The translations under genes were made by a program, and so were the position numbers. A stretch of 56,628 nucleotides of DNA, from positions 1-56,628 of the forward strand of contig JAGAAO010000018.1 in NCBI GenBank assembly GCA_017615275.1. Reading direction: 5' to 3'. Of this stretch, positions 1 to 56,628 are shown one piece after another; position 1 is the stretch's first letter; every line of letters begins with the position of its first letter. A model generated the notes under the pieces. It saw nothing but the letters and a program-made list of their open reading frames with translations. It made no database searches and was not told where the DNA came from. The DNA comes from Butyrivibrio sp. (GTDB taxonomy: Bacteria > Bacillota > Clostridia > Lachnospirales > Lachnospiraceae).

Positions 1-1135
1 TGAAATGGCGAGAGCTCTTTTCAAAGAATTCGCAGAAAAAGAAGTTAAGCCACATGCAATAGACGTTGATGAGACAGAGGAATTCCCTATCGAGACTGTA
101 AAGAAAATGCAGAAATTCGGTTTCATGGGTATTCCGATTCCTAAGGAGTATGGCGGACAGGGATGTGACCCTCTTACATACGCTATGTGTGTAGAGGAGC
201 TTGCTAAGGTATGCGGAACAACTGCAGTTATCGTATCAGCTCACACATCACTTTGCTGCGATCCTATCATGACATATGGTACAGAAGAGCAGAAGCAGAA
301 GTACCTCGTTCCCCTTGCAAAGGGTGAGAAGCTTGGTGCTTTCGGTCTTACTGAGCCCATGGCAGGAACAGACGCTCAGGGTGTTCAGACTAAGGCTGTT
401 CTTACAGAAGACGGTAAAGAGTGGATCCTTAACGGTTCTAAGTGCTTTATCACAAATGGTGAGGTTGCTGATGTTTACATCATCATCGCTTACACAGATA
501 TCGTAGAAGATAAGAAGGGAAGAAAGCAGAAGAAGTTCTCAGCATTCATCGTTGAGAAGGGAACTCCCGGCTTCACTTTCGGAACAAAAGAAAATAAGAT
601 GGGTATCCGTGGATCATCCACATACGAGCTCATTTTCCAGGATTGCCACATTCCTGCTGAGAACCTTCTCGGTGCTCGCGGAAAAGGATTTCCTATCGCA
701 ATGCACACTCTTGACGGCGGACGTATCGGTATCGCTGCTCAGGCTCTTGGTATTGCTGAAGGCGCACTTGACAGAACTGTTGAGTATGTTAAAGAGAGAA
801 AGCAGTTCGGCAGACCTATCAGTGCTTGCCAGAACACACAGTTCCAGCTTGCAAACATGGCTACACAGTGCGAAGCTGCAAGACTCCTTGTATATCAGGC
901 TGCTGATGCAAAGAAGAATAAGTCTTACTACGGCGTAGAAGCTGCTAAGGCTAAGCTTTATGCTGCTGAAGTTGCTATGGATGTTACAACAAAGGCTGTA
1001 CAGCTTCACGGTGGTTACGGATACATCAGAGAGTACGAAGTTGAGCGCATGATGCGTGATGCTAAGATCACTGAGATCTACGAAGGAACATCAGAAGTTC
1101 AGAGAATGGTTATCTCTGGTGATTTACTTAAGTAA
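1..1135 (+). CDS. bcd: Butyryl-CoA dehydrogenase (acyl-CoA dehydrogenase), 5' end cut off
   Basis: Flavin-dependent acyl-CoA dehydrogenase. In butyrate-forming anaerobes it reduces crotonyl-CoA to butyryl-CoA in a complex with EtfAB. The reading frame is open to the left window edge (a Glu codon precedes the first Met at 5), so only a few N-terminal residues are missing. The visible 376 residues cover the whole acyl-CoA dehydrogenase fold. The FAD/substrate motif FGLTEPMAGTDA lies near residue 113, and the C-terminal IYEGTSEVQ carries the presumed catalytic Glu. etfB and etfA follow directly, which favours Bcd over other acyl-CoA dehydrogenases. The 125-bp gap to etfB holds a family A hairpin repeat. 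The family call is firm; the substrate is inferred from the neighbours. Confidence 0.93.
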   Translation, partial: EMARALFKEFAEKEVKPHAIDVDETEEFPIETVKKMQKFGFMGIPIPKEYGGQGCDPLTYAMCVEELAKVCGTTAVIVSAHTSLCCDPIMTYGTEEQKQKYLVPLAKGEKLGAFGLTEPMAGTDAQGVQTKAVLTEDGKEWILNGSKCFITNGEVADVYIIIAYTDIVEDKKGRKQKKFSAFIVEKGTPGFTFGTKENKMGIRGSSTYELIFQDCHIPAENLLGARGKGFPIAMHTLDGGRIGIAAQALGIAEGALDRTVEYVKERKQFGRPISACQNTQFQLANMATQCEAARLLVYQAADAKKNKSYYGVEAAKAKLYAAEVAMDVTTKAVQLHGGYGYIREYEVERMMRDAKITEIYEGTSEVQRMVISGDLLK

Positions 1136-1137
1136 TC

Positions 1138-1246
1138 ACCTGGCGGCTGTGAGAACCTGACGAAGTATTTTTGAGTCTGGTTCGAACGTGTTATACCGAG
1201 TGAAGCGAGGTATAACTTCCTTAACAGATATTTCGCAGAAAAATAT
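1138..1246 (+). repeat. Family A hairpin repeat between bcd and etfB
   Basis: This segment follows the same order of blocks as the two tandem copies at 12107-12442: a GAGAAC block, a T-run, a TTCGAACG block, then a hairpin. The hairpin here is GTTATACC (1190-1197) paired with GGTATAAC (1209-1216), enclosing a loop that contains GTGAAGCGA. In the tRNA-cluster copies the stem is CTTCCG/CGGAAG around a similar loop. It lies inside the bcd-etfBA transcription unit, just before the etfB ribosome binding site at about 1248-1252. No U-run follows the stem, so it is not a simple terminator. Confidence 0.6.
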
Positions 1247-1260
1247 AAGGAGAATACAAA

Positions 1261-2052
1261 ATGAAAATTGTAGTTTGCATTAAGCAGGTTCCCGATACAA
1301 AGGGCGGCGTTAAATTCAAACCCGATGGAACATTGGATAGAGGTGCAATGCTTGCTATCATGAATCCTGATGACAAAGCAGGTCTTGAGGCAGCACTTAG
1401 ATTAAAAGATCAGTACGGCGCAGAGGTTACAGTTCTTACAATGGGACTTCCCAAGGCTGAAGCTGTACTTAGAGAGGCATTTGCGATGGGCGCAGACAAG
1501 GGAATCCTTGTAACTGACAGAGTACTCGGCGGTGCTGACACATGGGCAACATCTTCAACTATCGCAGGTGCAATCAGAAATCTTGAGTATGATCTTATCA
1601 TCACAGGCCGTCAGGCTATCGATGGAGATACAGCTCAGGTTGGACCTCAGATTTCAGAGCATCTTGGTCTTCCTGTTATCTCTTACGCAGAAGAGATCAA
1701 GGTTGATGAGAAGGCTAAGACTGTAGAGGTTAAGAGACAGTTCGAAGACAGATATCACATTGTAAAGGCTAAGATGCCTTGCCTTATCACAGCTCTTTCA
1801 GAGCTTAACGAGCCCAGATACATGACTCCCGGTGGAATCTTTGATGCTTTCGAGAAGGAAGTTACAGTTTGGGGCAGAGCAGATCTTAAGGATGTTGATG
1901 ATTCTAACCTTGGACTTAAGGGATCACCTACACAGATCGCAAAGGCTTCTGACAAGGTTAAGAAGGGTCAGGGAGAGAAGGTTGCTCTCGACTCAGCTGA
2001 GGAAGCAGTTGAATATCTGATGGGTAAGCTTGTAGAGAAGCACATCGTTTAA
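1261..2052 (+). CDS. etfB: Electron transfer flavoprotein, beta subunit
   Basis: Small subunit of the electron transfer flavoprotein that couples to Bcd. In anaerobes this complex can bifurcate electrons from NADH to crotonyl-CoA and ferredoxin. The 263-residue length is normal. It opens with MKIVVCIKQVPDT, typical of EtfB, and carries the ETF signature TGRQAIDGDTAQVGPQ near residues 116-131. Ribosome binding site AAGGAG precedes the ATG. It lies between bcd and etfA on the same strand, 25 bp from etfA, as in clostridial bcd-etfBA operons. Bifurcation is family knowledge and is not shown by this sequence alone. Confidence 0.95.
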   Translation: MKIVVCIKQVPDTKGGVKFKPDGTLDRGAMLAIMNPDDKAGLEAALRLKDQYGAEVTVLTMGLPKAEAVLREAFAMGADKGILVTDRVLGGADTWATSSTIAGAIRNLEYDLIITGRQAIDGDTAQVGPQISEHLGLPVISYAEEIKVDEKAKTVEVKRQFEDRYHIVKAKMPCLITALSELNEPRYMTPGGIFDAFEKEVTVWGRADLKDVDDSNLGLKGSPTQIAKASDKVKKGQGEKVALDSAEEAVEYLMGKLVEKHIV

Positions 2053-2077
2053 TATACATAGGAAAAGGAGAAGCGTC

Positions 2078-3124
2078 ATGTCTTTAGAAGAATATAAGGG
2101 TGTATTTATATTTGCTCAGCAGGTAGACAATGAACTTTCAAACATTGCACTTGAGCTTCTGGGCAAAGCAAAGAATCTTGCAGAAGATCTTGATGAGAAA
2201 AAAGTTACTGCAGTATTACTTGGAAGCGGAGTAAAGGGTCTTGCTGACAAGCTTGCCGAGTATGGTGCAGACAGAGTAATATTGGTTGATGATCCTGCTC
2301 TTAAGGATTACAGAACAGAGCCTTACACACATGCTCTTGCATCTGTTATCGATGAGTTTAAGCCTGAGATCCTCCTTGTTGGTGCTACAGCAATCGGTAG
2401 AGATCTTGGCCCCAGAGTATCATCAAGAGTACATACAGGACTTACAGCTGACTGTACAAGTCTTGATATCGGTGATTTCCCGCTTAATCCGGCTCCCGGA
2501 CAGGAACAGAAGCACAAACAGCTTCTTATGACACGTCCTGCATTCGGCGGAAACACAATAGCAACAATTGCATGCCCTGACTTCCGTCCTCAGATGGCTA
2601 CGGTACGTCCCGGTGTTATGCAGAAGATCGATCCTATCAAGGGTGCAAAGGCAGAGGTTGTAGAATTCAATCCCGGATTCGTAGAGAACAACTGCTATAC
2701 AGAGATCGTAAAGATCGTAAAGGAAGCATCAAGCGTAGCTGATATCCAGGCTGCTAAGATCCTTGTATCAGGTGGTCGTGGAGTTGGTTCTGCAGAGAAC
2801 TTCAAGCTTCTTGATGACCTTGCAGAGGCTCTTAACGGAACAGTTTCATGCTCACGTGCCGTTGTAGATTCAGGCTGGAAGCCCAAGGATCTTCAGGTTG
2901 GACAGACTGGTAAGACAGTTCGTCCCGCTCTTTACTTTGCTATCGGTATTTCAGGTGCTATCCAGCACGTAGCAGGTATGGAAGAGTCAGACATCATCAT
3001 CGCTATCAACAAAGATGAGAATGCTCCTATCTTTGATGTAGCTGATTACGGTGTAGTAGGAGATCTTAACAAGATCCTTCCTGTACTTACAAAGCAGATC
3101 AAGGAAGCTTTAGCTGAAAAGTAA
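2078..3124 (+). CDS. etfA: Electron transfer flavoprotein, alpha subunit
   Basis: Large, FAD-binding subunit of EtfAB, partner of etfB and electron donor to Bcd. It has 348 residues. The C-terminal FAD domain is clear: GGRGVGSAENF near residue 232, then GQTGKTVRPALYFAIGISGA and the HVAGMEESDIIIAINKD block. There is no ferredoxin-like extension at the N-terminus, as is found in some other EtfA proteins. The AAAAGGAG ribosome binding site is well spaced. A good intrinsic terminator follows at about 3158, so this is probably the last gene of the bcd-etfBA unit. Confidence 0.95.
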   Translation: MSLEEYKGVFIFAQQVDNELSNIALELLGKAKNLAEDLDEKKVTAVLLGSGVKGLADKLAEYGADRVILVDDPALKDYRTEPYTHALASVIDEFKPEILLVGATAIGRDLGPRVSSRVHTGLTADCTSLDIGDFPLNPAPGQEQKHKQLLMTRPAFGGNTIATIACPDFRPQMATVRPGVMQKIDPIKGAKAEVVEFNPGFVENNCYTEIVKIVKEASSVADIQAAKILVSGGRGVGSAENFKLLDDLAEALNGTVSCSRAVVDSGWKPKDLQVGQTGKTVRPALYFAIGISGAIQHVAGMEESDIIIAINKDENAPIFDVADYGVVGDLNKILPVLTKQIKEALAEK

Positions 3125-3157
3125 GCGGAACTTCCTTAGATGAATATTGTGTAAAAA

Positions 3158-3196
3158 GGGGTGCTTATCTAACCATAAGCACTCCTGATTTTTTTC
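3158..3196 (+). terminator. Intrinsic terminator after etfA
   Basis: The stem GGGGTGCTTAT (3158-3168) pairs with ATAAGCACTCC (3175-3185), with one G-U pair and a 6-nt loop. A run of seven T follows after three bases. It ends the bcd-etfBA unit and separates it from cbiM. Confidence 0.85.
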
Positions 3197-3286
3197 ATAA
3201 AAATATCCCCCTGGGGGGCTTGTGAAGCGCTTTATTTCTGACATATACTTTTTGTGAAAAATATATCAGTATTGGAGGATAAAGCT

Positions 3287-4294
3287 ATGCATATGGCAGA
3301 TGCGCTGATTGCACCCGCGGTTGCAGGTACAATGTATGTGTTGTCAACAGGAGCGGCAGGTGTTTCTGTAAAAAAAGTAAGAGAAGAAAGTGATGAATCC
3401 AAGATACCTGTGATGGGTGTAATGGGAGCGTTTGTATTTGCGACTCAGATGCTCAACTTCACTATTCCGGGAACGGGATCGTCGGGACATCTTTGCGGAG
3501 GCATGATGCTTTCTGCAATGCTCGGACCCTTTGCGGGATTCCTTACTATGATAGGAGTGCTTCTCGTACAGTGCTTACTGTTTGCAGACGGCGGTCTGAT
3601 GGCACTTGGATGTAATATATGGAATATGGCATTTTACGGGTGCTTTGTAGGAGCTTTACTTATATGGCGTCCGATAATGAAGAAAGGGGCAACAAGAGCA
3701 AAGATAATCGCAGCGTCGATCATCGGATGCGTTCTTACGTTGCAGATGGGAGCTTTCTCTGTTACTATCGAAACACTGATCTCCGGTATTTCAGAGCTTC
3801 CTTTTTCAACATTCCTTGCTACGATGCAGCCTATACATCTTGCAATCGGATTTGTTGAAGGACTCATTACTTCAGCGGTTCTTATCTTTGTAAATGAGGC
3901 TAGACCTGAGATGCTTTGGGGTGTTGGCGAAGAGACCAAGAAAGAAGGCAAGCTTAAGTTTAAGACAACGATTATTGTTATCGCTGTGGCAGCAGCAATC
4001 TGCGGAGGCTTCGTATCACTTTATGCTTCTGCATTCCCTGACGGACTTGAGTGGTCCATGGAGCAGGTTGCCGGAACAACCGAGCTTGAGGCAGAAGGAA
4101 CTGTATATGAGACTGCAGAGTCTATACAGGAGACAACATCTCTTTTGCCTGATTATGCATTTAAAGACAGTGAGTCAGCTGCAGGAACAAGCTTTTCCGG
4201 AATTGTAGGTGCATTTATCGTTGCAGCTCTTTCAGCTGTTTTCTGCTATGCTTTCAAATTCTTTAGGAGAAATACAGAGACCAAAACTGCTTAA
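3287..4294 (+). CDS. cbiM: Cobalt ECF transporter substrate-binding component, CbiM fused to a CbiN-like domain
   Basis: Membrane component that captures Co2+ for the CbiMNQO energy-coupling-factor importer. I start it at the ATG at 3287, 8 bp behind a GGAGG. This gives the N-terminus MHMADALIAP; in this family the terminal Met amine and His2 are metal ligands, which strongly supports the choice. Residues up to about 215 are the CbiM membrane domain. They are followed by a transmembrane helix, an extracytoplasmic stretch with FPDGLEWS and LPDY (the PDGLE/CbiN signature) and a last helix ending in basic residues. So CbiM and CbiN are one 335-residue protein and no separate cbiN is needed. Its stop overlaps the cbiQ start. 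Nickel as substrate is less likely but not excluded. Confidence 0.88.
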   Translation: MHMADALIAPAVAGTMYVLSTGAAGVSVKKVREESDESKIPVMGVMGAFVFATQMLNFTIPGTGSSGHLCGGMMLSAMLGPFAGFLTMIGVLLVQCLLFADGGLMALGCNIWNMAFYGCFVGALLIWRPIMKKGATRAKIIAASIIGCVLTLQMGAFSVTIETLISGISELPFSTFLATMQPIHLAIGFVEGLITSAVLIFVNEARPEMLWGVGEETKKEGKLKFKTTIIVIAVAAAICGGFVSLYASAFPDGLEWSMEQVAGTTELEAEGTVYETAESIQETTSLLPDYAFKDSESAAGTSFSGIVGAFIVAALSAVFCYAFKFFRRNTETKTA

Positions 4295-5064
4295 TGAATT
4301 CTATAGAAAAAAAGCTTTTGGAACTGAATAAGATAGAAGATATTCAGCAGCGTTCCCATTGGATGAATTCGCTTCATCCTCTGGGGAAGCTGCTTATTAG
4401 CGTTATATACATATTGTGTGTGACGTCGTTTGATAAGTATGATATCGTACATCTTATACTGATGTCCGTGTATATCATCTTCACCTTTGCGATTGGAGAA
4501 CTCTCTTTTAAAGAGGGAATATATCGCATGAGATTGATTCTTCCGCTGCTTATTTTTGTCGGGATATTCAATCCTTTTTTGGACAAAAATATAGTACTCA
4601 TTGCGGGATATGAAGTCAGAGGCGGAATAGTGTCGATGCTGACGCTTGTTGTAAAAGGTGTGTACACTGTTCTTGCAGTCTATGCGCTTATAGCAACGAC
4701 GCCTATAGATGATATCTGTTATGCGCTCAGAATAATTAAGATCCCAAAGATAATAGTGATAGTCATCATGCTGATATACAGATATATAGACGTGATGTCG
4801 AAAGAGGCAGACAGGATATTCACATCTTACAGGCTGAGAGCTCCGGGACAAAAAGGAATTGCTTATAAATATTGGGGAGCACTTGTCGGACAGTGGCTTC
4901 TTCGAAGCATGGACAGAGCACAGATTGTCTATGAGAGCATGACGCTCCGAGGATTTAGGGGGGATTTTATTCCTTCGAAAAAAAGTGTGAGAGCATTGGA
5001 TGTAATCTATCCTATTGTATGGATCGCTATTTTTATGATCATAAGATTTGCAGTTACAGGTTGA
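4294..5064 (+). CDS. cbiQ: Cobalt ECF transporter transmembrane protein CbiQ
   Basis: Conserved membrane component (EcfT type) that couples the ATPase to the CbiM substrate unit. It has 256 residues with several hydrophobic segments. Near residue 170 is an EADRIFTSYRLRAPG stretch, and near 210 ESMTLRGFRGDF. These are the two Ala/Arg-Gly coupling helices that dock on the ATPase in this family. The ATG overlaps the last base of the cbiM stop (TAATG), which indicates translational coupling. The open frame on the opposite strand over this gene is a shadow. Confidence 0.88.
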   Translation: MNSIEKKLLELNKIEDIQQRSHWMNSLHPLGKLLISVIYILCVTSFDKYDIVHLILMSVYIIFTFAIGELSFKEGIYRMRLILPLLIFVGIFNPFLDKNIVLIAGYEVRGGIVSMLTLVVKGVYTVLAVYALIATTPIDDICYALRIIKIPKIIVIVIMLIYRYIDVMSKEADRIFTSYRLRAPGQKGIAYKYWGALVGQWLLRSMDRAQIVYESMTLRGFRGDFIPSKKSVRALDVIYPIVWIAIFMIIRFAVTG

Positions 5065-5080
5065 TGAAAAAGAGGTTTTT

Positions 5081-5800
5081 ATGAAAACAGGTGTTAGCGG
5101 CGAGCTTCTGAATATTTCGGGACTTAGTTTTTCATATGAAAAAGACAAAGAAGTGCTAAAAGATATTGATCTTAAGGCGGTTGACGGAGAGAGCATCGCC
5201 CTTGTCGGAGCAAACGGAATAGGAAAGTCCACACTCATGAAACTCATGGTTGGATTATATCTTGATTTTTCGGGAGATATTACGGTCGCAGGACATAAGA
5301 TGTGCGCGGCTAATCTTGATCACATACGAGAGCATATCGGTTATGTTTTTCAGGATTCCGACAGTCAGCTCTTTTTATCGACAGTTGAAGATGATGTGGC
5401 ATTTGGACCGCGCAACTACGGGCTTTCTGAAGAGGAAGTGGAACAAAGAGTTGCAAAAGCACTTGGACAGGTTGGCATAGAGAATCTCAGAAAGAGTAAG
5501 ACTTACAAGCTTTCGGGCGGGGAAAAGAAACTTGCGTCGATCGCAACTATTCTTTCGATGGAGCCTGATATAGTGATCATGGATGAGCCCTCGGTTGCAC
5601 TTGATCCCAGAAACAGACGCAATCTGATAATGGTTCTCAAAGACATAAGAGGTCTTAAGATAATAGCATCCCACGATCTTGATTTTGTGATGAATACATG
5701 TGAGAGAACGATACTTTTGGATGATGCGACAATAGTGGCAGACGGTGCAACAAAAGATATTCTTGGAAATGAAGCGCTGTTGCAGGCACACGGACTATGA
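5081..5800 (+). CDS. cbiO: Cobalt ECF transporter ATP-binding protein CbiO
   Basis: ABC ATPase that energises the CbiMQ importer. The ATG at 5081 lies just behind an AGAGGT site and 16 bp after cbiQ; an upstream TTG in frame would overlap cbiQ and lacks a binding site. The 239 residues contain Walker A GANGIGKST (about residue 43), the Q-loop YVFQDSDSQLF typical of CbiO/EcfA, the signature LSGGEKK, Walker B IVIMDEPS and the switch His in ASHDLDF. It is the last gene of the cbiMQO unit. Confidence 0.92.
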   Translation: MKTGVSGELLNISGLSFSYEKDKEVLKDIDLKAVDGESIALVGANGIGKSTLMKLMVGLYLDFSGDITVAGHKMCAANLDHIREHIGYVFQDSDSQLFLSTVEDDVAFGPRNYGLSEEEVEQRVAKALGQVGIENLRKSKTYKLSGGEKKLASIATILSMEPDIVIMDEPSVALDPRNRRNLIMVLKDIRGLKIIASHDLDFVMNTCERTILLDDATIVADGATKDILGNEALLQAHGL

Positions 5801-5827
5801 TACAAATATGAAGTAAACATAAATACG

Positions 5828-5856
5828 TTGAGTGCTAAACATTAAAGTGATAAAAT
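5828..5856 (+). promoter_or_regulatory. Promoter for thiolase gene
   Basis: A sigma-A-like pair TTGAGT (5828-5833) and TAAAAT (5851-5856) is separated by 17 bp, upstream of the thiolase ribosome binding site GGAGGT at 5881. It allows thiolase to be transcribed separately from the cobalt operon. Confidence 0.55.
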
Positions 5857-5890
5857 AATAATTGGTACAGTAGTAATTTTGGAGGTGTGT

Positions 5891-7072
5891 ATGTTGAGAA
5901 AAGTAGTATTGGCAGGTGCATGCAGAACTGCCATCGGAACAATGGGAGGAGCGCTCAGTACAACTCCTGCTCCTGCTCTTGGAACAGTTGTAATTAAGGA
6001 AGCGTTGAACCGCGCAGGTGTTAAGCCTGAGCAGGTTGATGAAGTGTATATGGGCTGCGTTATTCAGGCGGGACTCGGACAGAATCCTGCAAGACAGGCA
6101 GCTATCAATGCGGGGATACCGGTTGAAGTTCCTGCAACAACAATAAATGTTCTTTGTGGATCAGGACTTCATTGTGTAAATCTTGCGGCAAAGCTTATTT
6201 CAATGGGAGATGCCGATATCATAGTGGCAGGTGGTATGGAGAATATGTCCATGGCGCCTTACCTTATGCAGCAGGGACGTTACGGATATCGCATGGGCTC
6301 CGGAGAGCTTCAGGATGCAATGATAAAGGATGCCCTTACCGATGCATTCGGCGGATATCACATGGGAATAACCGCTGAGAATATTGCAGAGCAGTGGCAC
6401 CTTACAAGAGAGCAGCTCGACGAGTTTGCCGCATGGTCACAGAACAAGGCTGAGAAAGCCATTGCAGAAGGAAAGTTCAAGGAAGAGATCGTTCCTGTTG
6501 AGATAAAGAAAAAGAAAGAGACAATTCTTTTTGACACAGACGAAGGACCGAGAGCCGGAGTAACAGCTGCGGGTATCGCACACTTAAAGCCTGCGTTCAA
6601 GAAGGATGGCGGTGTTGTAACGGCAGCAAATTCATCCGGAATCAACGATGCCGCTTCTGCAATAATCGTAATGAGTGAAGAGAAGGCAAAAGAGCTTGGT
6701 GTTAAGCCTCTCGGAACGTGGATTGCCGGAGAACTTGCAGGCGTAGAGCCCAGCATAATGGGAATTGGACCTGTTGCCGCAACACAGAAAGTTATGAAAA
6801 AAGCCGGATATTCAATCGGTGATTTTGATCTTATCGAAGCAAACGAAGCTTTTGCCGCACAGTCGGTAGCGGTTCAGCATGATCTTGGATTCAGCAATGA
6901 CGTGCTCAACGTAAACGGTGGAGCTATTGCTTTGGGACATCCCGTTGGATGTTCGGGAAACAGAATTCTCGTAACTCTTCTTTATGAGATGCAGAGAAGA
7001 GATGTACATAAGGGACTTGCCACATTGTGTGTAGGTGGCGGAATGGGATGTGCTGCTATTGTAGAGCGATAA
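5891..7072 (+). CDS. thlA: Acetyl-CoA C-acetyltransferase (thiolase)
   Basis: Condenses two acetyl-CoA to acetoacetyl-CoA, the first step of the butyrate pathway that Bcd/EtfAB completes. The start is the ATG at 5891, 4 bp after GGAGGT; the longer frame from an upstream TTG would put the ribosome binding site inside the gene. The 393 residues are the usual thiolase length. The nucleophilic Cys is C89 in NVLCGSGLH. Also present are EANEAFA, the catalytic His in [14 protein letters not shown] and the second Cys in TLCVGGGMG, so the enzyme should be active. Biosynthetic direction is inferred from context. Confidence 0.94.
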
Positions 7073-7097
7073 ATGACTTAACTCATGGAGGCTTTTG

Positions 7098-8231
7098 ATG
7101 GCTGATCGTTCAATTTTGCTGGTAGATGATAACGACATAAACAGAGGTATCCTTGCAGAAATATTCAAAGATAAATACGACATTATTGAGGCAAGTGATG
7201 GAATGGAGGCTGTGCAGCTTATTGTTGAGCAGACTTCAAAAATTGCCGCGGTTTTGTTGGATGTGATCATGCCGGGGATGGACGGATATGCCGTGCTTGA
7301 GGCAATGGTCAAAAAAGACAACCTCAATGAAAAAATTCCTGTGCTTATGATAACTGCGGATACGTCAACGGAGGCTGAGAGAACCAGCTACGAGAAAGGC
7401 GCGGCTGACGTCATACATAAGCCGTTTGATCCTGTGATCGTAGACAGGCGTGTGTCAAAGGCAATCGAGCTGTATGACCACAAGAATAATCTTGAGACGA
7501 AGGTAGACGATCAGACAAGAGTTCTGAAAAAGCAGTTTATTTATCTCAAGAAGCAGGAAGAAAAGCTTCGCTACAGCAACGAGAAAGTTATTGATACGAT
7601 AGCTACAATCATCGAGTTCAGAAACATGGAGTCGGGTTATCATCTTAAGAGGATCAAGGGCTTTGTAAGAATACTCGCCCTAACCGCAATGAACAATTAT
7701 CCTGAGCTGGGGCTCACTCCTCATATGATAGAGATAATAACTCAGGCTTCAGCCATGCATGATGTCGGAAAGATATCCGTTCCCGATTCGATACTTCTTA
7801 AACCGGGAAGACTTACTTCTGAAGAATTTGAAGTGATGAAATCTCACACTACAAGAGGTTGTGAGATAATAGAAAAACTCAAGGACATTCAGGACAAAGA
7901 GTATTATGAGGCTTGTCTTGATATATGCAGACATCACCACGAGAGGTATGACGGAAGGGGATATCCCGACGGCTTAAAGGGCGAAGAGAACTCAATGGGA
8001 GCTCAGCTTACAGCCCTTGCGGACGTATATGATGCTCTTGTAAGTGACAGAGTATATAAATCCGCATATCCTGTGGATAAAGCCTATGAAATGATCAAGA
8101 ACGGCGAATGCGGTGTGTTCTCGCCTAAGCTTCTTGCATGTTTTGAATTTGCAAGACCTGACATGGAGAAGCTCGTAGCCCAGACCAAAGCTGCGGAAGC
8201 AGCCGAGAAGGGCATGTATTCACCATATTAA
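7098..8231 (+). CDS. Response regulator with HD-GYP domain, probable c-di-GMP phosphodiesterase
   Basis: Two-component output protein. Residues 1-120 form a receiver domain with acidic pocket DD at 10-11, phospho-acceptor D55 in LLDVIMPGMDG and the conserved Lys in HKPFD. A linker of about 40 charged residues, probably coiled coil, follows. The HD-GYP domain has H220-D221 in AMHDVGKI, then HHERYDGRGYPDG near residue 280, so the metal ligands and the GYP motif are intact. Members hydrolyse c-di-GMP. No histidine kinase gene is adjacent, so its partner is unknown. The start is the ATG at 7098, behind GGAGG. Confidence 0.88.
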   Translation: MADRSILLVDDNDINRGILAEIFKDKYDIIEASDGMEAVQLIVEQTSKIAAVLLDVIMPGMDGYAVLEAMVKKDNLNEKIPVLMITADTSTEAERTSYEKGAADVIHKPFDPVIVDRRVSKAIELYDHKNNLETKVDDQTRVLKKQFIYLKKQEEKLRYSNEKVIDTIATIIEFRNMESGYHLKRIKGFVRILALTAMNNYPELGLTPHMIEIITQASAMHDVGKISVPDSILLKPGRLTSEEFEVMKSHTTRGCEIIEKLKDIQDKEYYEACLDICRHHHERYDGRGYPDGLKGEENSMGAQLTALADVYDALVSDRVYKSAYPVDKAYEMIKNGECGVFSPKLLACFEFARPDMEKLVAQTKAAEAAEKGMYSPY

Positions 8232-8239
8232 AAATATTA

Positions 8240-8268
8240 TTGACAAAGACGCCTGCGGTACATATAAT
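8240..8268 (+). promoter_or_regulatory. Consensus promoter of tRNA-Arg with inverted repeat around the -10 box
   Basis: Perfect TTGACA (8240-8245) and TATAAT (8263-8268) hexamers are separated by 17 bp. A 9-bp perfect inverted repeat, CGCCTGCGG at 8250-8258 and CCGCAGGCG at 8280-8288, brackets the -10 box and the likely start site near 8275. Confidence 0.85.
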
Positions 8269-8298
8269 ATAGTTTGTTGCCGCAGGCGGCATTTATGT

Positions 8299-8372
8299 GT
8301 GAGTGTAGCTCAGCTGGATAGAGCGTCTGGCTACGGACCAGAAGGTCGCGAGTTCGAATCTTGTCACTCACA
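8299..8372 (+). tRNA. tRNA-Arg (anticodon ACG)
   Basis: A full cloverleaf can be drawn: acceptor GTGAGTG/CACTCAC, a D arm, anticodon arm TCTGG/CCAGA with ACG at 8333-8335, and T loop TTCGAAT. The CCA end is not encoded; the discriminator is A. The ACG anticodon implies inosine modification to read CGN codons. Confidence 0.97.
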
Positions 8373-8381
8373 TTATTATAG

Positions 8382-8417
8382 AAGCTTTGAAAACCGAACG
8401 TTTTCAGAGCTTTTTTC
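8382..8417 (+). terminator. Terminator of tRNA-Arg
   Basis: The stem AAGCTTTGAAAAC pairs with GTTTTCAGAGCTT around a 5-nt loop, with one mismatch, and is followed by TTTT, then CA and a second T-run. Confidence 0.85.
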
Positions 8418-8479
8418 ATTTTTTAAGTAATCACTAGGTTCGGTTTTTATGAACCCTAACTTATGGTATACTGATTTAC

Positions 8480-9628
8480 ATGAGAAAATTTGAACTGATA
8501 GCCCCATGTCATTTTGGCTTGGAGGCAGTACTTAAAAAAGAGATAATAGATCTCGGGTATGACATAACCGAGGTTTCGGATGGAAGAATCTCTTTTGCCG
8601 GGGACGCGGATGCGGTGTGCCGCGCCAACATAGGACTTAGAACGGCAGAGAGAATACTTATCAAAGTCGGAAGTTTTCACGCAGAAAGCTTTGAGGATCT
8701 GTACCAGGGAACTAAAGCTCTTCCGTGGGATGAATTTATCCCGGAGAGAGGCAAGTTCTGGGTTAAAAAAGCATCAAGTGTCAAGAGTAAGCTTTTTAGC
8801 CCCTCCGATATTCAATCAATAGTTAAAAAAGCAATAGTGGAAAAACTTAAACTCAGCTATCATACAGACTGGTTCAAAGAAGATGCTGAGAGCTATCCAA
8901 TAAGAGTGTTCCTTATGAAAGACGAAGTGACGATCGCACTTGATACTACGGGAGATTCACTTCATAAAAGAGGATACAGAAAGCTTGAGTCCAAGGCACC
9001 TATAGCAGAGAATCTTGCTGCGGCGCTGATCATGCTGACTCCGTGGAACGGCAGCAGAATACTTGTAGATCCTTTTTGCGGCAGCGGAACGATTCCTATA
9101 GAAGCTGCAATGATGGCTGCAAATATCGCTCCCGGAATGAACAGAAACTTTACTGCGGAGAGCTGGACACATCTTATACCTCCTCAGAACTGGGAAGATG
9201 TAAGAGAAGAAGCAAGAGAAGAGATAAACACCGATATAGAAGTGGATATCCAAGGCTACGATCTTGATCCCGATATGGTGGAAATTGCAAGAATAAATGC
9301 CAAGAAAGCCGGAGTGGATCATCTGATACACTTCCAGACGAGGGATATTGCGGATCTTAGCCACAGGAAGAAATACGGCTTTATAATAACGAACCCGCCC
9401 TACGGTGAGCGAATCGGAGATAAAGACATTCTTCCTTCACTTTATAAGACAATCGGAAACAGGTATAAGAGCCTGGATGCCTGGTCGATGTATCTGATAA
9501 CGGGATATGAGCAGGCAGAGAAATTTATCGGAAGAAAAGCCGATAAGAACAGAAAAATCTATAATGGAATGATCAAGACCTATTTTTACCAGTTTATGGG
9601 ACCAAAGCCTCCAAGAAGAAGCGAGTGA
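8480..9628 (+). CDS. THUMP-domain class I RNA methyltransferase (RlmL/YpsC type)
   Basis: SAM-dependent methyltransferase predicted to make N2-methylguanosine in 23S rRNA. It has 382 residues, the size of the Bacillus YpsC family. Residues ~45-155 form a THUMP RNA-binding domain. The methyltransferase domain has the SAM motif DPFCGSGTIPIEA near residue 196 and the catalytic ITNPPYGER near residue 302. No Shine-Dalgarno sequence lies before the ATG; instead a TATACT box sits 8 bp upstream, so the mRNA may be nearly leaderless. The next gene starts 9 bp downstream. The exact target nucleotide is not deducible here. Confidence 0.87.
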   Translation: MRKFELIAPCHFGLEAVLKKEIIDLGYDITEVSDGRISFAGDADAVCRANIGLRTAERILIKVGSFHAESFEDLYQGTKALPWDEFIPERGKFWVKKASSVKSKLFSPSDIQSIVKKAIVEKLKLSYHTDWFKEDAESYPIRVFLMKDEVTIALDTTGDSLHKRGYRKLESKAPIAENLAAALIMLTPWNGSRILVDPFCGSGTIPIEAAMMAANIAPGMNRNFTAESWTHLIPPQNWEDVREEAREEINTDIEVDIQGYDLDPDMVEIARINAKKAGVDHLIHFQTRDIADLSHRKKYGFIITNPPYGERIGDKDILPSLYKTIGNRYKSLDAWSMYLITGYEQAEKFIGRKADKNRKIYNGMIKTYFYQFMGPKPPRRSE

Positions 9629-9637
9629 GCCATTGCC

Positions 9638-10687
9638 ATGAATAAAGAGGAAATGAGAAGAGTAGCGGTCAAAGCAGGTGTATTCGGGGTTCTTTCTATA
9701 GCACTTATGCTTCACAGATCCGCAACGAAACACATACTTATATCGGATGCTGCAGAAACGCGCGTGATCGGGAATAATCGGGGAGATTCGTTCAATCTTT
9801 TGATCAAAAAAAGTGATACAGCAGATCAAAAGGGAAAGCTCATTATTCCTCTTGCCAAAAGCGTGAGCTCAGATAATATCATGCTGGAAGACAGGTACGC
9901 CGATCATGAGCTTCTTATCTATATTGACGGTAGAGAAGCGGGCTTTTATTATGACAACGAGGTTATCTCCGGCACTGATGTTGTGGACAGCGCGGTGTGT
10001 TACACGGAGAATGACTCGGGAAGCGTATGCCTTTCTTTTAAGCTCAATGACTTCTATGTAAATGAGAGTTCTCTTACGGAGAACAGCACCATTGAGGTTG
10101 AGTTTGCAAAGCCGAAGGACATGTACGACAAGATTGTTGTGATCGATCCGGAGACCGACGGCTCATCCGGCAATGATTCAGTGGTGTCTGAAAAAGACGT
10201 CACTCTTGATGTGGCGCTCAGACTCAGAAAACTTGCTGAAAAAGACGATGAGAATAAGATCAAATTCTTTTTTACACATATGACGGATGCTGATGTTTCG
10301 GATGAAGAGAAGGAAACTGTAATAAAAGAATCATGCGCTGACATGATGATAAAGATTGCGGCGTCTCAATCTTCGGATGAAAGTAGAAGCGGAATAGAAA
10401 CATATTATAACGGAACATTTTTTATCAGAGATCTTAGCAATGTGAGATTTGCCGATATTGTGGAGCGTAACTGTTCATACAAGACGGGAAACACAGCGCT
10501 TGGAATATATGAGTGTGATGAAAACGACACTCTTTTACAAAACTCTGGTGTACCTTCCGCAAGAATCTGCGTGGGGTATCTCACCGGAAAAGAGGATGCC
10601 GATAAGCTGGCAAACGGCTCTTACAGGCAGAAAGCCGCTGAGGGTATCTATCAGGCTATTTTAGACGGTTTTAAGGAGATGGAATGA
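9638..10687 (+). CDS. Membrane-anchored amidase_3-like protein lacking catalytic residues
   Basis: It has 349 residues. A single hydrophobic segment near residues 12-25 probably anchors it outside the membrane. From about residue 165 the sequence follows the N-acetylmuramoyl-L-alanine amidase (Amidase_3) pattern. The first zinc His motif DPGHGG is DPETDG here. The EKDV glutamate survives. The second zinc His, normally in SIHAN, is Ala in KIAAS. The catalytic Glu of the LVE-GF motif is replaced in RICVGYLTG. It should therefore be unable to hydrolyse peptidoglycan and may bind it or regulate a true amidase. It overlaps the next gene by 4 bp (ATGA). The domain call is inferred from motif order, without an alignment. 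Confidence 0.65.
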   Translation: MNKEEMRRVAVKAGVFGVLSIALMLHRSATKHILISDAAETRVIGNNRGDSFNLLIKKSDTADQKGKLIIPLAKSVSSDNIMLEDRYADHELLIYIDGREAGFYYDNEVISGTDVVDSAVCYTENDSGSVCLSFKLNDFYVNESSLTENSTIEVEFAKPKDMYDKIVVIDPETDGSSGNDSVVSEKDVTLDVALRLRKLAEKDDENKIKFFFTHMTDADVSDEEKETVIKESCADMMIKIAASQSSDESRSGIETYYNGTFFIRDLSNVRFADIVERNCSYKTGNTALGIYECDENDTLLQNSGVPSARICVGYLTGKEDADKLANGSYRQKAAEGIYQAILDGFKEME

Positions 10688-11301
10688 GAATAGTATTTGC
10701 AACGGGTAATAAGGGTAAAATGAAAGAAATCCGCGAGATTTTAGGCACTCTGGATGCGGAGATCCTCTCGATGAAGGAAGCGGGTGTGTTTGATGATGTT
10801 GAAGAAGACGGTGAGACTTTTGCCGAAAATTCGATGATAAAGGCAACAGCCATTGCGGATATCATTAAGGAGAAGTTTCCTGAGGAGGCGAAGGAGACGA
10901 TAGTTCTCGCTGATGATTCGGGACTTGAAATAGATTATCTGGGTGGAGAACCCGGCGTTTATTCTGCAAGATATATGGGAAAAGACACATCATATACCGA
11001 GAAGAACAACAACCTTATCGAAAGATTAAACGGAGTACCCGACAGCGAGCGTACAGCAAGATTCGTTTGCGCCATTTCTGCGGTTCTCCCTGACGGAAAA
11101 AAGCTTTCTACCATTGGAAAAATGGAAGGAATAATAGGCTATGAAATAGCCGGAGAAAACGGTTTTGGATACGATCCTATCTTTTATCTTCCCGAATACA
11201 AGAAGACTAGCGCTGAGATATCGCCTGAAGAAAAAAATGCTATAAGCCACAGAGGAAAGGCACTCAGGGAAATGGCTAAACTTCTTAAGGAGGAGCTTTG
11301 A
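10684..11301 (+). CDS. rdgB: XTP/dITP diphosphatase (RdgB/HAM1 family)
   Basis: Removes non-canonical purine nucleotides (XTP, dITP, ITP) from the pool, yielding the monophosphate and pyrophosphate. The 205 residues show the family motifs in order: FATGNKGKMKEI at 5-16, VLADDSGLEID near 75, EPGVYSARY near 90, GENGFGYDPIF near 157 and the C-terminal SHRGKAL. The ATG overlaps the stop of the preceding amidase-like gene (ATGA), implying coupled translation. Confidence 0.95.
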   Translation: MRIVFATGNKGKMKEIREILGTLDAEILSMKEAGVFDDVEEDGETFAENSMIKATAIADIIKEKFPEEAKETIVLADDSGLEIDYLGGEPGVYSARYMGKDTSYTEKNNNLIERLNGVPDSERTARFVCAISAVLPDGKKLSTIGKMEGIIGYEIAGENGFGYDPIFYLPEYKKTSAEISPEEKNAISHRGKALREMAKLLKEEL

Positions 11302-11330
11302 TCACCTTGCGGGGGCGGAGAAACTGATCT

Positions 11331-11810
11331 ATGCATAGATATCTGGTTGTGAGTGATACTCACGGGAGAGATGACAATTTTTATATGGTTCTTGACATAG
11401 AAGAAAACATCGACGGTATCATACATTGCGGGGATTTCGAAGGCTCAGAGGGTAAATTTGCCATTGCAGCCGATTGTCCGGTGTATTTCGTCGCAGGAAA
11501 CAATGATTTCTTCTCACAGCTTGGAAGAGAACTTGTATTTAATCTGGACGGCCACAGAGCTTTCCTGACACACGGGCATCAATATCTTGTTAATATGGGA
11601 CTTGAGAACTTAAGGAGCGAAGGTATTTCAAGAGGAGCGGAGATCATATTTTACGGTCACACTCATAAGCCTGTAGCCAAGACTATGGGCGGTGTTTATA
11701 TCTTCAATCCCGGAAGTCTTTCCTATCCCAGACAGGAGGGAAGAAAGCCGAGTTATATGATTTTGACTATTGACGGAGATGATGTGCAAGCCAAAATAAA
11801 ATACCTGTAA
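11331..11810 (+). CDS. yfcE: YfcE/MJ0936-type metallophosphoesterase
   Basis: Small calcineurin-like phosphodiesterase of 159 residues. All metal-binding motifs are present: SDTHG (8-12), HCGD, GNND, THGH and GHTHKP, in the order of the YfcE family. It lies 29 bp behind rdgB and is probably in the same transcript. A GGGGCGGAG stretch serves as the ribosome binding site. Its physiological substrate is not known from sequence. Confidence 0.9.
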   Translation: MHRYLVVSDTHGRDDNFYMVLDIEENIDGIIHCGDFEGSEGKFAIAADCPVYFVAGNNDFFSQLGRELVFNLDGHRAFLTHGHQYLVNMGLENLRSEGISRGAEIIFYGHTHKPVAKTMGGVYIFNPGSLSYPRQEGRKPSYMILTIDGDDVQAKIKYL

Positions 11811-11850
11811 ATACGGTATTTCGCGATATGAAAATTATTGGAAAATTGTG

Positions 11851-11880
11851 TTGACAACTTCTGAAAAACTATTATATAAT
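11851..11880 (+). promoter_or_regulatory. Promoter of the tRNA cluster
   Basis: TTGACA (11851-11856) and TATAAT (11875-11880) with an 18-bp spacer. The leader before tRNA-Pro contains a short imperfect inverted repeat, CGCGTTA / TAATGCG. Confidence 0.8.
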
Positions 11881-11919
11881 AAATCTCGCGTTACGGCTTA
11901 GACCTTAATGCGAACAAGA

Positions 11920-11994
11920 CGGGGTGTGGCTCAGCTTGGCTAGAGCACCTGCTTTGGGAGCAGGGGGTCGCAGGTTCGAATCCTGTCACCCCGA
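11920..11994 (+). tRNA. tRNA-Pro (anticodon TGG)
   Basis: Acceptor stem CGGGGTG/CACCCCG, anticodon stem CCTGC/GCAGG with loop TTTGGGA, T loop TTCGAAT, discriminator A. First tRNA of the cluster. Confidence 0.97.
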
Positions 11995-12034
11995 TCAGGG
12001 GTAAGCTAATAACAAGATATATAATTTAATATGT

Positions 12035-12105
12035 GCGGGTGTAGTTCAATGGTAGAACACTAGCCTTCCAAGCTAGATACGTGGGTTCGATTCCCATCAC
12101 CCGCT
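12035..12105 (+). tRNA. tRNA-Gly (anticodon TCC)
   Basis: Acceptor GCGGGTG/CACCCGC, anticodon stem CTAGC/GCTAG with loop CTTCCAA, T loop TTCGATT, discriminator T. A tandem repeat begins directly after it. Confidence 0.97.
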
Positions 12106-12106
12106 T

Positions 12107-12271
12107 GAGCAGAGCACTTGCTGGCTGAGAGAACTTGCCGAGTTTTTTCGAGGTTAGTTCGAACGTCTTCCGTCGAGCAAAGCGAGAGCGGAAGTACCTT
12201 TTTCAGTCCGAGGCTAGTGCGAGCCATGGGTGAACACTTAACGAGGCTTGCCGAGTTTAGTGAGAATCCCA
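12107..12271 (+). repeat. Family A repeat, tandem copy 1
   Basis: First of two nearly identical ~165-bp units between tRNA-Gly and tRNA-Arg(TCT). It contains the hairpin CTTCCG (12167-12172) / CGGAAG (12189-12194) and several variants of a CGAG-TAGT-GAA motif (for example at 12149-12163 and 12209-12224). No credible protein is encoded; open frames across it only reflect the repeat. The interval 12106-12510 holds nothing else I can identify. Confidence 0.8.
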
Positions 12272-12442
12272 GAGCAGAGCACTTGCTGGCTGAGAGAACT
12301 TGCCGAGTTTTTTTCGAGGTTAGTTCGAACGTCTTCCGTCGAGCAAAGCGAGAGCGGAAGTACCTTTTCAGTCCGAAGCTAGTGCGAGCCATGGGAAATA
12401 CTTAACGAGCAGATTTTTTGAGCGAGTCTAGTGAGAATTCCA
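12272..12442 (+). repeat. Family A repeat, tandem copy 2
   Basis: Second copy, repeating unit 1 almost base for base over the first ~130 bp, including the hairpin CTTCCG (12333-12338) / CGGAAG (12355-12360). The 3' part diverges: a T-run and GAGCGAGTCTAGTGAGAATT replace the shorter end of copy 1. The CTTAAC...CAGAT tail resembles the end of the copy upstream of etfB. Confidence 0.8.
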
Positions 12443-12510
12443 AGTAGCAGGGTACTTTAAGTTTTCGGATTTTGGTGCGTTTGCATTTGGCTCATATCTG
12501 CCACTAACAT

Positions 12511-12584
<74 letters not shown>

Positions 12585-12593
12585 TTTTTATAT

Positions 12594-12668
12594 GGTGGCT
12601 ATAGCGTAGTTGGTTAACGCGCCAGATTGTGGTTCTGGAGACCGAGGGTTCGAGTCCCTCTAGCCACC
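12594..12668 (+). tRNA. tRNA-His (anticodon GTG)
   Basis: Acceptor GTGGCTA/TAGCCAC with an encoded extra G at -1 (12594) opposite C73, the hallmark of tRNA-His. Anticodon stem CCAGA/TCTGG, loop TTGTGGT. Confidence 0.97.
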
Positions 12669-12714
12669 CTTTGTAATTGCTACAGCGGAGTATAGCGTTA
12701 AGCTCTTACAATCT

Positions 12715-12786
12715 TGGGCTATCGCCAAGCGGTAAGGCACAGCACTTTGACTGCTGCATACGACGGTTCGAATCCGGCTAGCCCAG
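12715..12786 (+). tRNA. tRNA-Gln (anticodon TTG)
   Basis: Acceptor TGGGCTA/TAGCCCA, anticodon stem CAGCA/TGCTG with loop CTTTGAC, discriminator G. Substrate of the GlnRS encoded at 53.4 kb. Confidence 0.96.
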
Positions 12787-12829
12787 TTAGCGGTGAGATG
12801 TTTCGTCGCAAGATTACAATTTAATACAT

Positions 12830-12902
12830 GGGATATTAGCTCAGGTGGTAGAGCACTTGACTTTTAATCAAGTTGTCGGGGGTTCGAATCCCCCATGTCT
12901 CA
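12830..12902 (+). tRNA. tRNA-Lys (anticodon TTT)
   Basis: Acceptor GGGATAT/ATGTCTC with G-U pairs, anticodon stem CTTGA/TCAAG with loop CTTTTAA, T loop TTCGAAT. Last tRNA of the cluster. Confidence 0.96.
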
Positions 12903-12913
12903 TTACTAAAGCT

Positions 12914-12950
12914 AAAGGCTGAAACATAATGTTTCAGCCTTTCTTTTTTT
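12914..12950 (+). terminator. Terminator of the tRNA cluster
   Basis: Perfect stem AAAGGCTGAAAC / GTTTCAGCCTTT around a 5-nt loop, followed by C and seven T. Confidence 0.92.
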
Positions 12951-13027
12951 AATTGCTTTGCAATACCGCTCGCGCGCGAAAGAATCGCTTGCGACTCTTT
13001 GTTCTGTTTGCGACTCTTTGTTCGAGT
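12951..13027 (+). repeat. Family B intergenic repeat (partial)
   Basis: The first 50 bases match positions 26837-26886 at 44 of 50 sites by eye. They comprise a small hairpin around TTGCTTTGCAA, a CGC-rich centre and an AAAGA-TCGC / GCGACTCTTT stem. The GCGACTCTTTG block then recurs at 13010-13020. It sits between the tRNA terminator and the end of the MATE gene. Confidence 0.65.
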
Positions 13028-13044
13028 CTAGGCTTCCGTGTCTT

Positions 13045-14421
13045 TTATGAGTTTTCGTCTGATTCAGGCATAATCTTGATTGCCTTTGTTTTTAGGAAGT
13101 ACAGGTAATACATCAGGAATAGGAAGGAAGTTATTATCCATGTGATAGGATAACTTGCTTCGATGGTCTCAAACCTGTGAATGATAGGAAATACTTCATA
13201 TATCCATGTAACTCTCAGGACGCATATGCCGCACAGAGTAATGATCATTGGTATGATCGCTGTTCCCATTCCGCGAAGTGTTCCGGAGAAGATCTCGACG
13301 CCGATATATGTCACATAGAAGGGCGCGAGGAAGTGCATCATCTGAACACCTATCTCTATAGTCTCGGGGCTGTTTGGCGTAAAGAATGCAAGCAGCTGAT
13401 AAGCCCATATATAGAATATTATGCTGATCGGTATTGTAAATGAAAATGCAATTCCAAAAGCGCATTTTGTACTCTTTTTTACCCTGTCAAGCTGCCCTGC
13501 ACCGTAGTTCTGGCCTGAGAAAGTAGTTACGGCAATTCCGAGTGAGCTTACTGCCATCCAGAATATTGAATCAAGCTTACCGTAAGCAGCCCATGCGGCT
13601 ATATAATTGAGTCCGAAACTGTTGACTGAAGTCTGTATGAGCATGTTTGAAAAGGTGTACATTGTTGTTTGTACTGCGGCGGGAAGACCGATTCGTATCA
13701 TCTTAGACAGGATGCGCATATCGAACCGTATATTTTTTATAATAAGTTTATAGGAGTTGTTTGTCTGAGTGAGCAGATACAGGACAATAACGGCGCTTAT
13801 GAACTGACACATTATTGTAGCGATTGCTGCTCCTGCAACACCCATTTTAAACCGTATTACAAAAAGAATATCGAGAAAGATATTTATAAAGCAGCTTGCC
13901 ATCAGAACGTAGAGCGGTCTTTTTGAATCGCCAACAGCTCTGAGTATTCCTGCGCCTACATTGTAGACAAAGTTAAAGACCATTCCCATAAAGAATATGC
14001 GAAGGTATGTAACCGAAGAATCCACAATGCCGGGATCGGTGTCCATAAAGACAACGATGTTCTTTGAAAATGTATAGCCCAAATACGTAATAATAAGCCC
14101 TCCTACGATCGCAAGAGCGATTGCGGTATGAACGGCTTTGGAAACTTCTTCGTGGCGTTTTGCGCCGTAAAATTGCGCTATAACGACAGTTGCACCCGAA
14201 GACAGTCCCATAAAGATTCCCACAAAGATATTTACGATTACTGCTGATGAACCGCCTACCGATGCAAGACCTTCGGGACCGAGCACATTGCCGACGATCA
14301 GGGTGTCGGATATGTTATATAATTGCTGGAAAAAAGAACCCAAAAGAAGAGTGAGGAAGTATATAAGCATGCTTCCGAGAATCGGGCCTTTTGTGATATT
14401 GTTTTCTGTTGCTTTATTCAT
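13045..14421 (-). CDS. MATE-family multidrug/metabolite efflux transporter
   Basis: Polytopic inner-membrane exporter of 458 residues with about twelve hydrophobic segments. The pattern is typical of MATE proteins: an N-terminal GPILGSMLIYFLTLLLGSFF helix, a QLYNISDTLIVGNVLGP loop (family hallmark near residues 38-54) and repeats of similar layout in the second half (SSLGIAVTTFSGQNYGAG). Such proteins expel cations, drugs or flavins using Na+ or H+. A GAGGG site lies before the ATG. The substrate cannot be predicted. Confidence 0.9.
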   Translation of the reverse strand: MNKATENNITKGPILGSMLIYFLTLLLGSFFQQLYNISDTLIVGNVLGPEGLASVGGSSAVIVNIFVGIFMGLSSGATVVIAQFYGAKRHEEVSKAVHTAIALAIVGGLIITYLGYTFSKNIVVFMDTDPGIVDSSVTYLRIFFMGMVFNFVYNVGAGILRAVGDSKRPLYVLMASCFINIFLDILFVIRFKMGVAGAAIATIMCQFISAVIVLYLLTQTNNSYKLIIKNIRFDMRILSKMIRIGLPAAVQTTMYTFSNMLIQTSVNSFGLNYIAAWAAYGKLDSIFWMAVSSLGIAVTTFSGQNYGAGQLDRVKKSTKCAFGIAFSFTIPISIIFYIWAYQLLAFFTPNSPETIEIGVQMMHFLAPFYVTYIGVEIFSGTLRGMGTAIIPMIITLCGICVLRVTWIYEVFPIIHRFETIEASYPITWIITSFLFLMYYLYFLKTKAIKIMPESDENS

Positions 14422-14454
14422 TGATGGAACCCTCTGAGAAAATAAATATTTGCT

Positions 14455-14617
14455 GTAATAGAATTATTGTAAACGAAAAGAATATTGCTTGCAAAATTCT
14501 CGCGCGAGGCGCGGTTGCATTTTTGCAACACTTTCTTTTCGCGCCGATGCGCATCCATAGCGGAGCGCTTTTTTGTTTAATAGGGAATTTCAGAGAAATT
14601 CCCTATTAAACAAAAAA
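14455..14617 (-). repeat. Family B intergenic repeat with large palindrome
   Basis: Modules shared with 26768-26912 and 42293-42362: a TTGCTTGCAA mini-hairpin, a CGCG-rich segment, GCATCCATAGCGGAGCGC (14551-14568), then a palindrome. The palindrome has 22-bp perfect arms (14569-14590 and 14596-14617) around the loop CAGAG. The arms begin and end in T/A runs, so it could terminate in both directions. It fills the gap between the MATE promoter region and tRNA-Leu. Confidence 0.65.
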
Positions 14618-14645
14618 GTGGAAAGCTGTACATAAAGCTTTCCAC
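14612..14645 (-). terminator. Terminator of tRNA-Leu
   Basis: On the minus strand GTGGAAAGCT pairs with AGCTTTCCAC (arms at 14636-14645 and 14619-14628) and is followed by six T. It overlaps the edge of the family B palindrome. Confidence 0.85.
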
Positions 14646-14649
14646 TGCC

Positions 14650-14730
14650 TGCGGATGACAGGACTTGAACCTGCACGTCGGGGACACTAGAACCTAAATC
14701 TAGCGCGTCTGCCAATTCCGCCACATCCGC
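14650..14730 (-). tRNA. tRNA-Leu (anticodon TAG)
   Basis: Class II tRNA with acceptor GCGGATG/CATCCGC, anticodon loop TTTAGGT between CTAGA and TCTAG, a short variable arm (TGTCCCCGACG) and discriminator A. Confidence 0.96.
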
Positions 14731-14753
14731 ATGTGTCAAAAGACAACAAAATG

Positions 14754-14782
14754 ATTATACATATGTTGCAAAGTCTTTGCAA
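14754..14782 (-). promoter_or_regulatory. Promoter of tRNA-Leu
   Basis: Minus-strand TTGCAA (14777-14782) and TATAAT (14754-14759) with a 17-bp spacer. Confidence 0.75.
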
Positions 14783-14801
14783 GAGATAAAAGTGGGTATA
14801 T

Positions 14802-14830
14802 GAAAAATCGCAGTCCAAACGGACTGCGAT
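14802..14830 (-). terminator. Terminator of the first PBP gene
   Basis: On the minus strand ATCGCAGTCC pairs with GGACTGCGAT around a GTTT loop, and the stem ends in a T-run. Confidence 0.85.
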
Positions 14831-14845
14831 TCTTATATCAATTTA

Positions 14846-17749
14846 TCATCCGCCTTGAGCTTGTTCGCCACCGCCTTGATCGGCAGGAGCAGGCTGCGCT
14901 TGTTGTTCGGGCTGGGCAGGCTGAGCTTGTTGCTCAGGTTGAGCCGGTTGTTCCGGCTGCGCTTGCTGTTCGGGTTGAGCAGGTTGCGTTTGCTGAGCCG
15001 GTTGAGCGGGCTGAGTCTGCTGGTTATTCTGACCGCTTTGATCGGCATTGCCCTGAGGCTGGCTCTCAGCCTGATGTGTACTTAGCTTTTGCTTGTATTG
15101 CTCAATCTCTGCTTGTGCACCGGGGCTATTGAGCCACTCCTCTGTGTGAGAACATTGCAGTCCCGAAGAGGATACACGGTATCCGTTTTCATCTGTGGTT
15201 GCCGAAACTTGGGCTCCCGCTTTTCTGAAGCCGTTTACAAGCTGCGGAGGTATAGGATATGATGCGCCTGAACCTGCAACTTTGAACGGACAAGCCGGTG
15301 CTGCGGGTAAGTTCTCAACCGCACATCTGACTCCACTTCCTACATGTACGTTGCAAGAATCCAAGCGGGCATTGTCTGTTGCAAAGATTTCCTGCTTTGT
15401 CGGGCATCCCGGGAACGGAAGTCTTCCGGATAGTATACAAACATTTTCTGTAACGATTCCGTCAGGTTTGGTGAAATCACGTGGTTCCAGATCTTTGTGT
15501 ATTTCTTCCATTACTTTACGCCACATAGTCTTTGCAAGACTTGTCTCACCTGAAACCAAATGTGTGTTATCGTCATATCCGCACCATGTTGTGGCTGTGT
15601 AATAGTCAGTATATCCTGCAAACCAAACATCGACGTTGCTGGTTGTTGTACCTGTTTTACCTGCAATGGGAGTTGTCTTAAAGTTAACTACTTTAGCGGT
15701 ACCGTTTGGACCTACAACGCCTTTCATTGCATCTGTAAGAAGGTATGCACTGGTTGCCTTAAGAACCTGATCGTAGCGGCCTTCTGCGTCGGGATCGCTG
15801 TGGTCGATGATTACTTCATCGTTTGGTCCTGTTATTTTTTTATAAAGTGTCGGTTTAACACGTTTTCCGCCGTTTGCTATTGTGGCATATGCGGCGTTAA
15901 GTTCAAAGTTTGTTACTCCGACTGTAAGTCCGCCAAGGCATGTCGGCTGCTGAATATCTGTCATTCCTTTTGCCTTGTATTTGGGTTCTGTTCCGTCTAC
16001 AAGTGTTGTAAAGCCGAATTTCTTGAGGTATTCAAAACCAAGTTCGGGCGTTATGTAAGTAAATGCCTGAACAGTGATAACGTTCATTGATTGTTCGATA
16101 GCTTCTCTTACTGATTTTATTCCTCTGTAAGAGTCGGCACCATACCAGTTTTTAACCGGCTTTCCGTTGTTATAGCAGAATGGAGCATCGTTAAATGTTG
16201 TTGCAAGAGTAAGCTTTCCTGAGTCTATTCCGGGAGCGAAGGCTGCGAGAACCTTGAAGGTTGATCCCGGCTGTCTCTTGGAACCTGTTGCTCTGTTAAA
16301 AGTACGGTTGGCTGTCTTGTCACCGCGTCCTCCCACAAGTGCAACAATATATCCTGTGTGCTGATCCTCGACAACTATTGAAACCTGCGGCTGAGGAATA
16401 AAGAACGGTTGCGCGCTGGACGGCATAATGATGTCGCCGGGCTGTTTCTCAGCTTCGAGTTTTTCTCTGAATTCATCAATTATCGCAAGTGCACCTTCCT
16501 GAGAATAGAACAGGGTGCTGCCTCTTTTGTATGAAACGAGACCGCTTGTGTGCTTTCCGGTTTTTCTGGCTTCTGCGACCATATTCTCGATACTGTAGTT
16601 GTCGGCTGGACTTCCGTCAGCATGTAAAACAGAGAGAGAGTAGTCTACCAGATACTTTACGTTTCTGGGATAAATGCTTTCATCTCCGTAAACTTCATCG
16701 CATATTGCCTGAATTTTGGAATCCTGCGTCGTATAAATCTTAAGACCGCCACTGTAGAGAAGAGTATAAGCCTCTTGCTCGGTTTTGCCGGCTTCCTCAA
16801 CAAGATCGTGCATGACCTGTTCGGCAAGCGCATCGTTAAACCAGGTATTGATCTGGCGCTTACCTGTCACTTCGTCTGTTGTCTTTATGCGGTCATAAAC
16901 ATTGTCGTTTATGGCTGTATCGTATTCGGACTGGTCAATATATCCCTGTTCGAGCATTTTATCCAATACGATCTTTCTTTTGCCCTTATTATTGTTGGGA
17001 TACTTGATGGGATCATATCTTGAGGGATTCTGCGTGATTCCTGCAATTACCGCACACTCCGAAAGAGTAAGATCCTTTGCGTCCTTATTAAAATATCTTT
17101 TAGAAGCAGCCTGAACACCGAGGGTACCTTGTCCCAAATTAATGGTGTTCATGTAGGTTGTAAGAATATCTTCCTTGCTTGCTGTTTTTTCGAGCTGTAC
17201 GGCAAGATACTGCTCCTGAATTTTTCGTTTTACACTTTGAAGTTTGGTCTCGTTTGTCCATCCTTCAAAGACGTTATTTTTAATGAGCTGCTGAGTTATT
17301 GTACTTGCGCCCTGTGACAGATCGCGGGATGATACAACAATGGTTGCGGCACGGATAATACCGTGTATATCAATACCGTTGTGCTCATAGAATCTTTCGT
17401 CTTCAAGAGCCACAAATGCATCGGCGAGATCATCTGCGATCATATTTCTCGGAACGGGGAATCTGTTGGAATCACCGTTTATAAGTTTTGCCACTAATTC
17501 TCCGTCGGAATCGATGATCTGGGTCGCAAGACCTTTTGGCATGGCGTCTGTCAGATCGTTACACGGAGGTGAAGAATCGATGATGCCTTTAAAGACACCG
17601 AAAACAATGCTTGCGCTTGATATAATGACAGCAAATATTAAGGAAACAAAGCAGAAGAATCCGAAGACACGTGCTTTATTTTCCCATCTGTTGGTACCGT
17701 GGCTCAGGTTCTTACCTTGAACGATGATACCGTGTACTCCATAGTTCAT
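14846..17749 (-). CDS. Class A penicillin-binding protein with Gln/Pro/Ala-repeat tail
   Basis: Bifunctional peptidoglycan glycosyltransferase and transpeptidase, 967 residues. A cytoplasmic N-terminus and one membrane helix (about 29-55) precede the GT51 domain, which has EDERFYEHNGID (catalytic E116) and QGASTITQQLIKNN. The transpeptidase domain has STFK (S496, K499), SMN (554-556) and KTGT (698-701), so both activities should be intact. A Cys-containing segment (about 760-820) and a ~75-residue tail rich in QPAQ/QQAQP repeats follow. A close paralogue lies immediately upstream, suggesting tandem duplication. AGGAGAG is the ribosome binding site. The tail is probably extracellular and may interact with wall glycans; this is inference. 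Confidence 0.93.
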   Translation of the reverse strand: MNYGVHGIIVQGKNLSHGTNRWENKARVFGFFCFVSLIFAVIISSASIVFGVFKGIIDSSPPCNDLTDAMPKGLATQIIDSDGELVAKLINGDSNRFPVPRNMIADDLADAFVALEDERFYEHNGIDIHGIIRAATIVVSSRDLSQGASTITQQLIKNNVFEGWTNETKLQSVKRKIQEQYLAVQLEKTASKEDILTTYMNTINLGQGTLGVQAASKRYFNKDAKDLTLSECAVIAGITQNPSRYDPIKYPNNNKGKRKIVLDKMLEQGYIDQSEYDTAINDNVYDRIKTTDEVTGKRQINTWFNDALAEQVMHDLVEEAGKTEQEAYTLLYSGGLKIYTTQDSKIQAICDEVYGDESIYPRNVKYLVDYSLSVLHADGSPADNYSIENMVAEARKTGKHTSGLVSYKRGSTLFYSQEGALAIIDEFREKLEAEKQPGDIIMPSSAQPFFIPQPQVSIVVEDQHTGYIVALVGGRGDKTANRTFNRATGSKRQPGSTFKVLAAFAPGIDSGKLTLATTFNDAPFCYNNGKPVKNWYGADSYRGIKSVREAIEQSMNVITVQAFTYITPELGFEYLKKFGFTTLVDGTEPKYKAKGMTDIQQPTCLGGLTVGVTNFELNAAYATIANGGKRVKPTLYKKITGPNDEVIIDHSDPDAEGRYDQVLKATSAYLLTDAMKGVVGPNGTAKVVNFKTTPIAGKTGTTTSNVDVWFAGYTDYYTATTWCGYDDNTHLVSGETSLAKTMWRKVMEEIHKDLEPRDFTKPDGIVTENVCILSGRLPFPGCPTKQEIFATDNARLDSCNVHVGSGVRCAVENLPAAPACPFKVAGSGASYPIPPQLVNGFRKAGAQVSATTDENGYRVSSSGLQCSHTEEWLNSPGAQAEIEQYKQKLSTHQAESQPQGNADQSGQNNQQTQPAQPAQQTQPAQPEQQAQPEQPAQPEQQAQPAQPEQQAQPAPADQGGGEQAQGG

Positions 17750-17904
17750 ATATAAATTCTCTCCTATATACCCATGTTCTCTGTAATTTGCAATTTGAAC
17801 CGTGTCAAATATGCAAATGGGAGATGCATTCTGATTTAAACGGATAAAAGGTTATGTAAGTTAAAAACACTTTTTCGTTTAAAGCTATTATAAATGATTG
17901 TAGA

Positions 17905-17944
17905 AGTAAAAGAAACCCCACACCCTTTCTGAAAGGGTGCGGGG
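17905..17944 (-). terminator. Terminator of the second PBP gene
   Basis: On the minus strand CCCCGCACCCTTT pairs with AAAGGGTGTGGGG around CAG, followed by TTTCTTTT. The ~290-bp gap to the next start otherwise shows only the ribosome binding site and AT-rich sequence. Confidence 0.88.
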
Positions 17945-18037
17945 AATGCGCTATTATCAAGTAATCGCAAATTTATCTTATTTTATCTGATATTATTCAG
18001 TACTTTTTTGAGTGAAACGATGGTAAAAGTGTTTCCT

Positions 18038-20902
18038 TTAGTCGTCTCCGTGATCTTCATCACCATGATCGCCGTTGTCGCCGCCGTGATCACCATTGTC
18101 TCCGCCTTGGTCACCATGGTCTTGATTGTCACCCTGATCGGGTTGTCCGAAACCGAAAGGCCAGCCTTGTCCGTCACCGTGATCTTCATCACCGTGGTCA
18201 CCCCATTGACCGCCCAATTGACCTAATTGCTCAGCAAACTGGCTGTAGAAGTTTTGCATCAGCTGGTTAACTTCATTGGGATCTGCGCTTTGTCTCCATT
18301 CCCAGGTGTGAGAACAATGAACACCGCTGGCTGCCCCTTCTATAGGATTGCCTTCCTCATCGACATTTGCTCCGTTAGCATATCCCGATAATTTGAATCC
18401 CTTCTCAAGCTGAGGAGGAATAGGGAAGTTTGCATTTCCCGGAATCTGGAACGGACATTCAGGTGATGCGGAAACGTGTTCAAACGCACACATCATACCG
18501 CTTCCACCTATATGTACATTACAATTCTGTGTGGGAACGGAATCAGAAGCAAATATTTCGCTTGTATGAGTTCCGTCGCAATATCCCGGAATCGGAAGTC
18601 TTCCCGACTGTGAACATACAGTCTGATTTACAATTCCGTCAGGCTTTGTGAAATCACGTGCTTCGTTAAAACCATCCAATTTGTGGACTTCTTCCATTAC
18701 CTTACGCCACATCTTCTTGGCAAGACCGGTTTCTCCGTCGCCTTTCATATGTGTGTTGTCATCGTAGCCTACCCAGGTTGTTGCCGTAACATAGTCTGTA
18801 TATCCTGCAAACCAAACATCGACGTTGCTGGTTGTTGTACCGGTCTTACCTGCGATAGGTGTGGTTCCGAAGTTAACGGCTTTAGCGGTACCGCCTGATC
18901 CTACAACGCCTTTCATGGCGTCTGTAATAAGATAAGCAGTTGTCGGCTTAATTACCTGATCGTATCTTCCCTCTGCATCGGGATCGGAATGATCAATGAT
19001 GACATTGCCTTCATAATCAGTGATCTTTTTATAAAGAGTTGGTTTAACACGTCTTCCGCCGTTTGCGATAGTAGCATAGGCTGCGTTAAGTTCAAGGTTA
19101 GTTACTCCGACTGTAAGTCCGCCAAGACATGTTGGCTGTTGTATATCTGAATGTCCTTTATATTTTGGATTTGTTCCATCTATAAGTGATGTAAATCCGA
19201 ATTTCTTAAGGTATTCAAACTGGCTCTGGTATGTGGGATCAATATAAGTAAATGCTTGAACAGTAATGACGTTCATTGACTGCTCGATTGCTCTTCTTAC
19301 TGTATTTATTCCTCTGTAAGAGTCGGCACCGTACCAGTTTTTAACGGGCTTTCCGTTGTCATAACAGAACGGAGCATCATTAAAGGTTGATGCAAGCGTG
19401 ATCTTTCCCATATCTACTCCGGGAGCAAATGCTGCAAGAATCTTAAATGTTGAACCGGGCTGTCTGGTTGCCTTAGTTGCTCTGTTAAAAGTAAGGTTCG
19501 CCTTCTTTTCTCCACGTCCTCCGATAAGTGCAAGGATGTAACCTGTTCTCTGATCTTCTATGGTTATTGATGCCTGAGGCTGAGGGATTAGCTCAAGATC
19601 AGCCTCCTGCATTACGTCGTCGTCTTTTAATTCAAGAGTTGCCTTGAATTCATCAATAGCTGCCTGAGCCTCTTCTTCAGAAGAAAACATATCGCTGATA
19701 TTTTTCTTTTTTTCTTTTAATTTGGCAATTATCTGCTCAACACTGTAGTTGGTAGGGTCACTTCCGTCTGCGTGATAAATTGTCAGCGCATATTTAAGCT
19801 GGAATTTTGTTCCCTTGGGATAAATGCTTTCATCACCGTAAACTTCATCACATATACTCTGAATTGCGGGATTCTGTGTTGTATATATTCTAAGACCGCC
19901 ACTGTAGAGAAGAGTGTATGCTTCACTTTGTGTTTTGCCGGCTTCTTCCTGAAGATCCTTCATGACCTGTTCAGCCAGCGCGTCATTGAACCAGGAATTA
20001 ATCTGTACTTTACCTGTAGTCTCGTCTGTTTCCTTGATACGATCGTATACATTGTCATTTATGGCTTCGTCGTAAGCTGCCTGATCGATATATCCCTGTT
20101 TCAACATCTTATCTAAGACAATTCTTCTTTTCTCATCATTATTCTCAGGCTTTTTTACGGGATCATATTTGGTAGGATTCTGTGTGATTCCCGCAATTAC
20201 AGCACATTCTGAGAGAGTAAGGTCAGCTGCGTTTTTGTTGAAATATCTTTTTGAAGCAGCCTGAACACCCAAGGTACCTCTACCCAGGTTGATGGTATTC
20301 ATATACTCTGTGAGTATGGCTTCTTTGTCGGCTGTCTTCTCCAGCTGTATGGCAAGATACTGCTCCTGAATCTTACGTTTAACACTCTGCAGTTTGGTTT
20401 CGTGCGTCCATCCTTCGAACATATTGTTCTTGATGAGCTGCTGAGTTATCGTACTGGCACCCTGTGAGAGATCGCGAGTTGCAAGTACCTGAAATGCGGC
20501 ACGGATAATACCGTGAACATCGATACCGTTGTGTTCATAGAATCTTTCATCCTCAAGTGCCACAAAGGCATGAGCGAGATCGTCTGCAATCTGATTTCTT
20601 GCGACAGGAAATCTGTTTGACTGACCGTCCAAGTATAGCTTTGCAATCGGGTCACCGTTCGCATCTAAAATCTCAGATGCCAGACCTTTGGGAGTTGCGT
20701 CTGCAATGTCGTTACAAGGAGGAGCATCGTCGATTATACCTTTAAATATACCGAAAATTGCACAAGAGCCTATTATAATTGATCCAAATATCGCGGAGAT
20801 AAAGCAGTAGAAACCAAAAACTCCTGCTTTCTTTCCCCATTTATCAGTACCAGAACTAAGCGCACGGGCTTGGTTCACGATACCGCGTCTTCCGTAATTC
20901 AT
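18038..20902 (-). CDS. Class A penicillin-binding protein with Asp/His/Gly-repeat tail
   Basis: Paralogue of the downstream PBP, 954 residues, with the same architecture. It has an MNYGRRGIV N-terminus, a membrane helix, GT51 motifs EDERFYEHNGID and QGASTITQQLIKNN, and transpeptidase motifs STFK, SMN and KTGTT. The catalytic domains are very similar to its neighbour's. The C-terminal ~60 residues differ completely: repeats of HGD, GDNGDHG and DEDHGDD, acidic and rich in His, which could bind divalent metals. Translation starts behind AGAGAGG. It is expressed divergently from yigZ. Confidence 0.93.
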   Translation of the reverse strand: MNYGRRGIVNQARALSSGTDKWGKKAGVFGFYCFISAIFGSIIIGSCAIFGIFKGIIDDAPPCNDIADATPKGLASEILDANGDPIAKLYLDGQSNRFPVARNQIADDLAHAFVALEDERFYEHNGIDVHGIIRAAFQVLATRDLSQGASTITQQLIKNNMFEGWTHETKLQSVKRKIQEQYLAIQLEKTADKEAILTEYMNTINLGRGTLGVQAASKRYFNKNAADLTLSECAVIAGITQNPTKYDPVKKPENNDEKRRIVLDKMLKQGYIDQAAYDEAINDNVYDRIKETDETTGKVQINSWFNDALAEQVMKDLQEEAGKTQSEAYTLLYSGGLRIYTTQNPAIQSICDEVYGDESIYPKGTKFQLKYALTIYHADGSDPTNYSVEQIIAKLKEKKKNISDMFSSEEEAQAAIDEFKATLELKDDDVMQEADLELIPQPQASITIEDQRTGYILALIGGRGEKKANLTFNRATKATRQPGSTFKILAAFAPGVDMGKITLASTFNDAPFCYDNGKPVKNWYGADSYRGINTVRRAIEQSMNVITVQAFTYIDPTYQSQFEYLKKFGFTSLIDGTNPKYKGHSDIQQPTCLGGLTVGVTNLELNAAYATIANGGRRVKPTLYKKITDYEGNVIIDHSDPDAEGRYDQVIKPTTAYLITDAMKGVVGSGGTAKAVNFGTTPIAGKTGTTTSNVDVWFAGYTDYVTATTWVGYDDNTHMKGDGETGLAKKMWRKVMEEVHKLDGFNEARDFTKPDGIVNQTVCSQSGRLPIPGYCDGTHTSEIFASDSVPTQNCNVHIGGSGMMCAFEHVSASPECPFQIPGNANFPIPPQLEKGFKLSGYANGANVDEEGNPIEGAASGVHCSHTWEWRQSADPNEVNQLMQNFYSQFAEQLGQLGGQWGDHGDEDHGDGQGWPFGFGQPDQGDNQDHGDQGGDNGDHGGDNGDHGDEDHGDD

Positions 20903-20999
20903 ATATAAACCTCTCTTTAAAATACCTTTTTATCTCTATAATTTAGTAAGTATATCACGAAACATACTTTTTATAAAGGAATTATGATATCATGACTCT

Positions 21000-21632
21000 A
21001 TGAGCGAAATAAGATCTTACAGAGTTGTAACTAAAGAAGGAACAGGCGAGATTGTCGAGAAAAAGTCCAGATTTATCGGAAGTGCATTTCCGGTTGAATC
21101 TGTTGAGGAAGCGGAAAAGAAGATTGCCGAGATATCCAAAAAGTATTGGGATGCGCGTCACAACTGCTACGCCTATGTTATAGGAAAGAACAGTGAGAAT
21201 ACCAGGTGCAGTGATAACGGCGAACCTTCGGGAACGGCGGGAAAGCCTATACTGGAGGTTATAACGGGAGCGGGGCTTACGAATACACTCCTGATAGTGA
21301 CAAGGTATTTCGGAGGTGTGCTGCTTGGAACGGGAGGGCTTGTAAGAGCATATACACAGGCCGCGCAGGCTGCCATTGCCGCATCCGAAACGGGAGAGAT
21401 GATATACGCGCGGCAGCTGACTCTGGAAGTTGCCTATAATATGATAAATAATGTTCAGTATTACCTTGGACAGAATGATATATCAATAAGCGATCCGAGG
21501 TACGCAGAGAGCGTTATGTACGACATTTGTGTAAAAGAAGATGATGTAAAAAAAGTCACGGAAGGGCTCATTCAGAAGTGCGAAGGACAGATAAAAATCA
21601 CCGAAGGAAATAGCGGATATTATCTAATGTAA
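21000..21632 (+). CDS. yigZ: YigZ/IMPACT-family protein
   Basis: It has 210 residues with the N-terminal IMPACT (UPF0029) domain motifs CSDNGEPSGTAGKP (near residue 70) and VTRYFGGVLLGTGGLVRAY (near 100), followed by a small DUF1949-like C-terminal half. The family is linked to translation or proteolysis control, but no biochemical role is certain. No Shine-Dalgarno sequence lies at proper distance; a TATGAT box at 20983-20988 puts the likely transcript start only a few bases before the ATG, so the mRNA may be nearly leaderless. Confidence 0.92.
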   Translation: MSEIRSYRVVTKEGTGEIVEKKSRFIGSAFPVESVEEAEKKIAEISKKYWDARHNCYAYVIGKNSENTRCSDNGEPSGTAGKPILEVITGAGLTNTLLIVTRYFGGVLLGTGGLVRAYTQAAQAAIAASETGEMIYARQLTLEVAYNMINNVQYYLGQNDISISDPRYAESVMYDICVKEDDVKKVTEGLIQKCEGQIKITEGNSGYYLM

Positions 21633-21652
21633 TTTGCAAAATAGCAGAAATA

Positions 21653-21696
21653 AAGCATTGCTTTTCTATAAGATGAAAAGCAATGCTTCTTTATTA
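21653..21696. terminator. Shared terminator between yigZ and typA
   Basis: A perfect 14-bp stem, AAGCATTGCTTTTC / GAAAAGCAATGCTT, with an 8-nt loop. It has T-rich flanks on the plus strand and a weaker T-run on the minus strand, so it can serve both convergent genes. Confidence 0.85.
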
Positions 21697-21713
21697 ATAT
21701 GATATTTAATGTT

Positions 21714-23543
21714 TTATTTTTTGAATGAAGCTCTCTTACGAAGAGTGGGATCGAGTATTCTCTTGCGGACACGAAGACTTGTGGGTGTAACTTCCAGAAG
21801 CTCATCGTTATCGATAAACTCGATTGCCTGCTCAAGTGACATGATCTTAGGTGGAACGAGCCTGAGAGCTTCGTCTGAAGAAGATGTTCTTGTATTGGTA
21901 AGGTGCTTGGTCTTACATACATTAACTTCTACATCTTCACTCTTTCCGCTGGTTCCGATAACCATACCTGAGTAAACCTTATCACCTGTCTTAATGAAGA
22001 GCTGACCTCTGTCCTGAGCATTGAAGAGACCGTAAGCTGTAGCTTCGCCTGTCTCGAATGCGATGACAGATCCTGTCTTTCTGTAGTTCATATCTCCCTT
22101 ATAAGGAGCATAGCCGTCAAAGATTGTATTGATGATTCCGTTACCCTTTGTATCTGTCATGAACTCGCCTCTGTAACCGATAAGTCCACGTGAAGGAATG
22201 TTGAACTCAATACGTGTATATCCGCCGTTTCCGGCACCCATGTTTACAAGTTCGCCTTTTCTTTCGCCAAGTTTTTGAATAACGCTTCCTGAGAATTCGT
22301 CGGGAACGTCGATGTAGCATTTTTCCATAGGCTCAAGTTTCTGGCCGTTTTCATCTGTATGATAGATAACTTCAGCCTTACTTACAGCGAATTCGAATCC
22401 TTCACGGCGCATTGTCTCGATAAGAACTGAAAGGTGAAGCTCGCCTCGACCTGAAACCTTGAATGTCTCTGTTGTATCTGTATCTTCTACACGAAGAGAA
22501 ACGTCTGTGTTGAGCTCTTTGTAAAGTCTGTCTCTGAGGTGACGGGAAGTAACATACTTTCCTTCCTGACCTGCGAGTGGAGAGTCGTTTACAATGAAGT
22601 TCATTGAGATAGTAGGCTCTGAGATTTTCTGGAAAGGAATTGCAACCTGCTCGTCAACTGAACAGATTGTATCACCGATCTTGAGATCTTCGATACCGGA
22701 GATGGCAACGATAGAACCGATCTTTGCCTCCTGAACCTCAACTCTTCCAAGTCCGTCGTACTCATAGAGCTTGCTGATCTTGGTCTTAACTCGTCTTTCA
22801 GGCTCGTGGTGGTTAACTACGATAACTTCCTGGTTTACTTTGACAACACCGTTATCAACCTTACCTACACCGATACGTCCTACATACTCGTTGTAGTCGA
22901 TAGTGCTGATAAGAACCTGTGTGCTCGAATCGGGATCGCCGACGGGAGCGGGTATATAATTAATGATTGTATCAAGAAGAGGCTTCATATCCTTGCCTGC
23001 TTCATCAAGTGAAAGAGATGATGTTCCTGCTTTTGCGGAAGCGAATACGAACGGACAGTCAAGCTGGTTGTCATCTGCGCCAAGGTCGATGAGAAGTTCA
23101 AGAACTTCATCGATAACTTCGTTAGGTCTTGCTTCGGGTCTGTCAATCTTGTTGACACATACGATAACGGGAAGGCCGAGAGCCATAGCTTTTCCAAGAA
23201 CGAACTTGGTCTGAGGCATGGGACCTTCGAAAGCGTCAACAACAAGGATAACGCCGTTAACCATCTTAAGAACACGCTCAACCTCACCACCGAAATCAGC
23301 GTGACCGGGAGTGTCAATGATATTGATCTTGATATCTTTATAAGTAATAGCTGTATTCTTGGACATGATCGTGATTCCACGCTCTTTTTCGATATCGCCG
23401 GAATCCATTACGCGCTCTACAACTTCCTGACCTTCACGGAAAACACCGCTCTGTCTCAAAAGTCCGTCAACCAAAGTGGTCTTACCGTGGTCAACGTGTG
23501 CAATTATCGCAACGTTTCTAACATCATTTCTTGTCTGCTTCAT
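21714..23543 (-). CDS. typA: Translational GTPase TypA/BipA
   Basis: Ribosome-associated GTPase of the EF-G group, needed for 50S assembly at low temperature and for stress adaptation in other bacteria. It has 609 residues, the normal length. The G motifs are AHVDHGKTTLVDGLL (P-loop, near residue 15), RGITI, DTPGHADF and NKIDRPEA. Domains III and V follow, then the TypA-specific C-terminal domain. The start has AAGGAG at good spacing. It is transcribed divergently from tldD. Confidence 0.96.
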   Translation of the reverse strand: MKQTRNDVRNVAIIAHVDHGKTTLVDGLLRQSGVFREGQEVVERVMDSGDIEKERGITIMSKNTAITYKDIKINIIDTPGHADFGGEVERVLKMVNGVILVVDAFEGPMPQTKFVLGKAMALGLPVIVCVNKIDRPEARPNEVIDEVLELLIDLGADDNQLDCPFVFASAKAGTSSLSLDEAGKDMKPLLDTIINYIPAPVGDPDSSTQVLISTIDYNEYVGRIGVGKVDNGVVKVNQEVIVVNHHEPERRVKTKISKLYEYDGLGRVEVQEAKIGSIVAISGIEDLKIGDTICSVDEQVAIPFQKISEPTISMNFIVNDSPLAGQEGKYVTSRHLRDRLYKELNTDVSLRVEDTDTTETFKVSGRGELHLSVLIETMRREGFEFAVSKAEVIYHTDENGQKLEPMEKCYIDVPDEFSGSVIQKLGERKGELVNMGAGNGGYTRIEFNIPSRGLIGYRGEFMTDTKGNGIINTIFDGYAPYKGDMNYRKTGSVIAFETGEATAYGLFNAQDRGQLFIKTGDKVYSGMVIGTSGKSEDVEVNVCKTKHLTNTRTSSSDEALRLVPPKIMSLEQAIEFIDNDELLEVTPTSLRVRKRILDPTLRKRASFKK

Positions 23544-23588
23544 AAATCTTTTGTCTCCTTAAAAAACACATCCATTTCAAACTAAGGA

Positions 23589-23617
23589 ATTATAGCACGC
23601 ACATTTTTATTGTTCAA
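23589..23617 (-). promoter_or_regulatory. Promoter of typA
   Basis: Minus-strand TTGAAC (23612-23617) and TATAAT (23589-23594) with a 17-bp spacer, about 45 bp upstream of the typA start codon. Confidence 0.75.
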
Positions 23618-23709
23618 CCATAAAATTTCACAGAAAAAAAGCCTTTTTGTGTTAAAATAGAGCGTGGTTGCGCAGATATGACCAAAATAAAGTATTGAAA
23701 GAGGAGAAG

Positions 23710-25140
23710 ATGAAAGCTAAATTTTCAAAATATTTAAACGATATAGCGTTGAATTTGAAAGAAATGATAGCAGAACTTGCAAAAAACTATGACTATGTCA
23801 GCGTTCTTTCAACAGACTCTGTAGGCTTCAATGTCAGAGTGTCTCAGCGCGTTAAGACTATTGACGGATCAAATCTTACAACAGAGAGAGGAAATGTTAT
23901 AAGGGTTTACAAAGACGGCCTGTACAGCGAGTATTCTTTTAACAGATTTGAGGGTGATGCTGCAGCTATGGCAGCGAAGGCAAAGGGAGTTCTTGATCGT
24001 CAGCTTGCAGTGTTAAAAGAAACAAATTCTGAAATCTACAACACACCAAAGCTCGAGGATGAGAAGCAGGAGCTTTTTGTGGAGATGGAAACAGGTTTAC
24101 TTCCCGAGGAAACAGATCTTTCAGCACTTGTTGATAAGCTTCAGAAGTTAAGTGACGAGGGTGTAGCGCTTTCTGATGAAGTCATCGACTGTATTTGTGC
24201 CGGCCAGTCAACCCACATCTGCAAGATGTTCCTTACACCAAATAAGGACCTTCGCCAGAGCTATGTAATTTCAGAAGGTTTCGTTTACATGATCGGTGAC
24301 CGTGATGGCAATAGCAATCAGGCTATCAACGGAATTTCAGACAGAGAAGGTCCGGAAATCTTTGACAGACTCGGAGATCTTGTCGAGAAGAGCTTCAAGG
24401 AACTTCAGGACAACCTTGGTTCTGATCATGTAATTCCAGGAGAGTATGAGATTATCACGGCTCCCGACGTTTCGGGACTTATCGCTCACGAGGCATTTGG
24501 TCACGGCGTTGAGATGGATATGTTCGTTAAGAAAAGAGCTCTCGGAGCAGACTACATTGATAAGAGAGTTGGATCGGATCTTGTTACCATGCATGAAGGC
24601 GCAACCTGCGTGAAAGATGTATCCAGCTTTGCATTTGATGATGAAGGAACTCTGGCAGGTGATGTTATCGAGATTGACAAGGGTATCCTTAAGACAGGTA
24701 TATGCGATGCTCTGGCAGCTCTCAGACTTGGAACAAAGCCAACCGGTAACGGCAAGAGAGAGAATTTCGAGCACAAGGCTTACACAAGAATGACAAACAC
24801 AATGTTTGATAAGGGGACATCCACCAAAGAAGAGTTGATCGCTTCGGTTAAGAAGGGATATCTTTTATCCGGAATTGAGTCCGGAATGGAGGATCCCAAG
24901 CACTGGGGAATTCAGTGCATCATAGCAAGGGGATACGAGATCATCGACGGAAAGCTCACCGGAAAGGTGGTTTCTCCTGTTGTTCTCACAGGCTATGTGC
25001 CTGATCTTCTTGGTTCTATTTCCATGGCAAGCAATGACTACATGTCCTTCGGAGAAGGAGCCTGCGGAAAAGGCCACAAGGAATGGGTTAAGGTTTCAGA
25101 CGGCGGCCCATATCTTAAGGCAGTGGCAAGACTAGGATAA
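23710..25140 (+). CDS. tldD: TldD-family metallopeptidase
   Basis: Catalytic subunit of the TldD/TldE heterodimeric zinc peptidase, which in other bacteria processes peptide antibiotics and leader peptides and degrades unfolded peptides. I start it at the ATG 23710 behind GAGGAG; the TTG upstream in the same frame has no binding site. The 476 residues include the zinc motif HEAFGH in LIAHEAFGHGVEMD near residue 260 and a Gly-rich C-terminus. tldE follows 13 bp downstream. No precursor peptide gene for a bacteriocin is visible nearby, so a housekeeping role is as likely. Confidence 0.9.
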   Translation: MKAKFSKYLNDIALNLKEMIAELAKNYDYVSVLSTDSVGFNVRVSQRVKTIDGSNLTTERGNVIRVYKDGLYSEYSFNRFEGDAAAMAAKAKGVLDRQLAVLKETNSEIYNTPKLEDEKQELFVEMETGLLPEETDLSALVDKLQKLSDEGVALSDEVIDCICAGQSTHICKMFLTPNKDLRQSYVISEGFVYMIGDRDGNSNQAINGISDREGPEIFDRLGDLVEKSFKELQDNLGSDHVIPGEYEIITAPDVSGLIAHEAFGHGVEMDMFVKKRALGADYIDKRVGSDLVTMHEGATCVKDVSSFAFDDEGTLAGDVIEIDKGILKTGICDALAALRLGTKPTGNGKRENFEHKAYTRMTNTMFDKGTSTKEELIASVKKGYLLSGIESGMEDPKHWGIQCIIARGYEIIDGKLTGKVVSPVVLTGYVPDLLGSISMASNDYMSFGEGACGKGHKEWVKVSDGGPYLKAVARLG

Positions 25141-25153
25141 AGAGGATGAGAAG

Positions 25154-26425
25154 ATGACAGATAAAATAATTGAACTTTTGAAAAGCTCAGGCGCAGATGC
25201 CTGGGAAGTTACAGATACATGTACAGAGGGCTGGGAGTTCTATTTCATTAGACACAGGCTTGATCAGAACAGAGTCCGCGACGTTGAGCATATAGAGGTG
25301 ATTGTTCACAGAAAGCTGGATGACGGCAAGTTCCTTGGAAGTGCATCACAGGAGATCGCGCCAACAGCAACAGAAGCCGAGGCTAAAAAGATCATCGACG
25401 ATCTTTACCAGAGAGCTTCTTATGTTAAGAATCCATATTACGAGCTCAACAAGAAGTCTGTTGAGGGTGTGGATGAGAACTTTGATCCACAGAAGATGGC
25501 AAAGGATTTTATCGAAGTTATGCAGCAGATTCCTGAGACTTCGGGCGAGGACATCAACTCCTATGAGATCTTTGCTGAGAATTGCAAGAGAAGATACGTT
25601 AACTCTGAGGGCATCGATGTTACGGTTTCTTACCCGAGTTCAACCGTAGAAGTTGTTGTCAATGCAAGAAACGATGAGCAAGAAATTGAGCTCTACCGCA
25701 TGTATACTGCAGGAACCTGTGACAGAGAGAATCTGGTAAAAGAGATTTCAGATACTCTTAAGTATGGTAAGGACAGACTTGTGGCAAAAACGACACCTTC
25801 TGTTGGTAAGGCAGCAGTTCTTTTTTCTACACAGGACAGCGTTCAGATCTACAAATGGATCGCTGACAAGATGATGGCATCCATGAAGTACCAGGGACTG
25901 TCTGACTGGGAAATTGGTAAGGCAATCTGTGATGATGTTAAGGGCGATACTTTTACGGTCAGTGCGGTAAAAGAGCTCACCAATTCCTCTAAGAACTTCC
26001 CTGTTGATGCTGAAGGCGCAGAGGTCAGGGATATGGATATCATTAAGGACAATGTTCCCGTAAGCTATTGGGGCAGCGTTCAGTTCCGCAATTATCTCGG
26101 AGTTGAGGATTCCTTTATTGCAACAAACTTTAAGGCTGAGGGAGGTAAACTTTCAGAGAGCGAGATCAGAACAGGTACATACCTTGAGCCTGTTGAGTTT
26201 TCGGACTTCAGTGTGGATATCGTCACCGGAGAGATTGCAGGAGAGATCAGACTTGCTTACTGGCATGAGGGAGATAAGGTTACCCCTGTGTGCGGAGGAT
26301 CAGTTACAGGAACTCTTACTGAACTCATCAGTGATGTTAAGCTTTCAAAGGAACTCCGTCAGTATGATACATGTCTTGTACCAAGCGTTATAAAGATTGA
26401 AAACGTTACAATAGCAGGGGCTTAA
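25154..26425 (+). CDS. tldE: TldE/PmbA-family metallopeptidase partner subunit
   Basis: Non-zinc-binding partner of TldD, 423 residues, with the fold shared by the PmbA/TldA family but no HExxxH motif. The pair is expressed as one unit (13-bp gap, AGAGGATGAGAAG ribosome binding region). The N-terminal half is more diverged than a typical E. coli PmbA and is acidic. A short stem-loop follows the stop codon directly. The name rests on context plus overall similarity to the family, so TldE is preferred to PmbA. Confidence 0.82.
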   Translation: MTDKIIELLKSSGADAWEVTDTCTEGWEFYFIRHRLDQNRVRDVEHIEVIVHRKLDDGKFLGSASQEIAPTATEAEAKKIIDDLYQRASYVKNPYYELNKKSVEGVDENFDPQKMAKDFIEVMQQIPETSGEDINSYEIFAENCKRRYVNSEGIDVTVSYPSSTVEVVVNARNDEQEIELYRMYTAGTCDRENLVKEISDTLKYGKDRLVAKTTPSVGKAAVLFSTQDSVQIYKWIADKMMASMKYQGLSDWEIGKAICDDVKGDTFTVSAVKELTNSSKNFPVDAEGAEVRDMDIIKDNVPVSYWGSVQFRNYLGVEDSFIATNFKAEGGKLSESEIRTGTYLEPVEFSDFSVDIVTGEIAGEIRLAYWHEGDKVTPVCGGSVTGTLTELISDVKLSKELRQYDTCLVPSVIKIENVTIAGA

Positions 26426-26426
26426 G

Positions 26427-26449
26427 GAGTTGCAAAGCAACTCTTTGTT
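26427..26449 (+). terminator. Weak terminator after tldE
   Basis: Stem GAGTTGC / GCAACTC with an AAA loop, followed by TTTGTT, two bases after the stop codon. It resembles the small stems of family B repeats. Confidence 0.55.
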
Positions 26450-26499
26450 ACAATTCTTTGTTTGATAATGCTTTGTTTATGGTAAAAAATGCTTGTGTG

Positions 26500-26528
26500 T
26501 TGACAGCCTATTGACGCTGGTGTAGTAT
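26500..26528 (+). promoter_or_regulatory. Promoter of the lysine riboswitch/dapA transcript
   Basis: TTGACA (26500-26505) and TAGTAT (26523-26528) with a 17-bp spacer. Transcription would begin about 10 bp before the aptamer. Confidence 0.8.
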
Positions 26529-26543
26529 CTGTATAAGAAACAG

Positions 26544-26709
26544 TTGGATAGAGGTTGCGTATTTAATAAGTAATGTCGTTGATGTGACAGGCACAGAAGA
26601 TGCGACATGAAAGGGAAATATGCCGAAAGGGTTGATTACCTGTATATCAATTACTTGGGCATACGGTTAAGAACCGTATGACTGTCATCTGAGGATGGGG
26701 CGCTATCAA
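26544..26709 (+). promoter_or_regulatory. Lysine riboswitch (L box) aptamer
   Basis: The conserved L-box elements appear in order: GATAGAGGTTGCG near 26548, AATAAGTAATG, GAAAGGGAAATATGCCGAAAG near 26608, CTTGGGCATACGG, ACTGTCATCTGAGGATGGGG and GCGCTATC. Helix P1 is formed by GTTG(G)ATAG at the 5' end and CTATCAAC at 26703-26709. It controls the lysine branch genes dapA and dapB downstream, presumably lowering expression when lysine is plentiful. Confidence 0.93.
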
Positions 26710-26744
26710 CATTAGTATTTTTATTATAATGAAAAGACTATGTT

Positions 26745-26773
26745 ACCGGCCCTTACCAAGGAGCCGGTTTTTT
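26745..26773 (+). terminator. Riboswitch expression-platform terminator
   Basis: ACCGGC-CCTT pairs with AAGG-A-GCCGGT around an ACC loop and is followed by six T. It lies 36 bp after the aptamer and is the expected off-state hairpin. Confidence 0.85.
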
Positions 26774-26912
26774 ATTTGATAGTTCCTATCAAATAAAAAA
26801 GCTCCGCAAGGATGCGCACCTCGCGGATAGGAAAATAATTGCTTCGCAATTCCGCTCGGGCGCGAAAGAGTCGCAAGCGACTCTTTATTGAAAGTTCCTA
26901 TCAAATAAAAAA
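26768..26912 (+). repeat. Family B repeat inserted between riboswitch and dapA
   Basis: A 15-bp perfect palindrome arm pair (26768-26782 / 26786-26800) is followed by the GGATGC module in inverse orientation, the AATTGCTTCGCAATT hairpin, the AAAGAGTCGC/GCGACTCTTT stem and a second copy of AGTTCCTATCAAATAAAAAA. This 20-mer stands as a perfect direct repeat at 26781-26800 and 26893-26912. The element separates the terminator from the dapA ribosome binding site. Open frames across it are not credible genes. Confidence 0.7.
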
Positions 26913-26941
26913 AGACCGGCGAGCTGATTAAGGAGGAAGAA

Positions 26942-27826
26942 ATGGCAATATTCAAAGGAGCAGGAGTTGCAATCGCAACACCATTTAAGGAAAACGGAGA
27001 GATCAACTACGATGAGTTTGGTCGTCTTATTGAGTTCCAGATTGAGAACGGAACTGATGCGATCATAGTATGCGGAACAACCGGTGAAGCAGCTACCATG
27101 ACAGAAGAAGAACACATGGATGTTGTGAAGTACTGTATTGATAAGGTTGCAAAGAGAGTGCCCGTCATCGCAGGAACAGGCTCTAACTGCACAGAAACCG
27201 CGATCAAGCTTTCGAAACTTGCGCAGGATTATGGCGCAGATGCGCTTTTGTGCGTGACTCCATATTACAACAAGGCAACACAGGGCGGACTTGTTGCACA
27301 CTTTTCAGCAATTGCAAATGCGGTAAATATTCCTATTATTCTTTACAACGTGCCCAGCAGAACAGGATGCAATATCCTTCCTGAGACAGCTGTTAAGCTC
27401 TGCAAAGAGAATAAGAATATCGTGGCTATCAAGGATGCTACCGGAAATATTTCACAGACTATCAAGATGATGCAGCTCGCAGAAGGATGTATTGATCTGT
27501 ATTCGGGAGAAGACGATCAGATCGTGCCTCTTATGTCAATCGGAGGTCTCGGCGTAATTTCAGTTCTTTCAAATGTTGCACCTGCTCAGACACATGAGAT
27601 CTGCCAGAAGTGCCTGGATGGAGATTATGAGACCGCAAGACAGCTTCAGTTCAAGGCAGTTCCTCTTGTAAAAGCTCTTTTCTCGGAGGTAAATCCTATT
27701 CCTGTAAAGAGCGCACTTAAGATGATCGGATTCGAAGCAGGCCCGCTTCGCCTTCCTCTTACAGAGATGGAGCCCGAGAACTGTGCTAAGCTCAAGGAAG
27801 AAATGAAGAAGTTTGGTCTTATCTGA
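26942..27826 (+). CDS. dapA: 4-hydroxy-tetrahydrodipicolinate synthase
   Basis: Condenses pyruvate with aspartate semialdehyde, the committed step to lysine and diaminopimelate. The 294-residue TIM barrel has FKGAGVAIATPF at the N-terminus, GTTGEAATMTEEE (substrate loop, near 43-55), YYN near residue 108, the conserved Tyr in LYNVPSRTG and the Schiff-base Lys in VAIKDATGN near 163. AAGGAGGA precedes the ATG. It is first in a dapA-dapB-hisA unit under a lysine riboswitch. Confidence 0.96.
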   Translation: MAIFKGAGVAIATPFKENGEINYDEFGRLIEFQIENGTDAIIVCGTTGEAATMTEEEHMDVVKYCIDKVAKRVPVIAGTGSNCTETAIKLSKLAQDYGADALLCVTPYYNKATQGGLVAHFSAIANAVNIPIILYNVPSRTGCNILPETAVKLCKENKNIVAIKDATGNISQTIKMMQLAEGCIDLYSGEDDQIVPLMSIGGLGVISVLSNVAPAQTHEICQKCLDGDYETARQLQFKAVPLVKALFSEVNPIPVKSALKMIGFEAGPLRLPLTEMEPENCAKLKEEMKKFGLI

Positions 27827-27856
27827 TAACTTGATAGTATCCGGAAAGGAAAAAAG

Positions 27857-28612
27857 ATGACAAAAATGATCATGCACGGCTGTAACGGCCGTATGGGCAA
27901 GGTAATAATCGACCTTGTCAAGGAAGATGCAGATATAGAAGTGGTAGCGGGAGTAGATGCGTTCGGTGAGAACAATTACGATTTTCCCGTGTACAAGAGT
28001 CTTGATGAATGCGTGACAGACGCTGACGTTATCGTTGACTTCTCAAACGCATCTGCGACAGAGGGACTCCTTAACTATTGCACAAGTAAGAATGTTCCGG
28101 TTGTTCTTTGTTCAACGGGACTTTCAGAGGAACAGATAAACAAGGTAAAAGAAGCTTCGACAAAGGTTGCGGTTCTTAAGTCAGCCAACATGTCAGTTGG
28201 AGTGAACGCACTTATCAAGGTGTTAAAAGAAGTATCTCCGATGTTTGCGGCTGCAGGCTTTGATATTGAGATAGTTGAGAAACACCACAATCAGAAGCTT
28301 GATTCACCAAGCGGTACAGCCATCGCGCTTGCGGACAGCATAAATGAATCGCTGAACAACGAGATGGATTATGTATATGACAGAAGTACCAGAAGAGAGA
28401 AGAGACCACAGAAGGAAATTGGTATCTCAGCTGTAAGAGGAGGAACTATTGTCGGGGATCACGATGTTATTTTTGCAGGCCACGACGAGGTCGTAACTCT
28501 TTCTCACAGAGCATATTCCAGAGCTATCTTTGGAAAAGGCGCGATTGAGGCTGCTAAGTTCCTTGCAAACAAGCCGGCAGGAATGTATGACATGTCTGAC
28601 GTGCTCGCTTGA
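27857..28612 (+). CDS. dapB: 4-hydroxy-tetrahydrodipicolinate reductase
   Basis: NAD(P)H-dependent second step of the diaminopimelate/lysine branch, acting on the DapA product. It has 251 residues with the nucleotide motif HGCNGRMGKVI at the N-terminus, the family signature EKHHNQKLDSPSGTA near residue 138 and VRGGTIVGDH toward the C-terminus. The start is 30 bp after dapA with GGAAAGGAAAA as ribosome binding region. It shares the riboswitch-controlled transcript. Confidence 0.96.
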   Translation: MTKMIMHGCNGRMGKVIIDLVKEDADIEVVAGVDAFGENNYDFPVYKSLDECVTDADVIVDFSNASATEGLLNYCTSKNVPVVLCSTGLSEEQINKVKEASTKVAVLKSANMSVGVNALIKVLKEVSPMFAAAGFDIEIVEKHHNQKLDSPSGTAIALADSINESLNNEMDYVYDRSTRREKRPQKEIGISAVRGGTIVGDHDVIFAGHDEVVTLSHRAYSRAIFGKGAIEAAKFLANKPAGMYDMSDVLA

Positions 28613-28624
28613 GGAGATAAGCAT

Positions 28625-29398
28625 ATGAGATTCAGACCTTGTATTGATATTCATAACGGTAAAGTTAAGCAGATTGTAGGCAGCAGTCTTCGCGATAAAA
28701 ACGATGAGGCAAAAGAAAATTATGTCGCATCCAACGATGCTGTTTTCTACGCTAGAATGTACCGCGAAATGGGGCTTCCCGGCGGTCATATAATACTGCT
28801 TAATCCTGTGGGCAGTCCCTTTTATGAAAAAACAAAGAGACAGGCGATTGAGGCTCTAAGCGCTTGTCCGGGACTTATGCAGGTAGGTGGAGGCATAACT
28901 GCCGCAAATGCCGCGGAATTTATCGATGCAGGGGCATCTCACGTGATAGTTACTTCTTATGTATTTAAAGACGGAAAGATCAACTATGACAACCTCAGAG
29001 AACTTGCGAGGGTTGTCGGAAAAGATAAAGTGGTACTGGATCTTTCCTGTAAGAATGTAGATGGAAAGTATTACATAGTAACGGATAGGTGGCAGAAGCT
29101 CACAGATGTTGAGCTTTGTGCGGAAACACTGGATTCCCTTTCGGAATACTGCGATGAATTTCTTGTTCACGCTGCTGATGTAGAAGGAAAGCAGAAAGGT
29201 ATTGAAAAGAATGTAGCGCAGATTCTTGGGGATTGGGGTAAAATTCCCGTGACTTATGCCGGAGGAGCCGGAAGTCTTGATGACGTCAGGGAACTTAAGG
29301 CTATAGGAACAGGGAAAGTTGACGTGACGATAGGAAGCGCCTTGGAAATATTTGGCGGTACTATGAAGATTAAGGATATAGTTGAGATTTGTAAATGA
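28625..29398 (+). CDS. hisA: ProFAR isomerase HisA, eukaryotic (His6) type
   Basis: Phosphoribosylformimino-AICAR-P isomerase of histidine synthesis. The 257 residues resemble fungal and plant His6 rather than common bacterial HisA: RPCIDIHNGKVKQIVG at the start, LMQVGGGI, HVIVTSYVF, VVLDLSCKNVDGKYYIV, WQKLTDVELCAETL, FLVHAADVEG and VDVTIGSALEIFGG. The conserved acidic residues sit in CIDIHNG and HAADVEG. It lies 12 bp after dapB with GAGGAGATAAG as ribosome binding site, so a histidine gene shares the lysine riboswitch unit; no other his gene is nearby. This type is known from a minority of bacteria, in my recollection. Confidence 0.87.
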   Translation: MRFRPCIDIHNGKVKQIVGSSLRDKNDEAKENYVASNDAVFYARMYREMGLPGGHIILLNPVGSPFYEKTKRQAIEALSACPGLMQVGGGITAANAAEFIDAGASHVIVTSYVFKDGKINYDNLRELARVVGKDKVVLDLSCKNVDGKYYIVTDRWQKLTDVELCAETLDSLSEYCDEFLVHAADVEGKQKGIEKNVAQILGDWGKIPVTYAGGAGSLDDVRELKAIGTGKVDVTIGSALEIFGGTMKIKDIVEICK

Positions 29399-29420
29399 TA
29401 TTTCGTACTATTTATGTGCG

Positions 29421-29454
29421 CAAAAGAGCCATCCAACATTCATTGGATGGCTCT
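29421..29454. terminator. Stem-loop between hisA and the cold-shock gene
   Basis: Perfect 12-bp stem AGAGCCATCCAA / TTGGATGGCTCT with a 6-nt loop. On the minus strand it is followed by TTTT, which suits termination of the cold-shock gene. On the plus strand the T-run is missing. Confidence 0.75.
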
Positions 29455-29556
29455 GATGATTAATCATTGTTACAATGCGAATTCAAAATATAAACTAATC
29501 TATATATGAATAGGGCACCTTGTAGCTGATTAATTAGCTTTCACTTTGTAATTAAA

Positions 29557-29757
29557 TTAAAGCTTGTTTACGTTTACGGCCTGAGGTCCCTTTTCGCCCT
29601 GGATTACATCGTACTCAACTGAAACGCCTTCTTCAAGAGACTTGAATCCTTCCATGTTGAGTCCTGAGTAATGCACAAATACGTCATTTCCTGCTTCGTC
29701 TGAGATGAAGCCATAACCCTTCTGGTTGTTGAACCACTTAACAGTACCTTTGTTCAT
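29557..29757 (-). CDS. csp: Cold-shock domain protein
   Basis: 66-residue single-stranded RNA/DNA-binding protein with the nucleic-acid motifs KGYGFI (RNP1) and VFVHY (RNP2). In other bacteria it acts as an RNA chaperone. GGAGGT lies 5 bp before the ATG. A leader of about 60 nt carries the hairpin GTTGTC/GACAAC (29797-29811), as is common for csp mRNAs. Confidence 0.96.
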
Positions 29758-29822
29758 TGTAATACCTCCACTAAAAAATAAAAAAATAATCGTTCAGTTG
29801 TCTATGACAACAAACTAACAAT

Positions 29823-29851
29823 ATCATAGATATAGGGAAAAGTAAAGTAAA
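29823..29851 (-). promoter_or_regulatory. Promoter of the cold-shock gene
   Basis: Minus-strand TTTACT (29846-29851) and TATGAT (29823-29828) with a 17-bp spacer. Confidence 0.6.
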
Positions 29852-29868
29852 TTATGTAAATGTTCCTA

Positions 29869-29897
29869 TTTACTTTAAAAGTTTAGAGTGATAAAAT
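29869..29897 (+). promoter_or_regulatory. Promoter of the YerC-like gene with flanking inverted repeat
   Basis: TTTACT (29869-29874) and TAAAAT (29892-29897), 17-bp spacer. TTAAGCACGA (29900-29909) and TCGTGCTAAA (29942-29951) form an inverted repeat, one mismatch in ten, in the leader. This could be an operator for the TrpR-like product or an RNA hairpin. Confidence 0.5.
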
Positions 29898-29970
29898 ATT
29901 TAAGCACGAGATATTTTTTATTAACAAGATATAGTTTACTTTCGTGCTAAAAAATCGGAGGGATGGCGAC

Positions 29971-30258
29971 ATGAACAAAAAGATTAGAACAGATGCAGTG
30001 GATCACCTGTTTGACGCAATTCTATGCCTTCAGAATAAAGATGAATGTTATAGTTTTTTCGATGATCTTTGTACCGTAAATGAGCTTTTATCTCTTTCTC
30101 AGAGATTTGAAGTGGCTTCTATGCTTAAGGAGCACAAGACTTATCTCGAGATCGCAGAGAAGACAGGAGCTTCGACAGCCACTATCAGTAGAGTGAATCG
30201 TTCACTTAACTATGGCGACGATGGTTACGAATTAGTGTTCAACAGATTACAAGAGTAA
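29971..30258 (+). CDS. YerC/YecD-family TrpR-like DNA-binding protein
   Basis: It has 95 residues from the ATG 29971, behind CGGAGGG. A helix-turn-helix of the Trp-repressor superfamily is visible: LSLSQRFEVASMLKEHKTYLEI, then EKTGASTATISRVNRSL. The family has an unassigned regulatory role. An inverted repeat in its leader (29900-29951) makes autoregulation possible. An upstream in-frame ATG exists but has no binding site. Confidence 0.85.
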   Translation: MNKKIRTDAVDHLFDAILCLQNKDECYSFFDDLCTVNELLSLSQRFEVASMLKEHKTYLEIAEKTGASTATISRVNRSLNYGDDGYELVFNRLQE

Positions 30259-30282
30259 TCTGAGCGTTAAAAATGGGGAAAA

Positions 30283-30322
30283 AATTAAGCACAACGACGT
30301 ATGTCGATGTGCTTAATTTTTT
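30283..30322. terminator. Bidirectional terminator between yerC-like gene and bactofilin
   Basis: AATTAAGCACA pairs with TGTGCTTAATT around a 14-nt loop, with T-runs on both strands, between two convergent genes. Confidence 0.88.
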
Positions 30323-30335
30323 GTTGCCAGTTAAA

Positions 30336-30833
30336 TTAATTATTATTTTCTTCTTCAGTTTCGTTAGTTTCGTTTTCAGTGTCTTTTGCTTCGGCCTCAG
30401 CCTCAGCTTCTTTTCCGGCTGTGACTCTTTCCTTAGCGATTTCCGCTGAGTTTTTGTCATGACCGGTCATTTCACATCTTCCCTGGAATACCGCATACTC
30501 GTCGATAATAATGCCTTTACAAGAGATGTCTCCGTATACTTTTCCGGTATCGCTGATCTCAATTTTGCCCTGTGGTGCGGAGAGGTTTCCATTTACTTCG
30601 CCGGCTACATAGATGTTTACGCCTGACGCGGTTCCGAAAATTTTTCCTTCCTGCCCAATGATAAGAGCTCCGCTGATAGTAACGTTACCTTTGACCGTTC
30701 CATCGATTCTGGTAGAATCTTTTGTGGTAAGCGGGCCATCCAGAACGGCACCAGGACCTATAATGGTCCCTACCTGCTCGAGAACTTCAGTCTCTGTTAC
30801 GCCGGTAGAATCTTTTTTTGCGTTTCCAAACAT
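30336..30833 (-). CDS. Bactofilin
   Basis: Polymer-forming cytoskeletal protein (DUF583) of 165 residues. The right-handed beta-helix core spans about residues 20-115, with repeated hydrophobic/glycine rungs (TRIDGTVKGNVTISGALIIG). A disordered tail very rich in Glu and Ala follows. I start it at the ATG 30833 behind GGGAGG (MFGNAKK); the longer frame would begin inside that site. It follows the M23-like gene by 14 bp on the same transcript, a pairing known for cell-shape modules in other bacteria. Confidence 0.92.
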   Translation of the reverse strand: MFGNAKKDSTGVTETEVLEQVGTIIGPGAVLDGPLTTKDSTRIDGTVKGNVTISGALIIGQEGKIFGTASGVNIYVAGEVNGNLSAPQGKIEISDTGKVYGDISCKGIIIDEYAVFQGRCEMTGHDKNSAEIAKERVTAGKEAEAEAEAKDTENETNETEEENNN

Positions 30834-30847
30834 AATGAATCCTCCCA

Positions 30848-31660
30848 TTATCCTACGATTTCGATCTTTTCTTCAGGATTTATATAAACCTCATTTTCTT
30901 GGATTTGATATCCAAGCGTTTTATTTTTATCACCGACTACGTATAAAATGGTTCCTCGATCGACTTTGTCACCTTCTGATACCAACGGTTTACCTGAATT
31001 GCGGTACATTGATATCATTCCGTTACCGTGGTCGATAGCAACGATGTTACCAAATTTTACATCTGTAGTTACAGTCATAACAGTTCCTGCACCGGAAGCT
31101 ATTACGTTGCTTCCCGGAACTGCAGTAAATAATACGAGAGGATTACCTTTGGCAGTATCTTTGTTCTTATCAGTAATTTTAGTAATTTCAGTAGAATTCG
31201 GGTCATCCACAGCCTGTTGTGGAAGCGGTGCGGTTCCTGTTAAAGGGAAACCGGTAGGTTTAGCCAATTCCGCGGCTTCTTCGGCAGAACGTTCCTCGTT
31301 GTCAAGCTTAGCCTGCAACGTGTCTTCCATCATTTCAGTTTTAGATGCTAAGTTGTCATTGGTAGCTGCAAGACTACTGTTTTCTTCTTCAAGTGCAGCG
31401 ATTTGCTCTTTCTGTTCCTTACTTATTCGACTTAAGTTTCCAATAGTGATTATTGAATAGAGAATAAAACAACATAGAGCTAACGCGACAGCAAAAAGAC
31501 AGTATGCAAGCATCTGAGTCTGGGAATGATTTAAGTGGAGACGTTTCGTTGTGCCATCTGAGTCTCCGGAAATGATCATAAAAGTATAATTTCTTTTATG
31601 TCGGTGCTTTCGATGTGTTCCGTAAGTTTTGTGTTTCTTGTGCTTATTTTCAGTGCCCAT
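30848..31660 (-). CDS. M23 (LytM)-like membrane protein with lost zinc ligands
   Basis: It has 270 residues from the ATG 31660 behind GGAGGT. The N-terminus is cytoplasmic and strongly basic (HKKHKTYGTHRKHRHKR). A membrane helix (about 49-75) and a ~50-residue coiled coil follow, then a C-terminal domain with the LytM/M23 layout. VPGSNVIASGAGTV, NIVAIDHGNGMISMYRNSG and GDKVDRGTILYVVG match family positions. The metal ligands are gone: no HxxxD in the first block, and the final HxH is LGYQIQ. It is thus likely a non-enzymatic scaffold or regulator, comparable to EnvC-type LytM proteins. It is co-transcribed with bactofilin. Confidence 0.75.
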   Translation of the reverse strand: MGTENKHKKHKTYGTHRKHRHKRNYTFMIISGDSDGTTKRLHLNHSQTQMLAYCLFAVALALCCFILYSIITIGNLSRISKEQKEQIAALEEENSSLAATNDNLASKTEMMEDTLQAKLDNEERSAEEAAELAKPTGFPLTGTAPLPQQAVDDPNSTEITKITDKNKDTAKGNPLVLFTAVPGSNVIASGAGTVMTVTTDVKFGNIVAIDHGNGMISMYRNSGKPLVSEGDKVDRGTILYVVGDKNKTLGYQIQENEVYINPEEKIEIVG

Positions 31661-31723
31661 ATTCACCTCCGACTTGCAACACCGTATTTTAACATAAAAT
31701 AGTCAACTCGCGCAACTTTGATG

Positions 31724-31766
31724 GTAAAAGGGACCCCGACAGCACAATGGGCTTGCACTGTCGGGG
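31724..31766 (-). terminator. Terminator of the GH94 gene
   Basis: On the minus strand CCCCGACAG pairs with CTGTCGGGG around a 15-nt loop, part of which can also pair, followed by TCCCTTTT. Confidence 0.75.
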
Positions 31767-31835
31767 CATTCCAAAAAAAGTAGGAGTATATTTATGCTTA
31801 CTCAGAGTAAGCAGTGGAACACAAATTTACTTGAA

Positions 31836-34289
31836 TCATCCCATTACAGCTTCGACTGTATATTCTTTTACGCCTTCTTCGTAAGGAATGATATTTCCGC
31901 TGATTTCTTTGCCGTTAACGACAAGTTTCTTGATTCCCTTCTGAGCACCGTTCTGCTTAACGCTGATGTTATAAGTAGCGCCGCGATATTTTCTGGTGAG
32001 AGTGAAATCGCCGAAATCCGCAGGTACACAAGGATCGATTGAAAGACCGTTGTGTGTTGGATAAACACCCAGAATGTACTGGGAGATATTTACAAATGTC
32101 CATGCAGCTGTTCCTGTAAGCCAGCTGTTCTTGCCCTGTCCGAAGAACTTAGCGTCTCTTCCTGCAACCATCTGTGAATATACATAAGGCTCTGTGCAGT
32201 GAACTTCGCTGATCTCTTCTATATAAGCAGGACATGTCTTCTTGTAGATCTCGAAGGCTCTGTCGCCGTGTCCGAGAACTGTCTCAGCAATTGAAACCCA
32301 AGGATTGTTGTGGCAGAAGATACCGCCGTTCTCCTTGTATCCCGGTGGATATGAACTAACTTCACCGAGTTCTAAGTGATACTTGGTATAAGCAGGCTGT
32401 AAGATCATTACGCCGTACTTTGTATCAAGTCTTTCCTCAACGCTCTTAAGAGCTTTCTCTGCAAGACCTTCCTTAACACCGATTCCTGCAAGAACGCAGA
32501 AGCCCTGAGGCTCGATGAAGATCTGACCTTCTTCACATTCTTTTGAACCGACCTTATTTGAGTTGGCGTCATAAGCTCTTACGAACCATTCGCCGTCCCA
32601 ACCTGCTGTGCAAGCAGCATCGTAAACTTTCTTGATCTCGTCTCTGGCTCTCTTTGCTTCGGCATCGTCACCGAGAAGCTCAGCGAGCTGTGCGTATTCT
32701 TCGCCGTATTTTACGAACATACCTGCGATGAATACAGATTCTGCAACAGGGCCTTCAGAAGGACCGAATGTCTGGAATGATTCACCGGGATGCTCTGAGA
32801 AGCAGTTGAGGTTAAGGCAGTCGTTCCAGTCAGCACGTCCGATAAGAGGAAGACCGTGAGGACCCTTGTGTGTAGCAGTAAAGTTGAATGAGCACTTAAG
32901 GTGATCCATAAGTGTCTTTGCAACGCTCATATCATTATCGAAAGGAACCATTTCTTTCAATATAGAAAGGTCACCTGTTTCTCTTACATATGCGCTTGTA
33001 CCTGCGATGAGCCAAAGCGGATCGTCATTGAATCCGGATCCGATATCTGAGTTACCCTTCTTTGTAAGGGGCTGGTACTGGTGATAAGCGCTTCCGTCCT
33101 GGAACTGGGTAGAAGCGATATCAATGATACGCTGTCTTGCTCTGTCGGGAATAAGGTGTACGAATCCGAGAAGATCCTGACATGAATCTCTGAATCCCAT
33201 TCCACGTCCGATACCTGACTCATAATAAGAAGCAGATCTGGACATGTTGAATGTAACCATACACTGATACTGATTCCAGATATTTACCATGCGGTCAACT
33301 TTCTCATTTGAAGAAGATACGTGGTAAATTCCGAGAAGGTTCTTCCAGTAATCGCCGAGCTCAGCAAGAGCCTTGTCAAAAGCTTCCTCTGTCTTGTAAG
33401 CATCAAGCATTGCGTAAGCAGGTTTCTTGTTGATAACGCCGTATGATTCCCATTTGTCATTTTCGGGATTCTTGATGTAACCGAGAGTGAAGATGAATGT
33501 CTTTGACTCGCCGGGCTTAAGATCGATGTTAATCTGGTGAGCTGCGATAGGTGACCATCCGCTTGCAACAGATCCTGTACATTTTCCTGCTGCTACAACA
33601 TCAGGGCTGTCGGGGCCGTTATATGCTCCGAGGAATGCATCTCTGCTTGTATCGAATCCGTCAACAGCAGTGTTCACACCATATACTGCATAGTGGTTTC
33701 TGCGTTCTCTGTACTCAGTCTTGTGGAAGATTGCAGCGCCGCCGTTTGTAACTTCAACTTCACCTGTGCTCAGGTTACGCTGGAAGTTCTTCATGTCGTC
33801 GTCTGCATTCCACAGGCACCATTCTACATATGAGAAAAGAACAAGCTTAGCGTCTGTATTCTTGTTGTTTGTAACAGTGATCTTAGAAACTTCGCAGTTA
33901 TCATTCATAGGAACGAAAGTAATCAGATCGGCTTTGATATCGGCTTTGGATGATGAGAATTTACTGTATCCCAATCCGTGGCGACATTCGTAACTGTCGA
34001 GTGCTGTTTTAACAGGCTGCCATCCGGGATTCCAGATGATGCTGTTTGCCTTGTCCGTTTCATCCTTAATATAGAAGTACTTACCGTTGTTATCATAAGG
34101 AACATTGTTGTAACGATATCTGGTAAGTCTTAAAAGTTTTGCGTCCTTAAAAAATGTATATCCTCCACAAGTGTTAGATATCAGTGAAAAGAATTCCTTG
34201 TTTCCCAGATAGTTGATCCAGGGAAGAGGAGTCTTGGGCGTAGTGATGACGTACTCACACGCATTGTCGTCAAAATAGCCGAATTTCAT
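31836..34289 (-). CDS. GH94 cellobiose phosphorylase
   Basis: Cytoplasmic phosphorylase of glycoside hydrolase family 94. It splits cellobiose with phosphate into glucose-1-phosphate and glucose, saving ATP in cellulose-fed anaerobes. The 817 residues match the family length. The start [15 protein letters not shown] is typical of cellobiose phosphorylases, and the catalytic Asp lies in [13 protein letters not shown] near residue 370. Other blocks are [12 protein letters not shown] and the C-terminal [11 protein letters not shown]-like segment. CGGAGGT precedes the ATG. A LacI operator sits just downstream of its promoter, and a sugar transporter and LacI regulator are encoded next door. Cellodextrin or another beta-glucoside phosphorolysis remains possible. 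Confidence 0.9.
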
Positions 34290-34307
34290 AAATGTAACCT
34301 CCGTTCA

Positions 34308-34321
34308 CTTAAACGTTTAAG
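34308..34321. promoter_or_regulatory. LacI-type operator O1 in the GH94 leader
   Basis: Perfect 14-bp palindrome CTTAAACGTTTAAG with the central CG of LacI-family sites. It lies about 10-20 bp downstream of the predicted GH94 transcription start, where a bound repressor would block elongation. Confidence 0.75.
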
Positions 34322-34336
34322 ATAATTTCTAGTGAC

Positions 34337-34365
34337 ATTATATATGGGTGTCCTCCATATTGCAA
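34337..34365 (-). promoter_or_regulatory. Promoter of the GH94 gene
   Basis: Minus-strand TTGCAA (34360-34365) and TATAAT (34337-34342), spacer 17 bp. Confidence 0.75.
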
Positions 34366-34471
34366 TACAAATATTAAGTGCCAAAATCACGTGCAAACAT
34401 GCATGTTTTATGACTATTGCAGATGAGTTTCCGTGAAACATGCTTGAGTGCTGAAACGACAAGGCATTTTC

Positions 34472-34483
34472 GAAAACGTTTTC
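34472..34483. promoter_or_regulatory. LacI-type operator O2 in the divergent region
   Basis: 12-bp palindrome GAAAACGTTTTC, about midway in the 395-bp gap between GH94 and lacI. The rest of the gap (34366-34600) shows no gene and is AT-rich. Confidence 0.6.
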
Positions 34484-34607
34484 CTAAAATATTAATAAAA
34501 CATGAAGAAAATATAAACAAAATCGGAATTATACATGAAAACGGGGGCTTGAATTTGTAAAAAACAAACAAAGATATGAAAAGTGCACAAAAGAAACGAA
34601 AAGATTG

Positions 34608-34636
34608 TTGATTTCAAAGTCACTATGATGTATATT
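34608..34636 (+). promoter_or_regulatory. Promoter of the lacI-family gene
   Basis: TTGATT (34608-34613) and TATATT (34631-34636), spacer 17 bp. A TATGAT alternative lies at 34624. Confidence 0.5.
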
Positions 34637-34643
34637 TATCGTG

Positions 34644-34657
34644 CGAAAACGATTAAG
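34644..34657. promoter_or_regulatory. LacI-type operator O3 at the lacI start site
   Basis: CGAAAACGATTAAG combines one half-site like O2 and one like O1, and lies at the predicted transcription start of the regulator. This suggests autorepression. Confidence 0.55.
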
Positions 34658-34684
34658 TTCTAAGTGTAAAAGGTATTTGTGAAT

Positions 34685-35710
34685 ATGGCTGAGCGGAACG
34701 TTTCATTAAAAGATATATCCGTTGCCTGCGGGGTGTCGATTGCTACAGTATCCAAGGCACTTAATAATCACAGCGACATAGGCCAGGAAACCAAGGAACA
34801 CGTAAGAGAAGTTGCTGCGAAGTTGGGATATCGCCCAAATGCGGCAGCACAAGCTTTGAAGACCAACAGGACTAACAATATAGGAGTCTTGTTTGTAGAT
34901 GAAGCAAACAGTGGTCTTACGCATGACTATTTCAATCATGTGTTGAACAGTTTCAAGAAAACTGCGGAAGAGAATGGTTTTGACATTACCTTCATTAATG
35001 GAGGTAAGGCGAGAATAAATAATATGTCGTACTTGTCACATGCCATATACAGAGGCTTTGACGGAGTGGTTATCGCATGTGTTGATTTTTCGGATCCCGA
35101 AGTTGAGGAACTGGTTAAGAGCAATATTCCCGTAGTAACCATCGACCATATTTTTTATAACAGAACATCGGTCGTATCTGACAATGTCAATGGAATGAAA
35201 GAGCTTGTACAGTATGTATATGATCAGGGGCACAGAAGAGTTGCTTATGTTCACGGCGCAGGATCATCCGTTACACAGAACAGACTGACAAGTTTTTACA
35301 AGACACTTCAGGAATTGGGAGTGGAGATTCCGGATGAATATGTGGTTGTTTCTCCTTACAGAGATACGGATGCCGCATTTGAAGCAACCAACAAGCTTCT
35401 TGATCTGAAGGAACCGCCGACATGTATTTTTTATCCCGATGACTTTGCCGCACTCGGCGGAATAAATGCAATAAGACAGCGTAATCTCAGAATACCGGAA
35501 GATATTTCGATAGCGGGTTACGACGGACTCGAGATAGCTAAGCGCCTTGCGCCCAGGCTTACGACCGTGGTACAGAATTCTGAGAAGATTGGTGAGATAG
35601 CTGCTACAAAGCTTATCGACCTTATAAATAATCCTAAGGGAACGCTCGTTGAGCAGATTGTTGTTGAAGGAACGCTTGAACCGGGGGAATCTGTAAAGAA
35701 AATCATATGA
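34685..35710 (+). CDS. LacI-family transcriptional regulator
   Basis: It has 341 residues. The N-terminal helix-turn-helix and hinge helix are typical: VSLKDISVACGVSIATVSKALNN, then YRPNAAAQALKTNRTNNIGV. A periplasmic-binding-protein-like sensor domain follows (about 60-341), with the C-terminal AGYDGLEIAKRLAPRLTTV block. It is divergent from the GH94 phosphorylase and upstream of the sugar ABC genes, so it probably senses a beta-glucoside or phosphorylated sugar and controls both. A GTG two codons upstream (34679) is an equally possible start, since AAAAGG lies only a few bases before it. Confidence 0.9.
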   Translation: MAERNVSLKDISVACGVSIATVSKALNNHSDIGQETKEHVREVAAKLGYRPNAAAQALKTNRTNNIGVLFVDEANSGLTHDYFNHVLNSFKKTAEENGFDITFINGGKARINNMSYLSHAIYRGFDGVVIACVDFSDPEVEELVKSNIPVVTIDHIFYNRTSVVSDNVNGMKELVQYVYDQGHRRVAYVHGAGSSVTQNRLTSFYKTLQELGVEIPDEYVVVSPYRDTDAAFEATNKLLDLKEPPTCIFYPDDFAALGGINAIRQRNLRIPEDISIAGYDGLEIAKRLAPRLTTVVQNSEKIGEIAATKLIDLINNPKGTLVEQIVVEGTLEPGESVKKII

Positions 35711-35712
35711 GA

Positions 35713-35737
35713 TTTAAGATGGCGGCGCCATTTTAAA
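35713..35737. promoter_or_regulatory. 25-bp near-palindrome upstream of the binding-protein gene
   Basis: TTTAAGATGGCG and CGCCATTTTAAA flank a single G, with one mismatch. It lies 3 bp after the lacI stop and about 40 bp before the sugar-binding-protein start. It may be an operator or a compact hairpin; it lacks the AAACGTTT core of the LacI sites. Confidence 0.45.
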
Positions 35738-35778
35738 CAACATAACTATCATTACATAAAAGAATGGGAGGTATATTT

Positions 35779-37188
35779 ATGAAGAAAAGAGTACTTGGCG
35801 TACTTCTTTCTGCAACAATGATTGCAGGAATGCTTTCAGCATGTGGTGCACCTAAGGCAGATGCCCCTGCCACAACAGACGCTACTGCAACAGAGGCTGG
35901 CGCAGAAGGCGCAGCACCAGATGCAGCTCAGACAGTTGTAGCAGATGACGGAAAGGTTCTCAACGTTTATTGTTGGAACGACGAATTCCAGAGAAGAGTA
36001 AAGGATCATTATCCTGGATACACTGAGGTAGACGCTACTACAGGAACAATCGGTGATGTTACTGTAAAGTGGTTCATCACTCCCAGTGATAACAACGCAT
36101 ATCAGAACAACCTTGATGAGACTCTTTTGAAGCAGGCTGATGCAGCAGCAGATGACAAGATTGATATTTTCCTTGTTGAGGCTGACTATGCACTTAAGTA
36201 TGTAGATGAAGACGTAACTCTTCCGGTTTCAGATCTTGGTATCGCAGATGCAGATCTTGCTAACCAGTATAAGTACACACAGGATGTTATGACATCTCAG
36301 GATGGAAAGCTTAAGGGCCTTTCATGGCAGGGATGCCCCGGTGTTCTTATTTACAACCGTGAGGCTGCAAAGGAAGTTCTCGGATCAGACGATCCTGCAG
36401 AAGTTCAGAAGGCTGTTGCTGATTGGGATACATTCTCTAAGACAGCTGAGCAGATGAAGGCTAAGGGATACAGCATGACAGCAACAACCAACGATGCTTA
36501 CCGTGTATTCTCTAACAACGTTTCAGGCAAGTGGGTACAGGACGGCAAGGTTGTTATCGACGACAACATCATGAAGTGGGTTGAGATGTCAAAGGCTATG
36601 GTTGATGCAGGACAGGTTAGATCAACAGCTGACCTTTGGGGCGATGACTGGAAGAAGGGATTCTTCCCTGACGGAAAGGTATTCTGCTACTTTGGACCAG
36701 CTTGGCTCATCAACTTCTGTATGGCTGCTGATGAAGCAGGATCAATCGCTAATGCAGGCGGTTGGGGTGCAACAGAGGGACCTCAGGGATTCTTCTGGGG
36801 CGGAACATGGATCTGCGCAGCTAACGGAACAGACAATGCCGGACTTATCGCAGATATCATGAAACAGCTCACAACAAACAAGGATATCATGCTTGATATC
36901 GTTGCTAAGGACAGTGACTTCGTAAACAACAAGCCTGCAATGGAAGAGGCTGCTGCTAAGGATGAGTATGCATTCGATGTATTCGGTGGACAGAATCCTC
37001 TTGCTATGTTCTGCAAGGGTGCTGAGAACTGCGACCTTTCAAACCAGAGCCCTTACGATCAGGGATGTAACGAAGAGTTCCAGAAGGCTATGAAGAACTA
37101 CTTCGACGGAAACGCTACACTTGACGATGCTCTTGCAATGTTCAAGAAGGCTATCGTTGAGAAGTATCCTGAATTAAAGGCTGAGTAA
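35779..37188 (+). CDS. Sugar ABC transporter substrate-binding lipoprotein
   Basis: Extracytoplasmic solute-binding protein (family 1) of 469 residues, starting at ATG 35779 behind GGGAGGT. A lipoprotein signal peptide ends in the lipobox LSAC with C22 as the lipidated residue. A low-complexity Ala/Thr/Asp linker (about 23-55) precedes the two-lobed binding domain (LNVYCWNDEFQRRVKDHYPG onwards). The context with a GH94 phosphorylase suggests cellobiose or cello-oligosaccharide as ligand, which is inference. It heads the transporter unit, and a stem-loop separates it from the permeases. Confidence 0.92.
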   Translation: MKKRVLGVLLSATMIAGMLSACGAPKADAPATTDATATEAGAEGAAPDAAQTVVADDGKVLNVYCWNDEFQRRVKDHYPGYTEVDATTGTIGDVTVKWFITPSDNNAYQNNLDETLLKQADAAADDKIDIFLVEADYALKYVDEDVTLPVSDLGIADADLANQYKYTQDVMTSQDGKLKGLSWQGCPGVLIYNREAAKEVLGSDDPAEVQKAVADWDTFSKTAEQMKAKGYSMTATTNDAYRVFSNNVSGKWVQDGKVVIDDNIMKWVEMSKAMVDAGQVRSTADLWGDDWKKGFFPDGKVFCYFGPAWLINFCMAADEAGSIANAGGWGATEGPQGFFWGGTWICAANGTDNAGLIADIMKQLTTNKDIMLDIVAKDSDFVNNKPAMEEAAAKDEYAFDVFGGQNPLAMFCKGAENCDLSNQSPYDQGCNEEFQKAMKNYFDGNATLDDALAMFKKAIVEKYPELKAE

Positions 37189-37210
37189 TACAGCAATAAA
37201 AAAGTTTTAA

Positions 37211-37250
37211 GATCATTGTGGGGCGTGTTGTTCACAATGCGCCCCATAAA
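37211..37250 (+). promoter_or_regulatory. Stem-loop between binding protein and permease genes
   Basis: TGGGGCG (37219-37225) pairs with CGCCCCA (37240-37246), extended inward by wobble pairs and TTG/CAA. An alternative pairing, CATTGTG (37214-37220) with CACAATG (37233-37239), overlaps it. No U-run follows. Such hairpins commonly protect the mRNA end or attenuate, raising binding protein over permease levels. Confidence 0.6.
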
Positions 37251-37275
37251 TATATTTTAGAAAAGGGTAAGGGGT

Positions 37276-38184
37276 ATGAAAAAGAAAAGTAAAGTGGTCA
37301 GCTATAATAAGTGGGGCTACATTTTCCTTATTCCGTTCGTGGTAATTTATTTGTTATTCCAGATGATTCCACTTGTATCAACAATTTATAATTCGTTTTT
37401 TGAAAACTACCGTTCAGGTTTGAAACAGATTGGTCCTAATTTTGTTGGGATAGAGAATTATATAACGATAATTACAAACGGAGATCTTCCTACATATTTA
37501 AAAAACACTTTGATAATGTGGATTATGGGCTTTGTTCCTCAGATTGTTCTTTCACTTTTGCTTGGAGCATGGTTTACAGATCCTTCACTGAGATTAAAGG
37601 CACAGGGATTTTTTAAGACAATTATTTATCTTCCCAATTTGATCATGGCGTCAGCTTTTGCAATGCTGTTCTTTACGTTGTTTTCAATCTCTGGACCTAT
37701 CAATTCTATGATGGTTCAGGCGGAAATTTTTAAAGAAGCTTATGATTTTATGTCACATGTATGGTCAGTGCGTAGCTTGGTTGCATTTATGAACTGCCTT
37801 ATGTGGTTTGGAAATACGACAATTCTTTTGATGGCCGGAATGCTCGGCATCGATCCTGCGCTTTTTGAAGCAGCTCAGGTTGATGGTGCTACGGCTACTC
37901 AAATTTTTTATAAAATTACATTGCCTTTGTTAAAGCCGATTCTTATATATGTAATGATCACATCATTGATCGGCGGACTCCAGATGTTCGATGTACCTCA
38001 GATTCTTACAAATGGTACCGGTGACCCGATGAGATCTTCTATGACTTTGATCATGTATCTTAATAAGCACTTGTATAGTAAGAACTATGGTCTTGGCGGA
38101 GCTCTTTCGGTATTTATGTTTATTATTACCGGTATACTCAGCTTGCTTGTATTCAAGTTTACTGCAAGTGAAGAGAAGAATTGA
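37276..38184 (+). CDS. Sugar ABC transporter permease (MalF type)
   Basis: Inner-membrane permease of 302 residues with six hydrophobic segments, beginning YIFLIPFVVIYLLFQMIPLV. The coupling EAA loop is EAAQVDGATATQIFYKITLP near residue 197. It pairs with the second permease 14 bp downstream. No ABC ATPase gene is in the locus, so a shared MsmX-like ATPase encoded elsewhere is expected. Confidence 0.92.
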   Translation: MKKKSKVVSYNKWGYIFLIPFVVIYLLFQMIPLVSTIYNSFFENYRSGLKQIGPNFVGIENYITIITNGDLPTYLKNTLIMWIMGFVPQIVLSLLLGAWFTDPSLRLKAQGFFKTIIYLPNLIMASAFAMLFFTLFSISGPINSMMVQAEIFKEAYDFMSHVWSVRSLVAFMNCLMWFGNTTILLMAGMLGIDPALFEAAQVDGATATQIFYKITLPLLKPILIYVMITSLIGGLQMFDVPQILTNGTGDPMRSSMTLIMYLNKHLYSKNYGLGGALSVFMFIITGILSLLVFKFTASEEKN

Positions 38185-38198
38185 TTTGGAGGCAGACA

Positions 38199-39074
38199 AT
38201 GGAAGAAAATAGAATTGCGATGGCCGGACAGAGCGATACCGGCGCATCGGTTCACGTTAGACGTGTGATAGCTTATTTAGTGCTGATTTTGATATCATTT
38301 ATCTGCCTTTTCTGGTTCTATGTATTGTTTATAAATTCAACCAGATCAAATGCAGAACTTACAAGAGGTTTTACACCGTTCCCAAGTGGCAACCTGCTGA
38401 TAAACTGGAAAAACCTTGTAGCGGGAACATTGCCTATATTTAACGGTTTGTTCAACTCACTTTTTGTAGCAACACTTACTGCAGTTATGGCGACATATTT
38501 CTCAACTATGACTGCATATGCGATACATGCTTATGATTTTAAGTTCAAGAAGCAGATCTTTACCTTTATCCTGATGGTAATGATGATTCCCACACAGGTA
38601 ACTGCTCTTGGTTTCTTACAGCTTATAGGAAAAATGAAATTGGATGACAGTTTTATTCCGCTGATTGTTCCTGCTGTTGCTTCACCTGCGGTATTTTTCT
38701 ATATGAAGCAATACATGGATTCAACACTTCCTCTTTCACTTGTAGAGGCTGCAAGAATTGACGGTTCAACAGAATGGGGCACATTCAACAAGATCGTTGT
38801 TCCCCTTATGAAACCCGCTATTGCGGTTCAGGCGATCTTTAGTTTTGTACAGAGCTGGAATAACTACTTTGTTCCTGCACTTGTGCTTCATACTGACACG
38901 AAGAAGACACTTCCCATTCTTATAGCTCAGCTTCGTAGTGCTGACTGGCTTAAGTTTGATATGGGACAGGTTTATATAATGATCACATACTCTATTTTCC
39001 CTGTTATCATTGTATATCTTCTTCTTTCCAGATACATTGTCGGCGGAGTTACGCTCGGCGGTGTAAAAGGATAA
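38199..39074 (+). CDS. Sugar ABC transporter permease (MalG type)
   Basis: Second permease, 291 residues, starting at ATG 38199 behind TTGGAGG. Six hydrophobic segments; the EAA loop is EAARIDGSTEWGTFNKIVVP near residue 185. It ends in the usual GGVTLGGVKG of MalG-type permeases, which marks the true C-terminus. Last gene of the transporter unit. Confidence 0.92.
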   Translation: MEENRIAMAGQSDTGASVHVRRVIAYLVLILISFICLFWFYVLFINSTRSNAELTRGFTPFPSGNLLINWKNLVAGTLPIFNGLFNSLFVATLTAVMATYFSTMTAYAIHAYDFKFKKQIFTFILMVMMIPTQVTALGFLQLIGKMKLDDSFIPLIVPAVASPAVFFYMKQYMDSTLPLSLVEAARIDGSTEWGTFNKIVVPLMKPAIAVQAIFSFVQSWNNYFVPALVLHTDTKKTLPILIAQLRSADWLKFDMGQVYIMITYSIFPVIIVYLLLSRYIVGGVTLGGVKG

Positions 39075-39150
39075 CTGACTTAGTTAATTACCTTTCTTCA
39101 TCTTGCTTGTCCGCGAGGTGAAGATACTCTTTCCTTTTATAAGCGTTATG

Positions 39151-39186
39151 AAAAGTCATGGTATTCCCCATACCATGGCTTTTCGA
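39151..39186 (+). terminator. Terminator after the transporter operon
   Basis: 14-bp stem AAAAGTCATGGTAT / ATACCATGGCTTTT with a 5-nt loop; the arm itself ends in TTTT. A second GC-rich hairpin (ATAGCCCGTAG / CTGCGGGCTAT) follows at about 39199-39226. Confidence 0.75.
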
Positions 39187-39303
39187 CTGCCAGAGAGATA
39201 GCCCGTAGTGCCAGCTGCGGGCTATTTCGCATGTCTGGGGGATTCAGCCGCAGATGAATCACACCGTCACAAGTCACTTCAAGCTTTCGGCTGTATTCCT
39301 TAA

Positions 39304-39444
39304 CTGTGGTCTAGGGATAAGCTTGCATGCGATATAAGTGTCTTATCAAATTTTTGTGGAACAGGCCCTGCAGAGGATTTGTTCTGGTCTGAATGGGATG
39401 GAAATGAGATAAATATAAACAATATAGAAAAAACAGCTAAATGA
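39304..39444 (+). pseudogene. Possible remnant of a protein-coding gene
   Basis: A 46-codon open stretch without a usual start codon, directly behind a TAA, reads like real protein: CDISVLSNFCGTGPAEDL, FWSEWDGNEININNIEKTAK and then TGA. I do not recognise it. It may be the broken 3' end of a decayed gene. Its stop codon lies within the 16-bp inverted repeat that follows. The rest of 39187-39547 shows only hairpins and no gene. Confidence 0.3.
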
Positions 39445-39461
39445 GTCATTTAGCTGTTTTT
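39429..39461. terminator. Bidirectional terminator upstream of the UbiA gene end
   Basis: A perfect inverted repeat with 16-bp arms, AAAAACAGCTAAATGA and TCATTTAGCTGTTTTT, around a single G. T-runs flank both sides, so it can end transcripts from either direction. Confidence 0.85.
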
Positions 39462-39547
39462 GATATTTAGCGAAGTGCGACGTAGACGAACACAAACTTT
39501 TTCAGATATATGCCCATCAACGCCCTGAATGCGAATTATACGCTATA

Positions 39548-40480
39548 TCAGAAGTTTAACCCTACGAGAGCCTTTGTGGTCAGGACGTGCAGTGAATCGA
39601 TATTTACAAAGGTGAAGATACCGAATACTACTATTATGATAAGCACAAGAAACATTAGATGCTTCTCTTTGAAGAGCTTCTCAGGTCTCTGCACCGCCGA
39701 ATCCGGATCAAGTGCCATTCCTATGTAGTAAGAGAAGAGAAGGAATAACAAAGGCATGCACAGAAGATATTCTATACGGTACTTAATAAGGAATACGCCC
39801 AAACAAAATGTTGATATAAGAGCGTAGAACAATGCTGATGTAAGGAGAGTTTTCTCTGTGTAATTCTTAAATGAACGTCTGTAAAGACCTGCAACTTCGG
39901 GATCACCGATCATTCTGTACTCAGCAAAACGCTTTGTCGCCATGAGGAAAGCACCTGCCATCCAATAACCTATGAGAATACTTGAAGGCGGTACGGATGC
40001 ATCTGTTATGACGAACCAGCCCATCATAAGACGGAGCATATTGTTTACTGACTCGGATATAACATCGAAATAAGCTATATCTTTTGTTCTGATGGGTTTA
40101 ACGTTGTACAGGACGCCCATGATAAGAAGAACAAGTGAAGTCAGAAGGAACGGTATGTTCACAAGAAGAGACAATAATACTCCGGCGGCGATAAGTCCAA
40201 CATACTCTGCCATAACAATCGAGAATTTCATATTTGCCGTTACGACGGGTCTGTTCTTTTTGGTGGGGTGAAATTTGTCGAACGGTGCATCTAACCACTC
40301 ATTTATTACATAATTGGCGCTCGCAATCATACATGTTGCAAAGAAAGCGATTATAAGTTTAATGATGTTTATGTCATCAAGTTCAAATTCAGTTAGCAGA
40401 AGAGCGATTGCAACTCCCGGCATGATGAAAAGGTTTTTGATCCAGTGATCGGGTCTTGCGATTTTTACGTAATTTTTCAT
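39548..40480 (-). CDS. UbiA-family prenyltransferase, decaprenyl-phosphate phosphoribosyltransferase-like
   Basis: Membrane prenyltransferase, 310 residues, with about nine hydrophobic segments. The Asp-rich site is NEWLDAPFDKFHPTKKNRPV near residue 59, closest in pattern to the UbiA branch that transfers phosphoribose to decaprenyl phosphate (HPTK and RPV). The second motif is near YFDVISESVNNMLR. That branch makes precursors of cell-surface arabinan in actinobacteria; the product here is unknown. It lies 22 bp after the large membrane protein gene, so the two probably work together in making a lipid-linked surface sugar. Confidence 0.78.
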   Translation of the reverse strand: MKNYVKIARPDHWIKNLFIMPGVAIALLLTEFELDDINIIKLIIAFFATCMIASANYVINEWLDAPFDKFHPTKKNRPVVTANMKFSIVMAEYVGLIAAGVLLSLLVNIPFLLTSLVLLIMGVLYNVKPIRTKDIAYFDVISESVNNMLRLMMGWFVITDASVPPSSILIGYWMAGAFLMATKRFAEYRMIGDPEVAGLYRRSFKNYTEKTLLTSALFYALISTFCLGVFLIKYRIEYLLCMPLLFLLFSYYIGMALDPDSAVQRPEKLFKEKHLMFLVLIIIVVFGIFTFVNIDSLHVLTTKALVGLNF

Positions 40481-40502
40481 GAATGGTCCATCTCCGTGTT
40501 GA

Positions 40503-42266
40503 TTATTTTGTGTAAAGCCATATGGTATAGGGTGAGTTATCGTCTGTATACTTGCCTACAAGCTTGAGGTCGAGCTCGTTACTGTTGGAAATCTCTACTC
40601 GTGAGAAGATATATTTTCCGTTTAGCTGTGAAAAGGCATCAGTGTCAATAAGAAGCCTTTTGTCTTCGACTTCAAGAGTTCTTGCGGGATTCCAGATTCC
40701 GTAATCACTTCCTGAGAATATATAAGCCCTTGCGCCCCAGTCATCATAGTAGGACTGAGCTTCGGCAGACTCTGAAAGCGAGGGGGCTATAACCTTTCTA
40801 AAAGAGTCTTTGTAGGATTGATAGTAGTAGCTTAAACATCCGTCAAGCGTTGAGATGCCGTTGTAAGAAAGAACGGCGGGATGGAAGCCGTAGGCTACAC
40901 TGTACTCTCCTTTGTAATCTATATCTTTTTTTATGTCCTCGAAGAGATCCTTTGAGAAGAATTCGCCGTAGGACAATGTCTCTGACTTGGTTTTCTTGAG
41001 CGCCTGCCAGGTGTTTACATAGCATGTGTTGAAAAAGTCATTGTACAGAGACTGCGTTCCCATAACAGATAAGAGAATGAGAAGCGAGATTGCTGCAGGT
41101 GCGAAACTTAGAAGCCCTGCGAATTTCGCATTTTCGTTTTTTCTTTTATCCGCATAATCTGCGAGACGAATCATCGCGATCAAGCACTCTGTATACCAGA
41201 GTAATGGGTTAAAAAATATAGTTCTGTTAAATTGCCATCCCTTTAAGGGAGGAACTAACCTTTCAAATACAGTTCTTACGAACTCGCTGTTGTAGAGCCC
41301 GTAAATAACGCAATTTGCGACTATAAATAAGAAGATGAGATTGAAAGGATCTGTCACAAGCTTCTTATACTCTTTATTTCTGATGTGAAAGAAATTGATC
41401 AGTACAAAAGAAATCGCAAAGATCGGAAGTACGGCAATACGGTGAAGATCCTCACAGTGGAAGATATTGTTGACGAAAACGTTTAAGATGCTTTCACAAA
41501 TCTGAGCTGCTGAGAAATTCTCAATCACCATTGTGTCACGGATTGTAGGCTGTCCTGAAGCGAATATAAGCGCAAAAAGCCTGTATTCTATAAGAACGTA
41601 ACCTATACCGATCAGTATCATTGCAGTGAATATTCTTAAGTTTAACTTTTTTTCTTTTACCCAAAGATATATGAAGTAGACAAAGATATATCCCAAAATG
41701 AATGGACCGAAAAATGTAAAATAAGATAATGTGGGATATAAAAATGCCAACAAATAATATATCTTTTTGCCGTCGTTCTTGACTTTTCGCAGTATCCATA
41801 TGAGAAGCGGAAGTGAAGCAAAAGAGAACGAAAACGCCGGATAAAGCGGCAAGAGTCCGTAAATAAAGCTGAATAAAACAACAGCCCACTCATACTTTTC
41901 ATATTTATCTTTTAAGATATCTTTACACAGAAGGATTCCGGAAAAGAGAGCGATAAGTATTTTTATAAAATATCCCGCCACATAAGAAATAAAGTTAGGA
42001 AGTACCATGTACAGTAAGGAATAAGCGTAAAATTCCGAAAGTAGGAAATTCCTGTCTATTCCTCCCAGAAGTGGAATGGTCTTACCATGAGAAAAAAAGG
42101 CATTATTATCCTTCAGGAGCTTATAGTCTGTTATGTGAATGTCCAGATTGTCATGTACTCCGATGTAGGTATGTGATTCGCCTGCGATAATCACTGTGAT
42201 AAGCTGTATGAGCAATATACCCCCTATAATTGCCCAATACCAATTTCTTGAAAAACTTTTTTTCAT
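40503..42266 (-). CDS. Large polytopic membrane protein (DUF6044/YkoS-like), possible GT-C glycosyltransferase
   Basis: It has 587 residues from the ATG 42266 behind CGGAGT. The open frame continues 41 codons upstream, but that part is translation of a family B repeat and should not be included. About eleven to twelve hydrophobic segments fill residues 10-420, with an extracytoplasmic motif HTYIGVHDNLDIHITDYK after the first. A soluble C-terminal domain follows. The layout resembles GT-C membrane glycosyltransferases; the acidic residues of the first loop (DNLD) would be candidates for the active site. This is inference from shape. It is co-transcribed with the UbiA-type gene. Confidence 0.65.
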   Translation of the reverse strand: MKKSFSRNWYWAIIGGILLIQLITVIIAGESHTYIGVHDNLDIHITDYKLLKDNNAFFSHGKTIPLLGGIDRNFLLSEFYAYSLLYMVLPNFISYVAGYFIKILIALFSGILLCKDILKDKYEKYEWAVVLFSFIYGLLPLYPAFSFSFASLPLLIWILRKVKNDGKKIYYLLAFLYPTLSYFTFFGPFILGYIFVYFIYLWVKEKKLNLRIFTAMILIGIGYVLIEYRLFALIFASGQPTIRDTMVIENFSAAQICESILNVFVNNIFHCEDLHRIAVLPIFAISFVLINFFHIRNKEYKKLVTDPFNLIFLFIVANCVIYGLYNSEFVRTVFERLVPPLKGWQFNRTIFFNPLLWYTECLIAMIRLADYADKRKNENAKFAGLLSFAPAAISLLILLSVMGTQSLYNDFFNTCYVNTWQALKKTKSETLSYGEFFSKDLFEDIKKDIDYKGEYSVAYGFHPAVLSYNGISTLDGCLSYYYQSYKDSFRKVIAPSLSESAEAQSYYDDWGARAYIFSGSDYGIWNPARTLEVEDKRLLIDTDAFSQLNGKYIFSRVEISNSNELDLKLVGKYTDDNSPYTIWLYTK

Positions 42267-42292
42267 TATTACTCCGTGCATCATTATAAAGC

Positions 42293-42362
42293 AGTTCGCG
42301 CGCAAGCATCCCTGCGGAGCGCTTTTATTGATAGGAATTTTAAAGAAATTCCTCAATAAAAA
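42293..42362 (-). repeat. Family B intergenic repeat
   Basis: GCATCCCTGCGGAGCGCTTTT (42306 on) matches the module at 14551-14573. It is followed by a palindrome, TTTTATTGATAGGAATTT / AAATTCCTCAATAAAA, with one bulged base. It lies immediately upstream of the ribosome binding site of the membrane protein gene and extends its apparent reading frame. The rest of the gap to RNase J shows no gene. Confidence 0.6.
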
Positions 42363-42533
42363 AACAGAACATAAAAAAGTTGACATCAATGATGCCTCTT
42401 TTTCATATTCTGCTGCATATTACCATTTCTTTTCACATAGATCATGCATCCCACATATAAAAAGGGGATTACATGTTCTAATTAAAAGCATTAACCCTAT
42501 GGCTGATAAAAGCTGCAAATTCAACCAAACAGA

Positions 42534-44186
42534 TTATAGCATAACATTATTTATTAATACAAGGATAAATGGGCGTTGCATGGTTCTTTCCCATATACTT
42601 TTTTCAAGAGCTTTTTTTATCTGAACAGAAAATCTTTCATCGAAAACCCCCTGACTTATGAGTCTTGAAATTTCAAGGTACAAAACTTCTTCAGATTTTT
42701 CGATGAAGTCCTTTGATTTTTGCTCATCCCAGAAGCCTTTTGTGACAATGTTTGGAGGTGCAACCAGGCGCTTCGAGCGAACATCGATACATATGGATGC
42801 AATGACGATACCTTCTTTTGCAAGCTTTTTTCTCTCAGCCAAAACAGATCTGCCGACTTTGCCGATTCCGAGTCCGTCGATAAGTATTTCTTTTAATTTA
42901 ATGTGATCTGTCACTTTAGTTGCTTCATCGGATATTTCAAGAACATCACCGTTATTTATAAGGAAGATATTCTCTCTGGGGATGCCGATACTTTCTGCAA
43001 TATTGGCTGAAGCCTTTCTGTATCTGTATTCGCCGTGCGCGGGAATAACGTATTTGGGTGATGTGAGTGTGTAGATGAGTTTTAGCTCCTCTGAACATGC
43101 ATGTCCCGTCGCGTGCAGATCCTGAAAAACAATATTGGCACCCTGCTCCTCCAAGAGGTTCATAGTTTTGGAAAAAATGTGTTCACTTCCGTGTATTGCA
43201 ATCGAACTAAACAGGATAGTGTCACCGCGGCAGAGCTTAATATGCTCATGCATGCCTTCTGCGATCTCATTGAGACAGTTGATAGGTTCGCCGTGGTTTC
43301 CTGTGGTCAAAAAGATAAGATCTTCGTTGTTGTAATTTGAAATTTCCGAAACGTCAATAAGGACGCCTTCGAGAAGATTTAAGTAGTCAAGTTTCTTGGC
43401 AGCTTCAAAGATGCCTAGCATTGTTTCTCCAAGAAGGACTACTTTCTTTTTGTGCTTTTTCGCAAGCTTGATAATCTGCTGAACTCTGTCCATATTGGAA
43501 GCAAAAGTCGCGATAATAAGTCTGTTTTCCCTGTATTTGTTTATAAGATTGTCCAAAGACGTGCTTACTTCCGATTCGGAAGGAGAAGAGCCGTCTACAA
43601 GAGCGTTTGTGCTGTCTGCAAGAACTGCAAGAACGCCCTTTGAACCAAGTGCTGCAAGTCTTTTTAAGTCGATAGAATCGCCTGTTATCGGCGTGTAGTC
43701 AATCTTAAAGTCACCTGTGTGGATGATCATTCCCTGCGGAGTATATATGGCAAGCATGACCGCGTCAGGTATGCTATGATTAGCCTTGATAAATTCTATT
43801 CTGAAATCTCCGAGAATAAAGGAAGAACCCTGACGGATAACCTTGGTGCGGTATTTCTTAATCTTGTGTTCTTCGAGCTTTTTTTCAACAAGCGCGATTG
43901 TAAGAGGAGTACCGTACACAGGAACTGCAAGATTTTCTATTAAATAAGGTATGGCGCCGATATGATCCTCATGGCCGTGTGTAAGGACAATGCCCTTAAG
44001 TTTATCTTTATTCTTTATAATATAGCCGGTGTCCGGAATTGCTGTATCTACTCCGGGCATATTGTGAGGAGGAAAAGACGTTCCGCAGTCAACTATTATC
44101 ATGCTGCCACCGTATTCAATTACAAGCATGTTCATTCCAATCTTATCGAAACCGCCAAGTGGAATGATCTTTATGCTGTCTGACAT
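42534..44186 (-). CDS. rnj: Ribonuclease J
   Basis: Metallo-beta-lactamase/beta-CASP ribonuclease with 5'-3' exonuclease and endonuclease activity, central to mRNA decay and rRNA maturation in Firmicutes. It has 550 residues. The metal motif HGHEDHIG is near residue 72, followed by VHTGDFKID and, in the beta-CASP part, ATGHACSEEL and PAHGEYR. Length and motifs fit RNase J1/J2. GGAGGT lies at good distance from the ATG. It is divergent from the ACT-hom-ask unit. Confidence 0.94.
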   Translation of the reverse strand: MSDSIKIIPLGGFDKIGMNMLVIEYGGSMIIVDCGTSFPPHNMPGVDTAIPDTGYIIKNKDKLKGIVLTHGHEDHIGAIPYLIENLAVPVYGTPLTIALVEKKLEEHKIKKYRTKVIRQGSSFILGDFRIEFIKANHSIPDAVMLAIYTPQGMIIHTGDFKIDYTPITGDSIDLKRLAALGSKGVLAVLADSTNALVDGSSPSESEVSTSLDNLINKYRENRLIIATFASNMDRVQQIIKLAKKHKKKVVLLGETMLGIFEAAKKLDYLNLLEGVLIDVSEISNYNNEDLIFLTTGNHGEPINCLNEIAEGMHEHIKLCRGDTILFSSIAIHGSEHIFSKTMNLLEEQGANIVFQDLHATGHACSEELKLIYTLTSPKYVIPAHGEYRYRKASANIAESIGIPRENIFLINNGDVLEISDEATKVTDHIKLKEILIDGLGIGKVGRSVLAERKKLAKEGIVIASICIDVRSKRLVAPPNIVTKGFWDEQKSKDFIEKSEEVLYLEISRLISQGVFDERFSVQIKKALEKSIWERTMQRPFILVLINNVML

Positions 44187-44245
44187 GAATTTACCTCCGT
44201 GAGTTTTTATGCACTAATTACGCTTTATTCATTATGTATGTCAGC

Positions 44246-44274
44246 ATTATAACGTGATGGAATGGCGTCTGCAA
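44246..44274 (-). promoter_or_regulatory. Promoter of RNase J
   Basis: Minus-strand TTGCAG (44269-44274) and TATAAT (44246-44251) with a 17-bp spacer, about 60 bp before the start codon. Confidence 0.75.
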
Positions 44275-44342
44275 CCGCTTATCTTTGGCATGATTACCAA
44301 AGAGACGGGGGAAGGCGGAGTTTTTTTTATAAAAAATAATCA

Positions 44343-44371
44343 TTGTCCACTTTACTTTAGTATGCTAAACT
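44343..44371 (+). promoter_or_regulatory. Possible promoter of the ACT-hom-ask unit
   Basis: TTGTCC (44343-44348) and TAAACT (44366-44371) with a 17-bp spacer; both hexamers deviate from consensus. Confidence 0.4.
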
Positions 44372-44434
44372 CTTTACAGTGCACACAAATGTCCGTAGTA
44401 GGAAAACAAATTGAAATAAATGCGGAGGATAGGC

Positions 44435-44887
44435 ATGCAGGAAGATACAGGCTATTACGTTATCAGAAAACAAGCGGTTCCTGAGGTACTGCTTAAAGTT
44501 GTCGAGGCTAAGAAATTATTGGAGTCAGGCAAGGTTAAGACAGTAAACGAAGCGTCCGCAATGCTCGGGATAAGCCGCAGTTCATTTTATAAATACAAAG
44601 AGGATATATACGAATTCCATGACTCTCTTCAGGGGACAACATTCACTCTGACTTTCCAGATGAATGACGAAGTAGGTCTTTTGTCGTATGTACTTAATCT
44701 TATTGCGGATTTTGGGGCTAACATTTTGACTATACACCAGTCAATCCCACTTAACGGTGTGGCATCGATTTCCATTACAATTCAGGTGCTTGAAGCAACC
44801 AAGGATATTATGGAGATGATCTCTATTATGGAAGGCAAAGAAGGAATTCATAAGGTGCATATAACGGGTAGAAGTGCAACTTATTAA
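44435..44887 (+). CDS. pheB: ACT domain protein (PheB/UPF0735 family)
   Basis: It has 150 residues, starting at ATG 44435 behind GGAGG. Residues ~1-70 carry a helix-turn-helix-like segment (VNEASAMLGISRSSFYKYKE). Residues 75-145 form an ACT domain (FTLTFQMNDEVGLLSYVLNLI), usually an amino-acid sensor. In Firmicutes this family often precedes homoserine dehydrogenase, as here (20-bp gap), so a role in sensing or regulating the aspartate family is plausible. The name PheB is historical and does not prove chorismate mutase activity. Confidence 0.88.
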   Translation: MQEDTGYYVIRKQAVPEVLLKVVEAKKLLESGKVKTVNEASAMLGISRSSFYKYKEDIYEFHDSLQGTTFTLTFQMNDEVGLLSYVLNLIADFGANILTIHQSIPLNGVASISITIQVLEATKDIMEMISIMEGKEGIHKVHITGRSATY

Positions 44888-44907
44888 AATAAACATTGGA
44901 GGATGAG

Positions 44908-46116
44908 ATGGCAAAAGTAGCGGTTTTAGGATACGGAACAGTTGGAAGCGGAGTTGTTGAAGTTCTTGATACAAATGCGGCTGAAGTTGCAAAGAGCGCA
45001 GGCGAAGCGGTAGAAGTAAAGTACATTCTGGATCTCAGGGATTTCCCCGGCGATAAGCATGAGAAGCAGGTTGTACATGATTACGATATTATATTAAACG
45101 ACCCTGAAGTGGATGTTATCTGCGAGACTATGGGTGGTCTTGAACCCGCTTTTACATTTGAGAAAAAAGCGCTTGAAAGCGGAAAGAGCGTTTGTACATC
45201 AAATAAAGAGCTTGTTGCGGCACATGGCCCTGAGCTCGTTGAGATTGCAAAAAAGAACGGTGTAAGCTACCTCTTCGAAGCGAGTGTTGGCGGCGGTATT
45301 CCCGTTCTTAGAAGCATCAACGATTCTCTCAAGCATGAGAAGATCGATTCCATTACAGGTATTTTGAACGGCACAACAAACTACATCCTCACCAAGATGG
45401 ATAAAGAGGGAGTCGACTTTGCAACAGTTCTTAAGAAGGCACAGGACAAGGGCTATGCAGAGAGAAATCCCGAGGCAGATATCGAAGGTTATGACGCATG
45501 CCGTAAGATCGCTATTCTTTCAAGTCTTATGTGCGGCGAGCATGTAAATTACGAAGATATTTATACAGAAGGAATTACCAAGATCAGTATCGAGGATTTT
45601 GCTTATGCAAGCAGCCTTAACATGGCAATCAAGCTCCTTGGAATGTGCAAAAAGAATGAGAGCGGATTCTTTACAATCGTTGCTCCTTTCATGATTCCTT
45701 TGGAGAACCCGCTTGCAAACGTAAACGGTGTATTTAATGCCATCAACATTCATGGCAATATGCTCGGCGATGTTATGTTCTACGGTAAGGGCGCAGGAAA
45801 GTGCGCGACAGCAAGTGCTGTAGTTGCTGATGTTGTTGATATATTAAAGCACAAGGACAAGCACGTCGAAGTAAATATGAATTCCAAGAAGGCTGAGCTT
45901 ACTTCCAAGGACAACGCGGTTCGCAAGTTCTTCGTAAGACTTCCCGAGAGTGCCGAAGATCAGGCAAAAGAGCTCTTTGGAAATAACATTGATGTGATAA
46001 AGTGCGATGAAGTTCACGGCGAGTTTGCTTTTGTTTCGGATCTTATTTCTGAGAGAGATTTTGAAGAAAAGCTTGGAAAATTCGACAGCGTTAAAGGATA
46101 TATCAGACTTTATTGA
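44908..46116 (+). CDS. hom: Homoserine dehydrogenase
   Basis: NAD(P)-dependent reduction of aspartate semialdehyde to homoserine, leading to threonine and methionine. It has 402 residues from ATG 44908 (behind TTGGAGGATGAG). The motifs are VAVLGYGTVGSGVVEVL (Rossmann), TSNKELVAAHG, GGGIPVLRSI, GILNGTTNYILTKM and RNPEADIEGYDA. A short ACT-like domain occupies the last ~75 residues and probably mediates threonine feedback. It sits between the ACT gene and aspartate kinase. Confidence 0.95.
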   Translation: MAKVAVLGYGTVGSGVVEVLDTNAAEVAKSAGEAVEVKYILDLRDFPGDKHEKQVVHDYDIILNDPEVDVICETMGGLEPAFTFEKKALESGKSVCTSNKELVAAHGPELVEIAKKNGVSYLFEASVGGGIPVLRSINDSLKHEKIDSITGILNGTTNYILTKMDKEGVDFATVLKKAQDKGYAERNPEADIEGYDACRKIAILSSLMCGEHVNYEDIYTEGITKISIEDFAYASSLNMAIKLLGMCKKNESGFFTIVAPFMIPLENPLANVNGVFNAINIHGNMLGDVMFYGKGAGKCATASAVVADVVDILKHKDKHVEVNMNSKKAELTSKDNAVRKFFVRLPESAEDQAKELFGNNIDVIKCDEVHGEFAFVSDLISERDFEEKLGKFDSVKGYIRLY

Positions 46117-46150
46117 TAATAAAAAATATAGATAAAGAGGATTGATCATC

Positions 46151-47470
46151 ATGAAAAAAGTGGTTAAATTTGGCGGAAGTTCACTTGCGAGCGCAGAGCA
46201 GTTCAAGAAGGTCGGAGAAATAATTAAAGCAGATCCCGACCGCGTATATGTTGTTCCTTCTGCACCCGGAAAGAGAAACTCCAAAGATACCAAGGTAACT
46301 GATATGCTCTACAAGACATATGCTCTTGCAGAGGCAAAGAAAGATTTTTCCAAACAGCTTTCGGATATCAAAGCAAGATACGATGAGATCATCAAAGGTC
46401 TTAGCTTAAAGCTTGATCTTACAGATGAGTTCAAGACTATCGAGAAAAACTTCAAGGCTCTTGCAGGAAATGATTATGCTGCAAGCCGCGGTGAGTACTT
46501 GAACGGAATAATAATGGCGAACTATCTCGGATATGAGTTTATCGATTCGGCTACTGTTGTAGTATTTGATAAAAACGGTGAGTTCGACGGAGAGAAGACC
46601 AACAAGCTCATGGCAAAGAAGCTTGAGAAGACTCCTAAGGCAGTTATTCCCGGATTCTACGGCGCATATCCCGATGGAAGCATCAAGACATTCTCAAGAG
46701 GCGGTTCGGATATCACAGGTTCAATCGTATCAAGAGCTATCAAGGCAGATGTTTACGAGAACTGGACAGACGTATCGGGATTCCTTGTTGCAGATCCCAG
46801 GATCATCGACAGACCACCTCACATTGAGACAATCACATATACAGAGCTTCGAGAGCTTGCATATATGGGCGCTTCGGTTCTTCATGAGGACGCTATTTTC
46901 CCTGTAAGAAAAGAGGGAATACCGATCAACATCAGGAACACAAATAAGCCCGAGGATCCCGGAACATGGATTGTTGAGTCAACAGCAAAGAAGTCTAAAT
47001 TCGTTATCACCGGTATCGCCGGAAAGAAGGGATTCTGCTGCGTAAATATCTCAAAAGATCAGATGAATTCGGAAGTTGGATTTGTAAGAAAAGTACTTCA
47101 GGCTTTTGAAGATCAGAATATCTCGATCGAGCACGTACCTTCAGGAATTGATACCATGACGGTATTCGTTCAGCAGGATGAGTTTATTGAGAAGGAGCAG
47201 TCGGTAGTTTCAGAGATTCATAGACTTGCACATCCCGACATGCTTGAGATTGAATCAGATCTTGCCCTCATCGCAGTCGTTGGACGCGGAATGAAGTCCA
47301 CAAGAGGAACAGCCGGAAGAATATTCTCGGCACTTGCTCATGCAAGCGTAAATGTAAGAATGATCGACCAGGGTTCTTCTGAGCTAAACATCATCATAGG
47401 TGTTGAGACACGCGACTTTGAGAAGGCAATCCGTTCAATATATGATATTTTTGTAACTACTCAGTTTTAA
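46151..47470 (+). CDS. lysC: Aspartate kinase, monofunctional
   Basis: Phosphorylates aspartate, the entry step for lysine, threonine and methionine. It has 439 residues from ATG 46151. The kinase domain has VVKFGGSSLAS at the N-terminus, the SRGGSDITGS substrate loop near residue 185 and WTDVSGFLVADPR near 207. Two ACT domains fill residues ~300-439 (including VGRGMKSTRGTAGRIFSAL), expected for feedback inhibition. It is downstream of hom on the same strand and encodes DapA's upstream pathway. Its last 14 bp overlap the 3' end of a convergent gene. Confidence 0.94.
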   Translation: MKKVVKFGGSSLASAEQFKKVGEIIKADPDRVYVVPSAPGKRNSKDTKVTDMLYKTYALAEAKKDFSKQLSDIKARYDEIIKGLSLKLDLTDEFKTIEKNFKALAGNDYAASRGEYLNGIIMANYLGYEFIDSATVVVFDKNGEFDGEKTNKLMAKKLEKTPKAVIPGFYGAYPDGSIKTFSRGGSDITGSIVSRAIKADVYENWTDVSGFLVADPRIIDRPPHIETITYTELRELAYMGASVLHEDAIFPVRKEGIPINIRNTNKPEDPGTWIVESTAKKSKFVITGIAGKKGFCCVNISKDQMNSEVGFVRKVLQAFEDQNISIEHVPSGIDTMTVFVQQDEFIEKEQSVVSEIHRLAHPDMLEIESDLALIAVVGRGMKSTRGTAGRIFSALAHASVNVRMIDQGSSELNIIIGVETRDFEKAIRSIYDIFVTTQF

Positions 47471-48257
47471 TAAAATCAATGAATTGTTTGGCGGCATCGG
47501 TACGTTTGGAATTGGAAATGATTCCGATAACCGATGATTTGCCCGGATATAATCCGGCCTCTGTATAAGCTTTGGAATTATTTATGATTATTCCTACAGG
47601 GACCGGATTTTTCATTTCTTCTTTAGAAAGATTGGTATAAGTTCCGGTCTTGTCTGCATCTGCGCGCATAACGGCGTACTTATTGTTCTCGTCATATGTT
47701 CCCGAATTCAGATACTCCTGATATTCATCGGATGCAATGTATTCCATATATCCTTGATCCACATAAAGAACATTGTCGCCCATGTTTTGCAATTCCTCTG
47801 CGGAATAGACGGTTGAAAGATCGAGGAAAATATTCTGTCCCGCGTACTGGAAGAAATTGGTGTGATCTGCGGAAAGAACATCGAGTTCTGCTGCAGATAT
47901 GTTTGCCATTACCTTCTGGGAGGTGGCAACTGTCATTTCGTCTATGTTATTCATATCTATAACTGCATTGGTGTCGATGATGCAGTCGTTTTTTGTGGGA
48001 TCGATGCCCGCAAAAGCAATGAAGTCATCGGGTAAAGTCTCTTCAAGGGAAGTGGGGGTCGCATTGATCAGAACCGCACTGACGTAGACGGGATTTGTCA
48101 TTATAATATTTTTTACTGCGGAAATAATTGAAAATATCGCAAATGCCGCTACCAGCACGTGGAATTTGTAGTAGTACCAGAAATACTCCCATTTTGACTT
48201 GAAGTCTTTGTCTTTCATTTTTTCCTGTTGTTCTTTAACATCCTCACGAATGGACAT
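47457..48257 (-). CDS. Membrane-anchored protein of unknown function
   Basis: It has 266 residues from ATG 48257 behind GAGAGGTGAC. The N-terminus is highly charged, apparently helical (EDVKEQQEKMKDKDFKSKWEY), then a membrane helix near 32-55. The remainder is extracytoplasmic and resembles small periplasmic-binding-like proteins (VGIIINNSKAYTEAGLYPG, TDAAKQFIDFIK at the end), but I do not recognise a family with certainty. It is convergent with the aspartate kinase gene and overlaps its end by 14 bp. Confidence 0.7.
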   Translation of the reverse strand: MSIREDVKEQQEKMKDKDFKSKWEYFWYYYKFHVLVAAFAIFSIISAVKNIIMTNPVYVSAVLINATPTSLEETLPDDFIAFAGIDPTKNDCIIDTNAVIDMNNIDEMTVATSQKVMANISAAELDVLSADHTNFFQYAGQNIFLDLSTVYSAEELQNMGDNVLYVDQGYMEYIASDEYQEYLNSGTYDENNKYAVMRADADKTGTYTNLSKEEMKNPVPVGIIINNSKAYTEAGLYPGKSSVIGIISNSKRTDAAKQFIDFIKTE

Positions 48258-48397
48258 TTCGTCACCTCTCATTTTTTATATTAATAAAATAATGCTATTT
48301 TTTTTCAAAACATATATAATGATACTATGGTCTTGAACATTTTATAAATGATATAAACTTAAATCAAGTTTATGTCAATCTATTGATTAAAAAAAAC

Positions 48398-48426
48398 TTG
48401 AAAGAGTATTGGAAATAATATAAGAT
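48398..48426 (+). promoter_or_regulatory. Promoter of the DUF6106-like gene
   Basis: TTGAAA (48398-48403) and TAAGAT (48421-48426) with a 17-bp spacer. The predicted start near 48433 leaves a leader of about 40 nt to the ATG at 48476. Confidence 0.55.
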
Positions 48427-48475
48427 AGTCGATAAAATGGCAGGCAGCCAAGACTGTAGGAGGTATAATTCTGGC

Positions 48476-48991
48476 ATGGTCGGTAATGACAACAGTTATG
48501 TAGAATGTCTTGTAGCCAGTAAAGCGTCGCCGGTTATTGTTTTTCTCAAGTATTTATGCTTTGCTTTGGCTATATTTTTCTTGTGTTCAATCATCTTGGT
48601 TGGAACAGGTATCATTGGTATAATTTTCTTTATACCGGCAGCAGCCGGATACTATTTTGCAAAGCTCAATTCGAGCATCGAATTCGAATATCAGTATTGT
48701 GATAAGGAAATATCCATAGACAAAATTCTTGATAAGAGTTCACGTAAACATGTGGGAACTTATGAGGTTGAGAAGGTGACAATTTTGGCGCCTTCAGTTT
48801 CGCATAGGCTTTCGGAATACAACAATCAGACTTTTAAAGTGCTTGATTTTTCATCGAGAGACAAGAGCGTGCAGCCCGATCCTACATATACATTTATATA
48901 TGACGGCAAGCAGAAGATTGTGTTTGAGCCGAGCAGTGAACTTGTTGCTGCCGTTAAAACAGTCGCACCCAGAAAGGTTTTCAACGACTGA
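48476..48991 (+). CDS. Small membrane protein (DUF6106-like)
   Basis: It has 171 residues. The ATG at 48476 follows AGGAGG, although with 12-bp spacing; an ATG at 48437 in frame has no binding site and lies almost at the predicted transcript start. Two membrane helices span about 20-60 (FLKYLCFALAIFFLCSIILV and the next segment). A soluble C-terminal domain of ~110 residues ends in a conserved-looking EPSSELVAAVKTVAPRKV. Function is unknown. Confidence 0.75.
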   Translation: MVGNDNSYVECLVASKASPVIVFLKYLCFALAIFFLCSIILVGTGIIGIIFFIPAAAGYYFAKLNSSIEFEYQYCDKEISIDKILDKSSRKHVGTYEVEKVTILAPSVSHRLSEYNNQTFKVLDFSSRDKSVQPDPTYTFIYDGKQKIVFEPSSELVAAVKTVAPRKVFND

Positions 48992-49060
48992 TAAAGCGGC
49001 TTTTTGCCGTGTGTTACAGCTAATTTGGAGTGAGTTTTTTCGCCCCATGATCATAATTAA

Positions 49061-50545
<1,485 letters not shown>

Positions 50546-50572
50546 TAATTTCTCTTGAAGAGAGGGGATAGC

Positions 50573-53302
50573 TTGCAAGAGACACTAAATGAAATGGACA
50601 CTATGTATACTGCCAATAAGGGCTCTTCTTCATCGGCAAGCGGAGCTCCTAGTGGTTTTGCGCTAAAAAATGCCGATGAAATGCAGTCGTGGCAGGATAA
50701 ATTCTGTGAGATGGCAGGAGTGTACGCCCTATGCCTTGATGCACAAGGCTTGCCTCTGAGCCGTTTCTCGGGAAATTCCCATGAAGTTGAGATCATAAGA
50801 AAATACGTGACGGATCAAAGGATCAGGAATATCTTTAAACGCGTGTCTGAAAGCGATCTTGAAGATCAGGCGGTTGAGATAACCGAGATCCCAAACCTCA
50901 GACTTGCTGCTGTAGCTGTTAAGAATGGAAACGCAACAGCAGCGGTTTGGATAGTCTGCGGTGTGTTTACGAACTTCGAATACGATTCCGAGTATTTTCA
51001 TCTTCAGCCTATAGATTCTTTTGGCTATAAAACATCAGAAACCAAATTTTATAATACCCTTGATCTCTTGAGAGAGTCTCTCAATACGCTGATCAAAATT
51101 GAAACCTCCAGGTCTAAGGCGGTTGCTGTCAGTGAAGAGAGTAAGCTTCAGGAAATTGAGATGACCAATTCTTTCAGACGCGCTGAGACTATGACGGAGG
51201 TAGTGTCTCTTCTTGACAGTGATGACACCATAGAAGAGATAATGGTCGAGATTCTGAGCAAACTCTGTAATTATCTGCAGATAAGCAACGGATTCACCTG
51301 CAAAGTCCATCATAATACCCTTATGGATATTGTGGTTCAGTGGACGGCAACAGGGGTTAGCAAGATATTCTCCGAGTCTACCGACAGGGAATTGTGCTGG
51401 TTCCTTGGAAGCGACAAGGCAGTAGTTATTTCAAGCGACACTCCCATGAATGCGGGAGAGAGGGAGCAGATAGAGAACCTCGGCATAAAGGCTCTTATTT
51501 CCATGCCTGTTATCGTTAACGGTTCGGCTCTTTTCTATGCCTGTCTTACAGAAAACAGAGAGAACAGGATCTGGTCTATAGACGACGTTAAGTTCATAAA
51601 CGATGCTATCCGCGTTCTTCAGACCATTATTACCAAGAGATTACAGAAGAATTCCCTCGCAAGCTCTTTTGCTTCGCTGGAAGCCGTGCTTGATAACGTG
51701 GGAAGTGCCATCTATGTAAGAGATATAGGTACGGGAGTGCTTCTTTTTGCCAACAGAAGCTTTAAGAAGAACTTCAGCAAAGAACTTACGGAGAATTCGC
51801 TTGCAGAGCTCTTTGAATCTAACATCCCCGCAAGGAGCAGAAGCGGTAACTACGAAGTTCATCACAGAAACAGAGAGAAGTGGTACGACGTTTACTACAC
51901 AAGGATCAAGTGGGTGGACGGACGTCCCGTATCACTTTGCGCAATATATGACATAACAGAGAAGAAACTCTATCAAAAGAGAATAGAACAGCAGGCGTAC
52001 ACTGACTTCCTTACAGGTCTGTATAACAGAATGTGCTGTGAGAAGGATCTTGCAAAATACATTGATGAGGCGAGAACGAAGAAAACTCACGGTGCGCTTA
52101 TGTACCTTGATCTCGATGACTTTAAACATATCAATGACAGCCTGGGACATCAGTACGGAGACGTGCTCCTAAGAGATATCTCTAAGGCAATAAGCAGGAT
52201 AGAGGGAATAACAAACTCCTGTTACAGAATGGGCGGTGACGAGTTCGTCATCATCGTTCCTCCGGAGAGCTACGGAAGGCTCGACAGGATAATTGAGGAG
52301 ATAAAAAATACTTTTGCAACGCCGTGGTACTTAAAAGACAGCGATTACTACTGCACAATGAGTATGGGTGTTGTTAAATATCCCGATCACGGCGACAACG
52401 TTCCGGAACTTATCAGAAAATCCGACGTTGCCATGTACGAAGCCAAGAAATCAGGTAAGAACAGGATCGCGGAGTACTCGGACAACATTGATTCGTCATC
52501 GGTACACAGGCTCGATCTCGAGAAGAACATGTACGATGCCATCACCAAGAGTTGCAGCGAGTTTGAGGTCTTTTTCCAACCTGTAATAAGCGAGCCTATA
52601 GACACCACAAGCGGAACCAAGCAGTATAAGCATATTGGTGCGGAGGCGCTTGTAAGATGGAACAGTTCTAAGCTCGGCTTCCTGAGTCCCGATGAATTCG
52701 TTCCTCTTGCTGAATATCTGGGACTTATCACACCTATCGGCAACTACGTTCTTAAGAGAGCTTGTGAGTGCTGCAGGCAGTGGAATGAGTCAGGCACAGG
52801 AGAATATGCGGTATCCGTAAACCTCTCCGTTGTGCAGATCATGCAGAACGACATAGTCGATATTATTAAAAAGAATATTGAAGAAAATCACATAAATCCT
52901 CATAATCTGGTGCTTGAGCTCACCGAGAGACTTGCGATAAACGATCTTGCAAGGACGAAACAGACGCTCCTTGATATCAAAGCGCTCGGTGTAAGACTTG
53001 CTCTGGATGATTTCGGAACGGGATATTCGGCACTCAGCAGTATCAGAGCACTTCCGTTCGATATAATCAAGGTTGATCAGAACTTTGCCAAGGATCTTGC
53101 TGAGGATGACTATTCACAGGCGTTCATCCGCATGATGGCACAGCTTGGAAAAGCGATAAATGCGGAGATATGCGTAGAGGGAATAGAGACGAAGGCACAG
53201 CTCGACGCCATAAAGGGTATGGGAGTTAAGTACGTACAGGGCTATTATTACGATAAACCCATGCGCAGAGAGGCTTTCGAGGAAAAGTACGTTTATAATT
53301 AA
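50573..53302 (+). CDS. Sensor protein with GGDEF and EAL domains (c-di-GMP turnover)
   Basis: About 909 residues. The likely start is TTG at 50573, behind AGAGGGG; an in-frame ATG follows at 50594. Domains in order: a PocR-like ligand sensor (WQDKFCEMAGVYALCLDAQG, ~30-130), a GAF-like region (~200-350), a PAS-like segment (~365-460), GGDEF with an intact GGDEF motif near residue 552, and EAL with EALVRW near 692 and DDFGTG near 812. Motifs for both synthesis and hydrolysis are intact, so the net activity is undetermined. No transmembrane segment is seen; it should be cytoplasmic. It follows guaB closely. Confidence 0.88.
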   Translation: MQETLNEMDTMYTANKGSSSSASGAPSGFALKNADEMQSWQDKFCEMAGVYALCLDAQGLPLSRFSGNSHEVEIIRKYVTDQRIRNIFKRVSESDLEDQAVEITEIPNLRLAAVAVKNGNATAAVWIVCGVFTNFEYDSEYFHLQPIDSFGYKTSETKFYNTLDLLRESLNTLIKIETSRSKAVAVSEESKLQEIEMTNSFRRAETMTEVVSLLDSDDTIEEIMVEILSKLCNYLQISNGFTCKVHHNTLMDIVVQWTATGVSKIFSESTDRELCWFLGSDKAVVISSDTPMNAGEREQIENLGIKALISMPVIVNGSALFYACLTENRENRIWSIDDVKFINDAIRVLQTIITKRLQKNSLASSFASLEAVLDNVGSAIYVRDIGTGVLLFANRSFKKNFSKELTENSLAELFESNIPARSRSGNYEVHHRNREKWYDVYYTRIKWVDGRPVSLCAIYDITEKKLYQKRIEQQAYTDFLTGLYNRMCCEKDLAKYIDEARTKKTHGALMYLDLDDFKHINDSLGHQYGDVLLRDISKAISRIEGITNSCYRMGGDEFVIIVPPESYGRLDRIIEEIKNTFATPWYLKDSDYYCTMSMGVVKYPDHGDNVPELIRKSDVAMYEAKKSGKNRIAEYSDNIDSSSVHRLDLEKNMYDAITKSCSEFEVFFQPVISEPIDTTSGTKQYKHIGAEALVRWNSSKLGFLSPDEFVPLAEYLGLITPIGNYVLKRACECCRQWNESGTGEYAVSVNLSVVQIMQNDIVDIIKKNIEENHINPHNLVLELTERLAINDLARTKQTLLDIKALGVRLALDDFGTGYSALSSIRALPFDIIKVDQNFAKDLAEDDYSQAFIRMMAQLGKAINAEICVEGIETKAQLDAIKGMGVKYVQGYYYDKPMRREAFEEKYVYN

Positions 53303-53406
53303 AAATATGGTATTATATGATATGTAGCCCAAAAAGCGGCTGAAGAAAACGGTGAATAATTCATCTTTTTCGCAATTATATAAATGTAAAGGTTAGGACT
53401 GAGTAA

Positions 53407-55113
53407 ATGGCAGAAGAAGTTATTAAAAGCACAAGCGAAAATGCAGAGGCGGACAATACCCCTTCAAGGCATTTTATAGAGCAGGCTATCGACAAAGATC
53501 TTAAAGAGGGAGTGTACGATCACGTATGTACAAGATTTCCTCCCGAGCCTAACGGATTCCTGCATATAGGACATGCCAAGAGTATTCTTCTTAATTACGG
53601 AATGGCAAAAGAGTACAACGGCAAGTTCAACATGAGATTTGACGATACCAATCCTACAAAGGAAAAATCGGAGTTCATGGACTCTATAATTGAGGACGTT
53701 AAGTGGCTCGGAGCGGACTATGAAGACCGTCTTTTCCACGCATCCGATTACTTTGATGAGATGTATGACAAAGCAGTTGAGCTCATTAAGAAGGGAAAGG
53801 CGTATGTCTCAGAACTTACAGCCGAGGAAATGCGTGAGTACAGAGGAACTCTCACAGAACCTGGCAAAGACGATCCTAACAGAAACAGAAGTGTTGAAGA
53901 CAATTTAAGACTTTTCGAGGATATGAAGAACGGAAAGGTCGAGGACGGAGCAATGACTCTCAGAGCCAAGATCGATATGTCTTCACCTAATATAAATATG
54001 AGAGATCCCATTATCTACAGGGTTGCTCACATGACACATGCCCGTACCAAGGATAAGTGGTGCATTTATCCTATGTACGACTATGCTCATCCCATTGAGG
54101 ATGCAATTGAGGGCATAACACATTCTCTTTGCACATTGGAATTTGAGGATCACAGACCTCTTTATGACTGGGTAAAAGAAGAGTGCGGCTACAAGAATCC
54201 CCCGCGTCAGATCGAGTTTGCAAAGCTCTATCTCAACAACGTGGTTACGGGAAAAAGATATATCAAGAGACTTGTTGAAGACGGAATAGTGGACGGATGG
54301 GACGATCCCAGACTTGTTACTATCGCTGCCTTAAGAAGAAGAGGATTTACTCCCGAGTCTATCAAGATGTTCGTTGATATGTGCGGAATCAGTAAGGCAC
54401 AGTCAACAGCAGAGTACGCAATGCTTGAGTATTGCATAAGAGAAGACCTTAAGCTCAAGGCTAAGAGAATGCTTGCAATCCTTAACCCTGTTAAGCTTAT
54501 AATAGACAACTATCCCGAAAACGAGACTGAGTACCTCGAGATCGAGAATAACAAGGAAGTTCCCGAGATGGGAACAAGACAGATTCCGTTTGGAAAAGAA
54601 CTCTATATTGAGAGAGATGACTTCATGGAGGAACCTCCTAAGAAGTACTTCCGTCTTTTCCCCGGAAACGAAGTAAGACTTATGAATGCTTACTTTGTAA
54701 CTTGCACAGGATGCGATAAGGACGAGAACGGCAATGTTATCGCCGTACACTGTACTTACGATCCCGAGACTAAGTCCGGAAGCGGATTTAACGCAAGAAA
54801 AGTTAAGGGAACAATTCACTGGGTTTCTGCTAAAGAGGCGGTAAATGCAGAAGTTCGCCTTTACGAGAATATAATCGATGAGGAGAAGGGTGTTTACAAT
54901 GAGGACGGTTCGCTCAACCTCAATCCCAACTCCATTACAGTTATCAAAGATGCAAAGCTGGAGCCTGAACTTGCAAATGCGGTAAGCTATGATAAATTCC
55001 AGTTTGTAAGAAACGGATTCTTTAGTGTTGACAGCAAGGATTCTAAGCCGGGAGCACCTGTATTTAACAGGATTGTTTCGCTTAAGAGTTCATTCGTTTT
55101 ACCTAAAAAGTGA
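53407..55113 (+). CDS. glnS: Glutaminyl-tRNA synthetase
   Basis: Class I synthetase charging tRNA-Gln (a TTG tRNA-Gln is at 12.7 kb). 568 residues. The HIGH motif is in [15 protein letters not shown] near residue 44. The stretch normally holding VMSKRK reads [14 protein letters not shown] near 280, so the KMSKS-type loop is atypical. WDDPRL follows, and the C-terminal anticodon-binding beta-barrels run to the end. GlnRS is uncommon among Firmicutes, where most use the GatCAB amidotransferase, but it is known in clostridia. Confidence 0.95.
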
Positions 55114-55120
55114 TATAAGT

Positions 55121-55151
55121 AGGGAAACGCTGATAATGTCAGTGTTTCCCT
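55121..55151 (+). terminator. Stem-loop after glnS
   Basis: 13-bp stem AGGGAAACGCTGA / TCAGTGTTTCCCT (one G-U) with a 5-nt loop. No U-run follows, so it may only reduce read-through or stabilise the glnS mRNA. Confidence 0.6.
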
Positions 55152-55178
55152 AGAGAATTTCAGAAAAGAGGTATAGAA

Positions 55179-56033
55179 ATGGCGGATATTTTTTCAGGAC
55201 TTGAAAAGCTTGGACTTGGAAACATTGATGGAGGAAATCTTTTTGAAGATCCCAACAAGAAGGAATCCAATGTCAAGAAGGAAGAACCCAAGAAGAAGCT
55301 GACACTGATCAATGAGGAAGATTATCTTTTTGATAAAAAATATAAGTGTCCTATCTGTGATTCTGATTTTACGGTAAAGACCGTTCGTACGGGAAAAGTA
55401 AGAATGAAGTCTGTGGATGTGGATCTTCGTCCCGATTACTCAGAAGTTGATCTTACAAAGTATGACATAATTGCTTGTCCTGAGTGCGGATATGCAGCAC
55501 TGGGAAGATATTTCACAACACTTACCAAGTATCAGATCGATGATATCAGAGCCAAGATCTGCATGAATTATAAGAAGCAGGAGTTTAAGGATCCTATCTA
55601 TTCTTATGATCATGCGAAGAGTCTGTATCAGCTTGCACTTGCAAATGCAGTGGTTAAGAAGGCTAAGAACAGTGAGAAGGCTTACATCTGCCTGAAGACA
55701 GCCTGGGTTATCAGAGGTGAGACTCAGAGGCTTGATCAGAGCGAAGCGGATTACGAGAAGAAGAAAAAAGAGAACGATGCTCAGGAAGTTGAGCTTTTAA
55801 AGAATGCGCTGAACGGTTTTGTTATGGCAAGGCAGTCTGAGGATTTCCCTATCGCGGGAATGGATTCGACAACTCTTGATTATCTGATCGCAGCGCTCGC
55901 ATACGAGACTGATCAGTTTGATATTGCGACCAAGATGATCTCAGAGCTTCTTACATCACGTACAGCAAACAGTCGTATCAAGGATAAGGCACGTGCCCTC
56001 AAGGATCTCGTTGCCGCAAAGAAGCAAGGGTAA
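55179..56033 (+). CDS. DUF2225 zinc-ribbon protein
   Basis: It has 284 residues. Residues 15-40 are charged and Lys-rich. A zinc ribbon follows: CPIC near residue 58 and CPECGYA near 105. From about 130 the chain is all alpha, with TPR-like repeats (YDHAKSLYQLALANAV). DUF2225 proteins are common in Firmicutes and of unknown function. AAAAGAGGT lies before the ATG. A giant inverted repeat begins 5 bp after the stop. Confidence 0.9.
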   Translation: MADIFSGLEKLGLGNIDGGNLFEDPNKKESNVKKEEPKKKLTLINEEDYLFDKKYKCPICDSDFTVKTVRTGKVRMKSVDVDLRPDYSEVDLTKYDIIACPECGYAALGRYFTTLTKYQIDDIRAKICMNYKKQEFKDPIYSYDHAKSLYQLALANAVVKKAKNSEKAYICLKTAWVIRGETQRLDQSEADYEKKKKENDAQEVELLKNALNGFVMARQSEDFPIAGMDSTTLDYLIAALAYETDQFDIATKMISELLTSRTANSRIKDKARALKDLVAAKKQG

Positions 56034-56037
56034 CGTC

Positions 56038-56310
56038 GTAGAAAGGTCGCATAAGACCGGTTGGCTGCAAACGCCTATAAGACTGATTTTCTTGCGATTT
56101 CGTATTTTGACATTCATGGTATAAAAAATATTAGGGTTATTCATTTCTCGCTCCAAACTCGCCCGCAAAAGCGGGCTCAGACAAATGGAGCGAAAACGAA
56201 ATGAATAACCCTTCTTTTTTATACTCATGAATGTAACAAAATACTCAAACGCTGCGAAAAATCAGTCTTATAGGTGTTCTGCGGCCATTCCGGTCTTATG
56301 GGATTTCTAC
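56038..56310. repeat. Giant imperfect inverted repeat (~273 bp) with terminator-like core
   Basis: The left arm (56038-56155) and right arm (56186-56310) are complementary over about 120 bases with small gaps. The conserved blocks are GTAGAAA, CATAAGACCGG, CCTATAAGACTGATTTT, ACATTCATG, GGGTTATTCATTTC and CGCTCCA. The 30-nt loop holds GCCCGC-AAAA-GCGGGC. Around the core, GAAATGAATAACCC is followed by TTCTTTTTT, so it could terminate DUF2225 transcription. Two similar units, CATAAGACCGG and TATAAGACTGA, recur within each arm. The interval 56034-56519 contains no gene. Confidence 0.85.
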
Positions 56311-56373
56311 TTCTCGGTTATATGCGCTCACGCGCAGGGATTTGTTTTGGGGGCAGCATGTTTCTTGGCTTGA

Positions 56374-56485
56374 TTGACTCAATATTCATATTTTTCAAAT
56401 GGGTCAACGATTTTAGGGGGCTGAGATGACTCAAAACAAAATATTTCCGAAGTGAGTCAATTCTTTTAGAGAATTTCTATGACTT
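56374..56485. repeat. Cluster of TGASTCA motifs, possible mobile-element end
   Basis: TTGACTCAA, GGGTCAACGATTTTAG, ATGACTCAA and GTGAGTCAATTCTTTTAG recur every 20-45 bp. Multiple short repeats of this form in a non-coding end are typical of some transposon termini (for example IS21-type), but no transposase is visible in the window. Low confidence. Confidence 0.3.
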
Positions 56486-56519
56486 TATTTCTATAGTAAA
56501 CGACATTAACTTATGCTGA

Positions 56520-56627
56520 TTAACACCCAAAATCAAACGAGCACAATGACTTTAAATATTCGTTAGGCTCAGAATAAATACTGTAGTAATCATCTAATGC
56601 TACCTCGAGTTCAACAGCACTTGAGAA
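56520..56627 (-). CDS. C-terminal end of an unidentified ORF, cut by the window edge
   Basis: A minus-strand frame open at the right edge reads 35 residues, ending LKSLCSFDFGC and TAA at 56520-56522. It is acidic (SAVELEVALDDYYSIYSEP) and has no motif I recognise. Given the repeats just downstream it could belong to a mobile element, but this is a guess. Confidence 0.35.
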   Translation of the reverse strand, partial: FSSAVELEVALDDYYSIYSEPNEYLKSLCSFDFGC

Positions 56628-56628
56628 A

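Follow-up and report, generated by a model that had tools for sequence, protein, structure and literature searches.

The 273-base near-palindrome at positions 56038–56310 of the window (the whole stretch of 56,628 nt from Butyrivibrio sp. analysed here) is probably an old member of a non-autonomous, MITE-like family whose elements are palindromic nearly from end to end and measure about 250–350 bp in the genus. The preliminary description had offered three options, a MITE-like element, a structured RNA and a terminator island, and the first is the best supported of them: copies are dispersed in relatives, hairpin-free sites exist after the same DUF2225 gene and sister subfamilies carry inverted ends and direct repeats, although repeats in the window's own subfamily are not significant. 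We file the element as MITE-like in its working and give it no named family, since the search turned up no autonomous partner and its own subfamily shows no significant target duplication.

Folding confirms the giant intergenic hairpin with arms of ~120 nt that had been described, at z-scores of about –15 to –19. For 56000–56340 the RNA fold energies are –168.9 kcal/mol (+ strand, z –18.1) and –160.6 kcal/mol (– strand, z –15.2), with none of 100 shuffles as low for either, while folds of 56038–56310 with DNA parameters give z of –18.0 and –19.2 (0 of 200 shuffles as low, each). Either strand thus forms one long hairpin, far below shuffled sequences with both parameter sets. By inverted-repeat and folding evidence the element as a whole, to which no strand is assigned, has a left arm at approximately 56038–56160 and a right arm at approximately 56176–56310 (both given on the + strand). 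Its apex GCCCGC-AAAA-GCGGGC, correctly described before, is located at 56161–56176 within a match to the pattern TGTYTGAGC-n-GCGAGTTT at 56155–56183 on the – strand, called here the T-strand; this motif recurs elsewhere. Below the apex, four bases of the T-strand 5' arm (56194–56197, – strand) are unpaired in the folds, and a similar bulge is present in relatives. The repeat unit proposed inside the arms is weak: CATAAGACCGG and TATAAGACTGA are identical at 8 of 11 positions, but relatives mostly have the inner unit (TATAAGG...) alone.

The site is also as first described. The DUF2225 gene (55179–56033, + strand), whose product matches PF09986 with E 1.3e–53, has its stop codon ending 4 bases before the hairpin. 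A 90-aa ORF runs across the hairpin mechanically, and the element is otherwise short and non-coding. The window is contig C83 of an 84.8%-complete assembly (G000) whose 99 contigs total 3.18 Mb, and the contig stops 318 bases past the hairpin. Elsewhere in the window we noted a lysine riboswitch at 26541–26713 and a cluster of tRNA genes at 11920–12902.

Sequence and apex-pattern searches find a single copy in this 84.8%-complete assembly, while the search of relatives by BLAST and a covariance model yields dispersed copies. The case named beforehand as a refutation, a sole copy in the genus with freely evolving arms and no compensation, does not apply. BLAST with the window hairpin detects relatives of it in 6 of the 79 genus genomes, among them G023 with 12 matches (some being the opposite strand of one copy), G069 with 8, G004 with 3 and G005 with 2. 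The 22 copies from relatives that were folded are giant hairpins, one of them (L008) truncated at one side. A covariance model was built from 22 cores (56105–56242 in the window, either strand; model match 56103–56243), the alignment taking 22 of 23 copies and omitting L008 with its truncated right arm. With up to 41 candidates per genome scored, the model matches 20 of the 79 genus genomes at E ≤ 1e–4; in a family-wide sample it matches 11 of 397, including the genus members G000 and G003, and the nine remaining matches have E of 2e–9 to 3e–5. The copies from this sample (L093–L109) have unrelated arms and an identical apex, two of them with a one-base variant; the model is biased towards apex-bearing copies because it was built from copies with that apex. 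The apex pattern itself has 234 matches, spread over 14 of 79 genus genomes, and reading it backwards as a control gives 4; G001 contributes 82, G002 93 and G069 11, the last with 21 model matches when both strands are counted. Six of the weak genus model matches listed (L075, L079, L081, L082, L091 and L092) lack this apex, and we noticed that these are hairpins with a comparable lower stem, TTCATGAG.. / ..CCATGAA.

Arrangement of the copies differs between genomes. All 10 neighbour pairs less than 1.3 kb apart in G002 are inverted (–,+), against an expectation of ~2.3 neighbours irrespective of order, and G001 has no pairs that close. Those of the G002 pairs that were read (L385–L394) have one hairpin near a gene end and its partner ahead of the next gene. 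In another case (L395/L396) G005 and G004 resemble each other more closely in a two-hairpin intergenic region than at the end of the gene directly upstream, suggesting recent exchange. One G069 copy (L024, contig C13) has outer arms as in the orthologs of G004 and G005 with a different core hairpin and tip. Two further copies (L411, L427) bear an extra small palindrome on the tip, as if a second element had inserted there.

Comparison of DUF2225 loci, 30 fetched and 15 usable, reveals the hairpin after the gene in the window and in G023. The closest hairpin-free loci (G050, G004 and G005) have the stop codon followed, no more than ~40 bases on, by a terminator-like hairpin and a convergent gene. 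At the G023 site a truncated hairpin is followed by a 4.2 kb block, a second hairpin and then the terminator-like hairpin. The block, with the two inverted hairpins that flank it, lies at 2655–7256 of the fetched stretch (G023:C1:383000-393000) and encodes MarR, GNAT, an ArsP-type permease, a thioredoxin-like protein and an AAA_14/DUF4143 protein.

Terminal inverted repeats common to copies were found in G001/G002 and in G319. Elements of G001 and G002 are ~300 bp long and bounded by CTCAAACTTCSCAC and its complement; the four similar copies of G319 have ends near GACAAACGCATGAAT, and two of them are flanked by 10–11 bp repeats. Among 90 short-loop copies, ends are recognisable in 24, mostly from G001 and G002. 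Direct repeats of at least 7 bp flank 8 of the 24, where 200 shuffles give 0.5 on average and never more than 2. When the genus and other Lachnospiraceae loci are pooled into 73 non-redundant copies, repeats of at least 8 bp flank 7 (shuffled mean 0.9, maximum 3 in 60 shuffles); one copy, L198, has an 11 bp direct repeat. Centre-deleted derivatives and truncated ones keep the common ends. In the window's own subfamily, repeats of at least 8 bp were seen in 0 of 20 copies and repeats of at least 7 bp in 2 of 20, which is not significant (shuffled mean 0.47, maximum 2), and no target duplication is visible by eye around the window copy. A set of copies from several phyla gives a similar picture, with repeats of at least 8 bp in 2 of 69 (shuffled mean 0.7, maximum 2, not significant).

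These observations are consistent with the following course of events. The element would have inserted between the DUF2225 stop codon and the terminator-like hairpin known from relatives, its family spreading by transposition that duplicates an AT-rich target of ~8–11 bp, and its mobilisation would be provided in trans by a putative transposase; we infer that the window's subfamily moves as its sisters do. After insertion the arms would drift away from those of other copies while their complementarity is kept by DNA-level exchange between them, either by recombination or by template switching.

The search for a mobilising enzyme covered several places. The exact end CTCAAACTTCSCAC occurs 12 times in G001 and 16 times in G002; inspection of 370 nt at each of the 10 places, out of these 28, that have no listed apex showed no transposase bounded by exact ends. 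Genes were checked near four places (two in L433, one each in L434 and L440): the eight genes beside two single-ended places gave no match to a transposase family, and the region between two end sequences in L433 contains ordinary genes. No IS with matching ends was found in G001 or G002. In 120 retrieved stretches, each no longer than 8 kb, no cluster of proteins encoded near the elements is widespread, the largest being present at 8 and 7 loci. Plasmids gave no match for the window hairpin or for two elements of other phyla. In phages, a 60-nt element query gave matches to 4 records, none covering more than 50% of it and two being the same 18 apex bases in two records of one Pseudoalteromonas phage (E 5), and viral contigs contain one exact apex match. 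Such scarcity in plasmids and phages is unusual for mobile DNA.

Strong covariation of the arms could be read as the mark of a structured RNA, that is a 3' UTR element, an RNase III substrate or an sRNA kept by compensatory mutation, which we consider unlikely. Standard pairs fill 96.5% of the 1076 pair cells of the 22 copies, double changes occur at 32 of 49 hairpin pairs and covariation was as high in 0 of 500 shuffles. The lysine riboswitch RF00168, with matches in 57 of 79 genomes of the same genus, provided a control (22 of 31 sequences used, the 31 being 30 fetched loci and the window) of practically equal covariation score, 0.425 versus 0.424 for the hairpin. The two differ in how pairs change. 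When per-pair rows are summed, the hairpin has 158 two-sided and 11 one-sided changed pair cells, while the riboswitch has 156 and 72 (Fisher exact test, P = 3e–10), so that the one-sided share is ~5-fold lower in the hairpin. The two arms have thus both changed with few wobble intermediates, a pattern that favours DNA-level copying of arms rather than RNA selection. In addition, the orthologs L009 and L010 have two arm differences reciprocally swapped, which suggests arm-to-arm exchange; their remaining differences are mostly one-sided, and so are the few between L395 and L396. Some features do agree with a folded and selected strand. In the 150 copies of the genus set, unpaired bases fall mostly on one arm, the T-strand 5' arm (1209 versus 222), and isolated G-T exceed A-C on the T-strand (207 versus 140, P = 0.0004); in a broad set of 34 copies the G-T excess is 32 versus 14. 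There may thus be some selection on the folded T-strand, and this modest excess stays on the side of the RNA reading, which the scarcity of one-sided (G-U) changes relative to the riboswitch otherwise disfavours. Many copies also lie directly 3' of stop codons, but no single transcribed strand is kept: in gene-proximal, non-redundant copies the T-strand tends to be antisense at gene 3' ends (21 of 32) and sense at gene 5' ends (10 of 14). Neither the window hairpin nor those from 16 broad loci match an Rfam family at gathering score, and sub-threshold matches are weak. A trend for the 3' side of the T-strand to be nearer the gene was considered and dropped: it is 63 versus 22 with near-duplicates included (85 usable of 146 copies), 31 versus 15 with near-duplicates removed (P = 0.026) and 34 versus 23, not significant, in the broad set (P = 0.18).

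A folded single-stranded DNA site bound by a protein, comparable to REP with TnpA-REP or attC with integron integrase, would have the apex and the 5'-arm bulge as its recognised parts. We regard this as rather improbable, even if it fits an apex that is common to different phyla on unrelated arms, the genus-set excess of unpaired bases on the 5' arm and the position of the first indel from the apex, which falls on the 5' arm in 70 of 96 non-redundant hits and on the 3' arm in 20 (6 have no indel), at a median of 10 nt out. The arm bias does not extend to the broad set, where unpaired bases are nearly even (191 versus 170 in the 34 copies). Y1 transposases are present at E ≤ 1e–5 in 60 of 79 genus genomes, but G069, with its 11 apex matches, has none at this threshold, and the lack of a widespread neighbour protein in the 120 stretches also counts against this reading. 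Apex orientation shows no replichore bias (34 of 80 and 37 of 86), and a regional strand bias considered at one stage was gone once full match lists were used. Finally, Y1 transposition is not expected to leave duplications of 8–11 bp such as those seen here. That the hairpin serves the DUF2225 gene as an oversized intrinsic terminator or as a terminator island is very improbable: its start 4 bases past the stop codon would suit this role, but the T-runs noted before, though present, lie within the 3' arm paired with an A-run, the stem has no trailing T-tract, scoring for terminator-like sites gave none at the hairpin, and a separate terminator-like hairpin occupies the site in hairpin-free relatives and lies beyond the second hairpin in G023.

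The elements can be compared with known systems. According to a review (PMC2229807), bacterial MITEs with long stem-loops such as ERIC/IRU, Correia/NEMIS, RUP and RPE are ~100–200 bp long, and like them our elements are small, non-coding, intergenic and dispersed, form a long stem-loop and have inverted ends and target-site-like repeats, these last in sister subfamilies. Relative to those, the hairpin elements are larger (~250–350 bp) and palindromic nearly throughout, their arms vary widely among copies while the apex is constant, and the repeats are of 8–11 bp. With REP sequences and RAYT (PMC3733652) they share multicopy intergenic palindromes and inverted pairs, but they are several-fold longer, have target-site-like repeats and reach 11 copies in G069, which has no Y1 transposase. 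Intrastrand triplex repeats (PMC4666352) are likewise widespread structured DNA repeats with no known mobility enzyme; their G/C-rich motif is unrelated in sequence to the apex. Giant palindromes bearing this apex have no description that we found in the open-access text searched, and their working probably resembles that of known MITEs.

The apex is not confined to the genus. A scan for its exact form with a GAA loop, run over genome contigs, returned at least 120 stretches, and among the matches listed are Bacteroidales, Parabacteroides, Ralstonia, Variovorax, Lachnospiraceae, Selenomonas, Desulfobacterales and Nitrospirae. For 75 of the 96 non-redundant hits with full flanks among the matches listed, the arms are self-complementary beyond the 99th percentile of swapped partners. 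Such a spread of the apex may reflect common descent, transfer or a shared recogniser. The apex includes GCGAAGC, an unusually stable DNA mini-hairpin. No description of the motif was found among the open-access papers listed, as judged on titles and the starts of abstracts, and those listed for the exact motif appeared unrelated. In many copies from Pseudomonadota and Bacteroidota (L128, L147, L116, L129 and others) we observed a second, pyrimidine-rich hairpin after the first, for example CTTTCTTTG..ACTTTCTTTGG..CAAAGAAAGT, which could form an intrastrand triplex.

We tentatively put forward the possibility that the apex, together with a bulge ~10 bases below it and usually on the 5' arm, is a common signature of giant palindromes in several phyla that is read by one shared machinery; this bold reading is suggested by arms, ends and hosts being otherwise unrelated. 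In its boldest form, these elements may be copied via a single-strand hairpin, with one arm templating the other, which, if true, would account for matched arms without G-U intermediates. The contrast with the riboswitch carries a practical warning, as strong covariation alone is no proof of a structured RNA. Long palindromes in bacteria are usually destroyed or counter-selected, and yet G001 and G002 hold 82 and 93 apex matches. A tip common to copies from several phyla, on otherwise dissimilar arms, would open a way to study how giant palindromes persist, spread and keep their arms matched.
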